DNA from: Leptolyngbyaceae cyanobacterium M33_DOE_097
GTDB lineage: Bacteria > Cyanobacteriota > Cyanobacteriia > Leptolyngbyales > Leptolyngbyaceae
Reading direction: 5' to 3'
DNA length: 64,000 nucleotides
NCBI GenBank assembly: GCA_015296075.1
Contig: DVDV01000016.1
Location: forward strand, 1-64,000
Part shown: positions 1 to 64,000 of the stretch, one piece after another
How the letters are laid out: each line of letters opens with the position of its first letter
Numbering within the stretch: position 1 is the stretch's first letter
Program-made: the position numbers and the translations under genes
The notes under the pieces: generated by a model
What the model saw: the letters and a program-made list of their open reading frames with translations, nothing else
Database searches by the model: none
What the model was told of the DNA's origin: nothing

Positions 1-123
1 AACCGGGTTGAACGGTGTTTCAATCGTCTGAAGCAATTCCGTCGCATTGCCACCCGCTATGAGAAGAAAGCTGAAAACTACCTTGCCATGCTGACTATAG
101 CCTCTATCATGATGTGGCTATAG
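1..123 (+). CDS. IS5-family transposase, C-terminal fragment (cut by window edge)
   Basis: Reading from base 1 gives 40 residues and a TAG stop at 121-123. The fragment contains RVERCFNRLKQFRRIATRYEKK and then a hydrophobic tail ending in MMWL. This is the characteristic C-terminus of IS5-group DDE transposases, where the segment R-x3-E-x6-K/R around the final catalytic Glu is followed by a conserved Tyr. Only the tail is visible, so it is unknown whether the element is intact. The gene runs in the same direction as carA and read-through into carA is possible. Confidence 0.7.
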   Translation, partial: NRVERCFNRLKQFRRIATRYEKKAENYLAMLTIASIMMWL

Positions 124-140
124 TTTTAAAACAGGCCCTA
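1..140 (+). mobile_element. Right end of an IS5-type insertion sequence
   Basis: The window opens inside a transposase gene that stops at 123. The stop is followed directly by an AT-rich then GC-rich stretch (TTTTAAAACAGGCCC, 124-138), which resembles the terminal inverted repeats of IS5-family elements. The left end lies outside the window, so the inverted repeat and target duplication cannot be compared. The element ends about 65 bases before the carA start codon. Confidence 0.65.
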
Positions 141-203
141 GGGATACATTGGTCTCAATCGAGTCGTGCAATAATAGGTCGATTGAATTGGTAAGCGAGT
201 GGT

Positions 204-1367
204 ATGGTTCTTGCGGCAACACAACCTGCATTACTGGTCTTAGCAGACGGTACCGCCTTTAAGGGCTGGTCGTTTGGCGCAACAGGCACGACAATTGGCG
301 AAGTGGTGTTTAACACGGGTATGACAGGCTATCAGGAAGTGTTAACAGACCCAAGTTATCGGGGTCAAATTGTGACTTTCACCTATCCCGAATTGGGCAA
401 CACAGGTGTTAACCCAGACGATGAAGAGTCAGGCCAACCTCAAGTCAGAGGCGCGATCGCCCGTAACATTTGCTTCAAGCCAAGCAACTGGCGCTCCACG
501 CAATCGCTACCGGATTATTTAAAGCAACACAAAGTTATCGCCATCTTTGGAATTGATACACGAGCCCTGACCCGTCGGTTGCGATCGGTCGGCGCCATGA
601 ATGGTGGCATTTCGACTGAGATTCTTGACCCTGTCGAGCTCCATCAGCGGGTGCAAGATGCCCCTAGCATGGCCGGTTTAAACCTCGTCAAAGAGGTCAC
701 TACCTCAACCATTTATGAGTGGTCAGACACCACCGACCCCGACTGGCAATACGGTTCTCCTGGGAGATCGCCCGATGAAACTCCCCTCACCGTTGTTGCC
801 GTTGACTTTGGCATCAAACGTAATATTTTGCGGCGATTAGCCAGTTATGGTTGCCGAGTCATTGTAGTTCCAGCCAATACACCGCCTGAAGAAATTCTCA
901 AATACAATCCCGATGGCATTTTCCTTTCGAATGGGCCAGGGGATCCAGCCGCCAACGTCGAAGGCATTGAAACGACAAAAGCCCTGCTTAAAAGCCAAAA
1001 ACCCATGTTTGGGATCTGCATGGGACACCAGATTTTAGGGCTGTCAATGGGAGCCGAAACTTTCAAGCTGAAATTTGGCCATCGAGGGTTAAACCAACCT
1101 TGCGGGTTAAGCCAGCAGGTTGAAATTACCAGCCAAAATCACGGTTTTGCGATCACGGCAGAGTCCCTAGAACAGACCCAGGTTGAAATCACTCACCTAA
1201 ACCTGAATGACCGCACGGTTGCAGGGCTACGGCACAAGTCGTTACCCATCTTCTCAGTGCAATATCACCCCGAAGCCAGCCCCGGCCCCCACGATGCTGA
1301 TTACTTGTTTGAGAAATTTATCGAGCAAATGTATGCAGCGCGACAGCAAGCAAACTCAGCAAATTAA
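204..1367 (+). CDS. carA: Carbamoyl-phosphate synthase small subunit (glutamine amidotransferase)
   Basis: This is the glutaminase subunit of carbamoyl-phosphate synthetase. It releases ammonia from glutamine and passes it to CarB for arginine and pyrimidine synthesis in the cytoplasm. The 387 residues match the usual family length. Residues 1-150 form the CarA-specific N-terminal domain ([17 protein letters not shown]). From about 195 there is a class I amidotransferase domain with the nucleophile Cys272 in FGICMGHQ and the His355/Glu357 pair in [11 protein letters not shown]. The ATG at 204 gives the standard N-terminus. No carB is in view, so the two subunits are not adjacent here. An IS element ends just upstream and may supply or disturb the promoter. 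Confidence 0.97.
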
Positions 1368-1572
1368 ACACAACCCTTACGGATTTGGGAATTTTAAGCG
1401 AGGATACGGCTTTGGCTTTGCCTATAAAATCCCTCAAGAAGATTGTCAGAATTTTCTTTCCCCTCTTTCCCCAGATCCGTTAAGATAGTCGGAATCAAAA
1501 TAACCTGGTAAAGGCATTTACTAAGGTGTATACTAAATCGTCGTTTTGGAACGATAGGGCGAGGAGGGCGTT

Positions 1573-1938
1573 ATTCCTGAACCATTAACCTTGACGGTCA
1601 GTTTGAGAGGCACCCGTGAAGTCAAGGAAAGCTATCAGCTTGTTCGCCTCACAGGACTTTTAGATGCTTTTTCGGAGCCAACCTTCAAAAAGGTTCTGAC
1701 AAAGCTAGTGGATGATGGTCCTAAAAATATTGTGCTTGATCTATCGAAGATTGATTTTGTCGATAGTTCAGGGCTCGGTTCACTTGTTTTGCTGTTCAAA
1801 AAAATACAAACCGATCAAGGATCCTTGCAGATTGTGACCAACTCTCGTGTCACTCAGACCATGAAGATGGTGCATCTAGAGCAATTTTTCTCACTTCACA
1901 CTACTGTTGAGTCTGCTGTTGAGAAGATAAAAGCTTAA
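1573..1938 (+). CDS. STAS-domain anti-sigma factor antagonist
   Basis: This is a single STAS domain of the SpoIIAA/RsbV type. Such proteins bind anti-sigma kinases and are switched by serine phosphorylation. The core reads IVLDLSKIDFVDSSGLGSL, and the DSSGLG motif carries the phosphorylatable serine. Cyanobacterial homologues begin near VSLRGTREV, as here. The only conventional start in the open frame is TTG at 1591, but a strong ribosome site GAGGAGGG (1561-1568) lies 4-5 bases before an in-frame ATT at 1573, and a TAG at 1555 closes the frame upstream. I therefore place the start at ATT 1573 (121 aa); TTG 1591 (115 aa) is the alternative. The partner kinase is not in view. Confidence 0.88.
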   Translation: MPEPLTLTVSLRGTREVKESYQLVRLTGLLDAFSEPTFKKVLTKLVDDGPKNIVLDLSKIDFVDSSGLGSLVLLFKKIQTDQGSLQIVTNSRVTQTMKMVHLEQFFSLHTTVESAVEKIKA

Positions 1939-2033
1939 GCAACGCATCGATTTCAGTCGCTGCAACCGCATGATAGGTCTTATTCCTATCTAGCTTTGCG
2001 ATCGCCCGATTGCAAGCTAGCTATCACTTTACT

Positions 2034-2426
2034 ATGCTGAAACTGTTAATAGCCTGTTTGCTAATTCTGGCTCTCACAGTGGTCACGATTAGGCATCAAG
2101 CAACTGCGTCTGATTATTCGATTAAAGAAGAGATTGCAATGGCGGCTCCAGTTTTGACAAGTGACCAGATTGATAACGCTCTCAATGAGCTAAGCGGTTG
2201 GACACTAAAAGATGACCATCTGCATCGTGAGTTTAAGTTTAAATCCTTTGTTGAGGCGTTTGGCTTCATGTCGAGTGTGGCGCTCATTGCAGAGTCAATT
2301 GGGCATCACCCCATCTGGCTAAACGTCTATGATCGCGTCACCATTGACCTCACCACCCATGACTCTGGTGGGATTACCTCCCTAGATGTCGAGCTAGCCA
2401 AGAGAATCAACGGCCTCTCGAAGTAG
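2034..2426 (+). CDS. Pterin-4a-carbinolamine dehydratase with N-terminal hydrophobic extension
   Basis: This PCD/DCoH-fold enzyme dehydrates 4a-hydroxytetrahydropterin during pterin cofactor recycling. The family signature is complete in ESIGHHP...Y...H...D: E-x3-H-H-P-x5-Y-x9-H-x8-D. From ATG 2034 there is a hydrophobic N-terminus ([14 protein letters not shown]) ending in alanine-rich sequence that resembles a signal peptide, which is unusual for this family. A second in-frame ATG at 2139 has a purine-rich AAGAAGAG just upstream and would give the normal cytosolic length of about 95 residues. Either or both starts may be used. A clear terminator follows. Confidence 0.9.
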
Positions 2427-2448
2427 CCAGCCTAAATTTTCAAAAACT

Positions 2449-2504
2449 AAAGCCATTTCCCTTCAGCAATCCACTGGCTATTGGGAAATGACTTTGATTT
2501 TTTA
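2449..2504 (+). terminator. Rho-independent terminator after the pterin dehydratase gene
   Basis: AAAGCCATTTCCC (2449-2461) pairs with GGGAAATGACTTT (2483-2495) with a single mismatch, and is followed by GATTTTTT. It sits 22 bases after the stop codon. Confidence 0.8.
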
Positions 2505-2558
2505 GAAGAAAGACAATAGGGGAACACCTCCAAAACTGGTAGGCGTCGCTCTACTCAC

Positions 2559-3575
2559 CTAAGTAGACGGAGAATGCTCCGGCGGTTTGCCCCCTTTAAA
2601 AAAGACGCTGTTTTGCACAAAGTCACTGAAGTACATTGGTGGGTCTGCCTGGGGTTTACGTTGCACTACACGGCGCAATTGCCAGAGTGAATAGCCTGCG
2701 ATCCAAAGAGCATCACTCGTAGCCGCATACAAAAAGCCGTGATTCTTCAGAAAGTAACGGCGGCGAGAGTCAAACCAATACTGGGGGCGTCGCTTTGGTG
2801 GGCCATTCTTAGAAGTTACCCCCGTACTTTGGCCAGCAATGTGCATGACCCGACTATCGGGAACGTACCAGCAGAGCCACCCTGCGCGTCGTGCTTGCAA
2901 GCAAAAATCGGTTTCTTCGTAATAGAGAAAATAGCCTTCATCCATCAGGCCAATATCGTCAAACACTTCCCGCCGCACCATCATGCTGGCACCGGGCAAC
3001 CAGTCAACCTGGCAGGGTACGCCCTTCATCTCTTGCGCAACCACAAAATTTGACAGCAGCTTTGAGACAACCCCAAGGCGCAAACCACCGTCTAGCTCAC
3101 CCAATACATTGGGAAACCGAAACGCGATCGACCAGGGTTTACCCTCTCCATCTTCAAAACTGCTGCCTGAAATACCCACTTTGGGATTTTTATCCATAAA
3201 GTCAACCAGGGCCTTCAGCGCATTCGGACGCACCGCCGTATCAGGGTTGAGCAGCAAAATGTAAGGCGGACAATTGGGTGAAGCCAGAGCCGGACGAATC
3301 GCAAAATTATTGCCGTAAGCATAACCGCCGTTATAGTCAGCTGGCAAAACTGTAGCCCATTCTGACCAACCCTCCGTTGCGATCGCACCTTTCAGCGTGT
3401 CAAGCGAGTCATCACCAGAATCATTTTCGACTACCACCACTCGCATATTTGGCAGTGTTGGTAACTCTGGTTGCAGAGAGCGTAAGCAATTTACGACTAA
3501 ATTAGCCGAACGGTAGTTCACAATAACTACCATTAATGGGCAACCCGGAGGCAAAGAAAGGCTCGGTAAAGACAT
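2559..3575 (-). CDS. Family 2 glycosyltransferase (rhamnosyltransferase-like)
   Basis: This is a GT-A-fold glycosyltransferase, probably acting on surface polysaccharide at the cytoplasmic face of the membrane. The N-terminus MVVIVNYRSANLVVNCLRSL is typical of GT2. A nucleotide-sugar/metal motif appears as LLNPDTAVRPNALKAL near residue 110, and the acceptor region holds DWLPGASMMVRREVF and DEGYFLYYEETDFCLQARRAGW, a pattern shared with WbbL-like rhamnosyltransferases. The family usually has DPD where this protein has NPD. It has 338 residues with no transmembrane span. It is transcribed divergently from ureE. Confidence 0.9.
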   Translation of the reverse strand: MSLPSLSLPPGCPLMVVIVNYRSANLVVNCLRSLQPELPTLPNMRVVVVENDSGDDSLDTLKGAIATEGWSEWATVLPADYNGGYAYGNNFAIRPALASPNCPPYILLLNPDTAVRPNALKALVDFMDKNPKVGISGSSFEDGEGKPWSIAFRFPNVLGELDGGLRLGVVSKLLSNFVVAQEMKGVPCQVDWLPGASMMVRREVFDDIGLMDEGYFLYYEETDFCLQARRAGWLCWYVPDSRVMHIAGQSTGVTSKNGPPKRRPQYWFDSRRRYFLKNHGFLYAATSDALWIAGYSLWQLRRVVQRKPQADPPMYFSDFVQNSVFFKGGKPPEHSPST

Positions 3576-3860
3576 GGGGATGAGACTAAATAAAACAACT
3601 TTTGTCGATTAAAAACACACCATCAACCATCGTGGAGCCAATTGAGCCTGCTCAAAACTGAGTCCAATTCATTCTTATACTGCCCAACCATTCGACAAAT
3701 AAAACAGCCGATTAAATGCCTGATGTATATTCAGATGTAACCAATTCTTTCGCCTGAATGGTTGTTATGTAAAGCAGCCTTTAAGGAGTCTTCGTCGTTT
3801 CAGAGTGAATCGCTACAAATTTAAAGCTTCATTGAAGGAAAACCTCTCGTTGTCGAAAAT

Positions 3861-4298
3861 ATGCCTATTATTTTGAGTCAGCGATCGCCTGATCCACACG
3901 TAACTGCCGATTTAGAACTCGCCTTAACCGCTGAAGAACGGGGGCGATCGCGCCATCGCTTTGAAACTCTAAACGGCGAAGTCATTTTTTTACAACTGCC
4001 ACGCGGCACAACTCTTAAAGATGGAGATGTGTTGCAATCAGCGGACGGTACCCGCGTCAAAATTGTTGCCAAACCCGAACCCATCCTCATCGTAGAAGCA
4101 GCCAATGACCTGGCTCTGCTCAAAGCAGCCTACCACCTCGGCAACCGCCACGTTCCGCTTGAAATTTTAGTCAACCGCTTACACCTCTCACCCGACCCCG
4201 TTTTACGTGAAATGTTGGAGCATCGAGGGTTACAAGTTACCGCAGCGATCGCCCCTTTTCAGCCTGAGTCCGGTGCCTACGAGCATCACCATGACTAG
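3861..4298 (+). CDS. ureE: Urease accessory protein UreE (nickel chaperone)
   Basis: UreE delivers nickel during maturation of the urease active site. The two-domain layout is visible in 145 residues: an N-terminal beta domain (about 1-70) and a ferredoxin-like metal-binding domain from about 75 with the conserved segment [17 protein letters not shown], whose first His is the family nickel ligand. The C-terminus ends YEHHHD, a short version of the His-rich tail. ureF follows on the same strand after about 70 bases. The ATG at 3861 gives a family-typical start. Confidence 0.95.
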
Positions 4299-4370
4299 CC
4301 TGTGCGCCAAAGAGCCACAAAACCCAAAAGTGAACCTTGATTGAGCCTACGAGAGAGAATTTGCGCCACC

Positions 4371-5072
4371 ATGAACGACGATTCTGCCCTTTTGCGGTTG
4401 TTTCAACTCACGAGTCCAGCTTTGCCAGTTGGTGCTTATAGCTACTCAGAAGGGTTAGAGTATCTGGTTCACCAGGGTCAATTGCCCAATGCCGCTGCCC
4501 TTCAAGAATGGCTGCACGACGAGTTGATGTTAGGCGCGATTCGCATGGATGCTGCGGTCATGGTGCGAGCCTATCAAGCCATTCAAGCGCAAGATTGGGA
4601 AACCGTTCTCCGCTGGAATCGTTGGCTCTCAGCCACCCGCGAAGCCGAAGAACTCCGCTTACAAAACTGGCAGATGGGGCGATCGCTCCTCCGTCTTTTA
4701 GAAGGGCTAACACCTGATCCAGCCTTGCCCCAATCCTTTCCCCCGTCCCTGATCGAGACACTGCTGAAAGAAGGATGCAACTTCGCGATCGCCTACGCCG
4801 TGATTGCAACCAGTTGGCAAATTACAGGATTTGTCACCCTACTCGGCTACCTGCACAGTTGGGCTGCAAACCAAATCAGCGCAGGCATCAAGCTCATTCC
4901 CCTGGGGCAAACCGCCGGACAACAATTACTGCTCGACCTGAACCCCTCTGTTCATCAGGCCGCCCTGCAAATTTGGGACTTACCAGATGACTCGCTTGAG
5001 AGTTGTAGCTGGGGATTAACTCTGGCAGCAATGGGGCACGAAACCCAGTATTCCCGCCTGTTTAGAAGTTAA
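4371..5072 (+). CDS. ureF: Urease accessory protein UreF
   Basis: UreF is the GTPase-regulating scaffold of the UreD-UreF-UreG complex that loads nickel into urease. The diagnostic N-terminal motif [24 protein letters not shown] is present, as are the all-helical body and the terminal [11 protein letters not shown]. The frame is open from a TTG at 4341, but ATG 4371 ([11 protein letters not shown]) matches the family start and gives 233 residues. ureG, which often follows ureF, is absent; the next gene is convergent and unrelated. The remaining urease genes must lie elsewhere. Confidence 0.94.
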
Positions 5073-5121
5073 CCCTAGTTCAAACTTCCACCAGCAACCC
5101 TCAGTTCAAGGACGAGCAGCC

Positions 5122-5997
5122 TTAACCTCGTAAGAAGTTTAGCAACTCCCGGTTAACCGTTTGCGCCGCTTCTTGCTGGATCCAGTGACCACAGTTGGGA
5201 ATCGTCGTTAACCGATAAGGTGCATCGATTAGCTGGTCTAAGTTCTTCGTATTTTCTTGAGAGAGAAATGCATCATCCTCACCCCATAGCACCAGCGTTG
5301 GCACCGTAATTGGCTGCGGGGCACGCCCAACCTCTTTCATCCAGTTCCAGGGCATCAAAAGCTGGCGATAGTAGCTTAAGGCCGCCGAAAGCGCACCGGG
5401 CTTCTCTAGAGCCGCCTTATACACCTGAGTTTCTTCTTTTGAGAAAGCGCCCTTGCGAACGGCCTGATCTTGAAAAAGCCGCCGTACAAATTCCTGTGAA
5501 TTTTGACGGATCAGCCACTCCGGTAAAAAAGGAACCTGAAACGCAAAAACGTACCAACTGCGGCGCAACTGGTCAAAATTGGTGAACATTTCATGCATCA
5601 TGCGTTGAGGATGTGGCGCATTGAGAATAGCCAGGCGATCGAGCATGTGAGGAAATTTTTGCGCCAGATGCCATGCAATAATGCCGCCCCAGTCATGCCC
5701 GACAATGTGAGCGCGAGCATAGCCCAGACTTTGCACCAACCCGCGAATATCTTCGGCCAGCGTATCGAGGTCATAGCCACTCGGCGGCTTATCAGAATCG
5801 TTGTAGCCGCGCAGATCAGGCGCAACCACTTTGAAGTGCTGGCCTAAAAATGGAATCTGAAACCGCCAGGAATACCAGAACTCCGGAAATCCATGCAGCA
5901 GCACCACCAAATCACCCTCACCCTGCATCACCGAGTGCAAGCGAATGTGATTGGTTTCAATAAAAGAATGTTGCCAGGTTGCCGATAACGATGTCAT
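5122..5997 (-). CDS. Alpha/beta-fold hydrolase, epoxide hydrolase / haloalkane dehalogenase type
   Basis: This is a soluble alpha/beta hydrolase. The oxyanion motif HGFPEFWYSWRFQ, the nucleophile elbow VGHDWGG (Asp nucleophile flanked by His and Trp), an acid-loop candidate LWGEDDAFLS and the terminal histidine in NCGHWIQQE make a full Asp-Asp-His triad of the epoxide hydrolase/dehalogenase branch. HGFP and HDWGG favour epoxide hydrolase activity, but the substrate cannot be told from sequence. It has 291 residues and no signal peptide. It is convergent with ureF. Confidence 0.9.
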   Translation of the reverse strand: MTSLSATWQHSFIETNHIRLHSVMQGEGDLVVLLHGFPEFWYSWRFQIPFLGQHFKVVAPDLRGYNDSDKPPSGYDLDTLAEDIRGLVQSLGYARAHIVGHDWGGIIAWHLAQKFPHMLDRLAILNAPHPQRMMHEMFTNFDQLRRSWYVFAFQVPFLPEWLIRQNSQEFVRRLFQDQAVRKGAFSKEETQVYKAALEKPGALSAALSYYRQLLMPWNWMKEVGRAPQPITVPTLVLWGEDDAFLSQENTKNLDQLIDAPYRLTTIPNCGHWIQQEAAQTVNRELLNFLRG

Positions 5998-6517
5998 AGC
6001 TGTGAAGGCGATCGCAAACCTTCCATAAGTGTATCGAAAATAACGGTTGAGACTTTGCTTCTTTCGCTTTATTTTGACAAGCCCTTGAGCAACCGCAAAC
6101 CCAATGTCAAGAAATCCACGGTGCCGTAGTACAGCCAGCTTAACTACACCCTAGCTCAAAACCTAATCAGTTAGCAGGGCAGGCGATCGCAAAGTTGCGT
6201 ATAAAACGCAACAACTGGGCAATATTTTATAATCAGCTCGACAGACCTACGCATGTCTCTCGCAAACGTTCCACCTTAACGCCCAAAGGTTATTTCCGGC
6301 TCTACAATCAACAAAAACCATCAAAAGCTAGGATATTCTACTTTTAAGGGTATACGTAAAATCATTATTTTTCAGACCACATTGGTTTATTTTTATAAGT
6401 ACTTACACTTATGCTCTATTGTTTTCTGCTTATGGCTATCTATCAAATTTGAGCCAGCAAAAAGGAGTGCTACCAAAGATTTGCCTATCACTGACCACTT
6501 GCGCTTAAGAAAGCTTT
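5998..6517. other. Non-coding interval, 520 bases
   Basis: This interval lies between the divergent hydrolase and glycosyltransferase genes. It becomes AT-rich from about 6220. No RNA gene, repeat or convincing short gene was seen. It probably holds the promoters of both neighbours. Confidence 0.5.
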
Positions 6518-7612
6518 ATGAAATATCACATCGCGTTTGGGTGCCCGACCAATTTAGAAACCATTGCTCATGAGTCGAGCCAGGGCCGCTGTCCTCGGCA
6601 CGCCATGTTGCTATTACAAGCACGGCTCAATACGACAATGCACGTACCCGAAGCCGATCGCGTGAATTTCACAGATCGGCTCAACGCCAAGCTAATTGGC
6701 ACACCTGCAACCTGGGCAATGGCACGGCGCTTAGCCAAGCAACTCTCTGAAGAAGATGTCGTGATTGCGACCGGAGAAGATATCGGTATTCCGTTAGCGT
6801 TCCTGTTTAGCCAAAAGCGTAATCGTCCAAAATTAGCGATCGTGACCCACAACCTTGATCGTCCCAAAGCACGGCTATTGCTCAAACTCTGGCAGATTCA
6901 CAAACACGTTGACTTGTTTTTGCCACTTTGCACCCCTCAAGCCGATTTTCTCAAGCGGCACCTGAGTGTCCCCGCGTTGCGTGTACAACAACTTCCCGGA
7001 CATGCCGATCAACAGTTTTTCACTCCCGGCTCACCGGCTTCCCTGAAAACACGCCCTACGATCGTCAGTGTCGGCCTAGAGCAACGAGACTACCGGGTAT
7101 TAGCAGAAGCAACGGCTGATCTGGAAGTTGATGTTCGAATCAGTGCTTTTTCACGAGATGCGAAGGCAATTGGACGCGTCTTCCCAAAGGTGATGCCTGC
7201 CAATATGACCCACCAGTTCTATGCATGGCGAGAGCTGGTGCAACTCTACCGAGATGCCGATTTAGTCGTCGTTAGCACTATCGACAACAAATACGCGGCT
7301 GGAGTCACAACCCTGGTTGAGGCGATCGCCTGTCGTCGTCCAGTCATTGCTTCAGCGTCTCAGGGGTTAACCGAATACTTGATACCGGGAATGATTGACT
7401 CCTTTATCCCAGGCGATGCAACGGGACTGAAACAAGCTATCATTCGCCATTTGAGTGATCGCCAACAGGCCGAGGCTAAAGCAGCTCTGAGTTATGACTT
7501 TGCCATGCAACATTACTCAATGGAGCGACACGTCGATGCAATTGTTGAGTCGCTTCGAGTGGTTGGGTTAACTAAGTTTAGGCAACAACTTCAAACCTCA
7601 ATAGGTACTTGA
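6518..7612 (+). CDS. Family 4-like glycosyltransferase
   Basis: This is a probable GT-B-fold glycosyltransferase of 364 residues. The N-terminal half holds AIVTHNLDRPKARLLLKLW and a hydrophobic Rossmann-type pattern. The C-terminal half has the nucleotide-sugar domain: TIVSVGLEQRDYRVLAEA near residue 190, then LYRDADLVVVSTIDNKYAAGVTTLVEAIACRRPVIAS with the conserved E-A-x-A-C-x-R-P-V pattern of group 1 glycosyltransferases. The sugar and acceptor are unknown. A frame extending upstream is not needed. A short hairpin without a T-run (GCGTCA...TGACGC, 7652-7666) lies downstream. Confidence 0.85.
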   Translation: MKYHIAFGCPTNLETIAHESSQGRCPRHAMLLLQARLNTTMHVPEADRVNFTDRLNAKLIGTPATWAMARRLAKQLSEEDVVIATGEDIGIPLAFLFSQKRNRPKLAIVTHNLDRPKARLLLKLWQIHKHVDLFLPLCTPQADFLKRHLSVPALRVQQLPGHADQQFFTPGSPASLKTRPTIVSVGLEQRDYRVLAEATADLEVDVRISAFSRDAKAIGRVFPKVMPANMTHQFYAWRELVQLYRDADLVVVSTIDNKYAAGVTTLVEAIACRRPVIASASQGLTEYLIPGMIDSFIPGDATGLKQAIIRHLSDRQQAEAKAALSYDFAMQHYSMERHVDAIVESLRVVGLTKFRQQLQTSIGT

Positions 7613-7748
7613 GTAGTTGCTGAGAAGGTACGGCATTCGCCTCCTGGCGTCGCGTCATAGTGACGCTCGCTCATTTCGTTTGAGAAATTAGCAAACGGGA
7701 GGTTCAGGTCGCAATTGGCACCGCAACAATCGCTCAGACAATTAATTC

Positions 7749-8153
7749 ATGGCTAGCTCAACCCAAAAGACAGGCAAAATTCGGATCCCATGTGCCTACT
7801 GCCAGGGCAAGGGACGCGATCGCTTCGGAGTCATGTCACCCCTCTCCCAGTGCGCTGCGTGTCATGGCAAAGGCTTTCAGTGGATCGTGCCGCCTGTCGT
7901 CAGATGCGCTTACTGTCATGGAGGTGGAGTCTCCCCTACCGGAACTCGGAGCTATTGTTTAGCCTGTTGTGGCAAAGGGTTGCAGTCGCGGATTGATCGC
8001 ACCGCCTCTTGCCCCGACTGCCACAGCACTGGCAGCAACCCCAACACCGGGATGTATTGCAATCGGTGTCACGGGGCGGGTGTGATTCGTCCTGTAGTGG
8101 ATGTGCCGTTACCGCAGCGATCGCAGACAATAGAGGCTGGTGACTCAACCTAA
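7749..8153 (+). CDS. Stand-alone CXXCXGXG zinc-finger protein overlapping gvpK
   Basis: This small protein (134 aa) consists almost entirely of six CxxCxGxG-type motifs with cysteine pairs at residues 15/18, 35/38, 53/56, 70/73, 88/91 and 104/107. DnaJ has four such motifs binding two zinc ions; six would suit three. No J domain or substrate-binding domain is present. The reading frame runs 14 bases into gvpK, so the two genes are probably translationally coupled. I infer a chaperone or scaffold role in gas-vesicle assembly, but the function is not established from sequence. The motif architecture is plain; the role is not. Confidence 0.85.
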   Translation: MASSTQKTGKIRIPCAYCQGKGRDRFGVMSPLSQCAACHGKGFQWIVPPVVRCAYCHGGGVSPTGTRSYCLACCGKGLQSRIDRTASCPDCHSTGSNPNTGMYCNRCHGAGVIRPVVDVPLPQRSQTIEAGDST

Positions 8154-8619
8154 AAACCTTGTGACTTCTGATCTTCCCGTTCAGGCCATTACGCCCCCTA
8201 AAACATCCAGCAAGGAAGCAGGTTTGGCTCCCTTATTGCTGACCGTGATCGAACTGGTGCGCCAACTCATGGAAGCCCAGGTGATTCGTCGTATGGAGGC
8301 TGAAGAACTCAGTGAAGCAGACCTGGAGCGTGCAGCTGAAAGTCTTCGCAAGTTAGAAGAACAAGTGATTCAGCTGTGCGACGTGTTTGAGATTGACCCC
8401 AGAGACCTCAATATTGATTTAGGTGAAGTTGGCACTCTACTACCCAAAGCAGGCAACTATTATCCTGGTGAGAACTCTGCTAGCCCAACGATATTAGAAC
8501 TGCTCGATCGCCTGCTCAACACCGGAGTCGTCCTCCAAGGCGATGTCGATCTGGGTCTTGCCAATCTCAACTTAATTCACGCCAAACTGCAACTTGTTCT
8601 GACCTCAAAACCGATTTAA
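8140..8619 (+). CDS. gvpK: Gas vesicle protein GvpK
   Basis: GvpK is an accessory protein of gas-vesicle formation. The 159 residues show the family core LLLTVIELVRQLMEAQVIRRMEAEELSEADLERAAESL, then VCDVFEIDP-like and LLDRLLNTGVVLQGDVDLGLANLNLIHAKL segments. The start is GTG at 8140, with AGAGG at 8132-8136 as ribosome site. This start lies inside the preceding zinc-finger gene. gvpF/L and gvpG follow on the same strand. The structural gene gvpA is not in this window. Confidence 0.95.
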   Translation: MTQPKNLVTSDLPVQAITPPKTSSKEAGLAPLLLTVIELVRQLMEAQVIRRMEAEELSEADLERAAESLRKLEEQVIQLCDVFEIDPRDLNIDLGEVGTLLPKAGNYYPGENSASPTILELLDRLLNTGVVLQGDVDLGLANLNLIHAKLQLVLTSKPI

Positions 8620-8665
8620 CTGACTGTTTTTCCCTCATTGCTCAACTTTGGATATTGATTGCCCT

Positions 8666-9409
8666 ATGGGTTACGGACTTTATCTCTACGGCATTTTTCC
8701 CGCACCAGGCCCCCAAGACCTCGCCCTTACCGGACTTGACCAACAGCCCGTGCAAGTCGAACCAGTTGATGACTTTGTCTTCCTCTACTCCGAGGCACAA
8801 CAAGAGCGCTACCTGGCCAGTCGCAAAAATTTGTTGGGGCATGAGCGTGTCTTAGAACAAGCAATGGAAGCAGGTTATCGCACGCTCTTGCCTTTGCAGT
8901 TTGGCTTAATCATCGAAACGTGGGAGGAAGTGATCAAACAACTCATCCAGCCACAAGGTGAAAGCTTAAAGCAACTCTTTACCCGACTCGAAGGGAAGCG
9001 CGAAGTGGGCGTCAAAGTGTTTTGGGAACAGGACAGCGAACTGCAAATGCTGCTCGATGAAAACCCAACCCTAAAATCTCAGCGCGACAGCTTAGAAGGC
9101 AAAAATCTGAGCATGGATGATGTTGTCTCGATCGGGCAAGCGATTGAGCGATCGCTCGAAGCCCGCAAAAATGCCATCATCCAAGCCTTTCGCGACACTC
9201 TGAATCCGCTAGCCAGCCAGATTGTCGAAAACGACGCCATGACCGAAGCGATGATCTACAATGCCGCCTACCTGATCCCCTGGGAAACCGAAGCTGAGTT
9301 TGGTGTTAAGGTGGAGGAGCTAGACCAGCAGTTTAGCGATCGCCTCAAGATTCGCTATAACAGCTTTACAGCCCCTTACAACTTTGCCCAGCTCGACGCC
9401 TTTGACTAA
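8666..9409 (+). CDS. gvpF: Gas vesicle protein GvpF/GvpL family
   Basis: This accessory protein is thought to bind GvpA and take part in vesicle nucleation. The N-terminus GYGLYLYGIFPAPGP and the segment EAGYRTLLPLQFGLIIETWEE are diagnostic of GvpF/GvpL, and the C-terminus (YNAAYLIPWETEAEF) fits the family. The frame opens at TTG 8648, but ATG 8666 begins with the conserved MGYGLYLYGIF and is preferred (247 aa). F and L cannot be separated from sequence alone. It lies in a run with gvpK and gvpG. Confidence 0.93.
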   Translation: MGYGLYLYGIFPAPGPQDLALTGLDQQPVQVEPVDDFVFLYSEAQQERYLASRKNLLGHERVLEQAMEAGYRTLLPLQFGLIIETWEEVIKQLIQPQGESLKQLFTRLEGKREVGVKVFWEQDSELQMLLDENPTLKSQRDSLEGKNLSMDDVVSIGQAIERSLEARKNAIIQAFRDTLNPLASQIVENDAMTEAMIYNAAYLIPWETEAEFGVKVEELDQQFSDRLKIRYNSFTAPYNFAQLDAFD

Positions 9410-9498
9410 ATTCTTGTCCGTCCTGCTTAGGCATGTGAGTTTCCTTTGATTTAACGGATAGACTCGCGCTTTTCAGCCCTTTCGCCCCATCTCTGTCT

Positions 9499-9753
9499 AT
9501 GGTTCTCCGCATCCTCTTCGCTCCGATTACGGGTCTTACCTGGATTGCCGAACAGCTCCAAGAACGAGTTGACGCAGAGATGAACGTCAAAGAAAATTTA
9601 CAAAAAGAACTGCTCGCCTTGCAACTGGCCTTTGATATGGGTGACGTTGAAGAAGAAGAATTTGAAACCCGTGAAGAAGAACTGCTGCTCGCCTTGCAAG
9701 CGATCGACGACCAGGAACGAGCAGAGCGGGCTGCGGAAGCAGAGGCCGAGTAA
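9499..9753 (+). CDS. gvpG: Gas vesicle protein GvpG
   Basis: This is a small accessory protein (84 aa) with the family N-terminus MVLRILFAPITGLTWIAEQLQER. A strongly acidic helical C-terminus (MGDVEEEEFETREEELL) follows. It is the last gas-vesicle gene here; cobJ starts 36 bases later and could be read from the same transcript. gvpA, gvpC, gvpN, gvpJ, gvpV and gvpW were not found in the window. Confidence 0.93.
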   Translation: MVLRILFAPITGLTWIAEQLQERVDAEMNVKENLQKELLALQLAFDMGDVEEEEFETREEELLLALQAIDDQERAERAAEAEAE

Positions 9754-9789
9754 TGGCAAAATCGGTGGGTACGTTTGAATAGGTTGCCG

Positions 9790-11691
9790 ATGTCTTCGCT
9801 TTTTCAGTCGTTTGCGCCGATCGCCGCGATCGCCACTAATCCCACCGCTGTTCGCATTCTGCAACCATTTTTGCAACAGTCAGGGGCAACGCTTTGGGTA
9901 CCTGATGCCGCGATCGTCGATGGCATAGTTGATTCATCCCTGGCGGTTCAGGTTTATGCTGGTTCGCTTAAAGAACACCTGGCAACGCTCTGGGAAAATC
10001 ACACCAGTTTCGTCTTTTGTCTGGCAACAGGTGCCGTCGTCAGGCTGATCGCGCCTCTCCTCAATAACAAGGCGACTGATCCGGCGGTAGTCGTGCTGGA
10101 TGAGACAGGTAAGTTTGTTGTAAGCCTGTGTGGCGGACACCAGGCCGGGGCCGACCAACTGACTCGTTTAGTTGCACTAACCCTAGAGGCAACCCCGGTT
10201 TTAACAGGGGCAGCAAATCGCGCTAATTTACCCGGCATTGATGTATTGGGAGAGCCGTTTGGTTGGCGCAAGGGAAACGGCGATTGGACTCAGCTCAGTG
10301 CCGCGATCGCCCAGCAACAGCTCGTTCACGTGGTCCAAACCGCAGGCTCAACCTTGTGGCAAGCGCATCTCCCAGCCGAGCATCCCTTTCTCTTTAACAC
10401 CGCTCCTGCGATGGCGGAAACAGCAAACACCCCGACCGTCTGGATTTCAGAAAAGGTTTTGAGCGATCGCGCAGCTCCAGTTGGGTGCTGGCATCCCCGC
10501 GTTCTTTGGGTTGGCATTGGCTGCGAGCGGGGAACTCCCGCCAGTGTGATTGCGAGTGGCATCCAAACTGTTTTTCAGCAGCATCAGTTAGCGATGGCGG
10601 CGATCGCAGGCATTGCCACAATTGACCTCAAAGCCGATGAAGTCGGTTTACTCGAAGTCTGCCAACAGTACAACTTGCCACTCCGCTGTTTTACGGCAGA
10701 GTCCCTTCAAAACGTTGCCGTACCGACCCCTTCTGCCATTGTTGCCGCCGAAGTTGGGACACCCAGCGTTGCGGAAGCCGCCGCCCTACTGGCCAGCCAG
10801 CCCCCGGCTAATGAAACATCGCAGCTCATCGTGCCAAAAACCATCTTTCGTGCAGAAGGGCAACCTGGAGCCGTTACCATTGCCATTGCTCAAGCTCAGC
10901 AAGAATACACCGATCGCACAGGCAAGCTTTGGTTAGTCGGTATTGGGCCAGGAGCGCTGGATCAAATCACACCCGCTGCGAAAGGCGCGATCGCGCAAGC
11001 CGACGTTGTGATTGGCTACTCCTTATACGTCGATCTAATTCGTCCTTTACTGCGCCCCGGTCAAATTATCGAAGCGCTACCGATTACGCAAGAGCGGCAA
11101 CGCGCTGAACGGGCGATCGCTCTGGCTAATTGGGGCTTAACCGTGGCTGTCATTTCATCGGGTGATTGCGGCATTTATGGTATGGCGGGCCTGGTATTAG
11201 AGCAGCTCCAAACCCACGAATGGGATGGACAAACCCCAGAGGTGCAGGTTTTTCCGGGCATTACAGCCCTGCAAGCCGCTGCCTCTCGGGTCGGTGCGCC
11301 ACTAATGCACGACTTTTGTGCCATCAGCTTGAGTGACTTGCTGACTCCGTGGCCCGTCATTGAGCAACGCCTGCAAGCAGTTGCCCAGGCTGATTTTGTT
11401 GTGGCGCTTTACAATCCCAAGTCGCAAAACCGAACTGAGCAAATTGCGATCGCGCAACAAATCTTTCTGCAACACCGCTCACCCAATACGCCTGTCGCGA
11501 TCGTGCGATCTGTATATCGTCCCGACCAAGCGATTAACCTCACGACCCTGGCGGAGATGTTGCAACAACCGATTGATATGCTCACAACCGTTCTAATTGG
11601 CAACCAAAGCAGCCGCACCTATGCCGGATGGTTTTTGACCCCACGCGGTTATTTGGGATTTGGAGATCGCCCCAAAACCTCGGCAAATTAA
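9790..11691 (+). CDS. cobJ: CbiG-CobJ fusion: cobalamin synthesis hydrolase plus precorrin-3B C17-methyltransferase
   Basis: This is a bifunctional corrin-ring enzyme. Residues 1 to about 340 form a CbiG-type region: an N-terminal domain with FCLATGAVVRLIAPLL and CGGHQAGADQLTR, then WVGIGCERGTPASVI and IDLKADEVGLLE of the C-terminal/CobE-like domain. From about 380 a SAM-dependent tetrapyrrole methylase follows: KLWLVGIGPGALDQITPAA, VIGYSLYVDLI, ISSGDCGIYGMAG and VALYNPKS. Together they contract the corrin ring. Fusion of the two activities is known in cyanobacteria. ATG 9790 is preferred over TTG 9775. No cobalamin riboswitch is evident upstream. Confidence 0.94.
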   Translation: MSSLFQSFAPIAAIATNPTAVRILQPFLQQSGATLWVPDAAIVDGIVDSSLAVQVYAGSLKEHLATLWENHTSFVFCLATGAVVRLIAPLLNNKATDPAVVVLDETGKFVVSLCGGHQAGADQLTRLVALTLEATPVLTGAANRANLPGIDVLGEPFGWRKGNGDWTQLSAAIAQQQLVHVVQTAGSTLWQAHLPAEHPFLFNTAPAMAETANTPTVWISEKVLSDRAAPVGCWHPRVLWVGIGCERGTPASVIASGIQTVFQQHQLAMAAIAGIATIDLKADEVGLLEVCQQYNLPLRCFTAESLQNVAVPTPSAIVAAEVGTPSVAEAAALLASQPPANETSQLIVPKTIFRAEGQPGAVTIAIAQAQQEYTDRTGKLWLVGIGPGALDQITPAAKGAIAQADVVIGYSLYVDLIRPLLRPGQIIEALPITQERQRAERAIALANWGLTVAVISSGDCGIYGMAGLVLEQLQTHEWDGQTPEVQVFPGITALQAAASRVGAPLMHDFCAISLSDLLTPWPVIEQRLQAVAQADFVVALYNPKSQNRTEQIAIAQQIFLQHRSPNTPVAIVRSVYRPDQAINLTTLAEMLQQPIDMLTTVLIGNQSSRTYAGWFLTPRGYLGFGDRPKTSAN

Positions 11692-11749
11692 CGCTCGGCA
11701 AGTAGGGAATTTCTTGTGTCACAATTGGGGTTGCAAACTGTAGGAGACG

Positions 11750-12550
11750 ATGATGAGCATCTGGCAACGGGGTCTCACAAAGCTGCAAACTTGGCTTAAA
11801 GAATATGGACAGCGATCGCTCACTATCGCAGTCTTAATCGGTTGCCTTTTCTTATGGGGCTGCTCTGGCGTTTCAGCAACAGGTTCAGGGGTTGATGCCA
11901 AATTTAAGGAGCAAGTCCTACAGGTCATTCGCGACAACCCAGAAGTGATTCTTGAGTCAGTGCGTGACTATCAACAGAAGCAACAGCAGTCTCAAGAGAC
12001 TTCTCGCGAAACCTATGTCAAAGCGCTGAAGAGCAATCCCGCGACGATCATTGGGCAATCACCTACAACTGGCGCAAAGGATGGCAAAACAATACTGGTT
12101 GAATATTCTGACTTTCAGTGCCCCTACTGTGCCAAAGCCCATGACTCGCTCAAACAGTTACTCAATCGTTTCCCCAACCGATTAACTCTGGTTTATAAGC
12201 ATTTCCCACTAACCAGCATCCATGCTGAGGCCATGCCAGCCGCTAAAGCAGCCTGGGCTGCGGGTCAACAGGGCAAATTTTGGGAGTATCACAACGCGCT
12301 ATTTGAGCAACAAAACCGCTTGAGTGATTCGCTCTACAAGGAGGTTGCAGAGTCGCTCAAGCTCGATATTCAAAAATTCAACAGCGATCGCGCAAGTGCT
12401 GCTGCTACAGCTGCGATCGCAGCTGATATGAAACAGGGTGAAGAGATTGGCGTGGATGGCACTCCCTTCTTTATGATTGCAGGGGAAAAAATAGCTGGAA
12501 ACATTCAGTTCCCTGATTTAGAAGCGCTGCTGTCTCAGGCAAAATCTTAA
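11750..12550 (+). CDS. DsbA-like thioredoxin-fold lipoprotein
   Basis: This is an exported thiol-disulfide oxidoreductase. A hydrophobic N-terminal segment (LTIAVLIGCLFLWGC) ends in a lipobox (LWGC), so the protein is probably a lipoprotein of the periplasmic or lumenal face. A coiled, Gln-rich linker leads to a DsbA/DSBA-like domain with active site YSDFQCPYCAKAH and the cis-Pro segment GVDGTPFFMIAGE. It has 266 residues. Two ATG codons stand in tandem; AGGAGA lies just upstream, and the second ATG (11753) has the better spacing. Substrate proteins are unknown. Confidence 0.92.
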   Translation: MMSIWQRGLTKLQTWLKEYGQRSLTIAVLIGCLFLWGCSGVSATGSGVDAKFKEQVLQVIRDNPEVILESVRDYQQKQQQSQETSRETYVKALKSNPATIIGQSPTTGAKDGKTILVEYSDFQCPYCAKAHDSLKQLLNRFPNRLTLVYKHFPLTSIHAEAMPAAKAAWAAGQQGKFWEYHNALFEQQNRLSDSLYKEVAESLKLDIQKFNSDRASAAATAAIAADMKQGEEIGVDGTPFFMIAGEKIAGNIQFPDLEALLSQAKS

Positions 12551-12639
12551 ACTCCAGCCCGTCGTAAAATTAAGATCCAATTGCTTTTTTTTCATAGGGC
12601 ATAATTGACTTATCGACCCCCGACATACCTGTTTTTTCA

Positions 12640-13101
12640 ATGGTTAGCCTCCGGATTTCCAAATCGTTACTGTTTAGTCTTTCATCCGTCTGCACTTTAC
12701 TGACCACCACTCATCTTTTACCAGCTGCGGCGCAGGGTAAAGTTTACGAACCGATTCCGATCGCCCCTGGCAAACAAATCTCCGATAAGCTGACGAGCAA
12801 AGATATTCCCACTGGGCAAAGTGGGTTCGCACGAGATTATGTGCTAGAGCTGGCCGAAGGTACTCAACTGGCGATCGATCTGTCATCCGATAACTTTGAT
12901 ACGATCATCACCTTGCTCGCTTCTGATGGCTCAACCGTTGCAGAAAATGATGACGGGCCGGATGGCACCACTAACTCACTCCTATTTGTGCGGATTACCA
13001 AAACCGGAACCTACTACATTCGGGTGCGGGCGTTTGGTGAGCTGTCCGCAGGAAACTACAAGCTGAAAGTGACGCTGCTGCAATCAGTAGAAGGCAAGTA
13101 A
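12640..13101 (+). CDS. Small exported protein with pre-peptidase C-terminal (PPC) domain
   Basis: A signal peptide (residues 1 to about 31, ending LLPAAAQG) is followed by one beta-sandwich PPC-type domain. Recognisable pieces are YVLELAEGTQLAIDLSS, FDTIITLLASDGSTVAENDDGP and GTYYIRVRAFGELSAGNYKLKV, the standard PPC strands. In larger proteins this domain accompanies secreted proteases; here it stands alone (153 aa), so it is likely a binding or folding module outside the cytoplasm. A terminator follows. Confidence 0.87.
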   Translation: MVSLRISKSLLFSLSSVCTLLTTTHLLPAAAQGKVYEPIPIAPGKQISDKLTSKDIPTGQSGFARDYVLELAEGTQLAIDLSSDNFDTIITLLASDGSTVAENDDGPDGTTNSLLFVRITKTGTYYIRVRAFGELSAGNYKLKVTLLQSVEGK

Positions 13102-13165
13102 CCTGCGAAAAAATGGCTGAAGCAGCACAAATCCTGTTTTCAGCTCAATCTTTGAATCAACAATG

Positions 13166-13196
13166 GGGAGCCTAAATCTTTAGGTTCCCTTTGTTG
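13166..13196 (+). terminator. Terminator after the PPC-domain gene
   Basis: GGGAGCCTAAA (13166-13176) pairs with TTTAGGTTCCC (13179-13189), with one G-T wobble, and is followed by TTTGTTG. It lies 65 bases after the stop codon. Confidence 0.7.
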
Positions 13197-13310
13197 TCTA
13201 TAGCTCTCACAGAATTTGGCATTGCTGAATGTATGTGTGCTTTTTGGATCAGCATCTCCATGCGAGCGGCGTTATCTCCGATAGAACGTGACGCAACCGC
13301 AAAACGTCCT

Positions 13311-13435
13311 TATACCAATCTTCAAAACTGGGCTACAGATGATTATCTGTAGGGGCGGTATTTCCTTCGGAAACGCTACACGAACGCGAACCGCCCCTAC
13401 GAGGATCTGTAAATGGGATTTAGAGAATTGGTATA
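13311..13435. repeat. MITE-like palindromic element A
   Basis: TATACCAAT at 13311-13319 is matched by ATTGGTATA at 13427-13435. Inside, GTAGGGGCGG (13349-13358) pairs with CCGCCCCTAC (13391-13400). No open frame of note lies within. The layout is that of a small non-autonomous mobile element. It shares its last bases with element B. Confidence 0.6.
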
Positions 13436-13546
13436 GCGGTAGTCATCTAGATTAGGACGGGGTGCAGGGGTAGAACCCTTGGCTGGGGGCGCAGTTCCCA
13501 CACCCTCTTTATTTTCAATGTCCTAAACCAATTGGTGACAGCTATA
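13432..13546. repeat. MITE-like palindromic element B
   Basis: TATAGC at 13432 and GCTATA at 13541-13546 form the outer ends. Imperfect complementarity continues inward to TTAGGAC / GTCCTAA about 27 bases in. The interior is G-rich (GGGGTGCAGGGG). Ends of the form TATAGC resemble inverted repeats of IS630-like elements common in cyanobacteria, which is recollection rather than a search. Confidence 0.5.
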
Positions 13547-13577
13547 TTACAGACTTTATCCGCCCAATCAACAACGC

Positions 13578-13657
13578 CATAAAAATGGGTCTGGCGATCG
13601 CCTACATTTTTTGATTAGCCCGTGCTAACTCAAAAACGCAGACAACTGCCAGACCCA
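13578..13657 (-). terminator. Terminator of the cpc operon
   Basis: On the minus strand TGGGTCTGGC (13657-13648) and GCCAGACCCA (13595-13586) form a perfect 10-bp stem around a loop of about 52 bases. TTTTTATGG follows. The element begins 20 bases after the cpcG4 stop codon. Confidence 0.75.
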
Positions 13658-13677
13658 AATGTACCTTCTACCGCAAA

Positions 13678-14433
13678 TTAACGACGGCGTGGCACTTTGT
13701 TGAGGTAATCAATGTCAGAAGCACGAACGCTTTGAGCGTAGTTGCCCCGAGCCGCGATCGCATTCGCCATATCGGCATACTTGCGGGGGTCGCCTTCGGG
13801 TAAGCGACGCTCTTGGAACTTCTTGGAGTAGAACTTGTCCAAAGTAAAGCGCCAGTCGTACTGAACAGTACCCACTTTCTCGCGAAACTCTTCACCATAG
13901 CGAGGAGTCACTAAGTTATAAGGGCGACCCTCCATCCGCTTGCGCTGATAGGGTACGGTGAAGTCACCAAAGGCTTCGCTGTATTCTTCACTATCTAACA
14001 GAGCGTCAACAAAACCATTGAAACCCTTGGTCGCAATCACAATAGACCACGTAATTTCTTCGTCTTTGTTGTAAGAGTCACGCCCTAAGAAGCGACGCAA
14101 GCAAAGTTGCACGAGACGATAGTTGTTGTTCACTGAAACAACCGCGTCATAGAACCGCTCAGTCTTAGCCAACCCACGCATAAAGTCGCGAACTGTGATT
14201 GCACGGTTCCGCAACTGAGACTCTAAAGCCGAGTTACGCGTGCTCTTGAGAATGACATGCTCGCTGAAGACCTGGCGATAGCACGCCCAAATCAGCTCAT
14301 TGATCTCAACCGAAGAATTGGCGTCTTCTAAGCGATAGATATAAGGGGTATCTTCATTCAGATCAGCCGCACCAAAGCTTTTGACCCGATGGTTTTGAGT
14401 AGACGGTTTGTATGCAAGCAACGGCAGTGCCAT
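13678..14433 (-). CDS. cpcG: Phycobilisome rod-core linker CpcG4
   Basis: This linker attaches phycocyanin rods to the allophycocyanin core. The N-terminal PBS linker domain (about 20-180) shows [52 protein letters not shown] and [22 protein letters not shown]. The C-terminal part is basic and soluble, ending YLNKVPRRR, with no membrane segment, so this paralogue should serve core-bound rods. It has 251 residues. It is the last gene of the operon and the fourth tandem cpcG; the number follows gene order as in heterocystous cyanobacteria. Confidence 0.95.
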
Positions 14434-14558
14434 GCCAGAAATCTCCCTAGAGTGGTGTTAACAAAATCAGAATCTTGAACAGCCGTAGAGTCTTCCCACG
14501 ACTCTACCATTCTTGATGCTTATTATCTCGTAAATTGGCTCTGGATAAGCGATTTCCT

Positions 14559-15290
14559 CTATCCAGCTAAGCTAGCGATCGCCAAGAATAAAGCAATCAC
14601 ACCCAGCCCAGCTACCGCTAAGCCAGAAACCGTTGACCAGTCAGACCGTTGCTGTAGCTTTTCCCAGCTAAACGGCTCAAACTGAGCAAACAGTGGCTCA
14701 AATCGCTCAGTCGGACGATAGCCTTGCCGTGGTAGCTTGTCACGGTAGTCAGAGCCGTAGCGGGGCGTAAAGCTATAGGGGCGCTCAGTCTTTCGTTTGC
14801 GCTGGTAAGGCACCGTGTTATCGCCAAACCAGCGTGTGTACTCTTCGCTATCGATTAGTGCATCGACAAAACCACTCCAACCCAACGTCGCAATTTGCAC
14901 CGACCAGGCAATTTCTTCATCACGACTGTAGGGCGCTCTACCCAACAACCGTTTGAAGGCGATTTCAACCAGACGGTAATTGCTATTTGGCTCGACAACT
15001 AAGCGATAAAACCGCTCAGACTTGGCCAGCCCCCGAATAAAATCACGCACCCGAATGGTCTGATTTTTAAGCTGTGTTTCTAAAGTGATTTGTCGATTGA
15101 AACGGATCGTCTCTTGCTCATTAAAGACCTGGCGGTAAGCCGCCCAAATCAAAGCATCCATTTCATCGACTGAGGTTGCAGCCTCGACGCGATAAATGTA
15201 GGGAGTGTCTTCGTTTTGCTCCGCTACACCAAAGCTACGGACGCGCTGATCTTGCGTCTTGGGGCTGTACTCAAGAATGGGTAATGTCAT
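14559..15290 (-). CDS. cpcL: CpcL-type rod linker with C-terminal membrane anchor (CpcG3 position)
   Basis: The PBS linker domain ([53 protein letters not shown]) is followed by a short linker and a hydrophobic C-terminal segment, [19 protein letters not shown], at about residues 221-241. That anchor is the hallmark of CpcL (CpcG2 of Synechocystis), which builds core-less rod phycobilisomes that deliver energy to photosystem I. It is third of four cpcG genes. In Anabaena 7120 the membrane-anchored paralogue is also the third, which supports the order seen here. Confidence 0.95.
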
Positions 15291-15311
15291 GAAAAACTCC
15301 TTGCCAAAAGG

Positions 15312-16055
15312 CTAACGCAACGGAAACCCTGCCGGAGTGTTGACAGAAGCTAGCACACCCGACGGAGTATCCTTGCGGCTGGTATCTGGAATGCGAATAT
15401 TCGCCGTGTTAACGGTGACTTGCCGTACAGGTGCAACTTGAACAGAACGGGCCATTTCGCGGAAGTTGTTGATGTCGCCCCACTTATAGCGACTTTCTTC
15501 AAGGCGATCGCGCCAATAATCGCCATAGCGAGGAGTGACCAGGTTAAAGGGCCGACCGCGATAACGCCGCCGTTGGTAAGGCACCGTATTGTCACCAAAT
15601 GCCTGCGTATACTCTTCGCTATCTAACAACTCATCCACAAAGTTGTCCCAACCTCGAGTCGCAATCTTGATTGACCAGGCAATTTCTTCGTCTTTGCCAT
15701 AGGGAGCGCGACCCAAAAATCGTTTGAGTGCAATTTCGACCAGTCGGTAGTTAGAGTTTGTTTCTAACACTAATGTCCGAAACGTTTCAGACTTCGCCAA
15801 ACCTCGCACAAAGTCACGCACCGTAATCGCACGATTCTTCAATTGAGATTCGAGGTTTTCCTGGCGGCTTGCCTTCAAAATGACATGCTCACTCAAGACT
15901 TGCCGATAAGCCGCCCAAATCAGGTCTTGAATGGTGGTTTGATCCACGCTGTCTTCCAGGCGATAGATGTAAGGGGTGTCTTCGTTGGGCACCTCATAGC
16001 CTGGAACACGCTGGTTTTGAGAAGATGGAGTGTAAGTAAGCAGGGGAATAGCCAT
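15312..16055 (-). CDS. cpcG: Phycobilisome rod-core linker CpcG2
   Basis: This is a rod-core linker paralogue of 247 residues. The N-terminus [20 protein letters not shown] and the linker domain ([72 protein letters not shown]) are typical. The C-terminus is soluble and polar ([14 protein letters not shown]), which distinguishes it from the membrane-anchored copy 21 bases downstream. It is separated from cpcG1 by about 180 bases that hold a strong hairpin. Confidence 0.95.
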
Positions 16056-16190
16056 AGATCGTGCAGTTTAGAGTGGTTTACGGCTGGAAAGAACAAACCA
16101 AGGTAATGTGGAGCGATCCGAAAACATCCGTGAAAGGCGATCGCGTGATTCCTACGCACTTTCAACAGAGGCAATAGTGGGTGACGAAAC

Positions 16191-16225
16191 GAATGGAGAA
16201 CAGTCAATTTCACAATTCTCCATTC
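16191..16225 (-). other. Perfect hairpin between cpcG1 and cpcG2
   Basis: GAATGGAGAA (16191-16200) and TTCTCCATTC (16216-16225) form a 10-bp perfect stem with a 15-base loop, 13 bases after the cpcG1 stop. There is no T-run after it on the minus strand. It is more likely an RNA-stability or processing element than a full terminator. Confidence 0.5.
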
Positions 16226-16237
16226 AGAATCTCATCC

Positions 16238-17086
16238 TTACTTGCTACCGACCTTTGGATCGCTTGGCAGATACCGATAGGGCAGCGCAACTTTAGTTGG
16301 CTTCACCGTCGGCTTGGGCAGGTCAGAGCTACGGGTCATATCAGGAATCTTGATGCTGCTTGAGGTTGCCCGCGCCACATCGCGCTGAGAGTCAACCTGT
16401 GGCACCAGGGTTTGTCGCGCCATATTTAAAAACATGGCCGGAATTGCCTGACGAATCACGCGCTTATCGAGTTCACCCGCCTGATAAGTCCGCACCTGGT
16501 AGTAAGACCGGGTAGCCAACTCACGCTCTAACAACTTAGTGCGCCAGTAATCGCCATAGCGTGGATTGACCAGGTTAAAGGGGCGCCCCTCTAGACGACG
16601 ACGCTGATAAGGAACAATATCCTCGCCATAGGCAACGGTATATTCTTCGCTATCCAAAATGCTGTCGATAAACCCATGCAGACCCTTCGTCGCTACCACG
16701 ATAGAGAGTGCAATTTGCTCATCTTTACCGTAAGAAGCACGCCCTAAAAACCGCTTCATTGCTAGATCAATCAGGCGGTAGTTCGAGTTGGTATCCCAAA
16801 TGAGTTCACGGAACGTATCGCTTTTGCCCAGGCCACGAATAAACTCGCGCACCGTAATCGCACGGTTTCGCAGTTGAGATTCAAGGAAGGGTTGGCGGTA
16901 GCTCTCAAGGATCAGGTGTTCACTGAAGATTTGGCGATAAGCCGCCCAGATCAAAGCATCCACATCCGCATCCGAGATGCAATCGCGGAGCCGATACATT
17001 TTTGGATCATCTTCGTCCGGCACATCATAACCAGGAACACGCTGATTTTGAGTCTTCGGGTTCACTTTTAAGAGAGGAATGGACAT
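16238..17086 (-). CDS. cpcG: Phycobilisome rod-core linker CpcG1
   Basis: This is the first and longest of the four cpcG paralogues (282 aa), directly after cpcF. The PBS linker domain holds [39 protein letters not shown] and ILDSEEYTVAYGEDIVPYQRRR. The extended soluble C-terminus (about 185-282) is rich in basic residues and ends LPYRYLPSDPKVGSK. The usual DTPYIYRL motif reads DDPKMYRL here, a local divergence. It is probably the main rod-core linker or a condition-specific form. Confidence 0.94.
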   Translation of the reverse strand: MSIPLLKVNPKTQNQRVPGYDVPDEDDPKMYRLRDCISDADVDALIWAAYRQIFSEHLILESYRQPFLESQLRNRAITVREFIRGLGKSDTFRELIWDTNSNYRLIDLAMKRFLGRASYGKDEQIALSIVVATKGLHGFIDSILDSEEYTVAYGEDIVPYQRRRLEGRPFNLVNPRYGDYWRTKLLERELATRSYYQVRTYQAGELDKRVIRQAIPAMFLNMARQTLVPQVDSQRDVARATSSSIKIPDMTRSSDLPKPTVKPTKVALPYRYLPSDPKVGSK

Positions 17087-17121
17087 GGCGCTTTAAGAGA
17101 TAAGTGGAAACAGAAAACAAA

Positions 17122-17784
17122 CTAGCGACTCGCAGCAAGCAAGCGATCGCTCCAAATATGCAGACTGCGTTGAGCAAACCTGACACGGGCGCGGGTGGCC
17201 GCATCGACCTCCAGCTGCAACAGCTCCCCTAACCGATTCAACACAACCCGCACTAACTCAGCAGAGTCATTGCGGCTGGCGAGAGCTTGCAGCCCTACAA
17301 CAGCGGCATAACGCAAAGCCCAGTCAGGGTCGTGCGAGATATAAAGCAGCGATTTCAAGGCAGCCGCTTGCCCATGCGTAATGGCTTCATCCGGCAGTTT
17401 GTGCCAATCAAGAAAACCTAACCCTTTAGTGGCCGCTCGTCGCACACTAGGGGCAAAGTCCGTCTCCGCCGCTTCAAGCAAAACGCCTAAAGCGCGTGGA
17501 TCTGCGATCGCCGCCAATGCCCGAATTGCGTAGGCACGCGCCCCATAGTTATAACCATCGAGCTGTTCCAGCAGAGGCTCAACAGCCTCTTCCCCTAACT
17601 GCACCAGCCCATCGACGGCAGCTACCGCCGCCCCTGGGTTGTTAAAACCTAAGACACGAATCAACATGGGAATGGCATCGGGCGATCGCGCCGCCGACAA
17701 CGCTCGTACTGCGCTGATCAAGGCCACTGGAGAATCAGCCTGCTCAATCGCGAGAATCAGTTCTGTCAAGGAGATAGTAGTCAC
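17122..17784 (-). CDS. cpcF: Phycocyanin alpha-subunit phycocyanobilin lyase, CpcF subunit
   Basis: CpcF pairs with CpcE to attach phycocyanobilin to Cys84 of CpcA. The protein is built of HEAT-like repeats: ALISAVRALSAARSPDAIPMLIRVLG, ALGVLLEAAETDFAPSVRRAATKGLGFLDW and similar helices. GTG at 17784 gives 220 residues (MTTISLTELILAIEQAD), near family length. The frame is open to another GTG at 17847 that would add 21 residues. Neither has a clear ribosome site. The gene lies between cpcE and cpcG1, its usual place. Confidence 0.92.
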   Translation of the reverse strand: MTTISLTELILAIEQADSPVALISAVRALSAARSPDAIPMLIRVLGFNNPGAAVAAVDGLVQLGEEAVEPLLEQLDGYNYGARAYAIRALAAIADPRALGVLLEAAETDFAPSVRRAATKGLGFLDWHKLPDEAITHGQAAALKSLLYISHDPDWALRYAAVVGLQALASRNDSAELVRVVLNRLGELLQLEVDAATRARVRFAQRSLHIWSDRLLAASR

Positions 17785-18025
17785 GGCAGTCAATAGCGAT
17801 GAAAGGGCTTGGAAACAAACAATCGAAGCGTGGCAAAACGTAAACACAAGACAGGAGACTTAGAAGCAAGACAGGCGATCGCCGCATCAGAGGACAACGA
17901 CAAAACCGCCGATGCCGCGACATCATATCCCACCACCGATCAACTCGGCTGAAATAGAACAACGGGAGAAAACAGAACATCGCTTGCCCGTCATCCCCCA
18001 CGTCTAAAATCACCCGATGGCGACC

Positions 18026-18871
18026 CTACAAGAGAGTGTCCATCAGGCTCATCACCTGCATTGCCCGTTCTGACAGCTCATCTGAGGCATCCATCTGAAC
18101 CTGACGCTCTAGTAGCCCCTTGAGCGCAAAGAGTTTGAAGCTGTTCTCAGTGGCAGAAGTTGCGATCGCCTCAGCCGCCGGAACATACCCAATCGCCCCC
18201 AAGTCAGACAAAGCCGTGCGACGCAATTGCACATCACCACCCCGCAAAGCCTGCACCAACCGCTCAGCATATTCAGCCTCTTGCGTTAATTGATACATGG
18301 CACGCGTAGCGGCATATTGCACCCGCGCAACAGCGTGATTCACAAATGGGCGAATCAACTCGGCTGCTTGGCCAGCGCATAACATGCCTAAAGCCTCAAT
18401 CACGGCTTCATAGGGCTGCGTTAAATGAGGCCGACCCGGCACAAACTGAGCTGCGTCAACGCCTCCATTTAATAAGCGGATTAAAGGCGCGATGCAACTC
18501 ACATCTCCCAACATGCCAAGCGATTGAGCCGCCGCTTCGCGCACATAAAAATCAGAGCAGTTTAGACACCCAACGAGACTGGGTACTGCTCGCCGATCGC
18601 TAAACTTACCCAACGCCCGTGCAGCATTACGCCGTAACGGATAACCTCCTAGCTCGGTGCGATCCGATTCATCTTCCAAAGCCTCTAACAAAGCGTCAAC
18701 CGCAACCCTCCGCTCTGCCAGAGAAACCTCCGGTAGGGAACCAAACTTACCCAACCACCAGGCGGCGTAATAACGCAAGCTCAAATCGTCATGGCTCAAG
18801 TTGGCGATCGCCTGTGGCACCGTCAACGCCTCTGCCCCTTGCTCAAACTGTTGCTCAGAAATGGGCTCCAT
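18026..18871 (-). CDS. cpcE: Phycocyanin alpha-subunit phycocyanobilin lyase, CpcE subunit
   Basis: CpcE is the catalytic partner of CpcF in the heterodimeric E/F-type lyase. HEAT/PBS-lyase repeats run through the protein: LSLRYYAAWWLGKFG, PLRRNAARALGKFSDRRAVPSLVGCL, DFYVREAAAQSLGMLGD and ARVQYAATRAMYQLTQEAEYAERL. ATG 18871 (MEPISEQQFEQG) gives 281 residues. A TTG six bases upstream is less likely. It lies 17 bases after cpcD, so the two are probably co-translated. Confidence 0.95.
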   Translation of the reverse strand: MEPISEQQFEQGAEALTVPQAIANLSHDDLSLRYYAAWWLGKFGSLPEVSLAERRVAVDALLEALEDESDRTELGGYPLRRNAARALGKFSDRRAVPSLVGCLNCSDFYVREAAAQSLGMLGDVSCIAPLIRLLNGGVDAAQFVPGRPHLTQPYEAVIEALGMLCAGQAAELIRPFVNHAVARVQYAATRAMYQLTQEAEYAERLVQALRGGDVQLRRTALSDLGAIGYVPAAEAIATSATENSFKLFALKGLLERQVQMDASDELSERAMQVMSLMDTLL

Positions 18872-18888
18872 AACCAAAACTCTAGTGA

Positions 18889-19128
18889 TTATTCAGCAGC
18901 GGTTAACGGTTCGATACTGACAATCTTGCCGCCCATCCGCAAAATCCGTTGCATCTCTTCATTCATGCGGTTGTAGGGAACCGTAATAAATACGCTACCG
19001 CTGTTACGAATGGGGTAGCCAAATTTGTCGGTTTCAGCACTCTGCCGCAAACCAACCACTTCATAACGAAACATCCGGCTTCCAGAGGGGGTATTAGCAG
19101 TGCTGCCAACGGCTGTTTGACCAAACAT
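18889..19128 (-). CDS. cpcD: Phycocyanin rod-capping linker CpcD
   Basis: This small (79 aa) linker caps the distal end of phycocyanin rods. The CpcD domain is clear: RMFRYEVVGLRQ, then SVFITVPYNRMNEEMQRILRMGGKIVSIEPL. The same domain forms the C-terminus of CpcC. The position between cpcC and cpcE is standard. Confidence 0.95.
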   Translation of the reverse strand: MFGQTAVGSTANTPSGSRMFRYEVVGLRQSAETDKFGYPIRNSGSVFITVPYNRMNEEMQRILRMGGKIVSIEPLTAAE

Positions 19129-19212
19129 CTTGCAACCTTCTCCTAACGAGTGAGTTTGTCAGAATTTTTTTATTAGTAAGTAAGGAGTGAGGAGACAGGA
19201 ATGAAGCGAAAA

Positions 19213-19240
19213 CCTCACCCCTCACCCCTCACCCCTCACT
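19213..19240. repeat. Heptanucleotide tandem repeat (CCTCACC)4
   Basis: Four 7-base units run from 19213 to 19240, the last being CCTCACT. The final unit can pair with GAGTGAGG at 19185-19192, giving an 8-bp hairpin between cpcC and cpcD. Short tandemly repeated heptamers of this kind are well known in cyanobacterial genomes. Confidence 0.75.
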
Positions 19241-19243
19241 CAA

Positions 19244-20116
19244 TTAAGCAGGAGTCACACTAACGATGCGTGCACCTGTCCGCTGAATCTGCTGCATCTT
19301 GGCAGAGAGTTGCTCATAAGGAACTAAGAACGCAGTGCTGCTGCGACGAACACTGGGATACCCAGCACCCTTAATTGCAGCAACTTCAACGCGATAAATG
19401 CGTCCACTCTCCCCGTAAGAACCACCCAGGCACTTACCAGGAGCGACATCATTGGAAGCGCGGAAGTAAGCCCAGTTTCCTGTGTTACCCGATGGGCTAA
19501 GAATAACTGAAGCCTGGTTCTTTGCCAGATTGCGAGCCAGGTGAGGCAAATTGCCTTCAGCCTGAGACGTATCACTGTTCGCATAACCGCGATACAGCTT
19601 AAACAAGTTTGTAAACCCAACTGTCCGCGCCCCAGAGTAATACTGGAAGCCACGGTAGTAAGGCACAATATTGTCACCAAAATTGTCTTGATACTCTTGT
19701 GAGTCGATGTAAGAATCAATCTCAGCATCGTATCCCTCAGCTTCGTACAAGTCGAGGTGAAAAATCACTTCGGACTCATCGTAAGGGGCACGACCGAGCA
19801 GATGCTTGTAGTTCAACTCAATCAAACGAGTCTGAAAGTTTTTGTAGAAGAACTTCTTCTTGTAAAGCTCAGACTTAGCAACGGCGCGCACAAATTCACG
19901 GACTGTGAAATTGCCATCCCGGAATAACGACTCTGCACTGACTAAACGCTCAGACTGCATCAGGTAATCGTTACCAAGCAACTGACGATAAACAGCACGG
20001 ATGACGTTCTCAATGTCTTCCTTAGTGGCATTTGGGCGCAGCTCAACACGAGTGTTGGCATTGACGTTGCTATAAGCGGAGGTTCCCAAGCGGGAAGCAG
20101 CTGCTGTAATTGGCAC
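19244..20116 (-). CDS. cpcC: Phycocyanin rod linker CpcC
   Basis: This linker joins phycocyanin hexamers within a rod. Residues 1-185 hold a PBS linker domain ([61 protein letters not shown]). Residues about 235-290 hold a CpcD domain ([45 protein letters not shown]). The 290 residues match the family. It lies 330 bases after cpcA, past a terminator-like hairpin that should lower its expression relative to cpcBA. Confidence 0.95.
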
Positions 20117-20377
20117 GACGAAATCTCCCAGTTGCTAACAGAACTTGTTAAACACGGCAGAAAGCAGTCAGCAATCAGCAGTCAGCTTCTAATTTCACCA
20201 TCGGCACGCACACACTTGCCGCATGAAAACCAACGCCTAAAGTGATTATTTAAGCAAATCAAAATAAAAATCTGATGTTGCCCCTAACATTCAGGCGCAT
20301 AGCTATCTTCTTATCTTAAAGACAGCTTTGATTTAGCTGATAGCTGAAAGCCAAACGCTAACAGCCAGATACAACAA

Positions 20378-20434
20378 GCCCGGAAAGGTAAACAACCAAC
20401 CGACTACCGCCAGTAGCTGAATCCCTTTCCGGGC
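20378..20434 (-). terminator. Attenuating hairpin after cpcA
   Basis: GCCCGGAAAGG (20378-20388) and CCTTTCCGGGC (20424-20434) form a perfect 11-bp stem starting 14 bases after the cpcA stop. On the minus strand TTGTTGTAT follows. Hairpins here are known in other cpc operons and explain why cpcBA mRNA exceeds linker mRNA. Termination is probably partial because the operon continues. Confidence 0.7.
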
Positions 20435-20447
20435 AAACAACTAACGA

Positions 20448-20936
20448 CTAGCTCAACGCGTTGATAGCGTAGTCGATATAGGTGTTAGCTTCGTTAGCAG
20501 CTTGACCGCTCAGGCCATGGCTGGACTTGACATGCTTCAGAGCTTCAACGTACCAGCTAGGAGACAGGTCAAAGGTACGGTTGATTTCGTCCAGACCTGC
20601 AATCAGGTACTCATCCATAGGACCAGTGCCACCTGCAACTAGGCAGTAGGTCACCATCCGCAGGTAGTAGCCGATGTCACGAGCGCACTTCGCCTTACCA
20701 CGTGCATCAGATGCGTAGTTAGCACCTTGCATTTGAGTGGTGTAAGGGAACTTCTGATAAACCGCGTTAGCAGCACCGTCAATCAAAGATTGAGCATTGT
20801 TAGTCAATGCACGAGCAGCTTCCAAGCTAGCAGCAGCACGCTCAAAACGACCGTTTACAGCTTGCAGCTCGGTGTTGCTTAGAAAACGACCCTGAGTATC
20901 AGCAGCGGCGATAGCTTCAGTAATGGGGGTCTTCAT
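20448..20936 (-). CDS. cpcA: C-phycocyanin alpha subunit
   Basis: This light-harvesting phycobiliprotein subunit carries one phycocyanobilin. The 162 residues match the family exactly. The chromophore cysteine is Cys84 in [20 protein letters not shown]. The N-terminus [20 protein letters not shown] is canonical. It lies 140 bases after cpcB and forms the alpha-beta monomer with its product. The lyase genes cpcE and cpcF for its chromophore lie downstream in the same operon. Confidence 0.98.
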
Positions 20937-21076
20937 TGCAAAAAATCTCCCTAGAGTTCTCGTTGATGTGGTTAATTAAAGTGAAATTCACTTTGGCTTT
21001 CGGCGGCTTGCAATCAGGAAAGAAGGAGTGAACCCACTAACCAACTGCAACAATCGATCGCCAAAGACGAAAGCAA

Positions 21077-22176
<1,100 letters not shown>

Positions 22177-23124
22177 TTAAGATATCCGATTTTGGAGAAT
22201 TTCAAGCAGAGTTTGGAAAGTTTTTGGCGGCTCGGCGATCGCCTCAATCAACTCCTGAGTAACAGGGTGTTTCAGGCGCAATCGCCACGCATGGAGTACT
22301 TGTCCCTGGAGATTAACGCCAATTGACCGACCACTGCTGTAGTCAGGGTCACCAACAATCGGGTGCCCAATATGCGCCGCATGAACTCGAATCTGATGCG
22401 TACGTCCCGTTTCTAAAGAAAACTCCAACAGGGTGTAGTTTCCTAACCGTTCACGAATTTGCCAATGCGTCACCGCAGACCGCCCCCCCTGGTTTTCAGG
22501 CACGATCGCCATCTTTTTGCGTTCCACGGGATGCCTCCCCAACGGAGCATTCACCGTCCCCGACTCAGTTTTGGGAGCACCATACACCACTCCTAAGTAG
22601 TCACGCTTTGCGGTTTTGTGTTGAAACTGTTGTTGCAGATTCAAATGGGCCTGGTCATTTTTGGCAATCGCGATCGCCCCAGTCGTATCCTTATCCAACC
22701 GATGCACAATGCCGGGACGCTGCACACCGCCAATTCCTGAAAGGGTGCTTTCACCTGCCGCATTGCGACAATGCCACAACAACGCATTTACTAACGTCCC
22801 GCTCGCATGTCCTGGGGAAGGATGCACCACCATCCCCGCTGGTTTATTTACAATCAGCAGATCATCGTCTTCGTACAGCACCTCCAGCGGAATTTCCTCC
22901 GGCGTGATCGCCAACGGTTCCGCTTCAGGAATTGTGACCGTAACGCGATCGCCTGCCTGCAACAGCATCTTTTTGGATGTGCAGACCGATTGGTTAATCG
23001 AGACAAATGCTTGAGCAATTAATTTTTGGAGGCGAGATCGTGAAAAATCGGCCAACTGATCGGCTAAGTAAACATCCAGTCGTTCGCCTGCCTCTTCCAC
23101 TATCAGCTCAATCTCTGCGGTCAA
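22177..23124 (-). CDS. RluA/RluD-family 23S rRNA pseudouridine synthase
   Basis: This enzyme converts uridines to pseudouridine in large-subunit rRNA. Residues 1-75 form an S4 RNA-binding domain (ERLDVYLADQL, FSRSRLQKLIAQAFVSIN). The catalytic domain holds the signature GIVHRLDKDTTGAIAIAK with the catalytic Asp, and the motifs VNKPAGMVVHPSPGH and ETGRTHQIRVHAAHIGHPIVGDP. The 315 residues fit RluD. RluC and RluD cannot be separated with certainty. Confidence 0.93.
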   Translation of the reverse strand: MTAEIELIVEEAGERLDVYLADQLADFSRSRLQKLIAQAFVSINQSVCTSKKMLLQAGDRVTVTIPEAEPLAITPEEIPLEVLYEDDDLLIVNKPAGMVVHPSPGHASGTLVNALLWHCRNAAGESTLSGIGGVQRPGIVHRLDKDTTGAIAIAKNDQAHLNLQQQFQHKTAKRDYLGVVYGAPKTESGTVNAPLGRHPVERKKMAIVPENQGGRSAVTHWQIRERLGNYTLLEFSLETGRTHQIRVHAAHIGHPIVGDPDYSSGRSIGVNLQGQVLHAWRLRLKHPVTQELIEAIAEPPKTFQTLLEILQNRIS

Positions 23125-23260
23125 TCTTCCTGCCCCAAACTCAATCTATTAATTCCACCCACGCGAAATCGGCGCACAGCTCAAAAAGTGCAAATCTAAG
23201 TTGACACCGATATTCCTTAATGCTGATAATAGACGTTTGTGCAAACTCTAGCGCGGTTAG

Positions 23261-24625
<1,365 letters not shown>

Positions 24626-24667
24626 GTTTGACCACGTTTACTGTTAAAGACACCTAAAGACCTCGTT

Positions 24668-25252
24668 ATGGAACTATCTCTCAAGTGCAACACCCGGCCA
24701 TCAGGCAGCAAAGCTAATGCGCTCCGTCGCTCTGGCCAAATTCCTGCTGTTTTGTATGGTCACAAAGGTGCCGAGTCGATTGATTTAGCGGTTGACAAAA
24801 AAACAGCTGAGCTACTTGTGCGAGATGCATCGCTCAACAACACGCTCGTTGATATCACAGTTGCGGACATTTCCTGGTCAGGCAAAGCACTCCTACGCGA
24901 AGTGCAGTCGCACCCTTGGAAACACAATCTGTATCACCTCAGCTTCTTTGCCGTTGGCACTCAGGACAGCCTGATCCTCTCCTTGCCGGTTCAAGTTGTC
25001 GGTGAAGCGGATGGCGTTAAAAACAAGGGCGGCTCGCTTGACCTCCAAATGAATGAAATTAACATTCGTTGCGCCCCTGACAACATTCCTGATGCGGTTG
25101 AGGTTGATGTAACAAGCCTCGATTCAGGCCAATCATTACACATCAAAGACATCGTTTTACCCGCTGGAGTAGAAGCATTAGACGACCCTGAGCAAGTTGT
25201 TGTAATGGTAAGTGGCGGACGTGGCGGCGACGCTAGCGCAGCCGAAGCGTAA
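24668..25252 (+). CDS. rplY: 50S ribosomal protein L25 (bL25, long CTC form)
   Basis: This protein binds 5S rRNA. The N-terminal L25 domain (about 1-90) shows CNTRPSGSKANALRRSGQIPAVLYG and LLREVQSHPWKHNLYHLSFF. The C-terminal TL5/CTC beta domain holds LPVQVVGEADGVKNKGGSLD and VDVTSLDSGQSLHIKDIVLP. The 194 residues and Ala/Gly-rich tail match the CTC form. It is probably co-transcribed with purA and converges on the SpoIID-like gene. Confidence 0.95.
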   Translation: MELSLKCNTRPSGSKANALRRSGQIPAVLYGHKGAESIDLAVDKKTAELLVRDASLNNTLVDITVADISWSGKALLREVQSHPWKHNLYHLSFFAVGTQDSLILSLPVQVVGEADGVKNKGGSLDLQMNEINIRCAPDNIPDAVEVDVTSLDSGQSLHIKDIVLPAGVEALDDPEQVVVMVSGGRGGDASAAEA

Positions 25253-25322
25253 CTTCTACACAATTTAGGTTCTCGATCGCCCGATTCAACAGGTTCGATA
25301 GCCGCTTCTTTAGGGAAAGTGT

Positions 25323-26369
25323 CTATTCGTAAAACTGTTTGATTCGGGCGATTGCCGTTCCGGGATAGTAGTGCTGCAAGATTTCTTGGTGTTTGTAGCC
25401 CTGAGCCGCCAGTGCTTTAGCACCCAGTTGGCTCATCCCCTTACCTCGAAACGCCTCCGCCACAATGTCATCCGAGGCAGCATATAACGATTCAACCACA
25501 CCGCCTTTGTAGCTAATGTATTGCCCACCTGTGGCGTCTACTGCTTGCCGGGTTCGCTCCGCCTCTTTGGCAATGCCAGAGTAAACCTGGTAATACTCAT
25601 TCGCGCCCAGATGAAATAAGGGACTGACAGGTTTGAAGTAATAAGTCAGCGCGTAAGACCGCGCCGCGATCGCCTGAGCTTTGAGAGCTTCCATATCCCA
25701 ACTGGGGGAAACTTCACTACCCACCACACTGTAAAGGTACTGGCGCAGATTAATCGTGTTAACCGCCCAGAGTTTGCCTGCATCGGAAACCAGCAGCAAC
25801 TGTCCTTTATAAACGCGATCGCCCAATTGAAAGGTGCCACCTAAACCCGGATCCAGCCAGACAACCGGAGGCAGTTTTTGACCACCCAGGTAAAGAGAGC
25901 GTTCACCCGGTTGCACTGAATACCGAGACTCTTTTGGCAATTGTTTGAGGTGTTTGCCCTCCTTATCCGTCAGCAGCGCGGTTTCGGTAGTCGTCAAGGT
26001 GAGCGCCGCAGCCCCTTCCGCGATCGCAACTTGCATCTCAACCAGCGAATCAGCCGATGGGCGAGACGCATTAAAAGCCGCTTTTGCTTGCTGGTTTAGC
26101 TCCCGTTCACGTTGCGTCAGGGTTGGTTTTGGCGACGGTTGCGCCACCAACTTTTTAGGGGTAGGAGACACCTTTGGGCTAGGCTTGGGAGATGACACAA
26201 CTGCAGGGGAGGCGATCGCTGCCACCTTGTTTTGGGTTGGGGTAGGCTTGGTTGCTGGCTGTATAGGCTGTGATTCTTGAAAACGCTCGCCAATCAGTAG
26301 GGCGATCGCCAAAGCGACAAACCCTGAAACCGCAAGCATAATTTTTTGCCGTCCCCCAACTTCTTTCAT
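25323..26369 (-). CDS. SpoIID/LytB-domain protein, membrane-anchored
   Basis: A hydrophobic N-terminal anchor (about 9-27) is followed by a long Pro/Lys/Ser-rich linker (about 35-90), probably in the periplasm. From about 165 a SpoIID-type domain runs to the end: INLRQYLYSVVGSEVSPSWDMEALKAQAIAARSYALTY, then QVYSGIAKEAERTRQAVDAT and GKGMSQLGAKALAAQGYKHQEILQHYYPG. SpoIID of Bacillus is a lytic transglycosylase on denuded peptidoglycan, and the Glu in GSEVSP matches its catalytic position. A role in cell-wall remodelling is inferred. It has 348 residues. Confidence 0.9.
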   Translation of the reverse strand: MKEVGGRQKIMLAVSGFVALAIALLIGERFQESQPIQPATKPTPTQNKVAAIASPAVVSSPKPSPKVSPTPKKLVAQPSPKPTLTQRERELNQQAKAAFNASRPSADSLVEMQVAIAEGAAALTLTTTETALLTDKEGKHLKQLPKESRYSVQPGERSLYLGGQKLPPVVWLDPGLGGTFQLGDRVYKGQLLLVSDAGKLWAVNTINLRQYLYSVVGSEVSPSWDMEALKAQAIAARSYALTYYFKPVSPLFHLGANEYYQVYSGIAKEAERTRQAVDATGGQYISYKGGVVESLYAASDDIVAEAFRGKGMSQLGAKALAAQGYKHQEILQHYYPGTAIARIKQFYE

Positions 26370-26874
26370 TGATTCAACTCAAACAAATTACCGAAATTTT
26401 TATCTGATTTAGGCAATTTAACAGCTCTTGATTTATCAGCATAGTCAAGCTTTAAATAAGCATTTGAACTGTTACTTACTACCCCTTCTTTAACACTTAT
26501 AATCACTCAAACCAGGAACTACAAATGGTTTATCAATATCACAAAATTTTTGCTGGATAAAGAAATTTTAATTCCTATATAGAAATGCAGCAAAATGAAT
26601 GGTTAACAACCGTCCAAAGTTTGATTATTCCAGTATGATCCGGATAGGAGCTGACTTGAGTGAAATAGATTTTCAAGAGCGGGATCGCTAAATAGATAAA
26701 GACTTCGACCGTTCTCCCATGATTAAAGCTTTTTGCCCCCTTTGCTCCTATCAGCCCCAACTTTTAACTAAATGACTAGACTCTAGATCCAAATCGTAAT
26801 ACTATTCACTGTTGATTAGATTACGAACCCTGACTGCTACGTACAACGACTGATTATTCTGAGGCAAAAGAATC
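26370..26874. promoter_or_regulatory. Divergent intergenic region upstream of mreB
   Basis: This AT-rich spacer holds a 9-bp inverted repeat, GATAGGAGC (26643-26651) and GCTCCTATC (26744-26752). No RNA gene or credible protein is visible. The promoters of mreBCD and of the SpoIID-like gene should lie here. Confidence 0.4.
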
Positions 26875-27912
26875 GTGGGCGTTTTTAACCGTTTTCATCT
26901 TTCCCGTGACATGGGAATTGACCTGGGCACTGCAAACACATTGGTTTATGTTTCTGGCAAAGGTATTGTGTTGCAAGAGCCTTCTGTGGTTGCCATCGAT
27001 CAAGATGAAAAAGTGCCACTAGCAGTTGGAGAAGACGCAAAGCGGATGCTTGGTCGGACGCCTGGAAACGTGGTCGCGTTACGCCCATTACGCGATGGGG
27101 TGATCGCCGACTTTGACACCGCCGAGTTAATGCTGAAGCATTTTATCTCTCGGGTTCACGAAGGGAAAACCTTAGTTGCCCCTCGTGTCGTGATTGGCAT
27201 CCCCAGTGGGGTAACCGGGGTTGAGCGTCGGGCTGTGATGGATGCCGCTTCTCAGGCGGGTGCGCGCGATGTTTACCTGATTGACGAACCAGTGGCGGCG
27301 GCGATCGGGGCTGGTCTGCCCGTGGCAGAGCCAACCGGCAACATGATCATCGATATTGGCGGTGGTACGACTGAAGTTGCAGTTCTCAGTTTGCAAGGTA
27401 CGGTACTGAGCGAGTCAGTCCGTGTGGCCGGAGATGAACTCAGCGAATCGATCTCCCAATACATGAAGAAGGTGCATAACCTGGTCATCGGTGAACGCAC
27501 CGCAGAAGAAATCAAAATTATGATTGGCTCGGCTTACCCAGTTGATGACGACGCTACGATGGAAGTACGTGGTCTTCACTTGCTCTCAGGTTTGCCACGA
27601 ACAGTGACCGTAAAGAGCGCCGAGATCCGAGAAAGTATGGCAGAACCGCTTTCCGTCATTGTTGATGCTGTTAAGCGCACCTTAGAACGGACTCCGCCTG
27701 AACTCGCTGCTGACATCATCGATCGCGGCATCATGCTGGCTGGGGGTGGGGCATTGCTTAAGGGGCTAGACACGCTCATCAGCCATGAAACAGGCATTGT
27801 CGTGCATGTCGCTGCCGACCCATTAAGCTGTGTTGTACTCGGTACCGGACGAGTTCTCGAAAACTTCAAACAACTTGAGCGGGTATTTAGTGGGCGATCG
27901 CGCAATTTCTAG
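26875..27912 (+). CDS. mreB: Rod-shape-determining actin homologue MreB
   Basis: MreB forms membrane-bound filaments that guide peptidoglycan synthesis. Actin-fold motifs are clear: phosphate-1 [14 protein letters not shown], phosphate-2 [14 protein letters not shown], and adenosine motif [15 protein letters not shown]. The 345 residues match the family. The start is GTG at 26875, giving [18 protein letters not shown]. mreC and mreD follow on the same strand and complete a standard mreBCD operon. Confidence 0.97.
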
Positions 27913-28015
27913 TGCGCCACACTGGACAAGGGTGCCATTTTGCTAGATATTATCGAACAGATTCTTGTTGTAAAGAATTGTTTCACTACTTCCACAAACA
28001 AGGTATAGCTGCTTG

Positions 28016-28816
28016 ATGTATTCGCTGCGTCGTTGGTGGGATCGACACCGAGGTTACATAGTGCTGGCGATGCTAGCGCTAGGGGTAGGCGTTTTTTTGC
28101 AGCAAACCAATGGGGGGCTGATCTACGAAATCTATCGTCTTTTAGCCCGTCCATTTCAGCCACCTCTGTGGTCAGAAGCTGTTTTGCGAGACGCTAAGTT
28201 ACAAGAATATCAGCAACGTCTGGAAGAACTGGAAAGTCAAAACCAGCAGTTGCGCGATCTACTTGACTTTAAAGGCGATCAAAAACAACAAGGGCTGGCT
28301 GCGCCACTCATCGGTCGCAGTGCTGACCATTGGTGGCAACAGGTTATACTTGGGCGCGGCAAATCTGACGGTGTCTCACCAGGCAATATTGTTGTCGCAC
28401 CAGGAGGGGTGGTTGGGCGCATTTTTGAAGTTAGCCCTAATACATCTCGCGTACTCTTGCTCAGTGATCCGTCCAGCCGCGTTGGGGCAACTATCAGCCG
28501 TAGTCGATTTATGGGTTATGCCCGTGGCACGTCTGCAAACCGAGCTGTGATGGAATTTTTTGACAAAGTTCCAGATGTTCGTCGTGGCGATGTCGTTGTT
28601 ACCTCTAGCTTTAGTTGCTTTTTTCCAGCTGGCCTACCAATTGGGCGAGTTGAATCAGTTGACTTAAGCAAAAGCCCAGCACCAGAAGCCGTTATTAATC
28701 TTTCAGCTCCAATTAACTCCTTAGAGTGGGCTGTTATTTACCAAAACCGTCAGACAGCAGGTGGCTCTTCCTGTAATGAGCGGGGCGATCGCTCTACTGG
28801 TGGAACGACCCCATGA
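28016..28816 (+). CDS. mreC: Rod-shape-determining protein MreC
   Basis: MreC is a bitopic periplasmic scaffold of the elongasome. It has a membrane segment at about residues 14-30 (IVLAMLALGVGVFLQ), a coiled coil at about 60-85 (LQEYQQRLEELESQNQQLRD), and a beta-rich domain with VILGRGKSDGVSPGNIVVAPGGVVGRI and DPSSRVGATISRSRFMGYARG. ATG 28016 is preferred over an adjacent TTG. The last four bases overlap the mreD start (ATGA), indicating coupled translation. Confidence 0.95.
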   Translation: MYSLRRWWDRHRGYIVLAMLALGVGVFLQQTNGGLIYEIYRLLARPFQPPLWSEAVLRDAKLQEYQQRLEELESQNQQLRDLLDFKGDQKQQGLAAPLIGRSADHWWQQVILGRGKSDGVSPGNIVVAPGGVVGRIFEVSPNTSRVLLLSDPSSRVGATISRSRFMGYARGTSANRAVMEFFDKVPDVRRGDVVVTSSFSCFFPAGLPIGRVESVDLSKSPAPEAVINLSAPINSLEWAVIYQNRQTAGGSSCNERGDRSTGGTTP

Positions 28817-29376
28817 AAAGCGATTCTATAGGTAATTCTCTCAATCAGAGGATTTTTACACCGACGATCCTAAACTGCTTAGTGACAGCAGGTTCTGTTT
28901 TGCTGTGCCTACTTGTGCTACCAACTCGCTTCGTCGGAATGGAGTTGGCAGGCATCGGGCCAAACTGGTTACTGATTTGGGTGGTGGCCTGGAGTGTGAA
29001 GCGATCGCCTCTGCAAGCGGCCTTAGCAGGTGTCGTTTTGGGCTTAATTCAAGATGGCATGACCGCCGAGCAACCCACCCACGTTTTGAGCCTGGTTGTT
29101 GTTGGGGTTTTGACATCTTTAATTCGTAAAGAGCGTTACTTACAAGAAGATTTCATCTCCATTGCATTAATTACCTTTGGCATGGCTGTAGTTTCAGAAA
29201 CAGTCACCGCTTTACAGTACACCTTGCTGCCAGACCGATCGCGATCGCTACTGGACATTTGGACTTATCACCAACTGATTGCTCTGAGTTCTGCTATTCT
29301 CAGTAGCCTCTGGGCACCCATTGTCTACGTCCCGCTCAATCGCTGGTGGAAGTACATCAACTCTCAGCAAGCCTAG
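28813..29376 (+). CDS. mreD: Rod-shape-determining membrane protein MreD
   Basis: MreD is a polytopic inner-membrane protein of the elongasome. The 187 residues contain about five hydrophobic spans (CLVTAGSVLLCLLVLP, NWLLIWVVAWSV, LQAALAGVVLGLIQDGM, ISIALITFGMAVVS, and a C-terminal span). The LGLIQDGM segment is typical of the family. The start codon overlaps the mreC stop. A strong hairpin lies 50 bases downstream. Confidence 0.9.
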   Translation: MKSDSIGNSLNQRIFTPTILNCLVTAGSVLLCLLVLPTRFVGMELAGIGPNWLLIWVVAWSVKRSPLQAALAGVVLGLIQDGMTAEQPTHVLSLVVVGVLTSLIRKERYLQEDFISIALITFGMAVVSETVTALQYTLLPDRSRSLLDIWTYHQLIALSSAILSSLWAPIVYVPLNRWWKYINSQQA

Positions 29377-29425
29377 GTAAAACGCCAGCATCCATTTAGG
29401 GCAGCTTTTAGTCGCTTCGAAATGT

Positions 29426-29460
29426 TCTCTGAGGGCACAGTTAAAAGGCTGTCTCAGAGA
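29426..29460 (+). terminator. Hairpin after mreD
   Basis: TCTCTGAG (29426-29433) pairs with CTCAGAGA (29453-29460), with an inner ACAG/CTGT stem (29437-29440, 29449-29452). The stem is perfect but only a weak T-run follows (TTACTCGTCG). It may terminate or stabilise the mre mRNA. Confidence 0.4.
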
Positions 29461-29765
29461 TTACTCGTCGTTATTCACAAACCCTTTACTGAAATACTGG
29501 CTCAGATAGACTCTCATATATTTTCTTCTGGTTTATTTCTCGGTGAGACAACTGTAGGCATCTAGCAAAAGCGCAGGCTACACTGAGGATTCACGGTCAT
29601 TAGGTGTGCTAAGTTCAGTCCGTCTGTTTTGTAGCAACGATGACTGAGGCGCTTACCCATGTATGGCATTCAAAAGCCTCTATGGATACGGTATTCGATA
29701 AGTGTTCTAACTAAAAAAATTTGCTTCTATAAGTTGTTCAAATTTCACATAGCTTTGCAGCAATA

Positions 29766-29780
29766 CCCCCCCTGGGGGGG
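29766..29780. repeat. C7-T-G7 palindrome
   Basis: Seven C, one T and seven G stand in a row. As RNA this gives a very stable 6-bp G-C hairpin with a 3-base loop. It lies 214 bases before the histidine-kinase start codon and is unlike the AT-rich surroundings. Confidence 0.6.
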
Positions 29781-29812
29781 ATGTTTCAGTTAATTGAAAC
29801 GACTACTGCTTA

Positions 29813-29849
29813 ATGTGCAATCGAAATCGTACAGTTTCATGTGCAATCG
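29813..29849 (+). promoter_or_regulatory. Direct repeat upstream of the PAS/GAF histidine kinase
   Basis: ATGTGCAATCG occurs at 29813-29823 and again at 29839-29849, 26 bases apart start to start. It lies about 150-180 bases upstream of the kinase start. It could be a paired regulator-binding site; no known motif was recognised. Confidence 0.3.
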
Positions 29850-29993
29850 CGATGGTTTGCCTATTGCCTACTATCTTTTTAGTTGCATGAGTGTTAAGCA
29901 TCATCAGGTCGTTCCGCCTAAGAGCATCCGTAAAACCAAACATTATGAATGTCTATAAACCCTTGTCCTGTGGGAAGCAAGGGAAGACGATAT

Positions 29994-32900
29994 ATGAATC
30001 CAAATGAGAAGCCGATTTCACCTGATGAGTTATCTTCAACGCCAGACAATCAAGATGGGGTTACGACTTCGGCTTCGGTTGTCGATCAAACCTTCTTGAA
30101 CCACCCTACATTTCAGCTCTGGGTCAAGCATTTTCACCAGGCATTTGTCGTATACGATGCTGAGCTGAAATATCAATTTATTAGTGAAGCAGGAATACAG
30201 CTTCTTGCAGTCTCTCACAATGACCTATTGGGTCGCAGCGATGCAGAAAGTTTCACCCCCGATCTCACACAGCATTACTTACCGCTTCTCAGGCTGGCGG
30301 TAGAAAGTAAATCTCCTCAGCGCGGCGAAGTGCCTTGTTGGGGGACGCGTGACACTCACACGATTGCAGTTGAATATATTCCCCTATTAGACGCGGCGGG
30401 CCAAGTAGCTCAAATTTTAGGCGTGCTGAGAGACATTTCTGAGCGCAAACAACTGGAAGCGGATTTGCATATCTACCGCGACACGTTAAATAGCATCCTT
30501 AACTATGCCAGTGCTTCTATCTGTTGCATTAGCGTATTTGGCGATCGCACTTGGCGGTATGAGTTTCTCTCGGCGGCGCATACCACCATCTTTGGGTACT
30601 CTCCCAAAGAACTGTTTGCATCACCCGCTCTTTGGACGCAGTGCTTACTGCCCGAAGACCAATTTGTGATCGAACAGATGTATGAGAGCATCTTTGCAGA
30701 GCAGCCATTACGGGTTGAATATCGGATTCGTCGTAAAGACGGGCAGCTTCGTTGGATTGCGGACTCCCTCACCTCCCATCGCCATCCCAATGAAGCGGGG
30801 TGGCAAGTTGTCACCGTTACCGAAGATATTACCGAGCGCAAGTATTTAGAACTTGAATTGCAGCGATCTCAGGCCAGTTTGTCTGACATTCTAAACAATG
30901 CCCTCTGTGCGATCGGGCGATTTCGCCTGCACTCTGATTTGAATTGGTCATACGAGTTTCTCTCGGCAGGCAGTGTCGCCATTTTTGGTTACACCGCAGA
31001 TGAATTGATTGCCAACCCAACGCTCTTTGCATCTCGCATTCCCTCTGAGGAAAAGCAAAGTATTATTCGCCCTGCTATCTATCAGTTGATGGCTGGTTTC
31101 CCATGCACCATTGAGTACCGCTTTCAACACAAAGATGGCAGCTACCGTTGGATCAATTGCAGTTGTATTGCCCGTTATGACCCGTCTAGCGATAGTTGGG
31201 TGGGCGTCTCAGTTAGCACCGATGCAACCGAGCGCAAGCAAGCAGCCTTAGCACTAGAGTCAATGTTGCAACGCGAACAACAAACGATTCACCGAGAGCG
31301 CTTGATTGGGGCGATCGCACAAAATATTCGACAATCGCTCAACCTAAACTACATCCTGTCTACCACGGTTGAAGAGGTGCAACAGTTTTTGCAGGCAGAG
31401 CGGGTCATCATTTTTCGATTTAGCCCTACCTGGACGGGTCGAGTCGTGGCTGAGGCTACTGAAGAAGAGATTCCCTCCATCCTTGATCAAGAGATCGATG
31501 ATCCCTGTTTTCGAGAGGATATGCTGACTGCCTATCGGAGTGGGCGCATTCACAGTATCGACGACGTGCAAACGGCTGATATTGAACCGTGCTATGCCGA
31601 AATGTTGCAGCACTATCAAGTCCGAGCGTTGCTGGTGCTACCCATTTTGGTACGCCATAATCTCTGGGGCTTGCTGATTGTGCATCAGTGCAGCAGCGCC
31701 CGCCCGTGGAATGAAGTAAATCGGCAGCTATTGCAGCAACTTAGTACTCAACTGGCGATCGGCATTCATCAAGCAGAGCTATACCAACAAACCCAGCAGC
31801 AAGCTCAAAAAGAACGACTGCTGAATCGCATTATTCAAAGCGTTCGCAATTCGCTCGACCTTGACACCATTTTTGCGACAGCAACCACTGAAGTGGGACG
31901 CTTATTGGAGATCGATCGCGTCGAAATTTTTCAGTCTTTACCCTATCAGATGCGCTGGTTGAACGTAGCCAGCTACCGCAAAGACTCTGATTTGCCTGAT
32001 GCGTTGGGCCTGTCGGTAGAAGACGAGCAAAACTGGGGCATGGCTCAACTCCGGCAGGGTGAGTTCGTGCAGATCCACGATTATGCAGCCACCTTGAATA
32101 CTACAGATAGCTCCCAATCCCAAGTTTTTACCGGCAGTTGGTTGCATTTCCCAGTGTTAGCGCGGTCTACGGTCTGGGGTAGCCTGAGCCTCTGTCGTCA
32201 GCAGCCAAATTGGAACTGGCAAGAATGGGAGTTAGATTTGGCCTCCGCGATCGCCGATCAACTCGCGATCGCCATTCAGCAATCTGAACTGTACCAACAA
32301 GTCCAAACGCTCAACAGCAACCTTGAGTCCCAAGTTGAGGAGCGCACCGCTCAACTCCAACAAGCCCTTCGGTTTGAAGACTTACTGCGACGCATCATCG
32401 ACAAAGTGCGTGAGAGCCTGGATGAAGCCCAGATTATTCAAATTGCGGTGCAGGAACTGGCTAACGAGCTACTGCTCGACTGCTGCGATATTGGTTACTA
32501 CAACCACGATCAGCAAGCCTGCGTTATCTTCCGTGAGCATATTCGCTCCGCTCATGTACAAGCTGCTGAAGGGACTGTGATTCCAATTAAGACTCACAAT
32601 GCCGAAATTCATGCTCAGCTTTTGCAGGGTCACTACGTTCACTTTTGTGCCTTACCGTCTGCCTCTATTATTCGCGGAACTCCACAAAATTTCGCAATCT
32701 TGAGTTGCCCGCTAATTGATGATCAGAGTGTACTCGGCAACATCTTGTTATTTCGCCCGCATGAGCAAGCCTTTGACGATTTAGAAATTCGCCTGGTGCA
32801 GCAGGTTGCCAACCAATGCGCGATCGCCCTGCGTCAGTCCCGTCTGTATCAAGAATCATTGAGGCAGCTTACCGAATCAGAGCGGTTGAATTTGCTCAAA

Positions 32901-33596
32901 GACGATTTTCTCAGCACCATTTCCCACGAACTCAGAACCCCCCTCTCTAACATTCGGATGGCAACTCAAATGTTAGAAGTCATGTTGTCTCGTGCCAATG
33001 TGTTAACGAATGAAAGCTTACCTGCCAATCGCTACTTCCAAATTTTGAAGGAAGAGTGCCAACGTGAAACCCAACTCGTCAATGACTTGCTTGAGCTAAC
33101 ACGGATTGATGCGGCTACCGAACCCTTAATGCCGACCCAAATTAACTTGCTGGCGTTAATTCCCCACACGGTCGAGCCGTTTCTTGATCGCTTTGAAAGT
33201 CAACACCTCACGCTGGTTTATGACCTCGCGACCGAGTTGCCACCGCTGGTCACTGACCTATCTTACCTGGAGCGCATCTTAACCGAGCTACTCACCAACG
33301 CTTGCAAATACACCCCTGATGGCGAAACGATTACTGTGATAGCGCGGCATCAGCGTCAGCAAATTCAAATTGGGGTCAAAAACTCAGGGATTGAGATTCC
33401 TGAAGCGGAGCGCGATCGCGTTTTTGAGCGGTTTTATCGCATTCCGAGTAACGATCCCTGGAGATTTAGCGGCATCGGCTTAGGTCTTGCTTTGGTCAAA
33501 CGACTAGCCGCACGCCTGGGTGGGTCAATTTACCTCGATAGCTCTCCCGCAGCAACCACTTTTACCTTAGAGTTACCGATTCGTCTGCATCCCTAG
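29994..33596 (+). CDS. Large sensor histidine kinase with three PAS and three GAF domains
   Basis: This cytoplasmic sensor kinase has about 1200 residues and no membrane span. In order: PAS/PAC modules at about 30-145, 150-280 and 285-410 (each ending in DISERKQ, DITERKY or DATERKQ); a GAF domain at about 425-580 with phytochrome-like features; a second GAF at about 590-760; a short coiled coil; a third GAF at about 790-950; HisKA with phospho-accepting His978 in FLSTISHELRTPLSNIRM; and HATPase (TELLTNACKYTPDG, SGIGLGLALVKRLA). There is no receiver domain and no adjacent regulator. The first GAF has Cys533 followed by Tyr where cyanobacteriochromes have Cys-His. ATG 29994 has a GGGAAGA ribosome site; ATG 29949 in frame has none. 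Confidence 0.93.
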   Translation: MNPNEKPISPDELSSTPDNQDGVTTSASVVDQTFLNHPTFQLWVKHFHQAFVVYDAELKYQFISEAGIQLLAVSHNDLLGRSDAESFTPDLTQHYLPLLRLAVESKSPQRGEVPCWGTRDTHTIAVEYIPLLDAAGQVAQILGVLRDISERKQLEADLHIYRDTLNSILNYASASICCISVFGDRTWRYEFLSAAHTTIFGYSPKELFASPALWTQCLLPEDQFVIEQMYESIFAEQPLRVEYRIRRKDGQLRWIADSLTSHRHPNEAGWQVVTVTEDITERKYLELELQRSQASLSDILNNALCAIGRFRLHSDLNWSYEFLSAGSVAIFGYTADELIANPTLFASRIPSEEKQSIIRPAIYQLMAGFPCTIEYRFQHKDGSYRWINCSCIARYDPSSDSWVGVSVSTDATERKQAALALESMLQREQQTIHRERLIGAIAQNIRQSLNLNYILSTTVEEVQQFLQAERVIIFRFSPTWTGRVVAEATEEEIPSILDQEIDDPCFREDMLTAYRSGRIHSIDDVQTADIEPCYAEMLQHYQVRALLVLPILVRHNLWGLLIVHQCSSARPWNEVNRQLLQQLSTQLAIGIHQAELYQQTQQQAQKERLLNRIIQSVRNSLDLDTIFATATTEVGRLLEIDRVEIFQSLPYQMRWLNVASYRKDSDLPDALGLSVEDEQNWGMAQLRQGEFVQIHDYAATLNTTDSSQSQVFTGSWLHFPVLARSTVWGSLSLCRQQPNWNWQEWELDLASAIADQLAIAIQQSELYQQVQTLNSNLESQVEERTAQLQQALRFEDLLRRIIDKVRESLDEAQIIQIAVQELANELLLDCCDIGYYNHDQQACVIFREHIRSAHVQAAEGTVIPIKTHNAEIHAQLLQGHYVHFCALPSASIIRGTPQNFAILSCPLIDDQSVLGNILLFRPHEQAFDDLEIRLVQQVANQCAIALRQSRLYQESLRQLTESERLNLLKDDFLSTISHELRTPLSNIRMATQMLEVMLSRANVLTNESLPANRYFQILKEECQRETQLVNDLLELTRIDAATEPLMPTQINLLALIPHTVEPFLDRFESQHLTLVYDLATELPPLVTDLSYLERILTELLTNACKYTPDGETITVIARHQRQQIQIGVKNSGIEIPEAERDRVFERFYRIPSNDPWRFSGIGLGLALVKRLAARLGGSIYLDSSPAATTFTLELPIRLHP

Positions 33597-33684
33597 CGTC
33601 TCCCACCTGAAATTGGTAGCCCACTGAACAAAATTGCCAAGTCAGTTACACACTCACCTCATTGGCTGTAGTATCTTACTGCAA

Positions 33685-33710
33685 CTGATAAGGTTCTCCT
33701 TATCGGTCAG
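33685..33710 (+). promoter_or_regulatory. Hairpin in the icd leader
   Basis: GATAAGG (33687-33693) and CCTTATC (33698-33704) form a perfect 7-bp stem with a TTCT loop, 48 bases before the icd start. CTG and CAG flank it and can extend the stem imperfectly. No T-run follows, so it is a leader structure or operator rather than a terminator. Confidence 0.35.
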
Positions 33711-33751
33711 CCCATTTTGGCGAGCCACTGTCTTATCGGGAGTCTTCAAGG

Positions 33752-35173
33752 ATGTACGAAAAAATTACCCCACCCACTGAAGGTGAAAAGATCACATTCA
33801 AAAATGGCGAACCGCAGGTTCCCGATCATCCAATTATTCCTTTCATTCGTGGGGATGGAACTGGCGTTGACTTGTGGCCTGCATCTCAAAAAGTTTTTGA
33901 TGCCGCTGTCGAAAAAGCTTACGGTGGGAAACGCAAAATCACCTGGTTCAAAATTTACGTGGGTGATGAAGCCTGTGATGTTTACGGCACCTATCAATAC
34001 CTTCCCGAAGACAGCCTTTCAGCAATTCGTGAGTACGGGGTTGCCATCAAAGGGCCGTTGACCACACCGATTGGAGGAGGGATCCGCTCCTTAAACGTGG
34101 CTCTGCGGCAAATTTTTGATCTCTATGCCTGTGTTCGCCCCTGTAAGTATTACCCCGGCACCCCCTCAAACCACAAAACCCCTGAAAAGCTTGATGTCAT
34201 CATTTATCGGGAGAACACCGAAGATATCTACTTGGGGATTGAGTGGCGGCAAGGCACTGAAATGTGCGATCGCCTGATCAAACTGCTCAACGAAGACTTG
34301 ATCCCAGCAACACCCGAACACGGCAAAAAGCAAATTCCCCTTGATGCAGGCATTGGCATAAAACCCATCAGCAAATCTGGATCTCAACGTCTGGTGCGGC
34401 GGGCCATGAAGCATGCACTGCGGCTCCCCAAAGAAAAGCAAATGGTGACCCTAGTTCACAAGGGCAACATTATGAAGTACACCGAAGGAGCCTTTCGAGA
34501 TTGGGGCTATGAGCTTGTCACCAGCGAATTTAGAGCCGAATGTGTGACTGAGCGCGAATCCTGGATTTTGAGCAACAAAGAAAAAAATCCAGATATCACC
34601 TTAGAGGAAAACGCCCGCATGATCGAACCGGGCTACGACGCGATGACACCCGAAAAGCGGGAGAAAACTTGCGCAGAAGTCAAAGCCGTCTTAGACAGCA
34701 TTTGGGAGACTCATGGCAGCGGTCAGTGGAAAGAAAAGATCATGGTGAATGACCGGATTGCTGACAGCATTTTTCAGCAGATTCAAACTCGCCCTGATGA
34801 GTACTCGATTCTGGCGACGATGAACCTGAACGGTGATTATCTATCCGATGCGGCAGCGGCGATCGTGGGTGGTCTGGGGATGGGACCAGGAGCAAACATT
34901 GGCGATGAATGCGCTGTTTTTGAAGCAACTCATGGCACTGCCCCCAAACATGCAGGACTCGATCGGGTCAACCCTGGTTCTTTGATTCTCTCTGGTGTCA
35001 TGATGCTGGAGTATATGGGTTGGCAAGAAGCCGCCGACCTGATCAAGAAGGGCATTGGCACCGCGATCTCAAACCGTGAAGTGACCTACGACCTGGCCCG
35101 CTTGATGGAACCACCCGTCGAACCACCCCTCAAATGCTCAGAATTTGCTGACGCAATCATTCGCCACTTTTAG
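33752..35173 (+). CDS. icd: NADP-dependent isocitrate dehydrogenase
   Basis: This enzyme oxidises isocitrate to 2-oxoglutarate, the carbon skeleton for ammonium assimilation and a nitrogen signal in cyanobacteria. Motifs include PFIRGDGTGVDLWPAS, TTPIGGGIRSLNVALRQ with the isocitrate-binding Ser/Asn, YRENTEDIYLGIEW, the Lys in VHKGNIMKYTEGAFRDWGY, and NLNGDYLSDAAAAIVGGLG. The 473 residues are normal for the type I bacterial enzyme. Ribosome site AAGGA stands just before the ATG at 33752. A terminator follows. Confidence 0.97.
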   Translation: MYEKITPPTEGEKITFKNGEPQVPDHPIIPFIRGDGTGVDLWPASQKVFDAAVEKAYGGKRKITWFKIYVGDEACDVYGTYQYLPEDSLSAIREYGVAIKGPLTTPIGGGIRSLNVALRQIFDLYACVRPCKYYPGTPSNHKTPEKLDVIIYRENTEDIYLGIEWRQGTEMCDRLIKLLNEDLIPATPEHGKKQIPLDAGIGIKPISKSGSQRLVRRAMKHALRLPKEKQMVTLVHKGNIMKYTEGAFRDWGYELVTSEFRAECVTERESWILSNKEKNPDITLEENARMIEPGYDAMTPEKREKTCAEVKAVLDSIWETHGSGQWKEKIMVNDRIADSIFQQIQTRPDEYSILATMNLNGDYLSDAAAAIVGGLGMGPGANIGDECAVFEATHGTAPKHAGLDRVNPGSLILSGVMMLEYMGWQEAADLIKKGIGTAISNREVTYDLARLMEPPVEPPLKCSEFADAIIRHF

Positions 35174-35238
35174 GGATTAGTTTGGTTGAGATGGTAAAGC
35201 TCCCGCTTTGTTAGGAAACACGAATCCATCAAGATTGT

Positions 35239-35286
35239 GACTCTGTACCTCTGCTCTTGCAAAAGAGGCGCAGAGTCGTTTTGTTA
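35239..35286 (+). terminator. Terminator after icd
   Basis: GACTCTG (35239-35245) pairs with CAGAGTC (35271-35277), with an inner CTCT/AGAG stem. GTTTTGTT follows. It lies 66 bases after the icd stop. Confidence 0.75.
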
Positions 35287-35390
35287 GAAGAAGGCCATGA
35301 ACTAGAAATTAGCAAAATTACTGCCTCAACCAACCAATTAAAAACTGGATCGTCCAGGCAATTCACAATGAACGATTTGCCAGCGAACGG

Positions 35391-36509
35391 TTATTGATTC
35401 CGACGAAATAACAAAATAATCCCCGCAGCAAAGCCAATCATCGTCGGCAACCAGGCAGCCATAAACGGAGTCAGCACATCAAACGAGTAAAAGGCTTCGC
35501 AGATGCTCGTTGACAAGTAGTAGCCCACAATTAAAATCAGGCTCACCCCAAAGCTGGTTGCTCTCCGCCCAGAACGTTGCCGCGTCACGCCTAATGTCGA
35601 GCCGATGAGAGCAAACATTAGACAAGCGAAGGGAAGGGAAACTTTTTGGTCAATCCGCAGGCGCAATTTGCGTACTTCCTTGCGGCTACTATTTTCGCCA
35701 ACCGTATCAAGGTACCGCTGAATCTCAGCAATATTCATCTCAATCGGGTCAGTGCTGGTCTTGGCAATGTCGAGGGGAGCGCGGGGTAATTTCAACTGTT
35801 GGCGATCGAAGCGCACAATATTACGATAAGACCCGTTCGGATCAATCACATAAATGGTGCCGTCAAAAAAGTCCCAACTGCTCTGCTCGTCATTCCACAC
35901 TGCTGACTTGGCAGCGACAATTTGGTTCAGCCCCGTCTGAGAAAAATCTAAGATGGTCAAGCCTAGCATCTGCTGACCATCAAATTCTTTAGCATAAAAT
36001 AACCGCGATAGACCTTTCTTCGATCGCCCGTCTTCCCGCTCAATTCTGCCGAACTCTTGATAGAGAATATCTTTTTCACGAAAACTGGTTGGGTCTTTGC
36101 CCCGCAGGGCACGCTCCATTGTGAAGGTGGCTTGACGGTTGGCCGCTGGCACGACAGCTTCGTTAAACGCAAACATCACCCCCGTCATTACCAAACCCAA
36201 CAGCAGGGCTGGCACCACCAAGCGAAATACACTAATGCCACAACTGCGGAGGGCAATTAACTCACTATCACTTGAAAGCCTGCCGTACACCATCAGGCAC
36301 GAAAGCAACAGCGCCATTGGAAACGACAGACTCAGAAAGTAGGGGAGTTTGAGAAAAAAGACTTCGATCGCAATCCACGGTGAAAGACCGGCCTCGGTAA
36401 TGCGCCGCATCAGGTCAAACAGCACCCCAATGGCGACCCCGATCGACGAAAACGCGCCAACCCCAAACAGAAAAGGCGGAATCAACTCACCGATGATGTA
36501 GCGATCCAT
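35391..36509 (-). CDS. LPS-export permease of the LptF/LptG family
   Basis: This is the membrane component of the Lpt lipopolysaccharide-export ABC transporter (YjgP/YjgQ family). It has three hydrophobic spans at the N-terminus, a large periplasmic domain (about 120-270) and three spans at the C-terminus, ending in FMAAWLPTMIGFAAGIILLFRR. ATG 36509 (MDRYIIGELIPPFLFGVGAF) gives the family N-terminus and 372 residues; the frame continues to a TTG at 36605. lptB and lptA lie directly upstream on the same strand. A single gene probably serves both F and G roles, as is usual in cyanobacteria. Confidence 0.92.
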   Translation of the reverse strand: MDRYIIGELIPPFLFGVGAFSSIGVAIGVLFDLMRRITEAGLSPWIAIEVFFLKLPYFLSLSFPMALLLSCLMVYGRLSSDSELIALRSCGISVFRLVVPALLLGLVMTGVMFAFNEAVVPAANRQATFTMERALRGKDPTSFREKDILYQEFGRIEREDGRSKKGLSRLFYAKEFDGQQMLGLTILDFSQTGLNQIVAAKSAVWNDEQSSWDFFDGTIYVIDPNGSYRNIVRFDRQQLKLPRAPLDIAKTSTDPIEMNIAEIQRYLDTVGENSSRKEVRKLRLRIDQKVSLPFACLMFALIGSTLGVTRQRSGRRATSFGVSLILIVGYYLSTSICEAFYSFDVLTPFMAAWLPTMIGFAAGIILLFRRNQ

Positions 36510-36630
36510 AATTGGAACGCCCAGCCACGCGAGGGGATTGAGAGAAAATTTGGCTTTCGCTAGACCAATCGCCATAAGCAAAAAAAGTGAGAGGAAATCG
36601 AGCAACCATCAACTCAGAATAGCAAGAATG

Positions 36631-37359
36631 CTAGAGCTGAAAACTATCACCCAGATAGTACTGACGCACCAGGGGATTACTGTACAACTCTTCTGCATTA
36701 CCAGATGCAAGAATTTGACCGTCACGCATGATGTACGCCCGATTCGTAATGGCAAGCGTTTCACGCACATTGTGATCGGTAATCAAAATCCCTAACTGAC
36801 GATCGCGCAGGTTTGCCACAATTTGCTGAATCTCAGCCACTGCGATCGGGTCTACCCCAGCAAACGGTTCATCTAACAGCAAAAACTTGGGACCGTCACG
36901 CCCCGATGCTAGCGCTCTGGCCAACTCAGTCCGCCGCCGCTCACCTCCAGAGACTTGAATACCCAGAGAATGCTCGACTTTCTCCAGACGAAATTCTTTC
37001 AGTAGGGCTCGCAGTCGCGATTCCCATTCCCGCCGGGGCACATCGGTTTGCTCCATCACCAGCATCAAATTTTCGCGCACTGTCAAATGCCGAAAGATGC
37101 TCGCCTCCTGCGCCAGATAGCCAATCCCCAACTGAGCGCGCTTGTGAATCGGCATATTGGTAATGTCCAGGGTGTTGAGCCAAACCTTACCTTCGTCTGG
37201 CTTCTCTAACCCAGTCGTAATGTAAAACGTCGTTGTTTTACCTGCTCCGTTTGGCCCCAGAAGACCAACCACCTCACCCTGCGACACAGAGAGACTGACA
37301 CGACTAACAATCGAGCGGCGTCCATACGACTTATGAACGTTTTCCAAAGCAATTTTCAA
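36631..37359 (-). CDS. lptB: LPS-export ABC transporter ATP-binding protein LptB
   Basis: LptB is the cytoplasmic ATPase that powers lipopolysaccharide extraction. Motifs in order: Walker A GPNGAGKTT (near 35), Q-loop GYLAQEASIF, signature VSGGERRRTELARAL, Walker B FLLLDEPFAGVDP, and the switch histidine in ILITDHNVRETL. The segment LAQEASIFRHLTVRENL is specific to LptB. The 242 residues are normal. It lies between lptA and the permease in a compact minus-strand operon. Confidence 0.96.
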   Translation of the reverse strand: MKIALENVHKSYGRRSIVSRVSLSVSQGEVVGLLGPNGAGKTTTFYITTGLEKPDEGKVWLNTLDITNMPIHKRAQLGIGYLAQEASIFRHLTVRENLMLVMEQTDVPRREWESRLRALLKEFRLEKVEHSLGIQVSGGERRRTELARALASGRDGPKFLLLDEPFAGVDPIAVAEIQQIVANLRDRQLGILITDHNVRETLAITNRAYIMRDGQILASGNAEELYSNPLVRQYYLGDSFQL

Positions 37360-37422
37360 CGCTCACCTCAATTCTTAGCTGAGACCAAACAACCGCTCTT
37401 AATCCTACCAAACCGTGAGAAC

Positions 37423-37962
37423 CTACGGGTTAGTCTTAGGTTGAGGTTTTGTTGGGGTTTGAATTTGGGGATTGGCGCTAAAGGGTGCAGCAGGGGAAGG
37501 TGACGCGACTGGCGTTGCTTCGGGCACCAGATAAATCGACTCGACCTGCTTCGGTGTTTGAGGCAATGCCACAAAGCGACCTTCATCAATTAAATAGGTT
37601 ACAGTCTCACCGCGTAAGCTATTGCCTTGTTGCAGCACATACACATTGCCGCTCAACACGATACGACGTTCCCGGCTGAAATACTGCGCCTGAGCTGCTG
37701 TCGCCTGAATTTGTCGAGCTGGATAAAAAATCTGCACGTTACCGCGAGCGGTAATCACACCTGTCTTAGCGTTGGCCTCTTGCACATCAGAGCGCAACGT
37801 TAAAGCTTGAGAACCCAGCTGGGGCGCTTGTGCCCTGGCAGTACTCTGAGAAAAACTCGCGATCGCACCGTTTGCTAACACAGCGATCGCAGCTAAACCA
37901 GCTACAGCACGAACATTTTTCATAAGGCAAATCGTTGGTCGCATCGGCAAAAGAGCTTTCAT
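37423..37962 (-). CDS. lptA: LptA/OstA-domain periplasmic LPS-transport protein
   Basis: A signal peptide (AVAGLAAIAVLANGAIA, cleavage near ARAQA) is followed by an OstA/LptA beta-jellyroll domain: LTLRSDVQEANAKTGVITARGNVQIFYPARQIQATAAQAQYFSRERRIVLSGNVYVLQQGN is the recognisable repeat region, in pieces. The C-terminus is Pro-rich and disordered. ATG 37962 and ATG 37920 are both possible; the second leaves a more standard signal peptide. It precedes lptB by 63 bases, so the gene order is lptA-lptB-lptF/G. Confidence 0.9.
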   Translation of the reverse strand: MKALLPMRPTICLMKNVRAVAGLAAIAVLANGAIASFSQSTARAQAPQLGSQALTLRSDVQEANAKTGVITARGNVQIFYPARQIQATAAQAQYFSRERRIVLSGNVYVLQQGNSLRGETVTYLIDEGRFVALPQTPKQVESIYLVPEATPVASPSPAAPFSANPQIQTPTKPQPKTNP

Positions 37963-38111
37963 AAGAGGCAGGTGAGAGGCAGTTGATTAATCAGACAGAC
38001 CTACTTTTTACCTTAAAGTAGTCTACCCAATTTGTTAAAAAATGTTCGGCTTTTCTACGAAACGAAACACAAATCAACCAATTCAATAGACGCTGACACC
38101 CCAGAAATGTT

Positions 38112-38519
38112 TCACGCTAATCGCTTTAGAACCGGAAAAAGGAGCCTGCGATCGCGGGTTTCATCCGTTTGGGTGATCTGCTGCAAAAGATCGGCAACCT
38201 TATCGGCTCCTTCTGCTTGCAGCACCTTTAAGAGCTGACTGGTTTCATCTACAAAGCTTTCAACATCGATTTCGGCATAGTCAGGCAAGTAATGTTGTAA
38301 CCGACCCAGCCCTTCCCCCATTGAGATCACGGCTCCGCGCCAGTTGAGATTGCCAAAGTGATAGAGGCCAACCGCAACCTGCAAAATGCCCTGATAAAAC
38401 CTTTTATCAGGCTGAGGTGCTTCCATCCAAATCGCCTCCAGGGTGTCATGGCAGGCATAAAACTGGCGCTGGTTAAATTGTTCGACGGCTTGCCAAAATT
38501 CAGCGGGGATTTCTTCCAT
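38112..38519 (-). CDS. DUF309 family protein
   Basis: This small helical protein (135 aa) has the DUF309 pattern: FNQRQFYACHDTLEAIWMEA and DKRFYQGILQVAVGLYHFGNLNWRGAV. The conserved histidine and glutamate (ACHDTLE) resemble a metal or catalytic site, but no activity is established for the family. It lies between lptA and the DUF58 gene on the same strand, with about 150 and 75 bases of spacing. Confidence 0.85.
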   Translation of the reverse strand: MEEIPAEFWQAVEQFNQRQFYACHDTLEAIWMEAPQPDKRFYQGILQVAVGLYHFGNLNWRGAVISMGEGLGRLQHYLPDYAEIDVESFVDETSQLLKVLQAEGADKVADLLQQITQTDETRDRRLLFPVLKRLA

Positions 38520-38592
38520 ACCGATATACTAACGGCTTCCGTCATCTAGAGTTGGCAATTCCGATCGGGATTCACTGGAGCTAGTAGCCGTT

Positions 38593-39798
38593 CTACCTCA
38601 GAAACGTAGGGGGCTGTTGTAGTTGCTGTTGTAGCGATGTCTCAAAGTCCAGCAATATGCCAGGTAAGGCACTGCTGAGCGATCGCTCCTGCGGCTCTGC
38701 GTCACTTAAACCGGCTTCACCTGGCCACAAGATCCACCGACTCCCCTGAGACAACTGCCCGATGGTTGCTGTGTTTTGGGTCAACCAAATCACAGGCTGG
38801 TTTGGCAATGGAGCGATCGCGGCATTCCCTGAATTGGGTTGAATCGCCGCTAACGCCTCTAGCACCACTGCATTTCCTTGTAGAGAACCTGTTTCCGGTG
38901 TCCATAGATAAGGCGTCATTTTTTGCTGAAGCGCATAGAAATAGAGCGATGCGGCAACAATAACGGCTTGCTCAAACGTCTCAGAGAGGGGAGTTTCCTG
39001 CTGTGGCTCAAACGACCATCCCCCTGAACTGTCAAGCGCAATGACCAGTTCTTGTCCACCGGAAAAAATTTCCAGTTCCCGCACCCGTAGCTCACCATAA
39101 CGGGCACTACTGCGCCAATGCACCAGACGGGTTGGGTCGCCCCACCGATAAGGCCGTAGCGATCGCGTTAAGCCCTCATTGGCCGCTTCAGGATAGCGAT
39201 CACTCCAAATCTGCACGCTGTTATCGCTGCCCAGTTGGTCAATCAGGGGACAGTGCCCCAGCGGCAAAACCATGGGATACACAATTGCTGTGGCTTTAGC
39301 GAGTTGCAATCGCCCACACCAAAACAAGCCCAACGGGGCAGCGGTTCTTAACTTCAAGTGCTGCCAGCGATAAACGCCACGGCGCTGAGTCGGCAAGTCA
39401 TACGTCCAGTGATAGACGGATTTGGACGGAATTACCTCGATCGCCTGACTCGCTGCTTTACCCAGCACAGCAGGCGGAGTGTCGTGAATTTCTAGCAGCG
39501 TTTTTGCTACAGGCGTCGGATTTTCGACCAGCACTTCAACGGTTAAGTTTTCACCCGCACTAACAGGCTGTAGCGGTTCCCGTCGAATCAGGAGCGATCG
39601 CAAATTTCGGCGGGGCAAAATAGCTGCAATTAACAGCAGAGCGGCCCCAACCCCGCTCAAAACATAGAGCCATCCCGTCAAGGTATTTGTTGCAGCAATA
39701 AAGAAAAAAGCGACAAATCCAGACAGTAGCCAGCCACTAAAAGAAGGGGCAACCCAACGTTTCTCCAACCAGTTTGCAATACGGTTTGTCTGCGTCAT
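38593..39798 (-). CDS. DUF58 domain membrane protein
   Basis: Two hydrophobic segments (about 20-65) precede a large soluble region with the DUF58 core near residues 195-250: SDRYPEAANEGLTRSLRPYRWGDPTRLVHWRSSARYGELRVRELE, whose R-P-Y-R-x-G-D-x3-x-V-H-W pattern defines the family, followed by a vWA-like fold (ELVIALDSSGGW). DUF58 proteins often sit beside MoxR ATPases and transglutaminases; none is here. ATG 39798 (MTQTNRIANWLEKRW) is preferred; the frame is open to 39891. Confidence 0.87.
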   Translation of the reverse strand: MTQTNRIANWLEKRWVAPSFSGWLLSGFVAFFFIAATNTLTGWLYVLSGVGAALLLIAAILPRRNLRSLLIRREPLQPVSAGENLTVEVLVENPTPVAKTLLEIHDTPPAVLGKAASQAIEVIPSKSVYHWTYDLPTQRRGVYRWQHLKLRTAAPLGLFWCGRLQLAKATAIVYPMVLPLGHCPLIDQLGSDNSVQIWSDRYPEAANEGLTRSLRPYRWGDPTRLVHWRSSARYGELRVRELEIFSGGQELVIALDSSGGWSFEPQQETPLSETFEQAVIVAASLYFYALQQKMTPYLWTPETGSLQGNAVVLEALAAIQPNSGNAAIAPLPNQPVIWLTQNTATIGQLSQGSRWILWPGEAGLSDAEPQERSLSSALPGILLDFETSLQQQLQQPPTFLR

Positions 39799-39983
39799 CA
39801 GAATTGTGTATCGTTCGTGATATGAATCAACGCGGCTTTCGATAGCCTCGGTACAATGATTGGATATTTGACATGAGGTGTCTGAATCCATTCCTGGTCG
39901 TCACAGGCTTTTCGGATTCACGTTTCCTAACTAATGCAGTTAGGTTACCCATCCACTGCTAAACAATTTAATCTATACCGTTT

Positions 39984-41252
39984 ATGAATCCGCCTCCCCC
40001 ACCAAGACCTTCTCAGTCAACTCCACCACCAGCACCAGCACCCTCCGCTCGTGCTCAAGATCATGCAGCTGTTGTGCCACCTCCACCGCCCACGGCTGCA
40101 ACACCAGTCAGCGCTCGCCCTGCCTCTACGATTGAGCAAATGGTGCGAGATGCGCATGCTCGCCACGCTTCAGATATTCATATTCGCGTCGGCGACTTGC
40201 CCCGTTTCCGAATCCGCGGGGAAATGACTCAACCGCGCGACCAGCCGACGGTGACGCCAGAGCTGTTTGAACACTACTTGCATGAAATTTTGACCCCTCA
40301 TCAGCGTGAAGTGTTTGCCCGCGACAAAGAACTTGATACGGCCATTTTTTATCCAGGTTTCCTCCGCTGCCGGGTCAACTGCTTTGAGTCATTAAATGGC
40401 GGCGCGATGGTCTTGCGTTTGATTTCGCTCGATGTCCCCTCTTTAGAAGGATTGGGACTGCCCTGGGTACTCTCTGATCTGGTGATGCGGCCACAGGGTC
40501 TAATTCTGGTTACAGGCCCAACGGGGTCTGGTAAATCAACAACGCTAGCGGCCATGATTCGCCATTTGAATGAAAATGGGAGTCGCCACATTGTCACGAT
40601 CGAAGACCCGATTGAATATGTGCATACTTCACAGCGTTGTCTGATCAGCCAACGGGAAGTAGGTTTGCACACGCTTGAGTTTCAGCACGCGCTCCGCTCC
40701 GTTTTGCGGGAAGACCCAGATGTGATTCTAATCGGTGAGATGCGCGATCGCGTCACCGTCGATACTGCCCTTAAAGCCGCACAAACAGGTCACCTGGTAC
40801 TCGGTACCTTGCACACTCGGAACGCGATCGGGGCACTTAACCGTTTGCTCAACATTTACACGCCGGATGAGCAGACCGCAATGCGGATTCAGATTACGGA
40901 ATCCTTGATTGCGGTTGTTGCACAGCAATTAGTGTCAACCACCGATGGACGACGGACAGCCGTTCACGAGATTTTGATCAATACCCCGGCAATGGCAGAC
41001 TATCTGCTCAAGGGCGAAGAGACAGAAGCCTTCCAGCTAATGGAGATCGACAGCACTGAAGGCATGCAGATCATGAACCAGGCACTCTGCGAACTCGTGC
41101 TGCTGGGTAAGATCAGTCCCGATGAAGCCGTACGCGCCTCGTTTGATGCAGGCGATCTACGTCGGCGGGTGCGTAACGAAGGGTTTGACCCCTCTCGTAC
41201 TTCAAACCGCCAGTTTGAGGAAGGCAACCTGGGGCATTACAACCCTGTCTAA
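39984..41252 (+). CDS. pilT: Type IV pilus retraction ATPase, PilT family
   Basis: This is a hexameric ATPase that drives pilus retraction in twitching and phototaxis. The first 45 residues are Pro-rich and disordered. The PilT body follows: ASDIHIRVGDLPRFRIRGEM, Walker A GPTGSGKSTT, Asp box TIEDPIEYVH, Walker B EDPDVILIGEMRD, His box TGHLVLGTLHT. The C-terminal AIRNLIRE-type motif of classical PilT1 is not evident. The Pro-rich start and 422 residues suggest a second paralogue of the PilT2 kind, which is inference. A terminator follows. Confidence 0.92.
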   Translation: MNPPPPPRPSQSTPPPAPAPSARAQDHAAVVPPPPPTAATPVSARPASTIEQMVRDAHARHASDIHIRVGDLPRFRIRGEMTQPRDQPTVTPELFEHYLHEILTPHQREVFARDKELDTAIFYPGFLRCRVNCFESLNGGAMVLRLISLDVPSLEGLGLPWVLSDLVMRPQGLILVTGPTGSGKSTTLAAMIRHLNENGSRHIVTIEDPIEYVHTSQRCLISQREVGLHTLEFQHALRSVLREDPDVILIGEMRDRVTVDTALKAAQTGHLVLGTLHTRNAIGALNRLLNIYTPDEQTAMRIQITESLIAVVAQQLVSTTDGRRTAVHEILINTPAMADYLLKGEETEAFQLMEIDSTEGMQIMNQALCELVLLGKISPDEAVRASFDAGDLRRRVRNEGFDPSRTSNRQFEEGNLGHYNPV

Positions 41253-41275
41253 AGTTGAGACACTCTTAAAAAGCA

Positions 41276-41308
41276 AAGGGACTGGAAATAATTCCAGCCC
41301 CTTTTTTA
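41276..41308 (+). terminator. Terminator after pilT
   Basis: GGGACTGGAA (41278-41287) pairs with TTCCAGCCCC (41292-41301) almost perfectly, and TTTTTT follows. It lies 25 bases after the stop codon and just ahead of the convergent typA gene. Confidence 0.85.
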
Positions 41309-41331
41309 TGCCATACCCAAATCCTAAAAAC

Positions 41332-43128
41332 TTAGCGTTTTGCTAACTTCTTGGCGTTGGCCATCTTCCGCATCCGAATCGTTTCTGGAGTAATTTCCAG
41401 CAACTCGTCAGGCCCAATATATTCCAATGCCCGCTCGAGGCTCATCTCAACCGGAGCTTGTAACTGCACCAGTTCATCACCGCCAGAAGCCCGGTGGTTA
41501 GTCAACGCTTTCGTCTTACAAACGTTCAGGTCAAGATCTTGCTGACGGTTGTGCTCACCGACAATCATGCCCTTGTACACTTTGACACCAGGTTTGATAA
41601 AGAAAACACCACGATCTTCGGCGTTCTTCATGGCGTAGAAGGTAGCCACCCCTTCTTCAAAGGAAATTAGAACACCATTGCGGCGTGCTTCAATTTCACC
41701 CACGATTGGTCGGTAATCCAAGAAGCTGTGGTTCATGATGCCTTCACCACGGGTCAGGCGCATAAACTCACCCCGGAAGCCAATCAGACCCCGTGCGGGA
41801 ATCACAAACTCAAGCTGCCCACGACCATTGGAACCAATCTGCATATCCTGCATTTCAGCCTTGCGTTGGCCGAGACGCTCGATACAACCACCCACCGATT
41901 CTTCTGGTACGTCCAGCACCAGTGTCTCGTAAGGCTCGCAAGGCTGACCATTCACTTCGCGGTAAATCACCTGTGGCTGAGAAACCTGAAACTCATAACC
42001 TTCACGGCGCATCGTCTCAATCAAGATGCCGAGGTGCAATTCACCCCGACCCGACACCAGCATGCGATCGGGTGAGTCGGTTTCTTCAACGCGGAGAGCA
42101 ACGTTGGTTTCGAGTTCTCGCAGGAGGCGATCGCGCAATTGACGCGAGGTGACAAAAGTACCTTCTTGACCAGCAAAGGGCGAGTCATTCACCCAGAAGG
42201 TCATTTGCAAGGTTGGCTCGTCTACCTTAATCAGTGGCAGTGCTTGAGGCTGCTCAGGATCGGCGATCGTTTCACCAATATTGGCATCTGCAAAACCAGC
42301 AACCGCCACAATCATTCCGGCAGAAGCCGTTTCTACATCAATCCGCTTCAGACCTTCAAAGCCCATCAACTTTGTGATCTTGGCTTTCACAATGTCACCG
42401 TTCTCACGTAATAGAGCCGCCTGTTGCCCCATCCGCAAAGTTCCGTTGTGGATCCGGCCAATTACAATCCGGCCTAGATAATCGGAGTAGTCAAGCGTCG
42501 TGACCTGAAGCTGGAGCGGCTTTTCGGGATCACCAACGGGTGGCGGAACGTGACGCAAAAACGCATCGAAGAGAGGCTTCATGTCAACCCGCTCATCTTC
42601 AAGCTGCTCGATCGCAAAACCTGACAAACCCGAAGCAAACAAGTAAGGGAAATCGCACTGATCGTCGTCTGCACCCAGTTCTAAGAAAAGATCTAATACC
42701 TTGTCGATCGCCCCGTGCGGGTCGGCCTGGGGACGGTCAATCTTGTTGACCAGCACAATTGGACGCAACCCCTTCTCAAGTGCCTTTTTCAGCACAAATC
42801 GGGTTTGTGGCATAGGGCCTTCGTTCGCGTCCACAATCAGCAGACAGCCATCGACCATACCGAGAACCCGCTCAACTTCACCGCCAAAGTCGGCGTGTCC
42901 TGGGGTGTCAACAATATTGATCAGCGTGTCTTTGTAACGAACCGCAGTATTTTTGGAAAGGATTGTAATGCCCCGCTCGCGCTCTAAGTCGTTAGAGTCC
43001 ATCACGCAGGTTGGCACATCTTCTCCCTCTCGGAAAGTACCAGCTTGCTTTAGCAAGGCATCAACCAGGGTTGTTTTACCGTGGTCAACGTGGGCGATGA
43101 TGGCGACGTTGCGAATCGGCAGGGTCAT
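41332..43128 (-). CDS. typA: Ribosome-associated translational GTPase TypA/BipA
   Basis: TypA is an EF-G-like GTPase involved in ribosome assembly and stress response. G motifs: G1 [16 protein letters not shown]2 GITILSKN, G3 [13 protein letters not shown]4 NKIDRP. Later parts include [12 protein letters not shown] of domain II, the BipA-specific [23 protein letters not shown] and [25 protein letters not shown]. The 598 residues match the family. It is transcribed alone. Confidence 0.97.
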
Positions 43129-43419
43129 AAAAAATACCTGAAAGAAATTAGGAGTTTAGAAACGGGTGTCGGCGAAAGACTTCTAAATTTATCAAGTTGC
43201 ATAAAGAAGCCTTAACAATTCTATCCTAGCGATTGATCAGATGCAGGGTGTGTTCTTACCGAAACTTGTGCCAACATTTCATAACTTGGCGCAAAACTCC
43301 CACTTTGCGGCCCATTTCCAGCTGAGCAAAAAGCGGAAACCCTGTCCCCATCAGGTTTTGCCGCACCGAGACAGAATCCGGGATCGGCTCGCAACCAATT
43401 GGCAAAAAAGATGAAACAT

Positions 43420-44931
43420 TTAGCCACCAATACCCAAACGTCCGGCAAGACTTGGGGTTAGAGGCAACAAGGTAACAACCGTCAAAAATAAAGCTAAAAG
43501 ACAAAGTGCAGCGCGGGCATCGTCTGGTTCGGTCAGGTCATTTAAAGCAGGACGCTCTAACTCTCGCTGTAAAAACAGCACCACGATCGCCCAGTACAAC
43601 GCCAAAGGATTCACCAAAGACGCCAGACCCAGAAAGATCAGCGTGCCGATCGTTGTGCGGCTGGCGGTTTTGCGACCATAGACGGCTTGCACCATCCGCC
43701 CCCCATCAAGCTGCCCCGCCGGAATCAGGTTCAAAGCGTTGATCACTAGCCCCAACCAACCCAAAATCACCAGCGGATTCACATCCACCAAAGGTTCCTG
43801 AAGGGATTCGCGCAACACAACGCGAGCCAGGGTACCGACCAAAATCGACCCCTGAAAAAACTCGGTTGGCACCTGGAACAAGCTGCCCTTGTGAGACAAC
43901 ACCAAGCCAATAATCAACATACCAAAAGAAAGCAGGCCACCTGCCGCTGGTCCCGCGATCGCCACATCAAACAACGCAGTCCGATTTGGGATGAGCGACT
44001 CAATTCGGGTAAGAGAGCCAAACGAACCTAACTGCCAGGTCGGAATGAAAAATGGCAGACTCAGACGCATGTTGTAGCGCTTCGCTAAAACCCAATGCCC
44101 GATTTCATGCACCGCCAGAATGCTCACAATCCCCAGCGCCAACGGTAAAACTTCGGCGTACCGCTCAGGACTGGTAAAAAAGTCAAAACCCATCATGATG
44201 CCACCGCTCTCAAAGCTAGCGGCGATCGTGACGAACAACAGAATGACCGAGAAAATTTTCTGAAAGGTGGTCGAAGGTTGGGGATCACGACTGCTAGGTA
44301 ACACGATGACAACGGGTTTAGCATCCTGGTTCTCTAGCAAAAAGAGACGGTAGCGATCGCCCACTTTGGCTTTAAGACTTTCAGAAAGGCGATCGAAGGT
44401 TTCCTCAACATCACCTCGCAGATTACCCCGAAAGATCGCCCCTTCTTGATAGGGAATCGTTTCCGTTGCAAAGAAGGTATCGATCCCAAAAATGCTTTTT
44501 ACAGCTTGCAAATCTTCAGGTGGGATTGGCACCACATCAACTTCACCAGCCAACTCTGCGGCTAAGGCAGCTTTTGTTTCTGTTTCAATCGGTTCTTTTA
44601 ATTCAGCATCTGGGGTCGTCTGAGCCGTTTGAGCAGTCTGCGCTAGCTCACTCGCCCGGCGTGCTAAAACATCTTTGCCCAATGCTCGGAGTTGCCGACC
44701 CAGGTAAATATAAACCGCCGTTGAAAGAATAAATAACAGCAGCATACCCACTAAGTTAAGGTAAATGCCTGCCGCAAATAAACCAAAAAATACCAGCCAG
44801 GGTGCTATCAACACCAAGGATTGCAGCCACGCCAGCACACCGAGCTTACCAAAGGGTCGTGCCCGATAAAATCCCCAACTCAAAAAACCTAAAGCTGCAA
44901 GAACAATTACCGCCGGAATCGAATTCATCAC
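43420..44931 (-). CDS. Site-2-protease-like M50 metalloprotease (EGY1-like)
   Basis: This is an intramembrane zinc protease of the S2P group. The zinc motif is AVHEIGHWVLAKRY and the third ligand lies in NLIPAGQLDGGRMV. The N-terminal region has two hydrophobic spans and a soluble domain with the GNLR motif (FRGNLRGDVEETF), which marks the chloroplast EGY1 family and its cyanobacterial relatives. Roughly eight spans are visible in 503 residues. Plant EGY1 is needed for thylakoid development; the substrate here is unknown. Confidence 0.93.
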   Translation of the reverse strand: MMNSIPAVIVLAALGFLSWGFYRARPFGKLGVLAWLQSLVLIAPWLVFFGLFAAGIYLNLVGMLLLFILSTAVYIYLGRQLRALGKDVLARRASELAQTAQTAQTTPDAELKEPIETETKAALAAELAGEVDVVPIPPEDLQAVKSIFGIDTFFATETIPYQEGAIFRGNLRGDVEETFDRLSESLKAKVGDRYRLFLLENQDAKPVVIVLPSSRDPQPSTTFQKIFSVILLFVTIAASFESGGIMMGFDFFTSPERYAEVLPLALGIVSILAVHEIGHWVLAKRYNMRLSLPFFIPTWQLGSFGSLTRIESLIPNRTALFDVAIAGPAAGGLLSFGMLIIGLVLSHKGSLFQVPTEFFQGSILVGTLARVVLRESLQEPLVDVNPLVILGWLGLVINALNLIPAGQLDGGRMVQAVYGRKTASRTTIGTLIFLGLASLVNPLALYWAIVVLFLQRELERPALNDLTEPDDARAALCLLALFLTVVTLLPLTPSLAGRLGIGG

Positions 44932-45196
44932 AAACCCTTTGATAAACCAATCAATTTAAATTTAATAGTGCGTTTGAAAACCTCTGGCATGGTGGCTCAG
45001 CCGCCCTCAAGCTACCAAACAGCGATTCAACATTTTAAGCCGCTTACGTTAATTAAGTCGGATACAACGCCAAATTACGCTTTAGCGCCTGGTCTTCATG
45101 CTTAGATGGGCGATCGCCCAAAGAATTTTGTTACATTTCTTTATACACAACCTCCTTTCTCTAACTCTACCTGAATCAGCGCAATCAAAGTTCTGC

Positions 45197-45227
45197 CAAA
45201 AAAAAGAGGCAGCCGTTGAAGGCTGCC
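45197..45227 (-). terminator. Terminator after tsf
   Basis: On the minus strand GGCAGCC (45227-45221) and GGCTGCC (45214-45208) form a perfect 7-bp stem with a 6-base loop, followed by CTCTTTTTTTTT. It ends the rpsB-tsf transcript about 100 bases after the tsf stop. Confidence 0.85.
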
Positions 45228-45329
45228 ACCAAGACAAGAGATTAAACCAATAGACCGAATCAAAAATCGAGAGAGTTGTCAGTTTTGTTGCCAATCAGAC
45301 ACCGCTACAGACCAACCCTCGGACAAGAC

Positions 45330-45992
45330 TTACTTCGCGCCGCCCATTTGAGCTGCAACTTCAGCAGCAAAATCGGTCTCTTCTTTCTCGATACCTTCGC
45401 CTAAGACAAAGCGCACAAAGCGACGAACCTGGATGTTTTCACCCAGTTGAGCAACGTGCTGTTTGACCAACTCTTCAACGGTGATGCTTTGATCACGAAT
45501 GTAGGGTTGATCCAGTAAGCACATCTCTTTCAGGCGCTTTTCAATGCGGCCCACAACGATCTTCTCTTTAATGTTGTCGGGCTTACCAGCCAGGTCATCA
45601 CGGCCCATCTCGATTTCTTTTTCTTTATTGGCAAGCGCCTCAGGAATATCAGAAACCTTGACGTACTCGACGTTAGGGCAGGCAGCAACCTGCATGGCAA
45701 TGTTACGCACGAGCGCTTGAAACGCTTCATTCCGGGCGACGAAGTCAGTTTGGCAGTTGACTTCAACCAGAACACCAACCCGTCCACCTGTGTGAATGTA
45801 GCTACCCACTAGCCCTTCAGCAGCCGTTTTACCAGCCTTTTTCTCAGCCGAAGAGATACCCTTTTGCCGTAACCATTCAGCGGCTTTTTCCATATCACCG
45901 CCGTTTTCGGCAAGGGCTTTTTTGCAGTCCATCATCCCTGCACCAGTTTTTTGGCGCAGTTCACTCACCATTTTTGCTGTAATCTCCGCCAT
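45330..45992 (-). CDS. tsf: Translation elongation factor Ts
   Basis: EF-Ts exchanges GDP for GTP on EF-Tu. The N-terminal UBA-like domain holds [20 protein letters not shown], with the conserved [12 protein letters not shown] box, and [15 protein letters not shown] follows. The 220 residues match the short cyanobacterial form with a single core subdomain and no S1 domains, unlike chloroplast PSRP-7/EF-Ts fusions. It lies 31 bases after rpsB. Confidence 0.97.
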
Positions 45993-46023
45993 GCCCTCTA
46001 GCTCCTAAACTGCATTCAAACGA

Positions 46024-46824
46024 TTAATCGTCCGCTTCTTCGTTGTCACCATCTTCCATTGAGGCATCGATGTCGCTGTCATCATAATCGATGTCTTCCT
46101 CAGCGCCTTCGTAGTCCTCGTAGTCATCTTCGGCATCAAGCTGCCCGTGACGACCCTCATAAATCGCATCGGCCAACTTACCCACTATTAGCTTAATCGA
46201 ACGGATGGCATCATCGTTCGCCGGAATTGGAACATCCACTACATCGGGATCACAGTTGGTATCCAGCAGCGACACGATGGGGATGTTGAGCTTTTGGCAT
46301 TCTTGAATTGCGTTGTACTCACGACGCAGGTCAACAATGATGACCACGTCTGGCAGCTTACGCATTGTTTTGATGCCGCCCAGATACTTTTGGAGCTTCT
46401 CTAGTTCACGGCGCAAAACCGACGCTTCTTTTTTCGGCAACAAATCGAGAGCGCCAATTTCTTCGCGTCGCTCAAGATCCTTCAAGCGCTCAACCCGCGT
46501 TTTAATGGTTGCCCAGTTTGTGAGCATGCCACCCAGCCAGCGCTGGTTGATATAGTAAGCACCGCAACGGCTTGCCTCTTGAGCAATGATGCCAGCTGCT
46601 TGACGCTTAGTACCAATAAATAAAAACTTTTTGCCTTGCTCAGAAGCGTTACGCACATAGCTGTAAGCTTCTTCCATCAATTGGGCAGTCTGCACCAGAT
46701 CAATGATGTGAACACCATTGCGAGCAGTGTAGATATACTGATCCATTTTGGGGTTCCAGCGGCGGGTCTGGTGACCAAAGTGAACCCCTGACTCAAGCAA
46801 TTGAGCCAACGAAACAACTGGCAT
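46024..46824 (-). CDS. rpsB: 30S ribosomal protein S2
   Basis: This is ribosomal protein uS2. The core shows [51 protein letters not shown] and [15 protein letters not shown]. The C-terminus carries an unusually long acidic extension (about 225-266, mostly Asp and Glu), as in other cyanobacteria. It is the first gene of the rpsB-tsf operon. Confidence 0.97.
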
Positions 46825-46994
46825 GTTTTTCTCCTTTCGGGTTTATCTTCCACCTGGGCGTATTTCGCTAAGAAACACCCGAAACCCCAGATGTGTGATT
46901 TTGACAACTTTTCTAGCGTAGCACAGCGAGTACCGATTCAAGTATTGAGACACCAGCACAGCCAAGGAATCATCTGCTCACGTCTGCAAAACGA

Positions 46995-47936
46995 TCAAGC
47001 GCTGCCTCTAGCCTGCTGTAACTCTGCCTGAGCGGCATACACACCTTGCACGGTGTACCAATTTAAGAAAATGCGAGCAATTTCAAGTGCAAGTTGGGGC
47101 TTGCCACGATTAATCAGCCATTGCAGCAGAGGCGCAAGTGTGCGCTCGTTAAGCGTGCCCCCTAATGTCAAAATCCCCCAGAGAATGCGGTGCAGAGGGG
47201 TCATTTGGATCATCATCCGCACATCCCACGTTGGATGTTTGGCATAGAACAAAGCACCCATGCGCCCCCGCTGAATCTCCTTATCAATCAGCTCAGGCAC
47301 CTGATCAAGAGTAAAGGCAGGGTGCCAATGATAGCCAGCCGCTTCAGGACTTTTGACCAGCTTTAGCCCTAATTTTTTCAGCCGCACCCCCAGCTCCAGA
47401 TCTTCCCACCCGTAAAGTTGAAACTCTGTGTCAAATAAGCCTGCTTGTTCAAGCCAGCGGCGATTGATCGCAACATTTCCTGTTGCAAAGTAGGCGGCTG
47501 AAAAATCTGTCACCTTATAATTCTCTGACATGGGATTGTCAAAGTTGGCCGTCGCAATAATGCGCCCATAGGTAAAGACGCGATCGTGCCCCAAGTCCTT
47601 TTGGGCTTGCTGTAGTGCGTCAATATGAGCTTGGATCGCACCTGGCACCATCACCATATCGCTATCAATAAAGATGATGATTTTGCCGCGTCCCTTCTCA
47701 ACGCCCAGATTGCGTGCGGCGGCTGGCCCTAAATGCTCTTGTTGAATCAACCGTACATGGGGAAACTCCGGTGAGGTCTGGAGCCATTCCACCGTTCCAT
47801 CTGTAGAGCCATCATCGACCAGCACAACTTCATACTGCGATGGGTCAAACGTCTGGTTCTCTAGCGATCGCAGGCACTTTTCTAAAATCGGGCGACGGTT
47901 ATAAGTCGGGATAACAACACTAACAAGCATGGGCAA
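46995..47936 (-). CDS. Family 2 glycosyltransferase
   Basis: This GT-A glycosyltransferase has 313 residues. The N-terminus VVIPTYNRRPILEKCLRSL, the nucleotide-binding VVLVDDGSTDGTVEWL and the metal motif IIFIDSDMVMVPGAI are in place. The acceptor domain has LYGWEDLELGVRLKKLGLK, the galactosyltransferase-type WEDxELG motif. No membrane span is seen. Substrate unknown. It is upstream of no obvious sugar operon. Confidence 0.9.
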   Translation of the reverse strand: MPMLVSVVIPTYNRRPILEKCLRSLENQTFDPSQYEVVLVDDGSTDGTVEWLQTSPEFPHVRLIQQEHLGPAAARNLGVEKGRGKIIIFIDSDMVMVPGAIQAHIDALQQAQKDLGHDRVFTYGRIIATANFDNPMSENYKVTDFSAAYFATGNVAINRRWLEQAGLFDTEFQLYGWEDLELGVRLKKLGLKLVKSPEAAGYHWHPAFTLDQVPELIDKEIQRGRMGALFYAKHPTWDVRMMIQMTPLHRILWGILTLGGTLNERTLAPLLQWLINRGKPQLALEIARIFLNWYTVQGVYAAQAELQQARGSA

Positions 47937-47982
47937 TCAGGGAAGGGGAGGTAAAAGGTCAATGGAGGCGGGACAGCCACAC

Positions 47983-48462
47983 TTAGTAGCAGTTTAAGGT
48001 TTCGCGGGTACTGCGCCCGGTTATCGAGTTGACGCCAGAGGCAACTTTGCACAGCAAGTCTTGCACATCTTGCCGAGTCTCAACATCGGTAAAGTCGGCA
48101 CCATCAATGATCGCCCCGTCAAATTTGGCGTTAAAAGCAAACACACCTTCCAGCACCGCATCCTTTAAATTGGCGCGACTGAGACGAGCCGTATCGAGGG
48201 TCGCATTGCGGAGATTTGCACCTTCTAAGTTGGCCCCTTCTAAATTAGCCCCAAAGAAACTCACACCCTGCAAATTGGCATGGCTGAAGTTGCTTTCTCG
48301 CAAATTAGCTTTAGTAAAACTAGAGTCGGTGAGATCGCGCCCTGCGAAGTCAGCGCCGATCAAGATCTCTTTGTTGTAATCGTCTGCCCAAGCAGGAGAC
48401 GCGATCGCCCCTAGCACGAGACAAACAATTAAGCCCAACACACTTAGAATGCGAGCAGTCAT
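47983..48462 (-). CDS. Exported pentapeptide-repeat protein, lumenal type
   Basis: A signal peptide (VLGLIVCLVLGAIASPAWA, cleaved before DDYNKE) precedes pentapeptide repeats A(D/N)LxX: GADFAGRDLTDSSFTKANLRESNFSHANLQG and further, about 14 repeats forming a right-handed quadrilateral helix. The C-terminus has two cysteines (LLCKVASG...TLNCY), a pattern shared with the thylakoid lumenal TL17-like proteins of plants. ATG 48462 is preferred over the frame's upstream ATG at 48504. A thylakoid-lumen location is inferred. Confidence 0.9.
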   Translation of the reverse strand: MTARILSVLGLIVCLVLGAIASPAWADDYNKEILIGADFAGRDLTDSSFTKANLRESNFSHANLQGVSFFGANLEGANLEGANLRNATLDTARLSRANLKDAVLEGVFAFNAKFDGAIIDGADFTDVETRQDVQDLLCKVASGVNSITGRSTRETLNCY

Positions 48463-48504
48463 TCGCCGCCGATTTAAGTCACAGGTGCCAAGAAAAATAC
48501 CCAT

Positions 48505-48912
48505 GCGCGTGCCCTTGATTAAAAGACAGTTCAGCTTGAAGCGTTTGTTCCGGATTAATCTAGCAAACCAGAAAATAACCCGCTTCTGATACTACCTGAA
48601 TCTGTCAAGTTCCTGCATGGAAGATGTAGTATGCAATCACAATTTTTTAGGTTCTGATTACCGAACCAATATGACCTGTTAGTAGTCTTGCGTTAGTGGA
48701 AAAAGCTCCAGGAAAAGAGAAAATAGAGCTTATCTTCAACACGAGAAACCTGGTGCTTTTGTCCTTACACCGAGTCAGAATTATGGCTGTTTGAATGGGG
48801 CTTCCGTAAAATCACCCATCTATTTATCAGTCTTTCTCGTAAACAATAAGGGTGCTTAGCGTTCGGTTCAGTCTTACGTGCTTTTTTTATCGCCCTTCCA
48901 CGAGAACGTTTT
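48505..48912. other. Non-coding divergent interval, about 400 bases
   Basis: This AT-rich spacer separates the pentapeptide-repeat and cyclase genes. I saw no repeat, RNA gene or credible short protein. It should contain both promoters. Confidence 0.4.
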
Positions 48913-50286
48913 ATGCCTGTAAGGTCTTCTCAAGTCCATTCATCCCATCGCCTCACCGTTCTCTACATCACATCCTTGAGCGCGATCGCCCTGTTCTCAA
49001 TACTGGGTCAAGTTTTAGTGCAACATATGCTAAGACGGCAAGCCCAAGACAACCAAATTATTAGCCTCGCCCAACACCAGCAGCAATTGAGCCAGCGCTT
49101 GAGTAAAAATATCTTGGCCGTCGGCTTTGCACCCAATCCTGAAGTGAAGCAAGAGCAGGCCGCGGCGCTCCAACAAACGATCGTTGCATGGCAAACCTCT
49201 CGTGAGCGTCTAGCCCAGATTGCGACACAGCCCAATCAACCGCAGAGGTGGAAACAACAGATTGCAAAAATGCTCATGCTGATTGATAGCTGCTCAGATG
49301 ATTTGTTGGTCGCCTCGCAGATGAGTCTCAATGCACTATCACCAACCCCACAACAACGGCTCTCGCGGCTGGTAACCGTGCGTCAGCTGCTCGCCACCGA
49401 AAAGCACTTTGTTCACGAAATGGATAGAGTGATCGAGCAAAGCATTGCTCAGTCTCAACAGGGCATCAATCAACTTAAGTCCATCGAAATGGGGCTATTG
49501 AGTCTTACAATCTTGATGCTGTTGACTGAGGGCTTCTTTATCTTTCGTCCGGCTGTGCGTCAGATTCAACAATCACTCGATGCGCTAGCGACTTCCCTGC
49601 AAGAAACCCAAGCGACCGCTCAACAACTCGCCATCGAACAAGAAAAATCAGAACGTCTTTTACTCAATATCTTGCCAGAACCGATCGCCCATCGCCTCAA
49701 GCAAGAAACCACTGCGATCGCCGATGGCTTTAACGAAGCAACCGTTTTGTTTGCTGATATCGTTGGATTCACTCAACTCTCAGCCCACCTGCCACCCGAA
49801 AAGTTAGTGGCGCTGTTGAACACCATTTTTTCAAGCTTTGACGAGTTAGCCGCTGAGCATGGACTCGAAAAGATCAAAACGATTGGTGATGCTTACATGG
49901 TTGTGGGTGGCTTACCCGAACCCAACCCGGATCACGCCAAGCAGGTCGCAGAAATGGCGATCGCGATGTTAGGGGCGATCGCGCAGTTTAACCGCGAACA
50001 CCAGCAAAACTTTAGCATTCGCATCGGCATCAACTCTGGCCCTGTCGTCGCTGGGGTGATCGGCATCAAAAAATTTATCTACGACCTCTGGGGCGACACG
50101 GTGAATATTGCGAGCCGCATGGAGTCACACGGGATTCCCGATCAGATTCAGGTGAGCGAAGCAACCTATCAAGCACTAAAGGATCAGTTCGATTTCACAG
50201 AACGCGGCCTCATCCCTGTCAAAGGCAAAGGCGAAATGAAAACATACCTGCTACATAGCAAGCGTTGCATAGCCGCCGCGACTTAA
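48913..50286 (+). CDS. Membrane-bound class III adenylate cyclase
   Basis: This enzyme makes cAMP from ATP. One membrane span at about 15-36, a helical periplasmic sensor (about 40-190, resembling the type IV pili methyl-accepting N-domain), and a second span at about 192-212 lead to a coiled coil and a catalytic domain (about 270-445). Metal ligands are Asp282 (LFADIVGFT) and Asp326 (TIGDAYM). The EKIKTIG lysine and Asp391 (IYDLWGD) are the ATP-selecting pair, so adenylate rather than guanylate cyclase is predicted. Asn398 and Arg402 (TVNIASRM) are also present. All catalytic residues are intact. Confidence 0.94.
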   Translation: MPVRSSQVHSSHRLTVLYITSLSAIALFSILGQVLVQHMLRRQAQDNQIISLAQHQQQLSQRLSKNILAVGFAPNPEVKQEQAAALQQTIVAWQTSRERLAQIATQPNQPQRWKQQIAKMLMLIDSCSDDLLVASQMSLNALSPTPQQRLSRLVTVRQLLATEKHFVHEMDRVIEQSIAQSQQGINQLKSIEMGLLSLTILMLLTEGFFIFRPAVRQIQQSLDALATSLQETQATAQQLAIEQEKSERLLLNILPEPIAHRLKQETTAIADGFNEATVLFADIVGFTQLSAHLPPEKLVALLNTIFSSFDELAAEHGLEKIKTIGDAYMVVGGLPEPNPDHAKQVAEMAIAMLGAIAQFNREHQQNFSIRIGINSGPVVAGVIGIKKFIYDLWGDTVNIASRMESHGIPDQIQVSEATYQALKDQFDFTERGLIPVKGKGEMKTYLLHSKRCIAAAT

Positions 50287-50349
50287 AACCTTTACCAAAA
50301 GCAATGAAGGTGCGAGTCTCAAAACACGCACATTTCAGTTAACCTTCAA

Positions 50350-50423
50350 TCGGGATGACAGGATTTGAACCTGCGGCATCCTGCTCCCAAAGCAGGCGCG
50401 CTACCAAGCTGCGCTACATCCCG
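50350..50423 (-). tRNA. tRNA-Pro (anticodon UGG)
   Basis: On the minus strand the sequence folds as a cloverleaf: acceptor CGGGATG/CATCCCG with discriminator A at 50350, D arm GCGC, anticodon stem CCTGC/GCAGG with loop TTTGGGA (anticodon TGG), and T arm GCAGGTTCAAATCCTGT. CCA is not encoded. It reads proline codons CCN. Confidence 0.96.
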
Positions 50424-50498
50424 GACAGACCTATTCAACATTAGCACAGCTTGACGCAGGTCAACCACCTGAAAAGAAGCAAAGTTTATTCAGATAGG

Positions 50499-51155
50499 TT
50501 ATCTAGAATCCGCAGGTGGAATCCAAACCTCTTTGAAAATCTCCTTCCAACTAGGTCGAAGAACGTAGAGGCTTGGAATTAAGTGAGCTGTGAGCAAAAG
50601 ATTGTATCGCTTCAATATTTCTTCAAAACATGCAACAGCTTCATCAAAATCTTGAAAAGTTCCGAGGGGTTCAACACCTTTAGTTTTATCGTAATGAGCA
50701 ATTCTTTTATCTGTATATCTTCCGTGTACTGCTCGGATTTGCTCAAGACAGTCAAGATCTTCCCTCAACTGCTTAACAGGAAAACCATTTACATCTTTGC
50801 CTGCGAGTTCATCAAAAATAGCTTCGCCAGTGCTTCTCATACCCTCAAGATACAAGGAAAGATGCCGTTCACGGCTTAAAAAATGTAAGTTCTCTCTCAT
50901 TTCAGATAACAAATTGCTGAGAGAAACTGTATTTTTATCCCTATCCAGCAATCTTCTAATTCTTATAAGAGTTGTATCAACATAGTTTTTAGTCATCCAT
51001 TCATAGAACTGATTACTTTTATTAATTCTTGGATTGTCAATCACAACTTGTCTGATTTCAGAGTAAATTGCTGCTGATTCAGCTAAGACTGAAACCTCAG
51101 CATGAATAACTCTGAGCCATTTTGCCCACTTTTCAACCTTTTGATGATTACCCAT
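50499..51155 (-). CDS. HEPN / AbiU2-like domain protein
   Basis: This all-helical soluble protein has 218 residues from ATG 51155 (a TTG eight codons upstream is also open). The segment WMTKNYVDTTLIRIRRLLDRD and the later HGRYTDKRIAHYDKTKG match the AbiU2-like HEPN group, in which an Arg/His pair is the presumed RNase site. HEPN proteins are common toxins or abortive-infection effectors. The gene is AT-rich and HIP1-free, unlike its surroundings, and it follows an unknown gene after a perfect hairpin. A toxin or anti-phage role is inferred and unproven. Confidence 0.6.
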   Translation of the reverse strand: MGNHQKVEKWAKWLRVIHAEVSVLAESAAIYSEIRQVVIDNPRINKSNQFYEWMTKNYVDTTLIRIRRLLDRDKNTVSLSNLLSEMRENLHFLSRERHLSLYLEGMRSTGEAIFDELAGKDVNGFPVKQLREDLDCLEQIRAVHGRYTDKRIAHYDKTKGVEPLGTFQDFDEAVACFEEILKRYNLLLTAHLIPSLYVLRPSWKEIFKEVWIPPADSR

Positions 51156-51179
51156 TAGATTTGCAATAAATAGTGCCAA

Positions 51180-51209
51180 GAAACTCTCTAGCTATTGTTA
51201 GAGAGTTTC
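51180..51209 (-). terminator. Perfect hairpin between the two islet genes
   Basis: GAAACTCTCTA (51180-51190) and TAGAGAGTTTC (51199-51209) form an 11-bp perfect stem with an 8-base loop. It begins 16 bases past the stop of the upstream gene and ends beside the open frame of the HEPN gene. TTGG follows, so termination would be partial at most. Confidence 0.6.
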
Positions 51210-51224
51210 CTTTCTTCCACAAAA

Positions 51225-51575
51225 CTATTCTTTGTGAGAATAGCTGAGGAAACCAGCGTTTTCACGGCAAAGCTTCATCACTCGCATAGTGAGACTAGCG
51301 CCTGAAAGAGGCTTACCATTCTTTCCCCGATCCCAACCAGGCTGAAGAGCTTTTACCGGAACAAAAACAAAGAATTGTCCGTTTTGAGAATTTGGGACTA
51401 TTACTGCCCCACTCCTTACGGTGTATGGCTTCTTTGGCCTTTGTCCATAACTAAGGGAACGAGATTGAAGCAAAACAAACTGTGGCTTGCCCCGTAACTT
51501 TTCAAGTTCTGGAAAAAGCTCGAGTTGTTTAATCTTGTAGTTGACAAACTTTGTTTTTTGGCGATAATTTGCCAT
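51225..51575 (-). CDS. Unknown small protein, partner of the HEPN gene
   Basis: I do not recognise this protein. ATG 51575 has a good ribosome site (AGGAG, 8 bases before) and gives 116 residues; the frame extends to 51662 but without a site. It is basic and beta-rich, with FVLLQSRSLSYGQRPKKPYT, FFVFVPVKALQPGWDRGKNGKPLSG and a C-terminal MRVMKLCRENAGF. There is no signal peptide or membrane span. It lies upstream of the HEPN gene on the same strand, an arrangement that could be a toxin-antitoxin or defence pair. Confidence 0.7.
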   Translation of the reverse strand: MANYRQKTKFVNYKIKQLELFPELEKLRGKPQFVLLQSRSLSYGQRPKKPYTVRSGAVIVPNSQNGQFFVFVPVKALQPGWDRGKNGKPLSGASLTMRVMKLCRENAGFLSYSHKE

Positions 51576-51662
51576 AGGGGTCAACTCCTGAATTTTTCTT
51601 GTTTCAGAGAAGAGAATCTTTGCTTGGAGGCTGGCTCTCTTCTCTGAGCAGAAGTTTAACAA

Positions 51663-52138
51663 ACTTTTTCAGTTTTGTTAGAGATAGTTTTTTGGGGCTT
51701 TAGTAGATAGCCTTTTTTCGATTTTTTTAGACTCCTCCTAAAAGATTTTCCAGTTGTCAGGCGAAATAATGATCAGCCGAAGGCATGGAGGGAGAGGTTT
51801 CAAGAAGTAGATGGGGCTATTTAGAAGTAATGGGGAGAATAGCCCTACCCTCAGAAGTTTTTAGTTATAAAGAAAGCCTACCCTCAAGCAGGTAGGCTTT
51901 CTTTGTTGACTGTAATTTCTTACTAATGGGGTAAGCGGCGATCGCTCACATTACCCAACAACAAAATTCTTTTGAGGTGCAAATCACCCATTCATAAGAC
52001 AGAACGCTATTAACTTGCGCGACATCCCATGCGACCTATCAAACGTAACCACGACTAAGTGCAGGTCAACCCCTTTCGTCAAAAACCAATTATTCGTCAA
52101 GCGATACGCTAACGTATCCTCTTGCCACTGGACTTTTG
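51663..52138. other. AT-rich intergenic region with two strong hairpins
   Basis: No protein gene is convincing in this stretch. GGGCTATT (51814-51821) pairs with AATAGCCC (51838-51845), and AAAGCCTACC (51873-51882) pairs with GGTAGGCTTT (51891-51900). The second, read on the minus strand, could terminate the gene starting at 52525. A HIP1 site at 51939 marks the return to ordinary chromosome. Confidence 0.6.
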
Positions 52139-52525
52139 CTATGCCAATGTTTCAGGGCAATAGCCTAGGCCACGGACGAATTGTTGGCGAAATTCTTCGA
52201 TTTCTTCGCGTTCAGGTTTACCGTGAGAAACGACGGCCACTTGGTAGCGGTGCATCACTTCTAACGGTGATTGTCCGGTTTCTAGCCCCCATAAAGCCAT
52301 TTGAACCCGAATATTTGGATCGCATACGATACCCAGCTCGCTTAAAAAAGCTTGAAAGTTTCGATGGGTCGTTTCATCAAGAGTCTCGGTCATTTTTACA
52401 CGCACAATCCAGCCATCGATTTGGTGGATCACAGTCATGAAGCGAACGGGCAAAGCAGACTGGTGTAAAAATTCGACCACTCTTAAGGTTAAGCTTGCAT
52501 TTGCAAGGTAGTAGAGGTAGTCCAT
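52139..52525 (-). CDS. Conserved-looking protein of unknown function
   Basis: I do not recognise a family. The 128-residue protein starts at an ATG with a strong ribosome site (AGGAGG, 6 bases before), which supports a real gene. The sequence is mixed alpha/beta: an N-terminal helix MDYLYYLANASLTLRVVEFL, a strand pair FMTVIHQIDGWIVRVKMTETLDE, and a helical C-terminus (VMHRYQVAVVSHG, EFRQQFVRGLGY). No membrane span or metal motif. It is soluble and slightly acidic. Confidence 0.75.
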   Translation of the reverse strand: MDYLYYLANASLTLRVVEFLHQSALPVRFMTVIHQIDGWIVRVKMTETLDETTHRNFQAFLSELGIVCDPNIRVQMALWGLETGQSPLEVMHRYQVAVVSHGKPEREEIEEFRQQFVRGLGYCPETLA

Positions 52526-52673
52526 AGCAACCTCCTTTTAGGCATTTGTTGCTATCTTTATCTTTGCTCGTTTCGCTGTTTTCAGATATGGGAAAAGCCC
52601 CCGAAGAGACGCGGGGTTTCCCCCTATTTCAAGCAATATATGCCTTAAGTTATAGATTGAACTCCGCACCCTT

Positions 52674-53840
52674 ATGAGCGACACCTCATCTAACCCCGAT
52701 CAACTGCTTGCTTCGTATGATTACGTGCTACCACCTGAGCAGATTGCTCAAGTACCCGCCGAACCACGCGACAGCGCCCGTTTATTGGTTGTTAAGGACT
52801 CAGATTCGCCAGTTCACGCGATTTTTCGGGATTTACCCGACTTACTGCGCGCAGGCGACTTGCTGATTCTCAACAACACGCGGGTGATTCCAGCTCGTTT
52901 GTTTGGTCGCAAGCCGACGGGGTTGCCTGTTGAAGTGCTGCTTTTAGAACCCCAACCCCAACCAAATTGCTGGCTGGCGCTCGTTAAACCAGGCCGCCGT
53001 TTGAAACCCGGTGCAACAATCTTGTTTGGTGGAGCGGTGCCTCCAGACAGCAACGCCCTGCCGGATGATGAAGTCGAAACAGACGAAGCCGAGGATGCCG
53101 GAGAAGCCGCGATCGCCCCTGAATCAGCGCTCCTCACCGCGAAGGTCTTAGCAACCGATGCGGCAACAAGTGGGCGGATTTTGCAGTTTCAAGTGGCAGA
53201 AGGTATGACCTTTGAAGACTGCCTTCAACAATTAGGGCAAATGCCTCTGCCGCCTTACATCACCAATACCGAAACGGATCCTGAGCGGTACCAAACAATT
53301 TATGCCCAACACCCCGGCGCAGTCGCAGCCCCAACCGCCGGGTTACACTTCACGCCAGAAGTGCTGGCAAAGCTGACTCAACGCCACATTCAAACCGCTT
53401 TCGTGACATTGCATGTGGGAGTTGGCACCTTTCGCCCCGTTGAAGCAGAAGCCATTACCGAACACCAGATGCATGCCGAGTGGGTACAAGTTCCACCTGA
53501 AACGGTCAGCCTGATTCGGCAGACTAAGGCAAACGGCGGACGCGTGGTTGCCGTTGGCACCACGGTGGTGCGATCGCTCGAAGGAGCCGCAGCTCAAAGC
53601 GAAACACTACAACCGTTTTGTGGCAAAACAGATTTATTTATTTATCCCGGTTATGAATGGCGCATCGTCGATGGATTGATCACCAACTTTCACCTACCAA
53701 AGTCCAGTTTGTTAATGCTCGTCAGTGCATTGATCGGACGCAAACGATTGTTGAAACTGTATGAGATTGCGATCGCAGAGGGATACCGCTTTTATTCATT
53801 TGGGGATGCGATGTTGATTTTGCCGGAAGAGCTTCGGTAG
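52674..53840 (+). CDS. queA: tRNA preQ1 ribosyltransferase-isomerase QueA
   Basis: QueA transfers and rearranges the ribosyl group of S-adenosylmethionine onto preQ1 in tRNA to give epoxyqueuosine. Motifs: [22 protein letters not shown] near the start, [49 protein letters not shown]-type and [31 protein letters not shown]. At 388 residues it is longer than the usual 340-360 because of an acidic Asp/Glu/Ala-rich insertion at about residues 120-152. queC, an earlier step of the same pathway, lies 2.6 kb downstream. Confidence 0.95.
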
Positions 53841-53871
53841 GAGATAGGGAAGAGAAACTGGCCTTTTTGAG

Positions 53872-54726
53872 TTAATGCCGGGTAGCCGTTAGGAGACCGA
53901 ATCGGACCAGACCGCTGCGATAACCGTCGCGCATCAGGTTAAGAGCAAGAGCCGCTTGAATCGTTTTCCAGCCTGTACGCAGGAGGCCGACGATCGCTTG
54001 CCACTCCCAAACAGAGTCCATCACCGTTTCCCAGAAGGGAGCAACAGCCGTTGACCAGTCAGCCGTATGAATGGACTGAAAGCCGACGGCCTGGGCGATC
54101 GCCGCGTATTCGGGCAGCGAGATAACGTAGGGAAGACAGTAGACCCGGTAGATTTCTGAAAGGTGGTGTTGCTCAGCAGCTGTTAAAGGCGCATCGGTGA
54201 TCGGGCGATGGCACCAGGTCACAAAAATGAGTTTGCCACCGGGTTTTAAGACCCGATAACACTCCTTGAGAAATTGCGTTTTATCGGGCATGTGTTCGCC
54301 GCTTTCGAGTGACCAGATTAAATCAAAGCTGGCATCTTCAAAGGGCATCTCAAGCGCATTTGCGACCAAAAACCGGGCCGCAGGTTTGCCAACGAACAAA
54401 TTAGCCTCTTGGGCACGTTGTGTAGCACGTCGAGCCTGAACGGGACTAAGCGTGATACCTGTGGCGATCGCGTTAAATTGCTGAGCTAAGTACAAGGTGC
54501 TGCCGCCAATGCCACAGCCAACATCCAGCACTTGCTCGACTGTCTCAACACCTGCCCAGGTCAAGATTTCTTGAATTAAGTCGATCTGGGCCTGACGTCG
54601 CTCTTTACGGAGGGAGCCATCCATGCCGTAGAAGCCGTGATGCATGTGTTCGCCCCAAACTTGCTCCCACAAAGGCGAAGACTCATCGTAAAACTGTTGG
54701 ATCTGTTGATAAATATCGGCAACCAT
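53872..54726 (-). CDS. SAM methyltransferase, tocopherol O-methyltransferase type
   Basis: This class I methyltransferase has 284 residues. Motif I is VLDVGCGIGGSTLYLAQQF; motif II region LIWSLESGEHMPDK and motif III GGKLIFVTWCHRP follow. The WGEHMHHGFYG N-terminus and the LMRDGYRSGLVRFGLLTATR C-terminus resemble gamma-tocopherol methyltransferases and related cyanobacterial enzymes. A plant-type transit peptide is absent. The closest alternative is another quinone or sterol-type methyltransferase. It is divergent from the SH3-like gene. Confidence 0.85.
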   Translation of the reverse strand: MVADIYQQIQQFYDESSPLWEQVWGEHMHHGFYGMDGSLRKERRQAQIDLIQEILTWAGVETVEQVLDVGCGIGGSTLYLAQQFNAIATGITLSPVQARRATQRAQEANLFVGKPAARFLVANALEMPFEDASFDLIWSLESGEHMPDKTQFLKECYRVLKPGGKLIFVTWCHRPITDAPLTAAEQHHLSEIYRVYCLPYVISLPEYAAIAQAVGFQSIHTADWSTAVAPFWETVMDSVWEWQAIVGLLRTGWKTIQAALALNLMRDGYRSGLVRFGLLTATRH

Positions 54727-54885
54727 ACACCCCTCTTCTCACCTTTGGAACCTAAGTATTGCTGATACAATTGCCTTCAAATATAGAAAGAATCTTTAAT
54801 TTGCGATCGTGCAAAAAATCATCTTTTAATCTATTTCTAGCGATATTTCTTTGATAGAAGAATGCATACGGGTCTTTTTTTTTAG

Positions 54886-54907
54886 GTAGGACAATATTGT
54901 TCTGCCG
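54886..54907. promoter_or_regulatory. 22-base near-perfect palindrome upstream of two genes
   Basis: The centre ACAATATTGT (54891-54900) is a perfect 10-bp palindrome. The arms GGTAGG and TCTGCC extend it to 22 bases with only two mismatches, both G-T. It follows a run of nine T. It lies 160 bases before the methyltransferase start and 283 bases before the SH3-like gene, so it could be a dimeric-regulator operator. Confidence 0.4.
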
Positions 54908-55189
54908 CTGTGTTTCCCTGATTATTCTCTATTCAGAATCAACAATTTAGTGTGACTTCTACAATTTCTTTGTTCAAGGCATTCACGATGTATGTTGATT
55001 CATTTTATTGAGATGGGAACAGAAAGAAACTCGCACCCATCAATATTTGTATAAGTGGCAAAGAGAAAGTTTAAACACTTGATAAAAGCCCTTATAGACT
55101 CACAGCCATTTATCAATCGTTGCTCCCGAGAGAATGTTGGTCACTGGCACACGAGTCAACCGCCCCATCAATTCAGATGACACACAACC

Positions 55190-56299
55190 ATGAAACGATT
55201 TAAGTTGATGACTTTGGCAGCAGCGTCTGCCTCTATCCTGATTGCGTCGGGTGAAGCTAAGGCTCAAACAGCAGGACAACTGCAAGCCTGCCGCAACTAT
55301 GTGCTTTCTCGTCAAGAGTTTAGAGGAACGCCTGTATCGGCTGTGCAGGTTTACGGCAGAGGCTACAACAACAATAACGGCAACCGCGCAACAGTTGACT
55401 GGCGTATTACACGCAACTATAACGCCCAAGGTTACTGCGTTGTAAACCGTAACGGTCGCATCAACCAATTCCAAGTTACGCAAAACTCTGGTAGCAACTC
55501 CTCTGGCCGCCTCGAAACCAATTGGGGTACAACGGTACGTGCCTATCGTGCCCGCATTACAGGTGGTGATGCAACTCTCGTCAATCGTCCAGTTCAAAAT
55601 GACAAAGACGATATTGCAAGAGTCAGAAATGACGAACAGGTAACGGTTTATCGCGAATATTATGAGCGGAATAGCCGCATCACCTGGCTGCTCGTAGAAG
55701 GGTCAAATCGTCAACGGGGTTGGATCAACGGCGATCGCGTGACGGACAGTGGTTCTAACAATGGGAATAACGGCGATCTCGAAACAAACTGGGGAAGAAC
55801 TGTTAACCCCTTTAGAGCGCGGATCACTTCAGGCACAGCAACCCTCGTCAATCGCCCCGTCCGCGATGACAAAGAGGACATTGCCCAAGTACAGGGTGGC
55901 GAATTGGTCACTGTTTATCGCGAATACTACGAAAACAGCAGCCGCACGACCTGGTATTTGGTTGAAGGTCAGCGCCGTCAACGGGGTTGGATCAACGCCG
56001 AACGGGTTGGCGACGGTGGCAACAATAATGGCGGCAGCAACAACAGAGACGTCGAGTACAACTGGGGTAGATCACTAAGCCGCTATACTGCCGTCTCTAA
56101 CTCAGATGCAACTCTGGTGAACCGTCCTAAGAAAGACGACAAGCAAGATGTGGCAGAAGTTTCTCGTAATGAGCAAGTGACTGTTCTGCGAGAGTATTAC
56201 GAAAGCAGCAGCCGGATTAACTGGTACCTCGTTCGTGGTCAAGACGGTCAAGAAGGTTGGATTAACTCCGAGCGGATCTCTGAGCGATCGCCTCGCTAA
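55190..56299 (+). CDS. Exported protein with three SH3-like repeats
   Basis: A signal peptide (residues 1 to about 25, ending GEAKAQT) is followed by an N-terminal domain with two cysteines (Cys34, Cys83; CRNYVLSRQEFRG and NAQGYCVVNRNGRINQF), then three near-identical SH3-like repeats at about 108-186, 197-274 and 287-366. Each has the pattern T-L-V-N-R-P-x-(x)-D-K-x-D-x-A-x-V, E-Y-Y-E and W-x-x-V-x-G, ending GWIN. Short Asn/Gly/Ser-rich linkers separate them. Such repeats bind cell wall or surface polymers in other bacterial proteins. The internal repeats suggest recent duplication. Confidence 0.85.
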   Translation: MKRFKLMTLAAASASILIASGEAKAQTAGQLQACRNYVLSRQEFRGTPVSAVQVYGRGYNNNNGNRATVDWRITRNYNAQGYCVVNRNGRINQFQVTQNSGSNSSGRLETNWGTTVRAYRARITGGDATLVNRPVQNDKDDIARVRNDEQVTVYREYYERNSRITWLLVEGSNRQRGWINGDRVTDSGSNNGNNGDLETNWGRTVNPFRARITSGTATLVNRPVRDDKEDIAQVQGGELVTVYREYYENSSRTTWYLVEGQRRQRGWINAERVGDGGNNNGGSNNRDVEYNWGRSLSRYTAVSNSDATLVNRPKKDDKQDVAEVSRNEQVTVLREYYESSSRINWYLVRGQDGQEGWINSERISERSPR

Positions 56300-56346
56300 C
56301 GTGCTGACTTAGCCATTGTTCGGTCGTCCTTGAAAACTCAAGTTAA

Positions 56347-56372
56347 GCCCCACATCCGTGGGGTTTTCTTTT
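56347..56372 (+). terminator. Terminator after the SH3-like gene
   Basis: CCCCAC (56348-56353) pairs with GTGGGG (56358-56363) over a 4-base loop and is followed by TTTTCTTTT. Its presence rules out an early start for queC. Confidence 0.85.
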
Positions 56373-56441
56373 AGGCTTAAAAGCGGGGTTGACCTCAACG
56401 GAGAAATCCTTTTAATCTGGCTCAGTCTAAGGGAAAAAAAG

Positions 56442-57143
56442 ATGACAGAAAAAGCGATCGCGATTGTCTTACTTTCGGGTGGGCTAGACTCTGCTACAGC
56501 GGCAGCACAGGCGATCGCCGATGGCTACGAGGTGATTGCTGTCTCGTTTCGCTATGGGCAGCGCCACGAACAAGAACTCACTGCCGCAAAAGCCGTCGCT
56601 CAGGCTCTCAACCTGCAACAGCACTTTGTAGTGGATATCAATTTGGCCCAATGGGGCGGCTCGGCATTAACCGATCCTGACATTCAGGTGCCAACTGACG
56701 GGGTGCAACCCGATGTGATTCCTGTGACATACGTGCCGGGACGCAATACTGTTTTTCTGGCGATCGCCCTTTCTCTAGCTGAAGCCAAAAATGCCGACGC
56801 CATCTATCTCGGCATCAATGCAGTTGATTACTCAGGCTACCCTGACTGTCGCCCAGAGTATCTAGAAGCCTATCAACACCTCGCAACCCTCTCTTCTAAA
56901 GCAGGACTAGAGGGCAGAGCACCCAAACTGGTGGCTCCCCTCGTGATGGATAGCAAAGTCGATATTGTTCGACGTGCCCTCGCTTTGAACGTGCCGATTG
57001 CCCAGACCTGGTCGTGCTACCAGGGAGATGAAACACCTTGCGGGGTCTGCGATGCTTGCCGAATTCGCGATCGCGCCCTGATCGAAGCGGGCAGGCCCGA
57101 CCTCGCTACCCCCGTTGGCCAGGAAATGTGGAGCGATCGTTGA
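56442..57143 (+). CDS. queC: 7-cyano-7-deazaguanine synthase QueC
   Basis: QueC uses ATP and ammonia to turn CDG into preQ0, the queuosine precursor. Motifs: PP-loop [40 protein letters not shown], and the zinc site [21 protein letters not shown] with four cysteines. The 233 residues match the family. ATG 56442 is the true start, because the frame upstream crosses a terminator. It is close to queA, consistent with a dispersed queuosine set. Confidence 0.95.
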
Positions 57144-57249
57144 AATGTGGAGCGATCGAGATTATTTGAACCAGAAAAGTCGGATGAATCAGCAAGTCAA
57201 AGTTGGGTTTGATGCCGATGTTGAGCTGGTTGGTTAGCTTTGTTTTAGT

Positions 57250-57284
57250 GCAAGCCCCTGTTTTTGGTTTTAGCAGAGGCTTGC
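57250..57284. terminator. Hairpin between convergent queC and shc
   Basis: GCAAGCCCCTG (57250-57260) and CAGAGGCTTGC (57274-57284) pair with one mismatch around a T-rich loop. It stands between the two convergent genes and could serve both strands, although T-runs outside the stem are weak. Confidence 0.5.
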
Positions 57285-57301
57285 TCCTATGGCATCTGCA
57301 G

Positions 57302-59236
57302 TTAATTACCTGCCTGTTCCAGCACTTGTAACGCTCGACCCAACGCCGTCAGCGGAAAGTGAAGCCGATAGTAGTTGTAGTTGAGGTAAAAGTGCTGCGG
57401 GAAGCCAGTCCCCGTAAATTCAAGCTCATCCCAGGAGCCATCTGGGTTTTGGTGGCTGAGCAAGTAATCAACACCCCGCCGAATCGCTGTAAGCGCATAC
57501 TCACCCGTAGCATCCCCGGCGGCAAGTAAGCCCGTCAAAGCCCATGCCGTCTGAGACGCTGTACTCTTACCTTGTCCCTTAAGACTGGGATCGTTGTAGC
57601 TCCAGCAGGTTTCACCCCAACCGCCATCCGCATTTTGACAACTTACCAACCAGGCAGCGCCCCGCTCAATTTGTTTGCATTCCGTTTTGGCAGCCACAAG
57701 CGACAGCGCAGACAGCACCCCACTTGTGCCGTAGACGTAGTTCACCCCCCAGCGCCCAAACCAACAGCCTTCGGGTTCTTGCTCACGGTTGAGGTAGGCG
57801 ATCGCCTGGTCAATTGCTGTTTGACTCAAGTTTGTCTCTTGTACAGTAGCGTCTACCCCTAAGCGGCCTGCCATTTCTAACACACGGGCAGTGACATCGG
57901 CCGTATTTGGGTCAATCATGGCCCGCAAATCGCCATAGGGAATGTCATTCAACCAATCCTGATCGTTGTTGATGTCAAAAGCAGCCCATCCACCGGGCGT
58001 ACATTGCATCGAGGCAATCCAATTTACAGCCCGCAGAATTGCCCGTTGCTTACGATTCTCAAAGGGCGTTTTCACCGCTTTAAGTGCCATCACCACCACA
58101 GCCGTATCATCGACATCTGGATAAAAGCGATTGTCAAATTCAAACGCCCAGGCTCCCGGTGCGCCTTTACGGTTTTTCACAGCCCAGTCGCCATAGTCGA
58201 GAATTTGCTTGTCGAGCAGCCATTCCGCCCCCTTCACCAAGGCCGGATGATCCGGCTCTAAGCCAGAATCCACCAGCGATCGCATCACCAACGCTGTATC
58301 CCACACAGGCGAGACGCAAGGCTGAACCCAGAAAATCTCATCGGTTTCGACGCTAAAGTTGGCGATCGCCCGAAATCCACGCTCAACAATTGGATCATCC
58401 ACGTTGTACCCCAGGCTACGTAAAGCCAGGAGCGAGTTCAACATCGCAGGAATAATGCCACCCCAATCACCCGTCGCTTCCTGCCGCTCTAGCACCCATT
58501 TTTCAGCGGCCTTAAGCCCCTCTTCGCGGAAGGGCATCAGTTGCCAATCTTCGGCCAGCTTAAAGGCGCTATCGAGCATGATAAAAACATCTGTCCAATC
58601 GCCTTTGCGGGGCAACTCATAGTTTTGCTGCGTGCCTTCGACATACAACTCATTCAGCGAGATGCCCATTGGATAAACCGGCTTTTGGTCAAACACAATC
58701 AGCAGCGGCACCGTACTGCCCCGCGCCCAGCTTGACATCTCATAAATATTGACCGGGAACTGATCCGGCAGCAGCATAATCGCCGGAGGAATTGACGGAA
58801 TACCACGCCAGTCGTAACAACCAATCAGCGCCAAGTGGAATTTTGTGAAGATCCGCGTTTTGGTCACCCCGCCCTTGGCCAGGATGAATGCCTTTGCCCG
58901 TTTCATCGCAGGTTCGTCTGGCGAAACACCCAGCAAGCGCAAGGCCATGTAAGCTTCAACGCTGGTACTCAGTTCACCGCCATCGCCATAAAATAACTCC
59001 CAACCGCCGTGGTCACGCTGCTCTCCCAGCAGGTAATTTTTCGCTTTGTCTAACGGAATCGTTGCTTCAATGCCCCAAATTTTGTAGAGCAAAACGCCTT
59101 CAGCCGTAATCGTGACGTTTGACTCCAAGTTGGCCCACCAGTAACCTTCTGGCTTTTGAAGTGAGAGCAAATACTCCTGGCAGCGAGCGATCGCCGTTTT
59201 GATCGAAGTTTGAGTCACTGGATTTTGAGTCAACAT
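57302..59236 (-). CDS. shc: Squalene-hopene cyclase
   Basis: This membrane-associated enzyme cyclises squalene to hopene and hopanol for hopanoid membrane lipids. The catalytic DxDD motif is FYPDVDDTAVVVMALKA, near residue 380. Multiple QW repeats are visible (GGWAAFDINNDQDWL, GGWGETCWSYNDPSLKGQGKS, GSWDELEFTGTGFPQHFYLNYNYY). The 644 residues match bacterial enzymes. It is divergent from a HpnB-type glycosyltransferase, and the two probably share regulation of hopanoid synthesis. Confidence 0.96.
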   Translation of the reverse strand: MLTQNPVTQTSIKTAIARCQEYLLSLQKPEGYWWANLESNVTITAEGVLLYKIWGIEATIPLDKAKNYLLGEQRDHGGWELFYGDGGELSTSVEAYMALRLLGVSPDEPAMKRAKAFILAKGGVTKTRIFTKFHLALIGCYDWRGIPSIPPAIMLLPDQFPVNIYEMSSWARGSTVPLLIVFDQKPVYPMGISLNELYVEGTQQNYELPRKGDWTDVFIMLDSAFKLAEDWQLMPFREEGLKAAEKWVLERQEATGDWGGIIPAMLNSLLALRSLGYNVDDPIVERGFRAIANFSVETDEIFWVQPCVSPVWDTALVMRSLVDSGLEPDHPALVKGAEWLLDKQILDYGDWAVKNRKGAPGAWAFEFDNRFYPDVDDTAVVVMALKAVKTPFENRKQRAILRAVNWIASMQCTPGGWAAFDINNDQDWLNDIPYGDLRAMIDPNTADVTARVLEMAGRLGVDATVQETNLSQTAIDQAIAYLNREQEPEGCWFGRWGVNYVYGTSGVLSALSLVAAKTECKQIERGAAWLVSCQNADGGWGETCWSYNDPSLKGQGKSTASQTAWALTGLLAAGDATGEYALTAIRRGVDYLLSHQNPDGSWDELEFTGTGFPQHFYLNYNYYRLHFPLTALGRALQVLEQAGN

Positions 59237-59347
59237 GGCACGTCCTCGCCGTTAAACAGTATCAAACAGTAGATGAAGGTGAACTTTTGTGTCAAAGATG
59301 CAAACATTGTATGCTGCTTCGTGTTCTAACCAGGCGACAATAACTCG

Positions 59348-60550
59348 ATGGTCACAATCTTTTTTGCGATCGCGCTGCTATCAGCCCTGATCTGGCTATT
59401 TTTGTTGAGTTTCTGGGGTGGGTTTTGGCGTTCTCAGCCTATTTTAGAAACCCAATCCCCTGCCGTGGGTGACACAAAACTGCCATTACCGAGTGTTTGT
59501 GTCGTCATTCCCGCGCGCAATGAAGCCGATATGTTGCCAAGCACGCTGCGATCGCTGTTAGGCCAAGATTACGTCGGAGACTTCAACGTCATTCTGGTAG
59601 ACGACCACAGCACAGATGGAACCGCGACCGTTGCCAAAGAAACCGCGATCGCCGTCAACCAGGCTCAGCGATTCACCATCTTACTCGCCGAGCCACTGCC
59701 CGCCGGGTGGTCGGGCAAGCTGTGGGCGATGGATCAAGGTGTTAAAGCGGCTCAAGCCCAGCAGCCCGACTATATTTTGTTAACCGATGCTGACATCTGG
59801 CACGACCCTGCAAACCTACGGCGACTCATGCACCTCGCAACCCAACAGCAACTCGACCTGGCATCGGTCATGGTGCGGCTACGCTGCGAAAGCTTCTGGG
59901 AGAAATTACTAATTCCTGCTTTTGTCTTCTTCTTTCAAAAGCTATATCCCTTTCCGTGGGTCAACAATCCTAAGAATTCAACGTCAGGTGCAGCAGGCGG
60001 GTGCATTCTGCTCCGAACAGAAGCCCTGCTTGAAATTGGCGGTTTAGCGTCCATTCGAGAGGCGTTGATCGATGACTGCTCCCTCGCCAAACAAATTAAA
60101 CATCGCCCCTGGCAACAACCTGTCAAACCAACCCAATACCATCCCATCTGGTTAGGCTTGAGCGATCGCACCATCAGTCTGCGCCCCTACGACACGCTCG
60201 ACACCATCTGGAACATGGTAGCCCGCACCGCCTACACCCAACTCTACTACTCGCCCCTACTCTTGGTTGGCACCCTGCTTGGAATGAGCCTTGTCTATTT
60301 AGTCTCACCCCTCACCCTCCTCGCAGGAATTATCACCAGCGATGTGCGACTGACTCTCAGCGGCCTCACCGGATTCTTGCTAATGGCGATCGCCTATTTT
60401 CCAACAGTTCGCTTTTACCACTGCAACTGGCTGTATACCTTCTGTCTGCCTGTCATTGCGCTGTTTTACACAGCGATGACCTTTGACTCAGCCCTTCGCC
60501 ATTGGCAGGGGCGCGGCGGTGCCTGGAAAGGTCGAGTCTACACGCCCTAA
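59348..60550 (+). CDS. hpnB: Hopene-associated glycosyltransferase HpnB-type
   Basis: This membrane-bound family 2 glycosyltransferase has 400 residues. An N-terminal span (FFAIALLSALIWLFLLSF) precedes the GT-A domain: VCVVIPARNEADMLPSTLRSL, VILVDDHSTDGTATVA, the HpnB-like LAEPLPAGWSGKLWAMDQGV, and ILLTDADIWHD. C-terminal spans follow at about 310-385. The match to HpnB and the divergent shc gene across 111 bases support a hopanoid-related function; the exact reaction is not established in the family. Confidence 0.88.
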   Translation: MVTIFFAIALLSALIWLFLLSFWGGFWRSQPILETQSPAVGDTKLPLPSVCVVIPARNEADMLPSTLRSLLGQDYVGDFNVILVDDHSTDGTATVAKETAIAVNQAQRFTILLAEPLPAGWSGKLWAMDQGVKAAQAQQPDYILLTDADIWHDPANLRRLMHLATQQQLDLASVMVRLRCESFWEKLLIPAFVFFFQKLYPFPWVNNPKNSTSGAAGGCILLRTEALLEIGGLASIREALIDDCSLAKQIKHRPWQQPVKPTQYHPIWLGLSDRTISLRPYDTLDTIWNMVARTAYTQLYYSPLLLVGTLLGMSLVYLVSPLTLLAGIITSDVRLTLSGLTGFLLMAIAYFPTVRFYHCNWLYTFCLPVIALFYTAMTFDSALRHWQGRGGAWKGRVYTP

Positions 60551-61235
60551 CGCCGATTTAATTGGCGATCGCGCCAGCCAGATATCCCTCTGACTTTGGT
60601 ATTCCCCTTCATAAGCGAAGGATTCCTCCTGGATCAATTCATTCCGAGCCAGCAGCCCTTGGGGGCGTTGCCCCCAAACCCCTGCGAGGGGCCGAACCGC
60701 CTCCCCTCGCCTCCCCTGCGGAAGGTGTTGCTAGTCCTAGTGTTTGGTAAAAGGGGTTAAGGGTGTGGTGGGAACCCTGCTGCGCAGGCTTAAGCAACAT
60801 CTTGCACTCCTTACAGAAAGCGATTCTGCAGACCAAATTCTTGCGCAAGTCGTTCACCCTGCCAAGTACTACAGACAAACGACGCAGGCGATCGCCTTTG
60901 TAACCTCCGCCTCACGTCACCCGTACCTTTTGTAAACGATCAGAGTGCCGATCTTTTTACCGACAACGCTTGGCTAGCTGCCCATCCAACACCCACACGC
61001 ACCACCTTGCGGGGGTTGTAGGGGAGTGAGTCCCCTACGAGCGGGGGCACGGGGGGAAGTCCCCCGATCTTGCGGCTCCGCCGCCCCCAAATCTCCGCTC
61101 TCCTCAAATAGAACAGACCTTTTCTAGAGACGTTTTTCCAAGTCAGCTTCTTTCGAGAGTTCACCAGTCCCAAACTTTCAGGACACCCCCTTTCTCCTCC
61201 CTCCTGACTCACCTACCTTGCTCCAAACCTCAAAC
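60551..61235. repeat. Non-coding interval rich in short G+C palindromes
   Basis: Several perfect small hairpins occur: TTGGGGGC/GCCCCCAA (60659-60677), CCCC-TGCGA-GGGG (60679-60691), GTAGGGG/CCCCTAC (61018-61038), GGGGG-AAGT-CCCCC (61052-61065). The short open frames here are rich in Pro, Arg and Ala and show no domain, so I treat the interval as palindromic repeats or relics. Confidence 0.5.
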
Positions 61236-62006
61236 CTACCGCCCAACAATCCGAGCAGAGGCTGGCAGAGGTGGCTTGCGATTGGGGTTTGGCACATCCC
61301 GCATAGGCGACTGCGGCGCAGAAAGCATTTCCAGATTAAACCGATAGCCCACGTTACGCACCGTTTGAATCAAGCTAGGTTGACGTGGATCCATCTCAAC
61401 TTTCTTACGCAGCGACAACACGTGTGTATCGACCGTGCGCGGATTATCGATCGCATCTGGCCAAGCCCGACGCAACAACTCTGAGCGACTGAGCGGCGAA
61501 CCTGCGGCTTGCGCTAAGACGTAGAGCAGACTAAATTCTTGCGGAGTCAGGTCAATCAAATCACCCTTAAATCGAACTCGACGCTGCACCAGGTCAATCT
61601 GCAAGTCACCAAAGTCGAGCGAAGCAGGTGGAGCCGCCGATTGTCTGCGCCGCAACAATGCCTCAACCCGTGCTAAAAACTCCTGCATACCAAAGGGCTT
61701 CGAGAGATAGTCATCAGCCCCGGCTCGTAACCCAGCTACAACATCCGCTTCGGTCGTGCGAGCTGAAAGAATTAGAATTAGAGTCGATTGGTGTTGATGC
61801 AACCAACGGCAAAATTCAATCCCATCACCATCTGGCAGGTCAGAGTCAAGAATCACCAACGCTGGCTGCCGACTCTGAAACACCTCACGCGCTTGACGTA
61901 AATCTGCCGATTGACAAATCCAATATCCAACCTGCTGTAGATGCCAACCGAGTAGCGATCGCAAGTGGGGATTGCCCTCAATAATTTGAATACAAGCTGC
62001 TACCAC
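61236..62006 (-). CDS. OmpR-family response regulator with altered acidic pocket
   Basis: This DNA-binding regulator has 256 residues. The receiver domain (about 5-120) keeps the phospho-accepting Asp54 (VILDSDLPDGDG) and the lysine in LSKPFGMQEFL, but the N-terminal acidic pair reads IIEGNP, so one Mg-coordinating acid (the second) is Gly11. The winged-helix domain (about 130-230) is intact: LTPQEFSLLYVLAQAAG, LSRSELLRRAWPD, RTVDTHVLSLRKKVE, QTVRNVGYRF. A basic tail follows. Homologues with this pattern occur across cyanobacteria; the partner kinase is unknown. Confidence 0.92.
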   Translation of the reverse strand: MVAACIQIIEGNPHLRSLLGWHLQQVGYWICQSADLRQAREVFQSRQPALVILDSDLPDGDGIEFCRWLHQHQSTLILILSARTTEADVVAGLRAGADDYLSKPFGMQEFLARVEALLRRRQSAAPPASLDFGDLQIDLVQRRVRFKGDLIDLTPQEFSLLYVLAQAAGSPLSRSELLRRAWPDAIDNPRTVDTHVLSLRKKVEMDPRQPSLIQTVRNVGYRFNLEMLSAPQSPMRDVPNPNRKPPLPASARIVGR

Positions 62007-62265
62007 CAGACCAGGGTTTTGCGTTAGGTTTGCGCTATCAAACTTAACAGACTCTTTATATCGGGATTGTAATGATAGCTACCCCTGACCGATCGCGATC
62101 GTCGTCGCGTTTAATCTCAGATAGGGGAAAACTATTCTGAAAAGCAGAGAAAAGATTCTGCCAGAAGAAAGAACTTTCGTAACTTGGCCAACTCATCACC
62201 TGTTGCTTCATCACTAAAGTTAGAATGGAGTAAGGTTATAGATTAAACGTCTTCGCTGACCGTAC

Positions 62266-62321
62266 TGAACTTCGGTTCACTATCGTTGCGCAGTTTTACT
62301 TATAAGCCTCGGCTTATACTG
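62266..62321 (+). promoter_or_regulatory. Structured leader of the small conserved gene
   Basis: TGAAC-TTCG-GTTCA (62266-62279) forms a hairpin with a UUCG tetraloop. Then TATAAGC (62301-62307) and GCTTATA (62312-62318) form a perfect 7-bp stem with a CTCG loop, extended by CAGT/ACTG (62291-62294, 62318-62321). They lie 40-95 bases before the start codon at 62360. Confidence 0.45.
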
Positions 62322-62359
62322 ACTGATTCCTTCACACTACTTTCAACCACCAAAACACC

Positions 62360-62605
62360 ATGCTTCAAGATACTCTCACCATTCGTTACTATCAGCGCAT
62401 CAGTGATGCCTTGGTAGAGCTTTGGAACCGGGGGTATCGGTTCGACGACTTACGAATGTACATTGACGGCTACCTTGCAGCGATGCGCCATTCTAACAGC
62501 CTCGAGCCTTACCTAATCCACCGCTTAGAAGAAGAAGTCACACGTTTTCTGTATGACTCCTCTAATTTTGAGCCAACCCCCCAATCTGAGCCTGATTATC
62601 GCTAG
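62360..62605 (+). CDS. Small conserved cyanobacterial protein (possibly DUF6761)
   Basis: This 81-residue soluble helical protein has aromatic-rich segments: LTIRYYQRISDALVELWNRGYRFDDLRMYIDGYL and PYLIHRLEEEVTRFLYDSSNFE. I recall a cyanobacteria-only family of this size, but the family name is from memory and no function is known. The gene is isolated, with a structured leader and a strong terminator, so it is a discrete transcript. Confidence 0.8.
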   Translation: MLQDTLTIRYYQRISDALVELWNRGYRFDDLRMYIDGYLAAMRHSNSLEPYLIHRLEEEVTRFLYDSSNFEPTPQSEPDYR

Positions 62606-62632
62606 TTAACCAAATCTCTTTAAAATAAAATC

Positions 62633-62659
62633 GCCAGATTCCCTAGAATCTGGCTTTTT
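62633..62659 (+). terminator. Terminator after the small conserved gene
   Basis: GCCAGATTC (62633-62641) pairs perfectly with GAATCTGGC (62646-62654) and TTTTT follows. Confidence 0.9.
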
Positions 62660-62703
62660 CGTGGGTCAAATAACACTAGCTAGTCAGCAAAATACCCGTA
62701 CCC

Positions 62704-63042
62704 TTAAGAAGCGAGCGCAACCTCAACCATTTGTTGCAACTCCCCACTCTGATACAGCTCGATCAAGATGTCAGAGCCACCTACAAACTGACCATCAACA
62801 TAGACCTGTGGAATCGTCGGCCAGTTTGAGTATTCCTTAATCCCTTGTCGAACTTCGGGGTCTTCTAACACATCAAACGTATTAAAAGGAACACCCAGAG
62901 CATTCAAAATTTGCACAACATTGTTCGAGAAACCACACTGGGGCATTAGTTTGTTGCCCTTCATAAACACCATGATCTTGTTTGATTTGACCAAGCTGTC
63001 AATTTGTTCTTGCGTTTCGGGTTTCATAGGCCTCGTTGTCAA
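62704..63042 (-). CDS. grxD: Monothiol glutaredoxin (Grx4/GrxD type)
   Basis: This protein binds a [2Fe-2S] cluster and works in iron-sulfur trafficking. The active site CGFS is in [14 protein letters not shown], and the glutathione-binding features [20 protein letters not shown] are present. The 112 residues match the family. It lies 33 bases after bolA on the same strand. BolA and monothiol glutaredoxins form a complex in many organisms, so this is a functional pair. Confidence 0.95.
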
Positions 63043-63075
63043 TAAAGATTTGCGCGTTCAAACTCAAAGCAAAAG

Positions 63076-63333
63076 CTAAGCAGACTTCAGTGTTTCCCAT
63101 GCTTGCGGAGTGTAGGTCTTAAGCGCCAAAGCGTGAATTGCCTCAGTACTCATTGCCTGTCTAACTGCCGCATACACCAGTTGATGCTGCTGCACCAACC
63201 CTTTTCCTTCAAACTGCGAAGAAACAACCGTGACCTGGTAATGATCGCCACCACCAGTTAAATCTTGCACTTGCACTTGGGCATCGGGCAGTGCTTCCCG
63301 AATCATTGTTTCTACCTGGTTAGGACTGACCAT
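63076..63333 (-). CDS. bolA: BolA-family protein
   Basis: This 85-residue protein has the BolA fold: [51 protein letters not shown], in pieces, with the conserved His in HQLVYAA that ligates the cluster in the BolA-glutaredoxin complex. It lies just upstream of the monothiol glutaredoxin gene, probably in one operon. Confidence 0.93.
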
Positions 63334-63372
63334 CCAGCCTCCTTAACTACTGGGGCATCAAGCACTATGGTT

Positions 63373-63540
63373 TTAGTCTACCGCTTCTTTCTCGAAGTCG
63401 AAATGAGTTGCGATCGCTTTTATCCTCCGACGATAAAAATTCAACTGAGCTTCGGGAATTTTCGTCAAGTCAGAAGATTCATTCAACCACACATCCAACA
63501 CATACCAGTTCTTAACGAGTGGTCGCAGCCGGACTAACAC
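63373..63540 (-). CDS. Small uncharacterised protein overlapping the upstream gene
   Basis: I do not recognise it. From GTG 63540 the frame gives 55 residues (LVRLRPLVKNWYVLDVWLNESS, KIPEAQLNFYRRRIKAIATHFDFEKEAVD), with a sensible hydrophilic composition and tryptophans. It overlaps the preceding gene by 29 bases, and bolA starts 39 bases after its stop. The frame remains open to an ATG at 63624, which would lie wholly inside the other gene. The start is uncertain; gene density and composition make it likely to be real. Confidence 0.5.
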   Translation of the reverse strand: MLVRLRPLVKNWYVLDVWLNESSDLTKIPEAQLNFYRRRIKAIATHFDFEKEAVD

Positions 63541-64000
63541 TGGTAGACTGCCCTGTGCTGGGGAATTGAGAGTCAACAAAACCCATCTCAAATAGTTGCT
63601 GGTAAGCCTTCTTACCAAGTTCACGGGTTGGCTGTTGACTACGAATGATCTGCACCAGGAGTGGCACAGCCAACTCAGGCTGGTTTTGAGCGCGGTGTAC
63701 GAGCGCTAACTGATAGGTTGACTCATCTCGCAATTGTGCGGCTTCTAAAGCCTTACGCCGATGCCCATCAGCAATCCGGTTGTCAATCCCCGAAAAGCTG
63801 CCAGCCAATTCCTGGTAGAAGTTTGAGAGCTGGTTAAAAACTTGCCGTGCCTCTTGGAGCTTCTTGGCTGCCAGTGCGTAGTTTTGGGCACTCACCGCTT
63901 TGCTGGCTTCGTCCATCAGCCGTTGACCACCCTGCATACTCAGCACACTAGAATCTTGAGGCGTTGGGCGCACAACGTTTGGGTCATCTGGGCTAATGGG
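63512..64000 (-). CDS. Uncharacterised helical protein, N-terminus beyond the window
   Basis: The frame is open from base 64000 down to a stop at 63512 and has no start inside that is required (a GTG at 63973 exists but coding continues above it). The visible 162 residues are helical and TPR-like: MDEASKAVSAQNYALAAKKLQEAR, then ALEAAQLRDESTYQLALVHRAQNQPELAVPLLVQIIRSQQ. The C-terminus is Ser/Thr/Pro-rich. I do not recognise a family. A role as a repeat-type scaffold is possible only by resemblance. Confidence 0.75.
   Translation of the reverse strand, partial: PISPDDPNVVRPTPQDSSVLSMQGGQRLMDEASKAVSAQNYALAAKKLQEARQVFNQLSNFYQELAGSFSGIDNRIADGHRRKALEAAQLRDESTYQLALVHRAQNQPELAVPLLVQIIRSQQPTRELGKKAYQQLFEMGFVDSQFPSTGQSTSVSPAATTR

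Follow-up and report, generated by a model that had tools for sequence, protein, structure and literature searches.

The 64,000-nucleotide stretch of Leptolyngbyaceae cyanobacterium DNA analyzed here (the window) carries a gene for a small protein with six CxxC motifs (ZF), which belongs to gas-vesicle (gvp) clusters and not to gvpK in particular. We read it as a lineage-restricted, optional accessory gene of cyanobacterial gas-vesicle clusters. The link with gas vesicles is observed directly in the gene neighborhoods; by analogy with known proteins, its product would work at the seeding stage, as a holding chaperone or adaptor made of DnaJ-type zinc ribbons without a J domain, and we put the probability of this reading at about 0.5. 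The motif class and the idea of gvp-encoded chaperones were already known; new is a J-less form with six motifs, whose gene keeps to gas-vesicle clusters in three families. A literature search joining gas vesicles with zinc finger, DnaJ, or CXXCXGXG found no report of such a protein in the titles and abstract starts covered, which represent the literature incompletely.

The zinc-finger gene and its surroundings in the window

The ZF gene (7749..8153, + strand) encodes a J-less protein with six CxxC motifs, a Pfam match, and homologues in seven other genomes. An earlier note on this DNA had described 134 residues with 13 cysteines, as the ORF indeed specifies, and six CXXCXGXG motifs; six CxxC pairs are present (beginning at residues 15, 35, 53, 70, 88, and 104), but the strict CxxCxG form occurs in five, the fifth motif reading CPDCHSTG. 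The ORF is the sole stop-free stretch of at least 50 aa in the 64-kb window with at least three CxxCxG or at least four CxxC motifs. When the ZF residues were permuted, five CxxCxG were reached by 0 of 20,000 permutations and six CxxC by 6 of 20,000. The protein scored 41.8 bits against the Pfam family DnaJ_CXXCXGXG (PF00684; cut-off, 32.7), while the family search returned no J-domain family up to an E value of 1. Assignment to the phage family TIGR02642 was rejected, since its score (29.5 bits) lies far below the cut-off of 101.4.

Directly after ZF, and as the earlier note had proposed, lie genes matching GvpK, GvpL_GvpF, and GvpG above the Pfam cut-offs, i.e., gvpK (8161..8619, + strand), gvpF (8666..9409, + strand; NF052351, 389.9 bits over 350), and gvpG (9499..9753, + strand; PF05120, 77.8 bits over 30.6). 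For gvpF, the longest ORF begins at TTG 8648, and ATG 8666 is favored by its likeness to the G060 start MGNRLYLYGIF. Upstream of ZF is a glycosyltransferase-like gene (6518-7612, from the family search), of a type for which we know of no gas-vesicle link. A promoter scan gave 4 sites against 1.6 expected, all of them consensus matches, one being at 7715-7742, just upstream of ZF. No terminator-like site was found by consensus matching on the + strand between 7300 and 9900, and an Rfam search returned nothing. Farther downstream (13678-17086), we observed four minus-strand frames of 243 to 282 aa that are alike in their first residues and are presumably phycobilisome linkers.

The ZF stop had been placed 14 bases inside gvpK. 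A gvpK start at GTG 8140, that of the first ORF, does allow this overlap, but the relatives favor GTG 8161, located 7 nt past the ZF stop (TAA 8151-8153). In G387, a genome of the window's genus, the gvpK frame has a single ATG, GTG, or TTG from the stop before it up to the conserved AGLAPLL block, and this is a GTG aligned with GTG 8161; G060 also has a GTG at this position, although an upstream ATG is possible there. The starts align as VTSDLPVQ (window), VDPDLPVQ (G387), and VSSPDLPIQ (G060), and from these alignments the overlap in the window is probably not real. True overlaps exist elsewhere, namely, ATGA between ZF and gvpK in G229 and TAATG between gvpJ and ZF in G749. The distance from the ZF stop to gvpK thus ranges from a 4-nt overlap (G229) to 7 nt (window, with GTG 8161) and 61 nt (G749), and in four of eight genomes ZF and gvpK are not neighbors; overlap with gvpK was therefore dropped as a key to ZF function.

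Separately, the C-terminal part of GvpK also matches the GvpA family PF00741 (8488-8604 in the window), and it does so at 48 to 56 bits, well above the cut-off, in all six genomes checked (the window genome, G060, G387, G229, G689, and G701). Judged by these matches, the GvpK of these six genomes looks like a GvpK with a GvpA-like tail.

Occurrence of ZF homologues

Homologues of ZF were found in eight genomes, distributed over three families and two orders: the window genome (labeled G000), G060, G229, G749, G728, G689, G701, and G725. In a phylum sample of 386 genomes, 56 had gvpK and 88 had a match to the ZF protein at an E value of 0.001. Three of these 88 matches (window, G060, and G229) are short stand-alone frames with E values of 1e-34 or better, all directly upstream of gvpK, and the other 85 sit in frames of 360 to 407 aa. 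The 27 long-frame loci that were inspected all combine HPD with three to four CxxCxG, indicating that these 27 are DnaJ. Narrower samples gave a match in 2 of 42 genomes of the window's order, 3 of 148 of the order of G229, 3 of 8 of family f66, and 3 of 14 of family f28. Two larger searches, in which 11 candidates per genome were scored and homologues may have been missed, gave matches in at least 3 of 388 genomes of the window's class (one of them, G534, being false) and at least 6 of 388 in the second sample of G229's order. Some genomes recur between samples, and the counts are given sample by sample.

Several other matches were set aside. The G534 match (E value of 3.8e-7) is a broken zinc-ribbon frame with one internal stop, which we take to be an IS605-type transposase from the way it reads, and the candidate at L064, on a Bacteroidetes contig, proved to be a frame with CAACHGKDG, presumably cytochrome c-like. 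Seven viral contigs match ZF over 32 to 54 residues at 34 to 41%, and a plasmid search for ZF gave no match.

Among the 64 genomes of families f1, f28, and f66, 51 have gvpK and 8 have ZF, all 8 being among the 51. Given how common gvpK is in these families, the co-occurrence of ZF and gvpK is weak evidence for a link, and the case rests on adjacency. Conversely, gvpK genomes lacking ZF number 43 of 51 in the three families and 53 of 56 in the phylum sample; since most gas-vesicle genomes do without it, ZF is not a core factor but an optional one. No homologue was found in G387, which has gvpN-J-K, nor any CxxC-rich frame around gvpK in 29 further loci. These comprised L108 to L110 and 26 of the 30 loci from the gvpK listing for the three families, the remaining 4 having already been covered.

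ZF lies in gas-vesicle clusters, next to gvpK or gvpN

Each of the eight homologues has a same-strand gvp gene as its immediate neighbor, gvpK directly after it in four genomes and gvpN directly before it in the other four, and no intact homologue was found away from gvp genes in these searches. The expectation that homologues would accompany gvp genes was thus borne out in all eight homologue-bearing genomes, but the tie to gvpK in particular was not: ZF follows gvpN in G689, G701, G725, and G728 (order C-N-ZF, with 64 to 391 nt between gvpN and ZF), and on this order, a link to gvpK alone was dropped. In the other four, the order is A-C-N-J-ZF-K-F-G (G060), A-C-N-J-ZF-K (G749), A-C-N-J followed by two inserted genes and ZF-K (G229), and ZF-K-F-G (window). 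The two genes inserted between gvpJ and ZF in G229 (L079:2815-3885) encode a PIN-domain protein and, on the opposite strand, a Uma2 nuclease-like protein. GvpN was identified by TIGR02640 in the window genome, G689, G728, and G749 and by AAA domains with 57 to 58% identity in G701 and G725.

All eight ZF genomes have gvpK, also where ZF is not beside it. In G689 and G701, gvpK and an adjoining gvpA-family gene lie on another contig than C-N-ZF, and in G728, one contig carries both, gvpK at 5.84 Mb and ZF at 1.07 Mb. In G725, gvpK is on another contig, a separation that is uninformative in a 66%-complete draft of short contigs. The window genome shows yet another break. Its run at 7749-9753 lacks gvpA, as had been noted, but the genome does not: a look elsewhere found on contig C405 gvpA (NF006874, 136.5 bits over 100), gvpN (TIGR02640, 399.9 bits over 266.8), a gvpJ-like gene, and a gvpC-like gene with 41% BLAST identity to the G060 gene, for which family searches at an E value of 0.001 gave nothing but a meaningless coiled-coil model. 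The cluster is therefore split, with gvpJ on C405 and ZF-K-F-G on C428, and the break is not at contig edges, as ZF begins 7.7 kb into C428 and gvpJ lies at 4.3 kb of the 34.7 kb of C405. The link between ZF and gvp genes survives different cluster breaks and inserts.

The G387 cluster is broken at another point than that of the window genome: gvpN-J-K stand together at L108 (G387:C51), and the next gene past gvpK is on the opposite strand, so that it is not gvpF. In G255 (L071, C1:657932-662220), gvpK occurs three times at intervals of exactly 2020 bases, separated by gvpF-like genes, so that part of the gvp cluster is repeated in tandem, and G648 has two equal-scoring gvpK copies 137 kb apart on one chromosome (C1, 6093171-6093413 and 6229985-6230227). 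At L022 (G332:C82) and L023 (G177:C1), the frames containing gvpK run to 432 and 448 aa, respectively, compared to the usual 145 to 180, corresponding to a long N-terminal extension or a fusion.

What occupies the slot between gvpJ and gvpK varies. The slot is that of gvpX in Microcystis, according to the part of the source available (PMC6362013), and ZF occupies the same slot in G060 and G749 and, with inserts, in G229. In seven genomes of family f6, this slot contains an ORF of 102 to 108 aa with zero or one cysteine and no CxxC, which by position is probably gvpX. None of these seven ORFs was labeled ZF by BLAST, and ZF was therefore rejected as a GvpX homologue.

Conservation of ZF

The seven intact homologues range from 110 to 164 aa and all have six CxxC pairs. 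The 12 motif cysteines (C15, C18, C35, C38, C53, C56, C70, C73, C88, C91, C104, and C107 of the window protein) are invariant in all seven, while the 13th cysteine of the window protein (C74) is not conserved. Parts of the loops between motifs are also common to the seven (G-x-DR, S-x-x-S, SP-x-G-x-R, and CLAC-x-GK), and the HPD J-domain signature is absent from all of them. The eighth copy, in the G725 draft, is broken into two frames. In the close pair G689/G701, the only unsaturated one, dN was 0.10 and dS 0.26. The ZF proteins of these two genomes (L100:1489-1968 and L101:1357-1848, respectively) also have tandem short KIDSP/NIDSP repeats before the first motif.

The ZF and GvpN trees agree on both forks that GvpN supports (G000 with G060 and G689 with G701), the former having in the ZF tree a support of 88/90, under the starred level. 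With seven rows, this is a weak test, and the agreement fits descent with loss. When modules of two motifs were compared against shuffles keeping C and G in place, the likeness score was reached in 556 of 1,000 shuffles for modules 1 and 3, compared to 3 for modules 1 and 2 and 29 for modules 2 and 3; the likeness of modules 1 and 3 is thus at the level of the shuffles, which falls short of showing a clean triplication.

These data bear on whether ZF is a passenger, inherited together with gvp clusters in a few lineages and having no role in gas vesicles. Its rarity (8 of 64 genomes in three families) and its absence from the window's sister G387 would suit a passenger, as would the split copy of G725, though the latter comes from a 66%-complete draft. 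However, 12 cysteines invariant across three families, dN below dS, and the persistence of ZF beside gvp genes through different breaks and inserts argue against it, and we regard this explanation as quite improbable.

Predicted structure and likeness to known proteins

An AlphaFold2 model built from seven sequences had a mean pLDDT of 71.9, with unreliable ends; an earlier model from three sequences was poor (pLDDT of 47.7), and the seven-sequence model was used for the fold search. Pairing of motifs 1-2, 3-4, and 5-6, read from strand positions and not from coordinates, gives three putative modules. Module 1 (residues 15-42, CAYCQGKG ... CAACHGKG; 7791..7874, + strand) is flanked by predicted strands at 11-14 and 43-46, and module 2 (residues 53-77, CAYCHGGG ... 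CLACCGKG; 7905..7979, + strand) by predicted strands at 50-52 and 78-80. Module 3 (residues 88-111, CPDCHSTG ... CNRCHGAG; 8010..8081, + strand) was placed by motif positions and the Pfam match. With a predicted strand at either end, modules 1 and 2 are suggestive of closed two-motif units.

The best PDB profile match was the cysteine-rich domain of Escherichia coli DnaJ (1exk, E value of 1.8e-5), with which, in its entirety, motifs 3 to 6 of ZF align. Profile matches to KAT6A/B zinc fingers (E values of 0.0005 to 0.07) were taken as chance cysteine likeness. ZF thus shares with DnaJ, a type I Hsp40, the cysteine-rich domain (PF00684 above cut-off) but differs from it in having no J domain, one motif pair more than the DnaJ domain, and a total length of 110 to 164 aa. 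The alignment with the whole DnaJ domain would be expected of a general DnaJ/DnaK helper, or of an assembly factor for something encoded elsewhere, that sits in gvp operons for co-expression only. With no J domain and all eight homologues in gvp contexts, no intact one having been found elsewhere in the genomes searched, we consider such a role very unlikely.

Foldseek gave no match at an E value of 0.001 or better. Among the best six matches, all weak, are anti-TRAP, the zinc domain of DnaJ (twice), and BSD2 (chains 8ilm_N and 8ilb_I), with an E value of 0.37 for 8ilm_N. In the VIA comparison with 55 chains, BSD2 alone was listed (Z score of 2.1, rmsd of 5.3 over 44 residues), a result in which the unlisted state of DnaJ and anti-TRAP excludes nothing. 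BSD2/ZnJ2, which acts in Rubisco assembly, resembles ZF in being J-less, built of CXXCXGXG motifs, and tied to one large protein assembly. It differs in being a plastid protein of plants and algae, whereas ZF is cyanobacterial with a holding activity that we infer, and, in the portion of the source available, ZnJ2 has four motifs where ZF has six (PMC5818400).

Like ZF, anti-TRAP (RtpA) is a small stand-alone protein of CXXCXGXG pairs, and both its profile and fold matches are weak: three ZF stretches matched the model NF058604 at 24.7 bits, below the cut-off of 65, and 3ld0 superposed with an rmsd of 2.1 over 35 columns. It is also far smaller, with 53 residues and two motifs in the part of PMC2896485 available, compared to 134 aa and six motifs. 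These matches raise the alternative that ZF is a zinc/thiol sensor or regulator of gas-vesicle production. Oxidation would strip its modules of zinc, with an effect on assembly or on gvp expression, or the protein would bind and block a ring-shaped partner as anti-TRAP blocks TRAP. An all-cysteine ligand set with 12 invariant cysteines and a rare, optional distribution would suit such a modulator, and GvpN is an AAA protein by family search. Members of the AAA family commonly form rings. Nevertheless, family searches matched ZF to no DNA- or RNA-binding family, and the genes around it are structural and assembly genes rather than known regulators. Furthermore, a cysteine-free ZnJ2 mutant retains holding activity in the accessible part of PMC5818400, so that cysteines need not mean a redox function. 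We hold a sensor or regulator to be the leading alternative to a chaperone, but doubtful.

A putative holding chaperone for gas-vesicle seeding

By analogy with BSD2/ZnJ2, a dedicated chaperone is a plausible role for ZF. As far as the available portion of PMC5818400 goes, ZnJ2 is J-less, holds substrates without DnaK, and brings no gain to refolding by DnaK/DnaJ/GrpE. On this reading, the six motifs of ZF would form three zinc-ribbon modules holding three zinc ions in all, and ZF would need no DnaK in its role of dedicated adaptor or holding chaperone. Its clients might be aggregation-prone GvpA-like proteins, such as GvpJ or GvpK with its GvpA-like C terminus, or GvpN, which ZF would keep assembly-ready during formation of the vesicle seed, much as is proposed for BSD2/ZnJ2 and the large subunits of Rubisco. 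Because the neighbors differ (gvpK or gvpN), no single client is pointed to.

Published work on Gvp proteins gives this proposal a context. The available part of PMC11445434 proposes GvpS, GvpK, and GvpJ for seeding and GvpF as a chaperone of GvpA, describes GvpL and GvpN contacts as depending on or involving GvpK, and reports GvpK to be essential in all four studied types, without a known function. The available part of PMC9501494 states that GvpA-family proteins tend to aggregate without chaperones and that haloarchaeal GvpH prevents aggregation of GvpM. GvpH and GvpF are, like ZF, gvp-encoded helpers with chaperone-like roles; in the portions of these two sources available, they are not described as zinc-finger proteins, and it is by description only that they are set apart from ZF. 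The fuller proposal, of a three-zinc chaperone that is independent of DnaK, serves gas vesicles only, at the seeding step, and is possibly a thiol/zinc control point on buoyancy, we put forward tentatively, as somewhat less probable than the reading given at the outset.

Seed formation is the least understood step of gas-vesicle assembly, and a client of ZF would point to this hard step. An optional assembly helper could also be of use where gas vesicles for imaging are expressed in foreign hosts. For the cyanobacteria themselves, ZF would be a helper added by some lineages, always in or beside the gvpN-J-K region.
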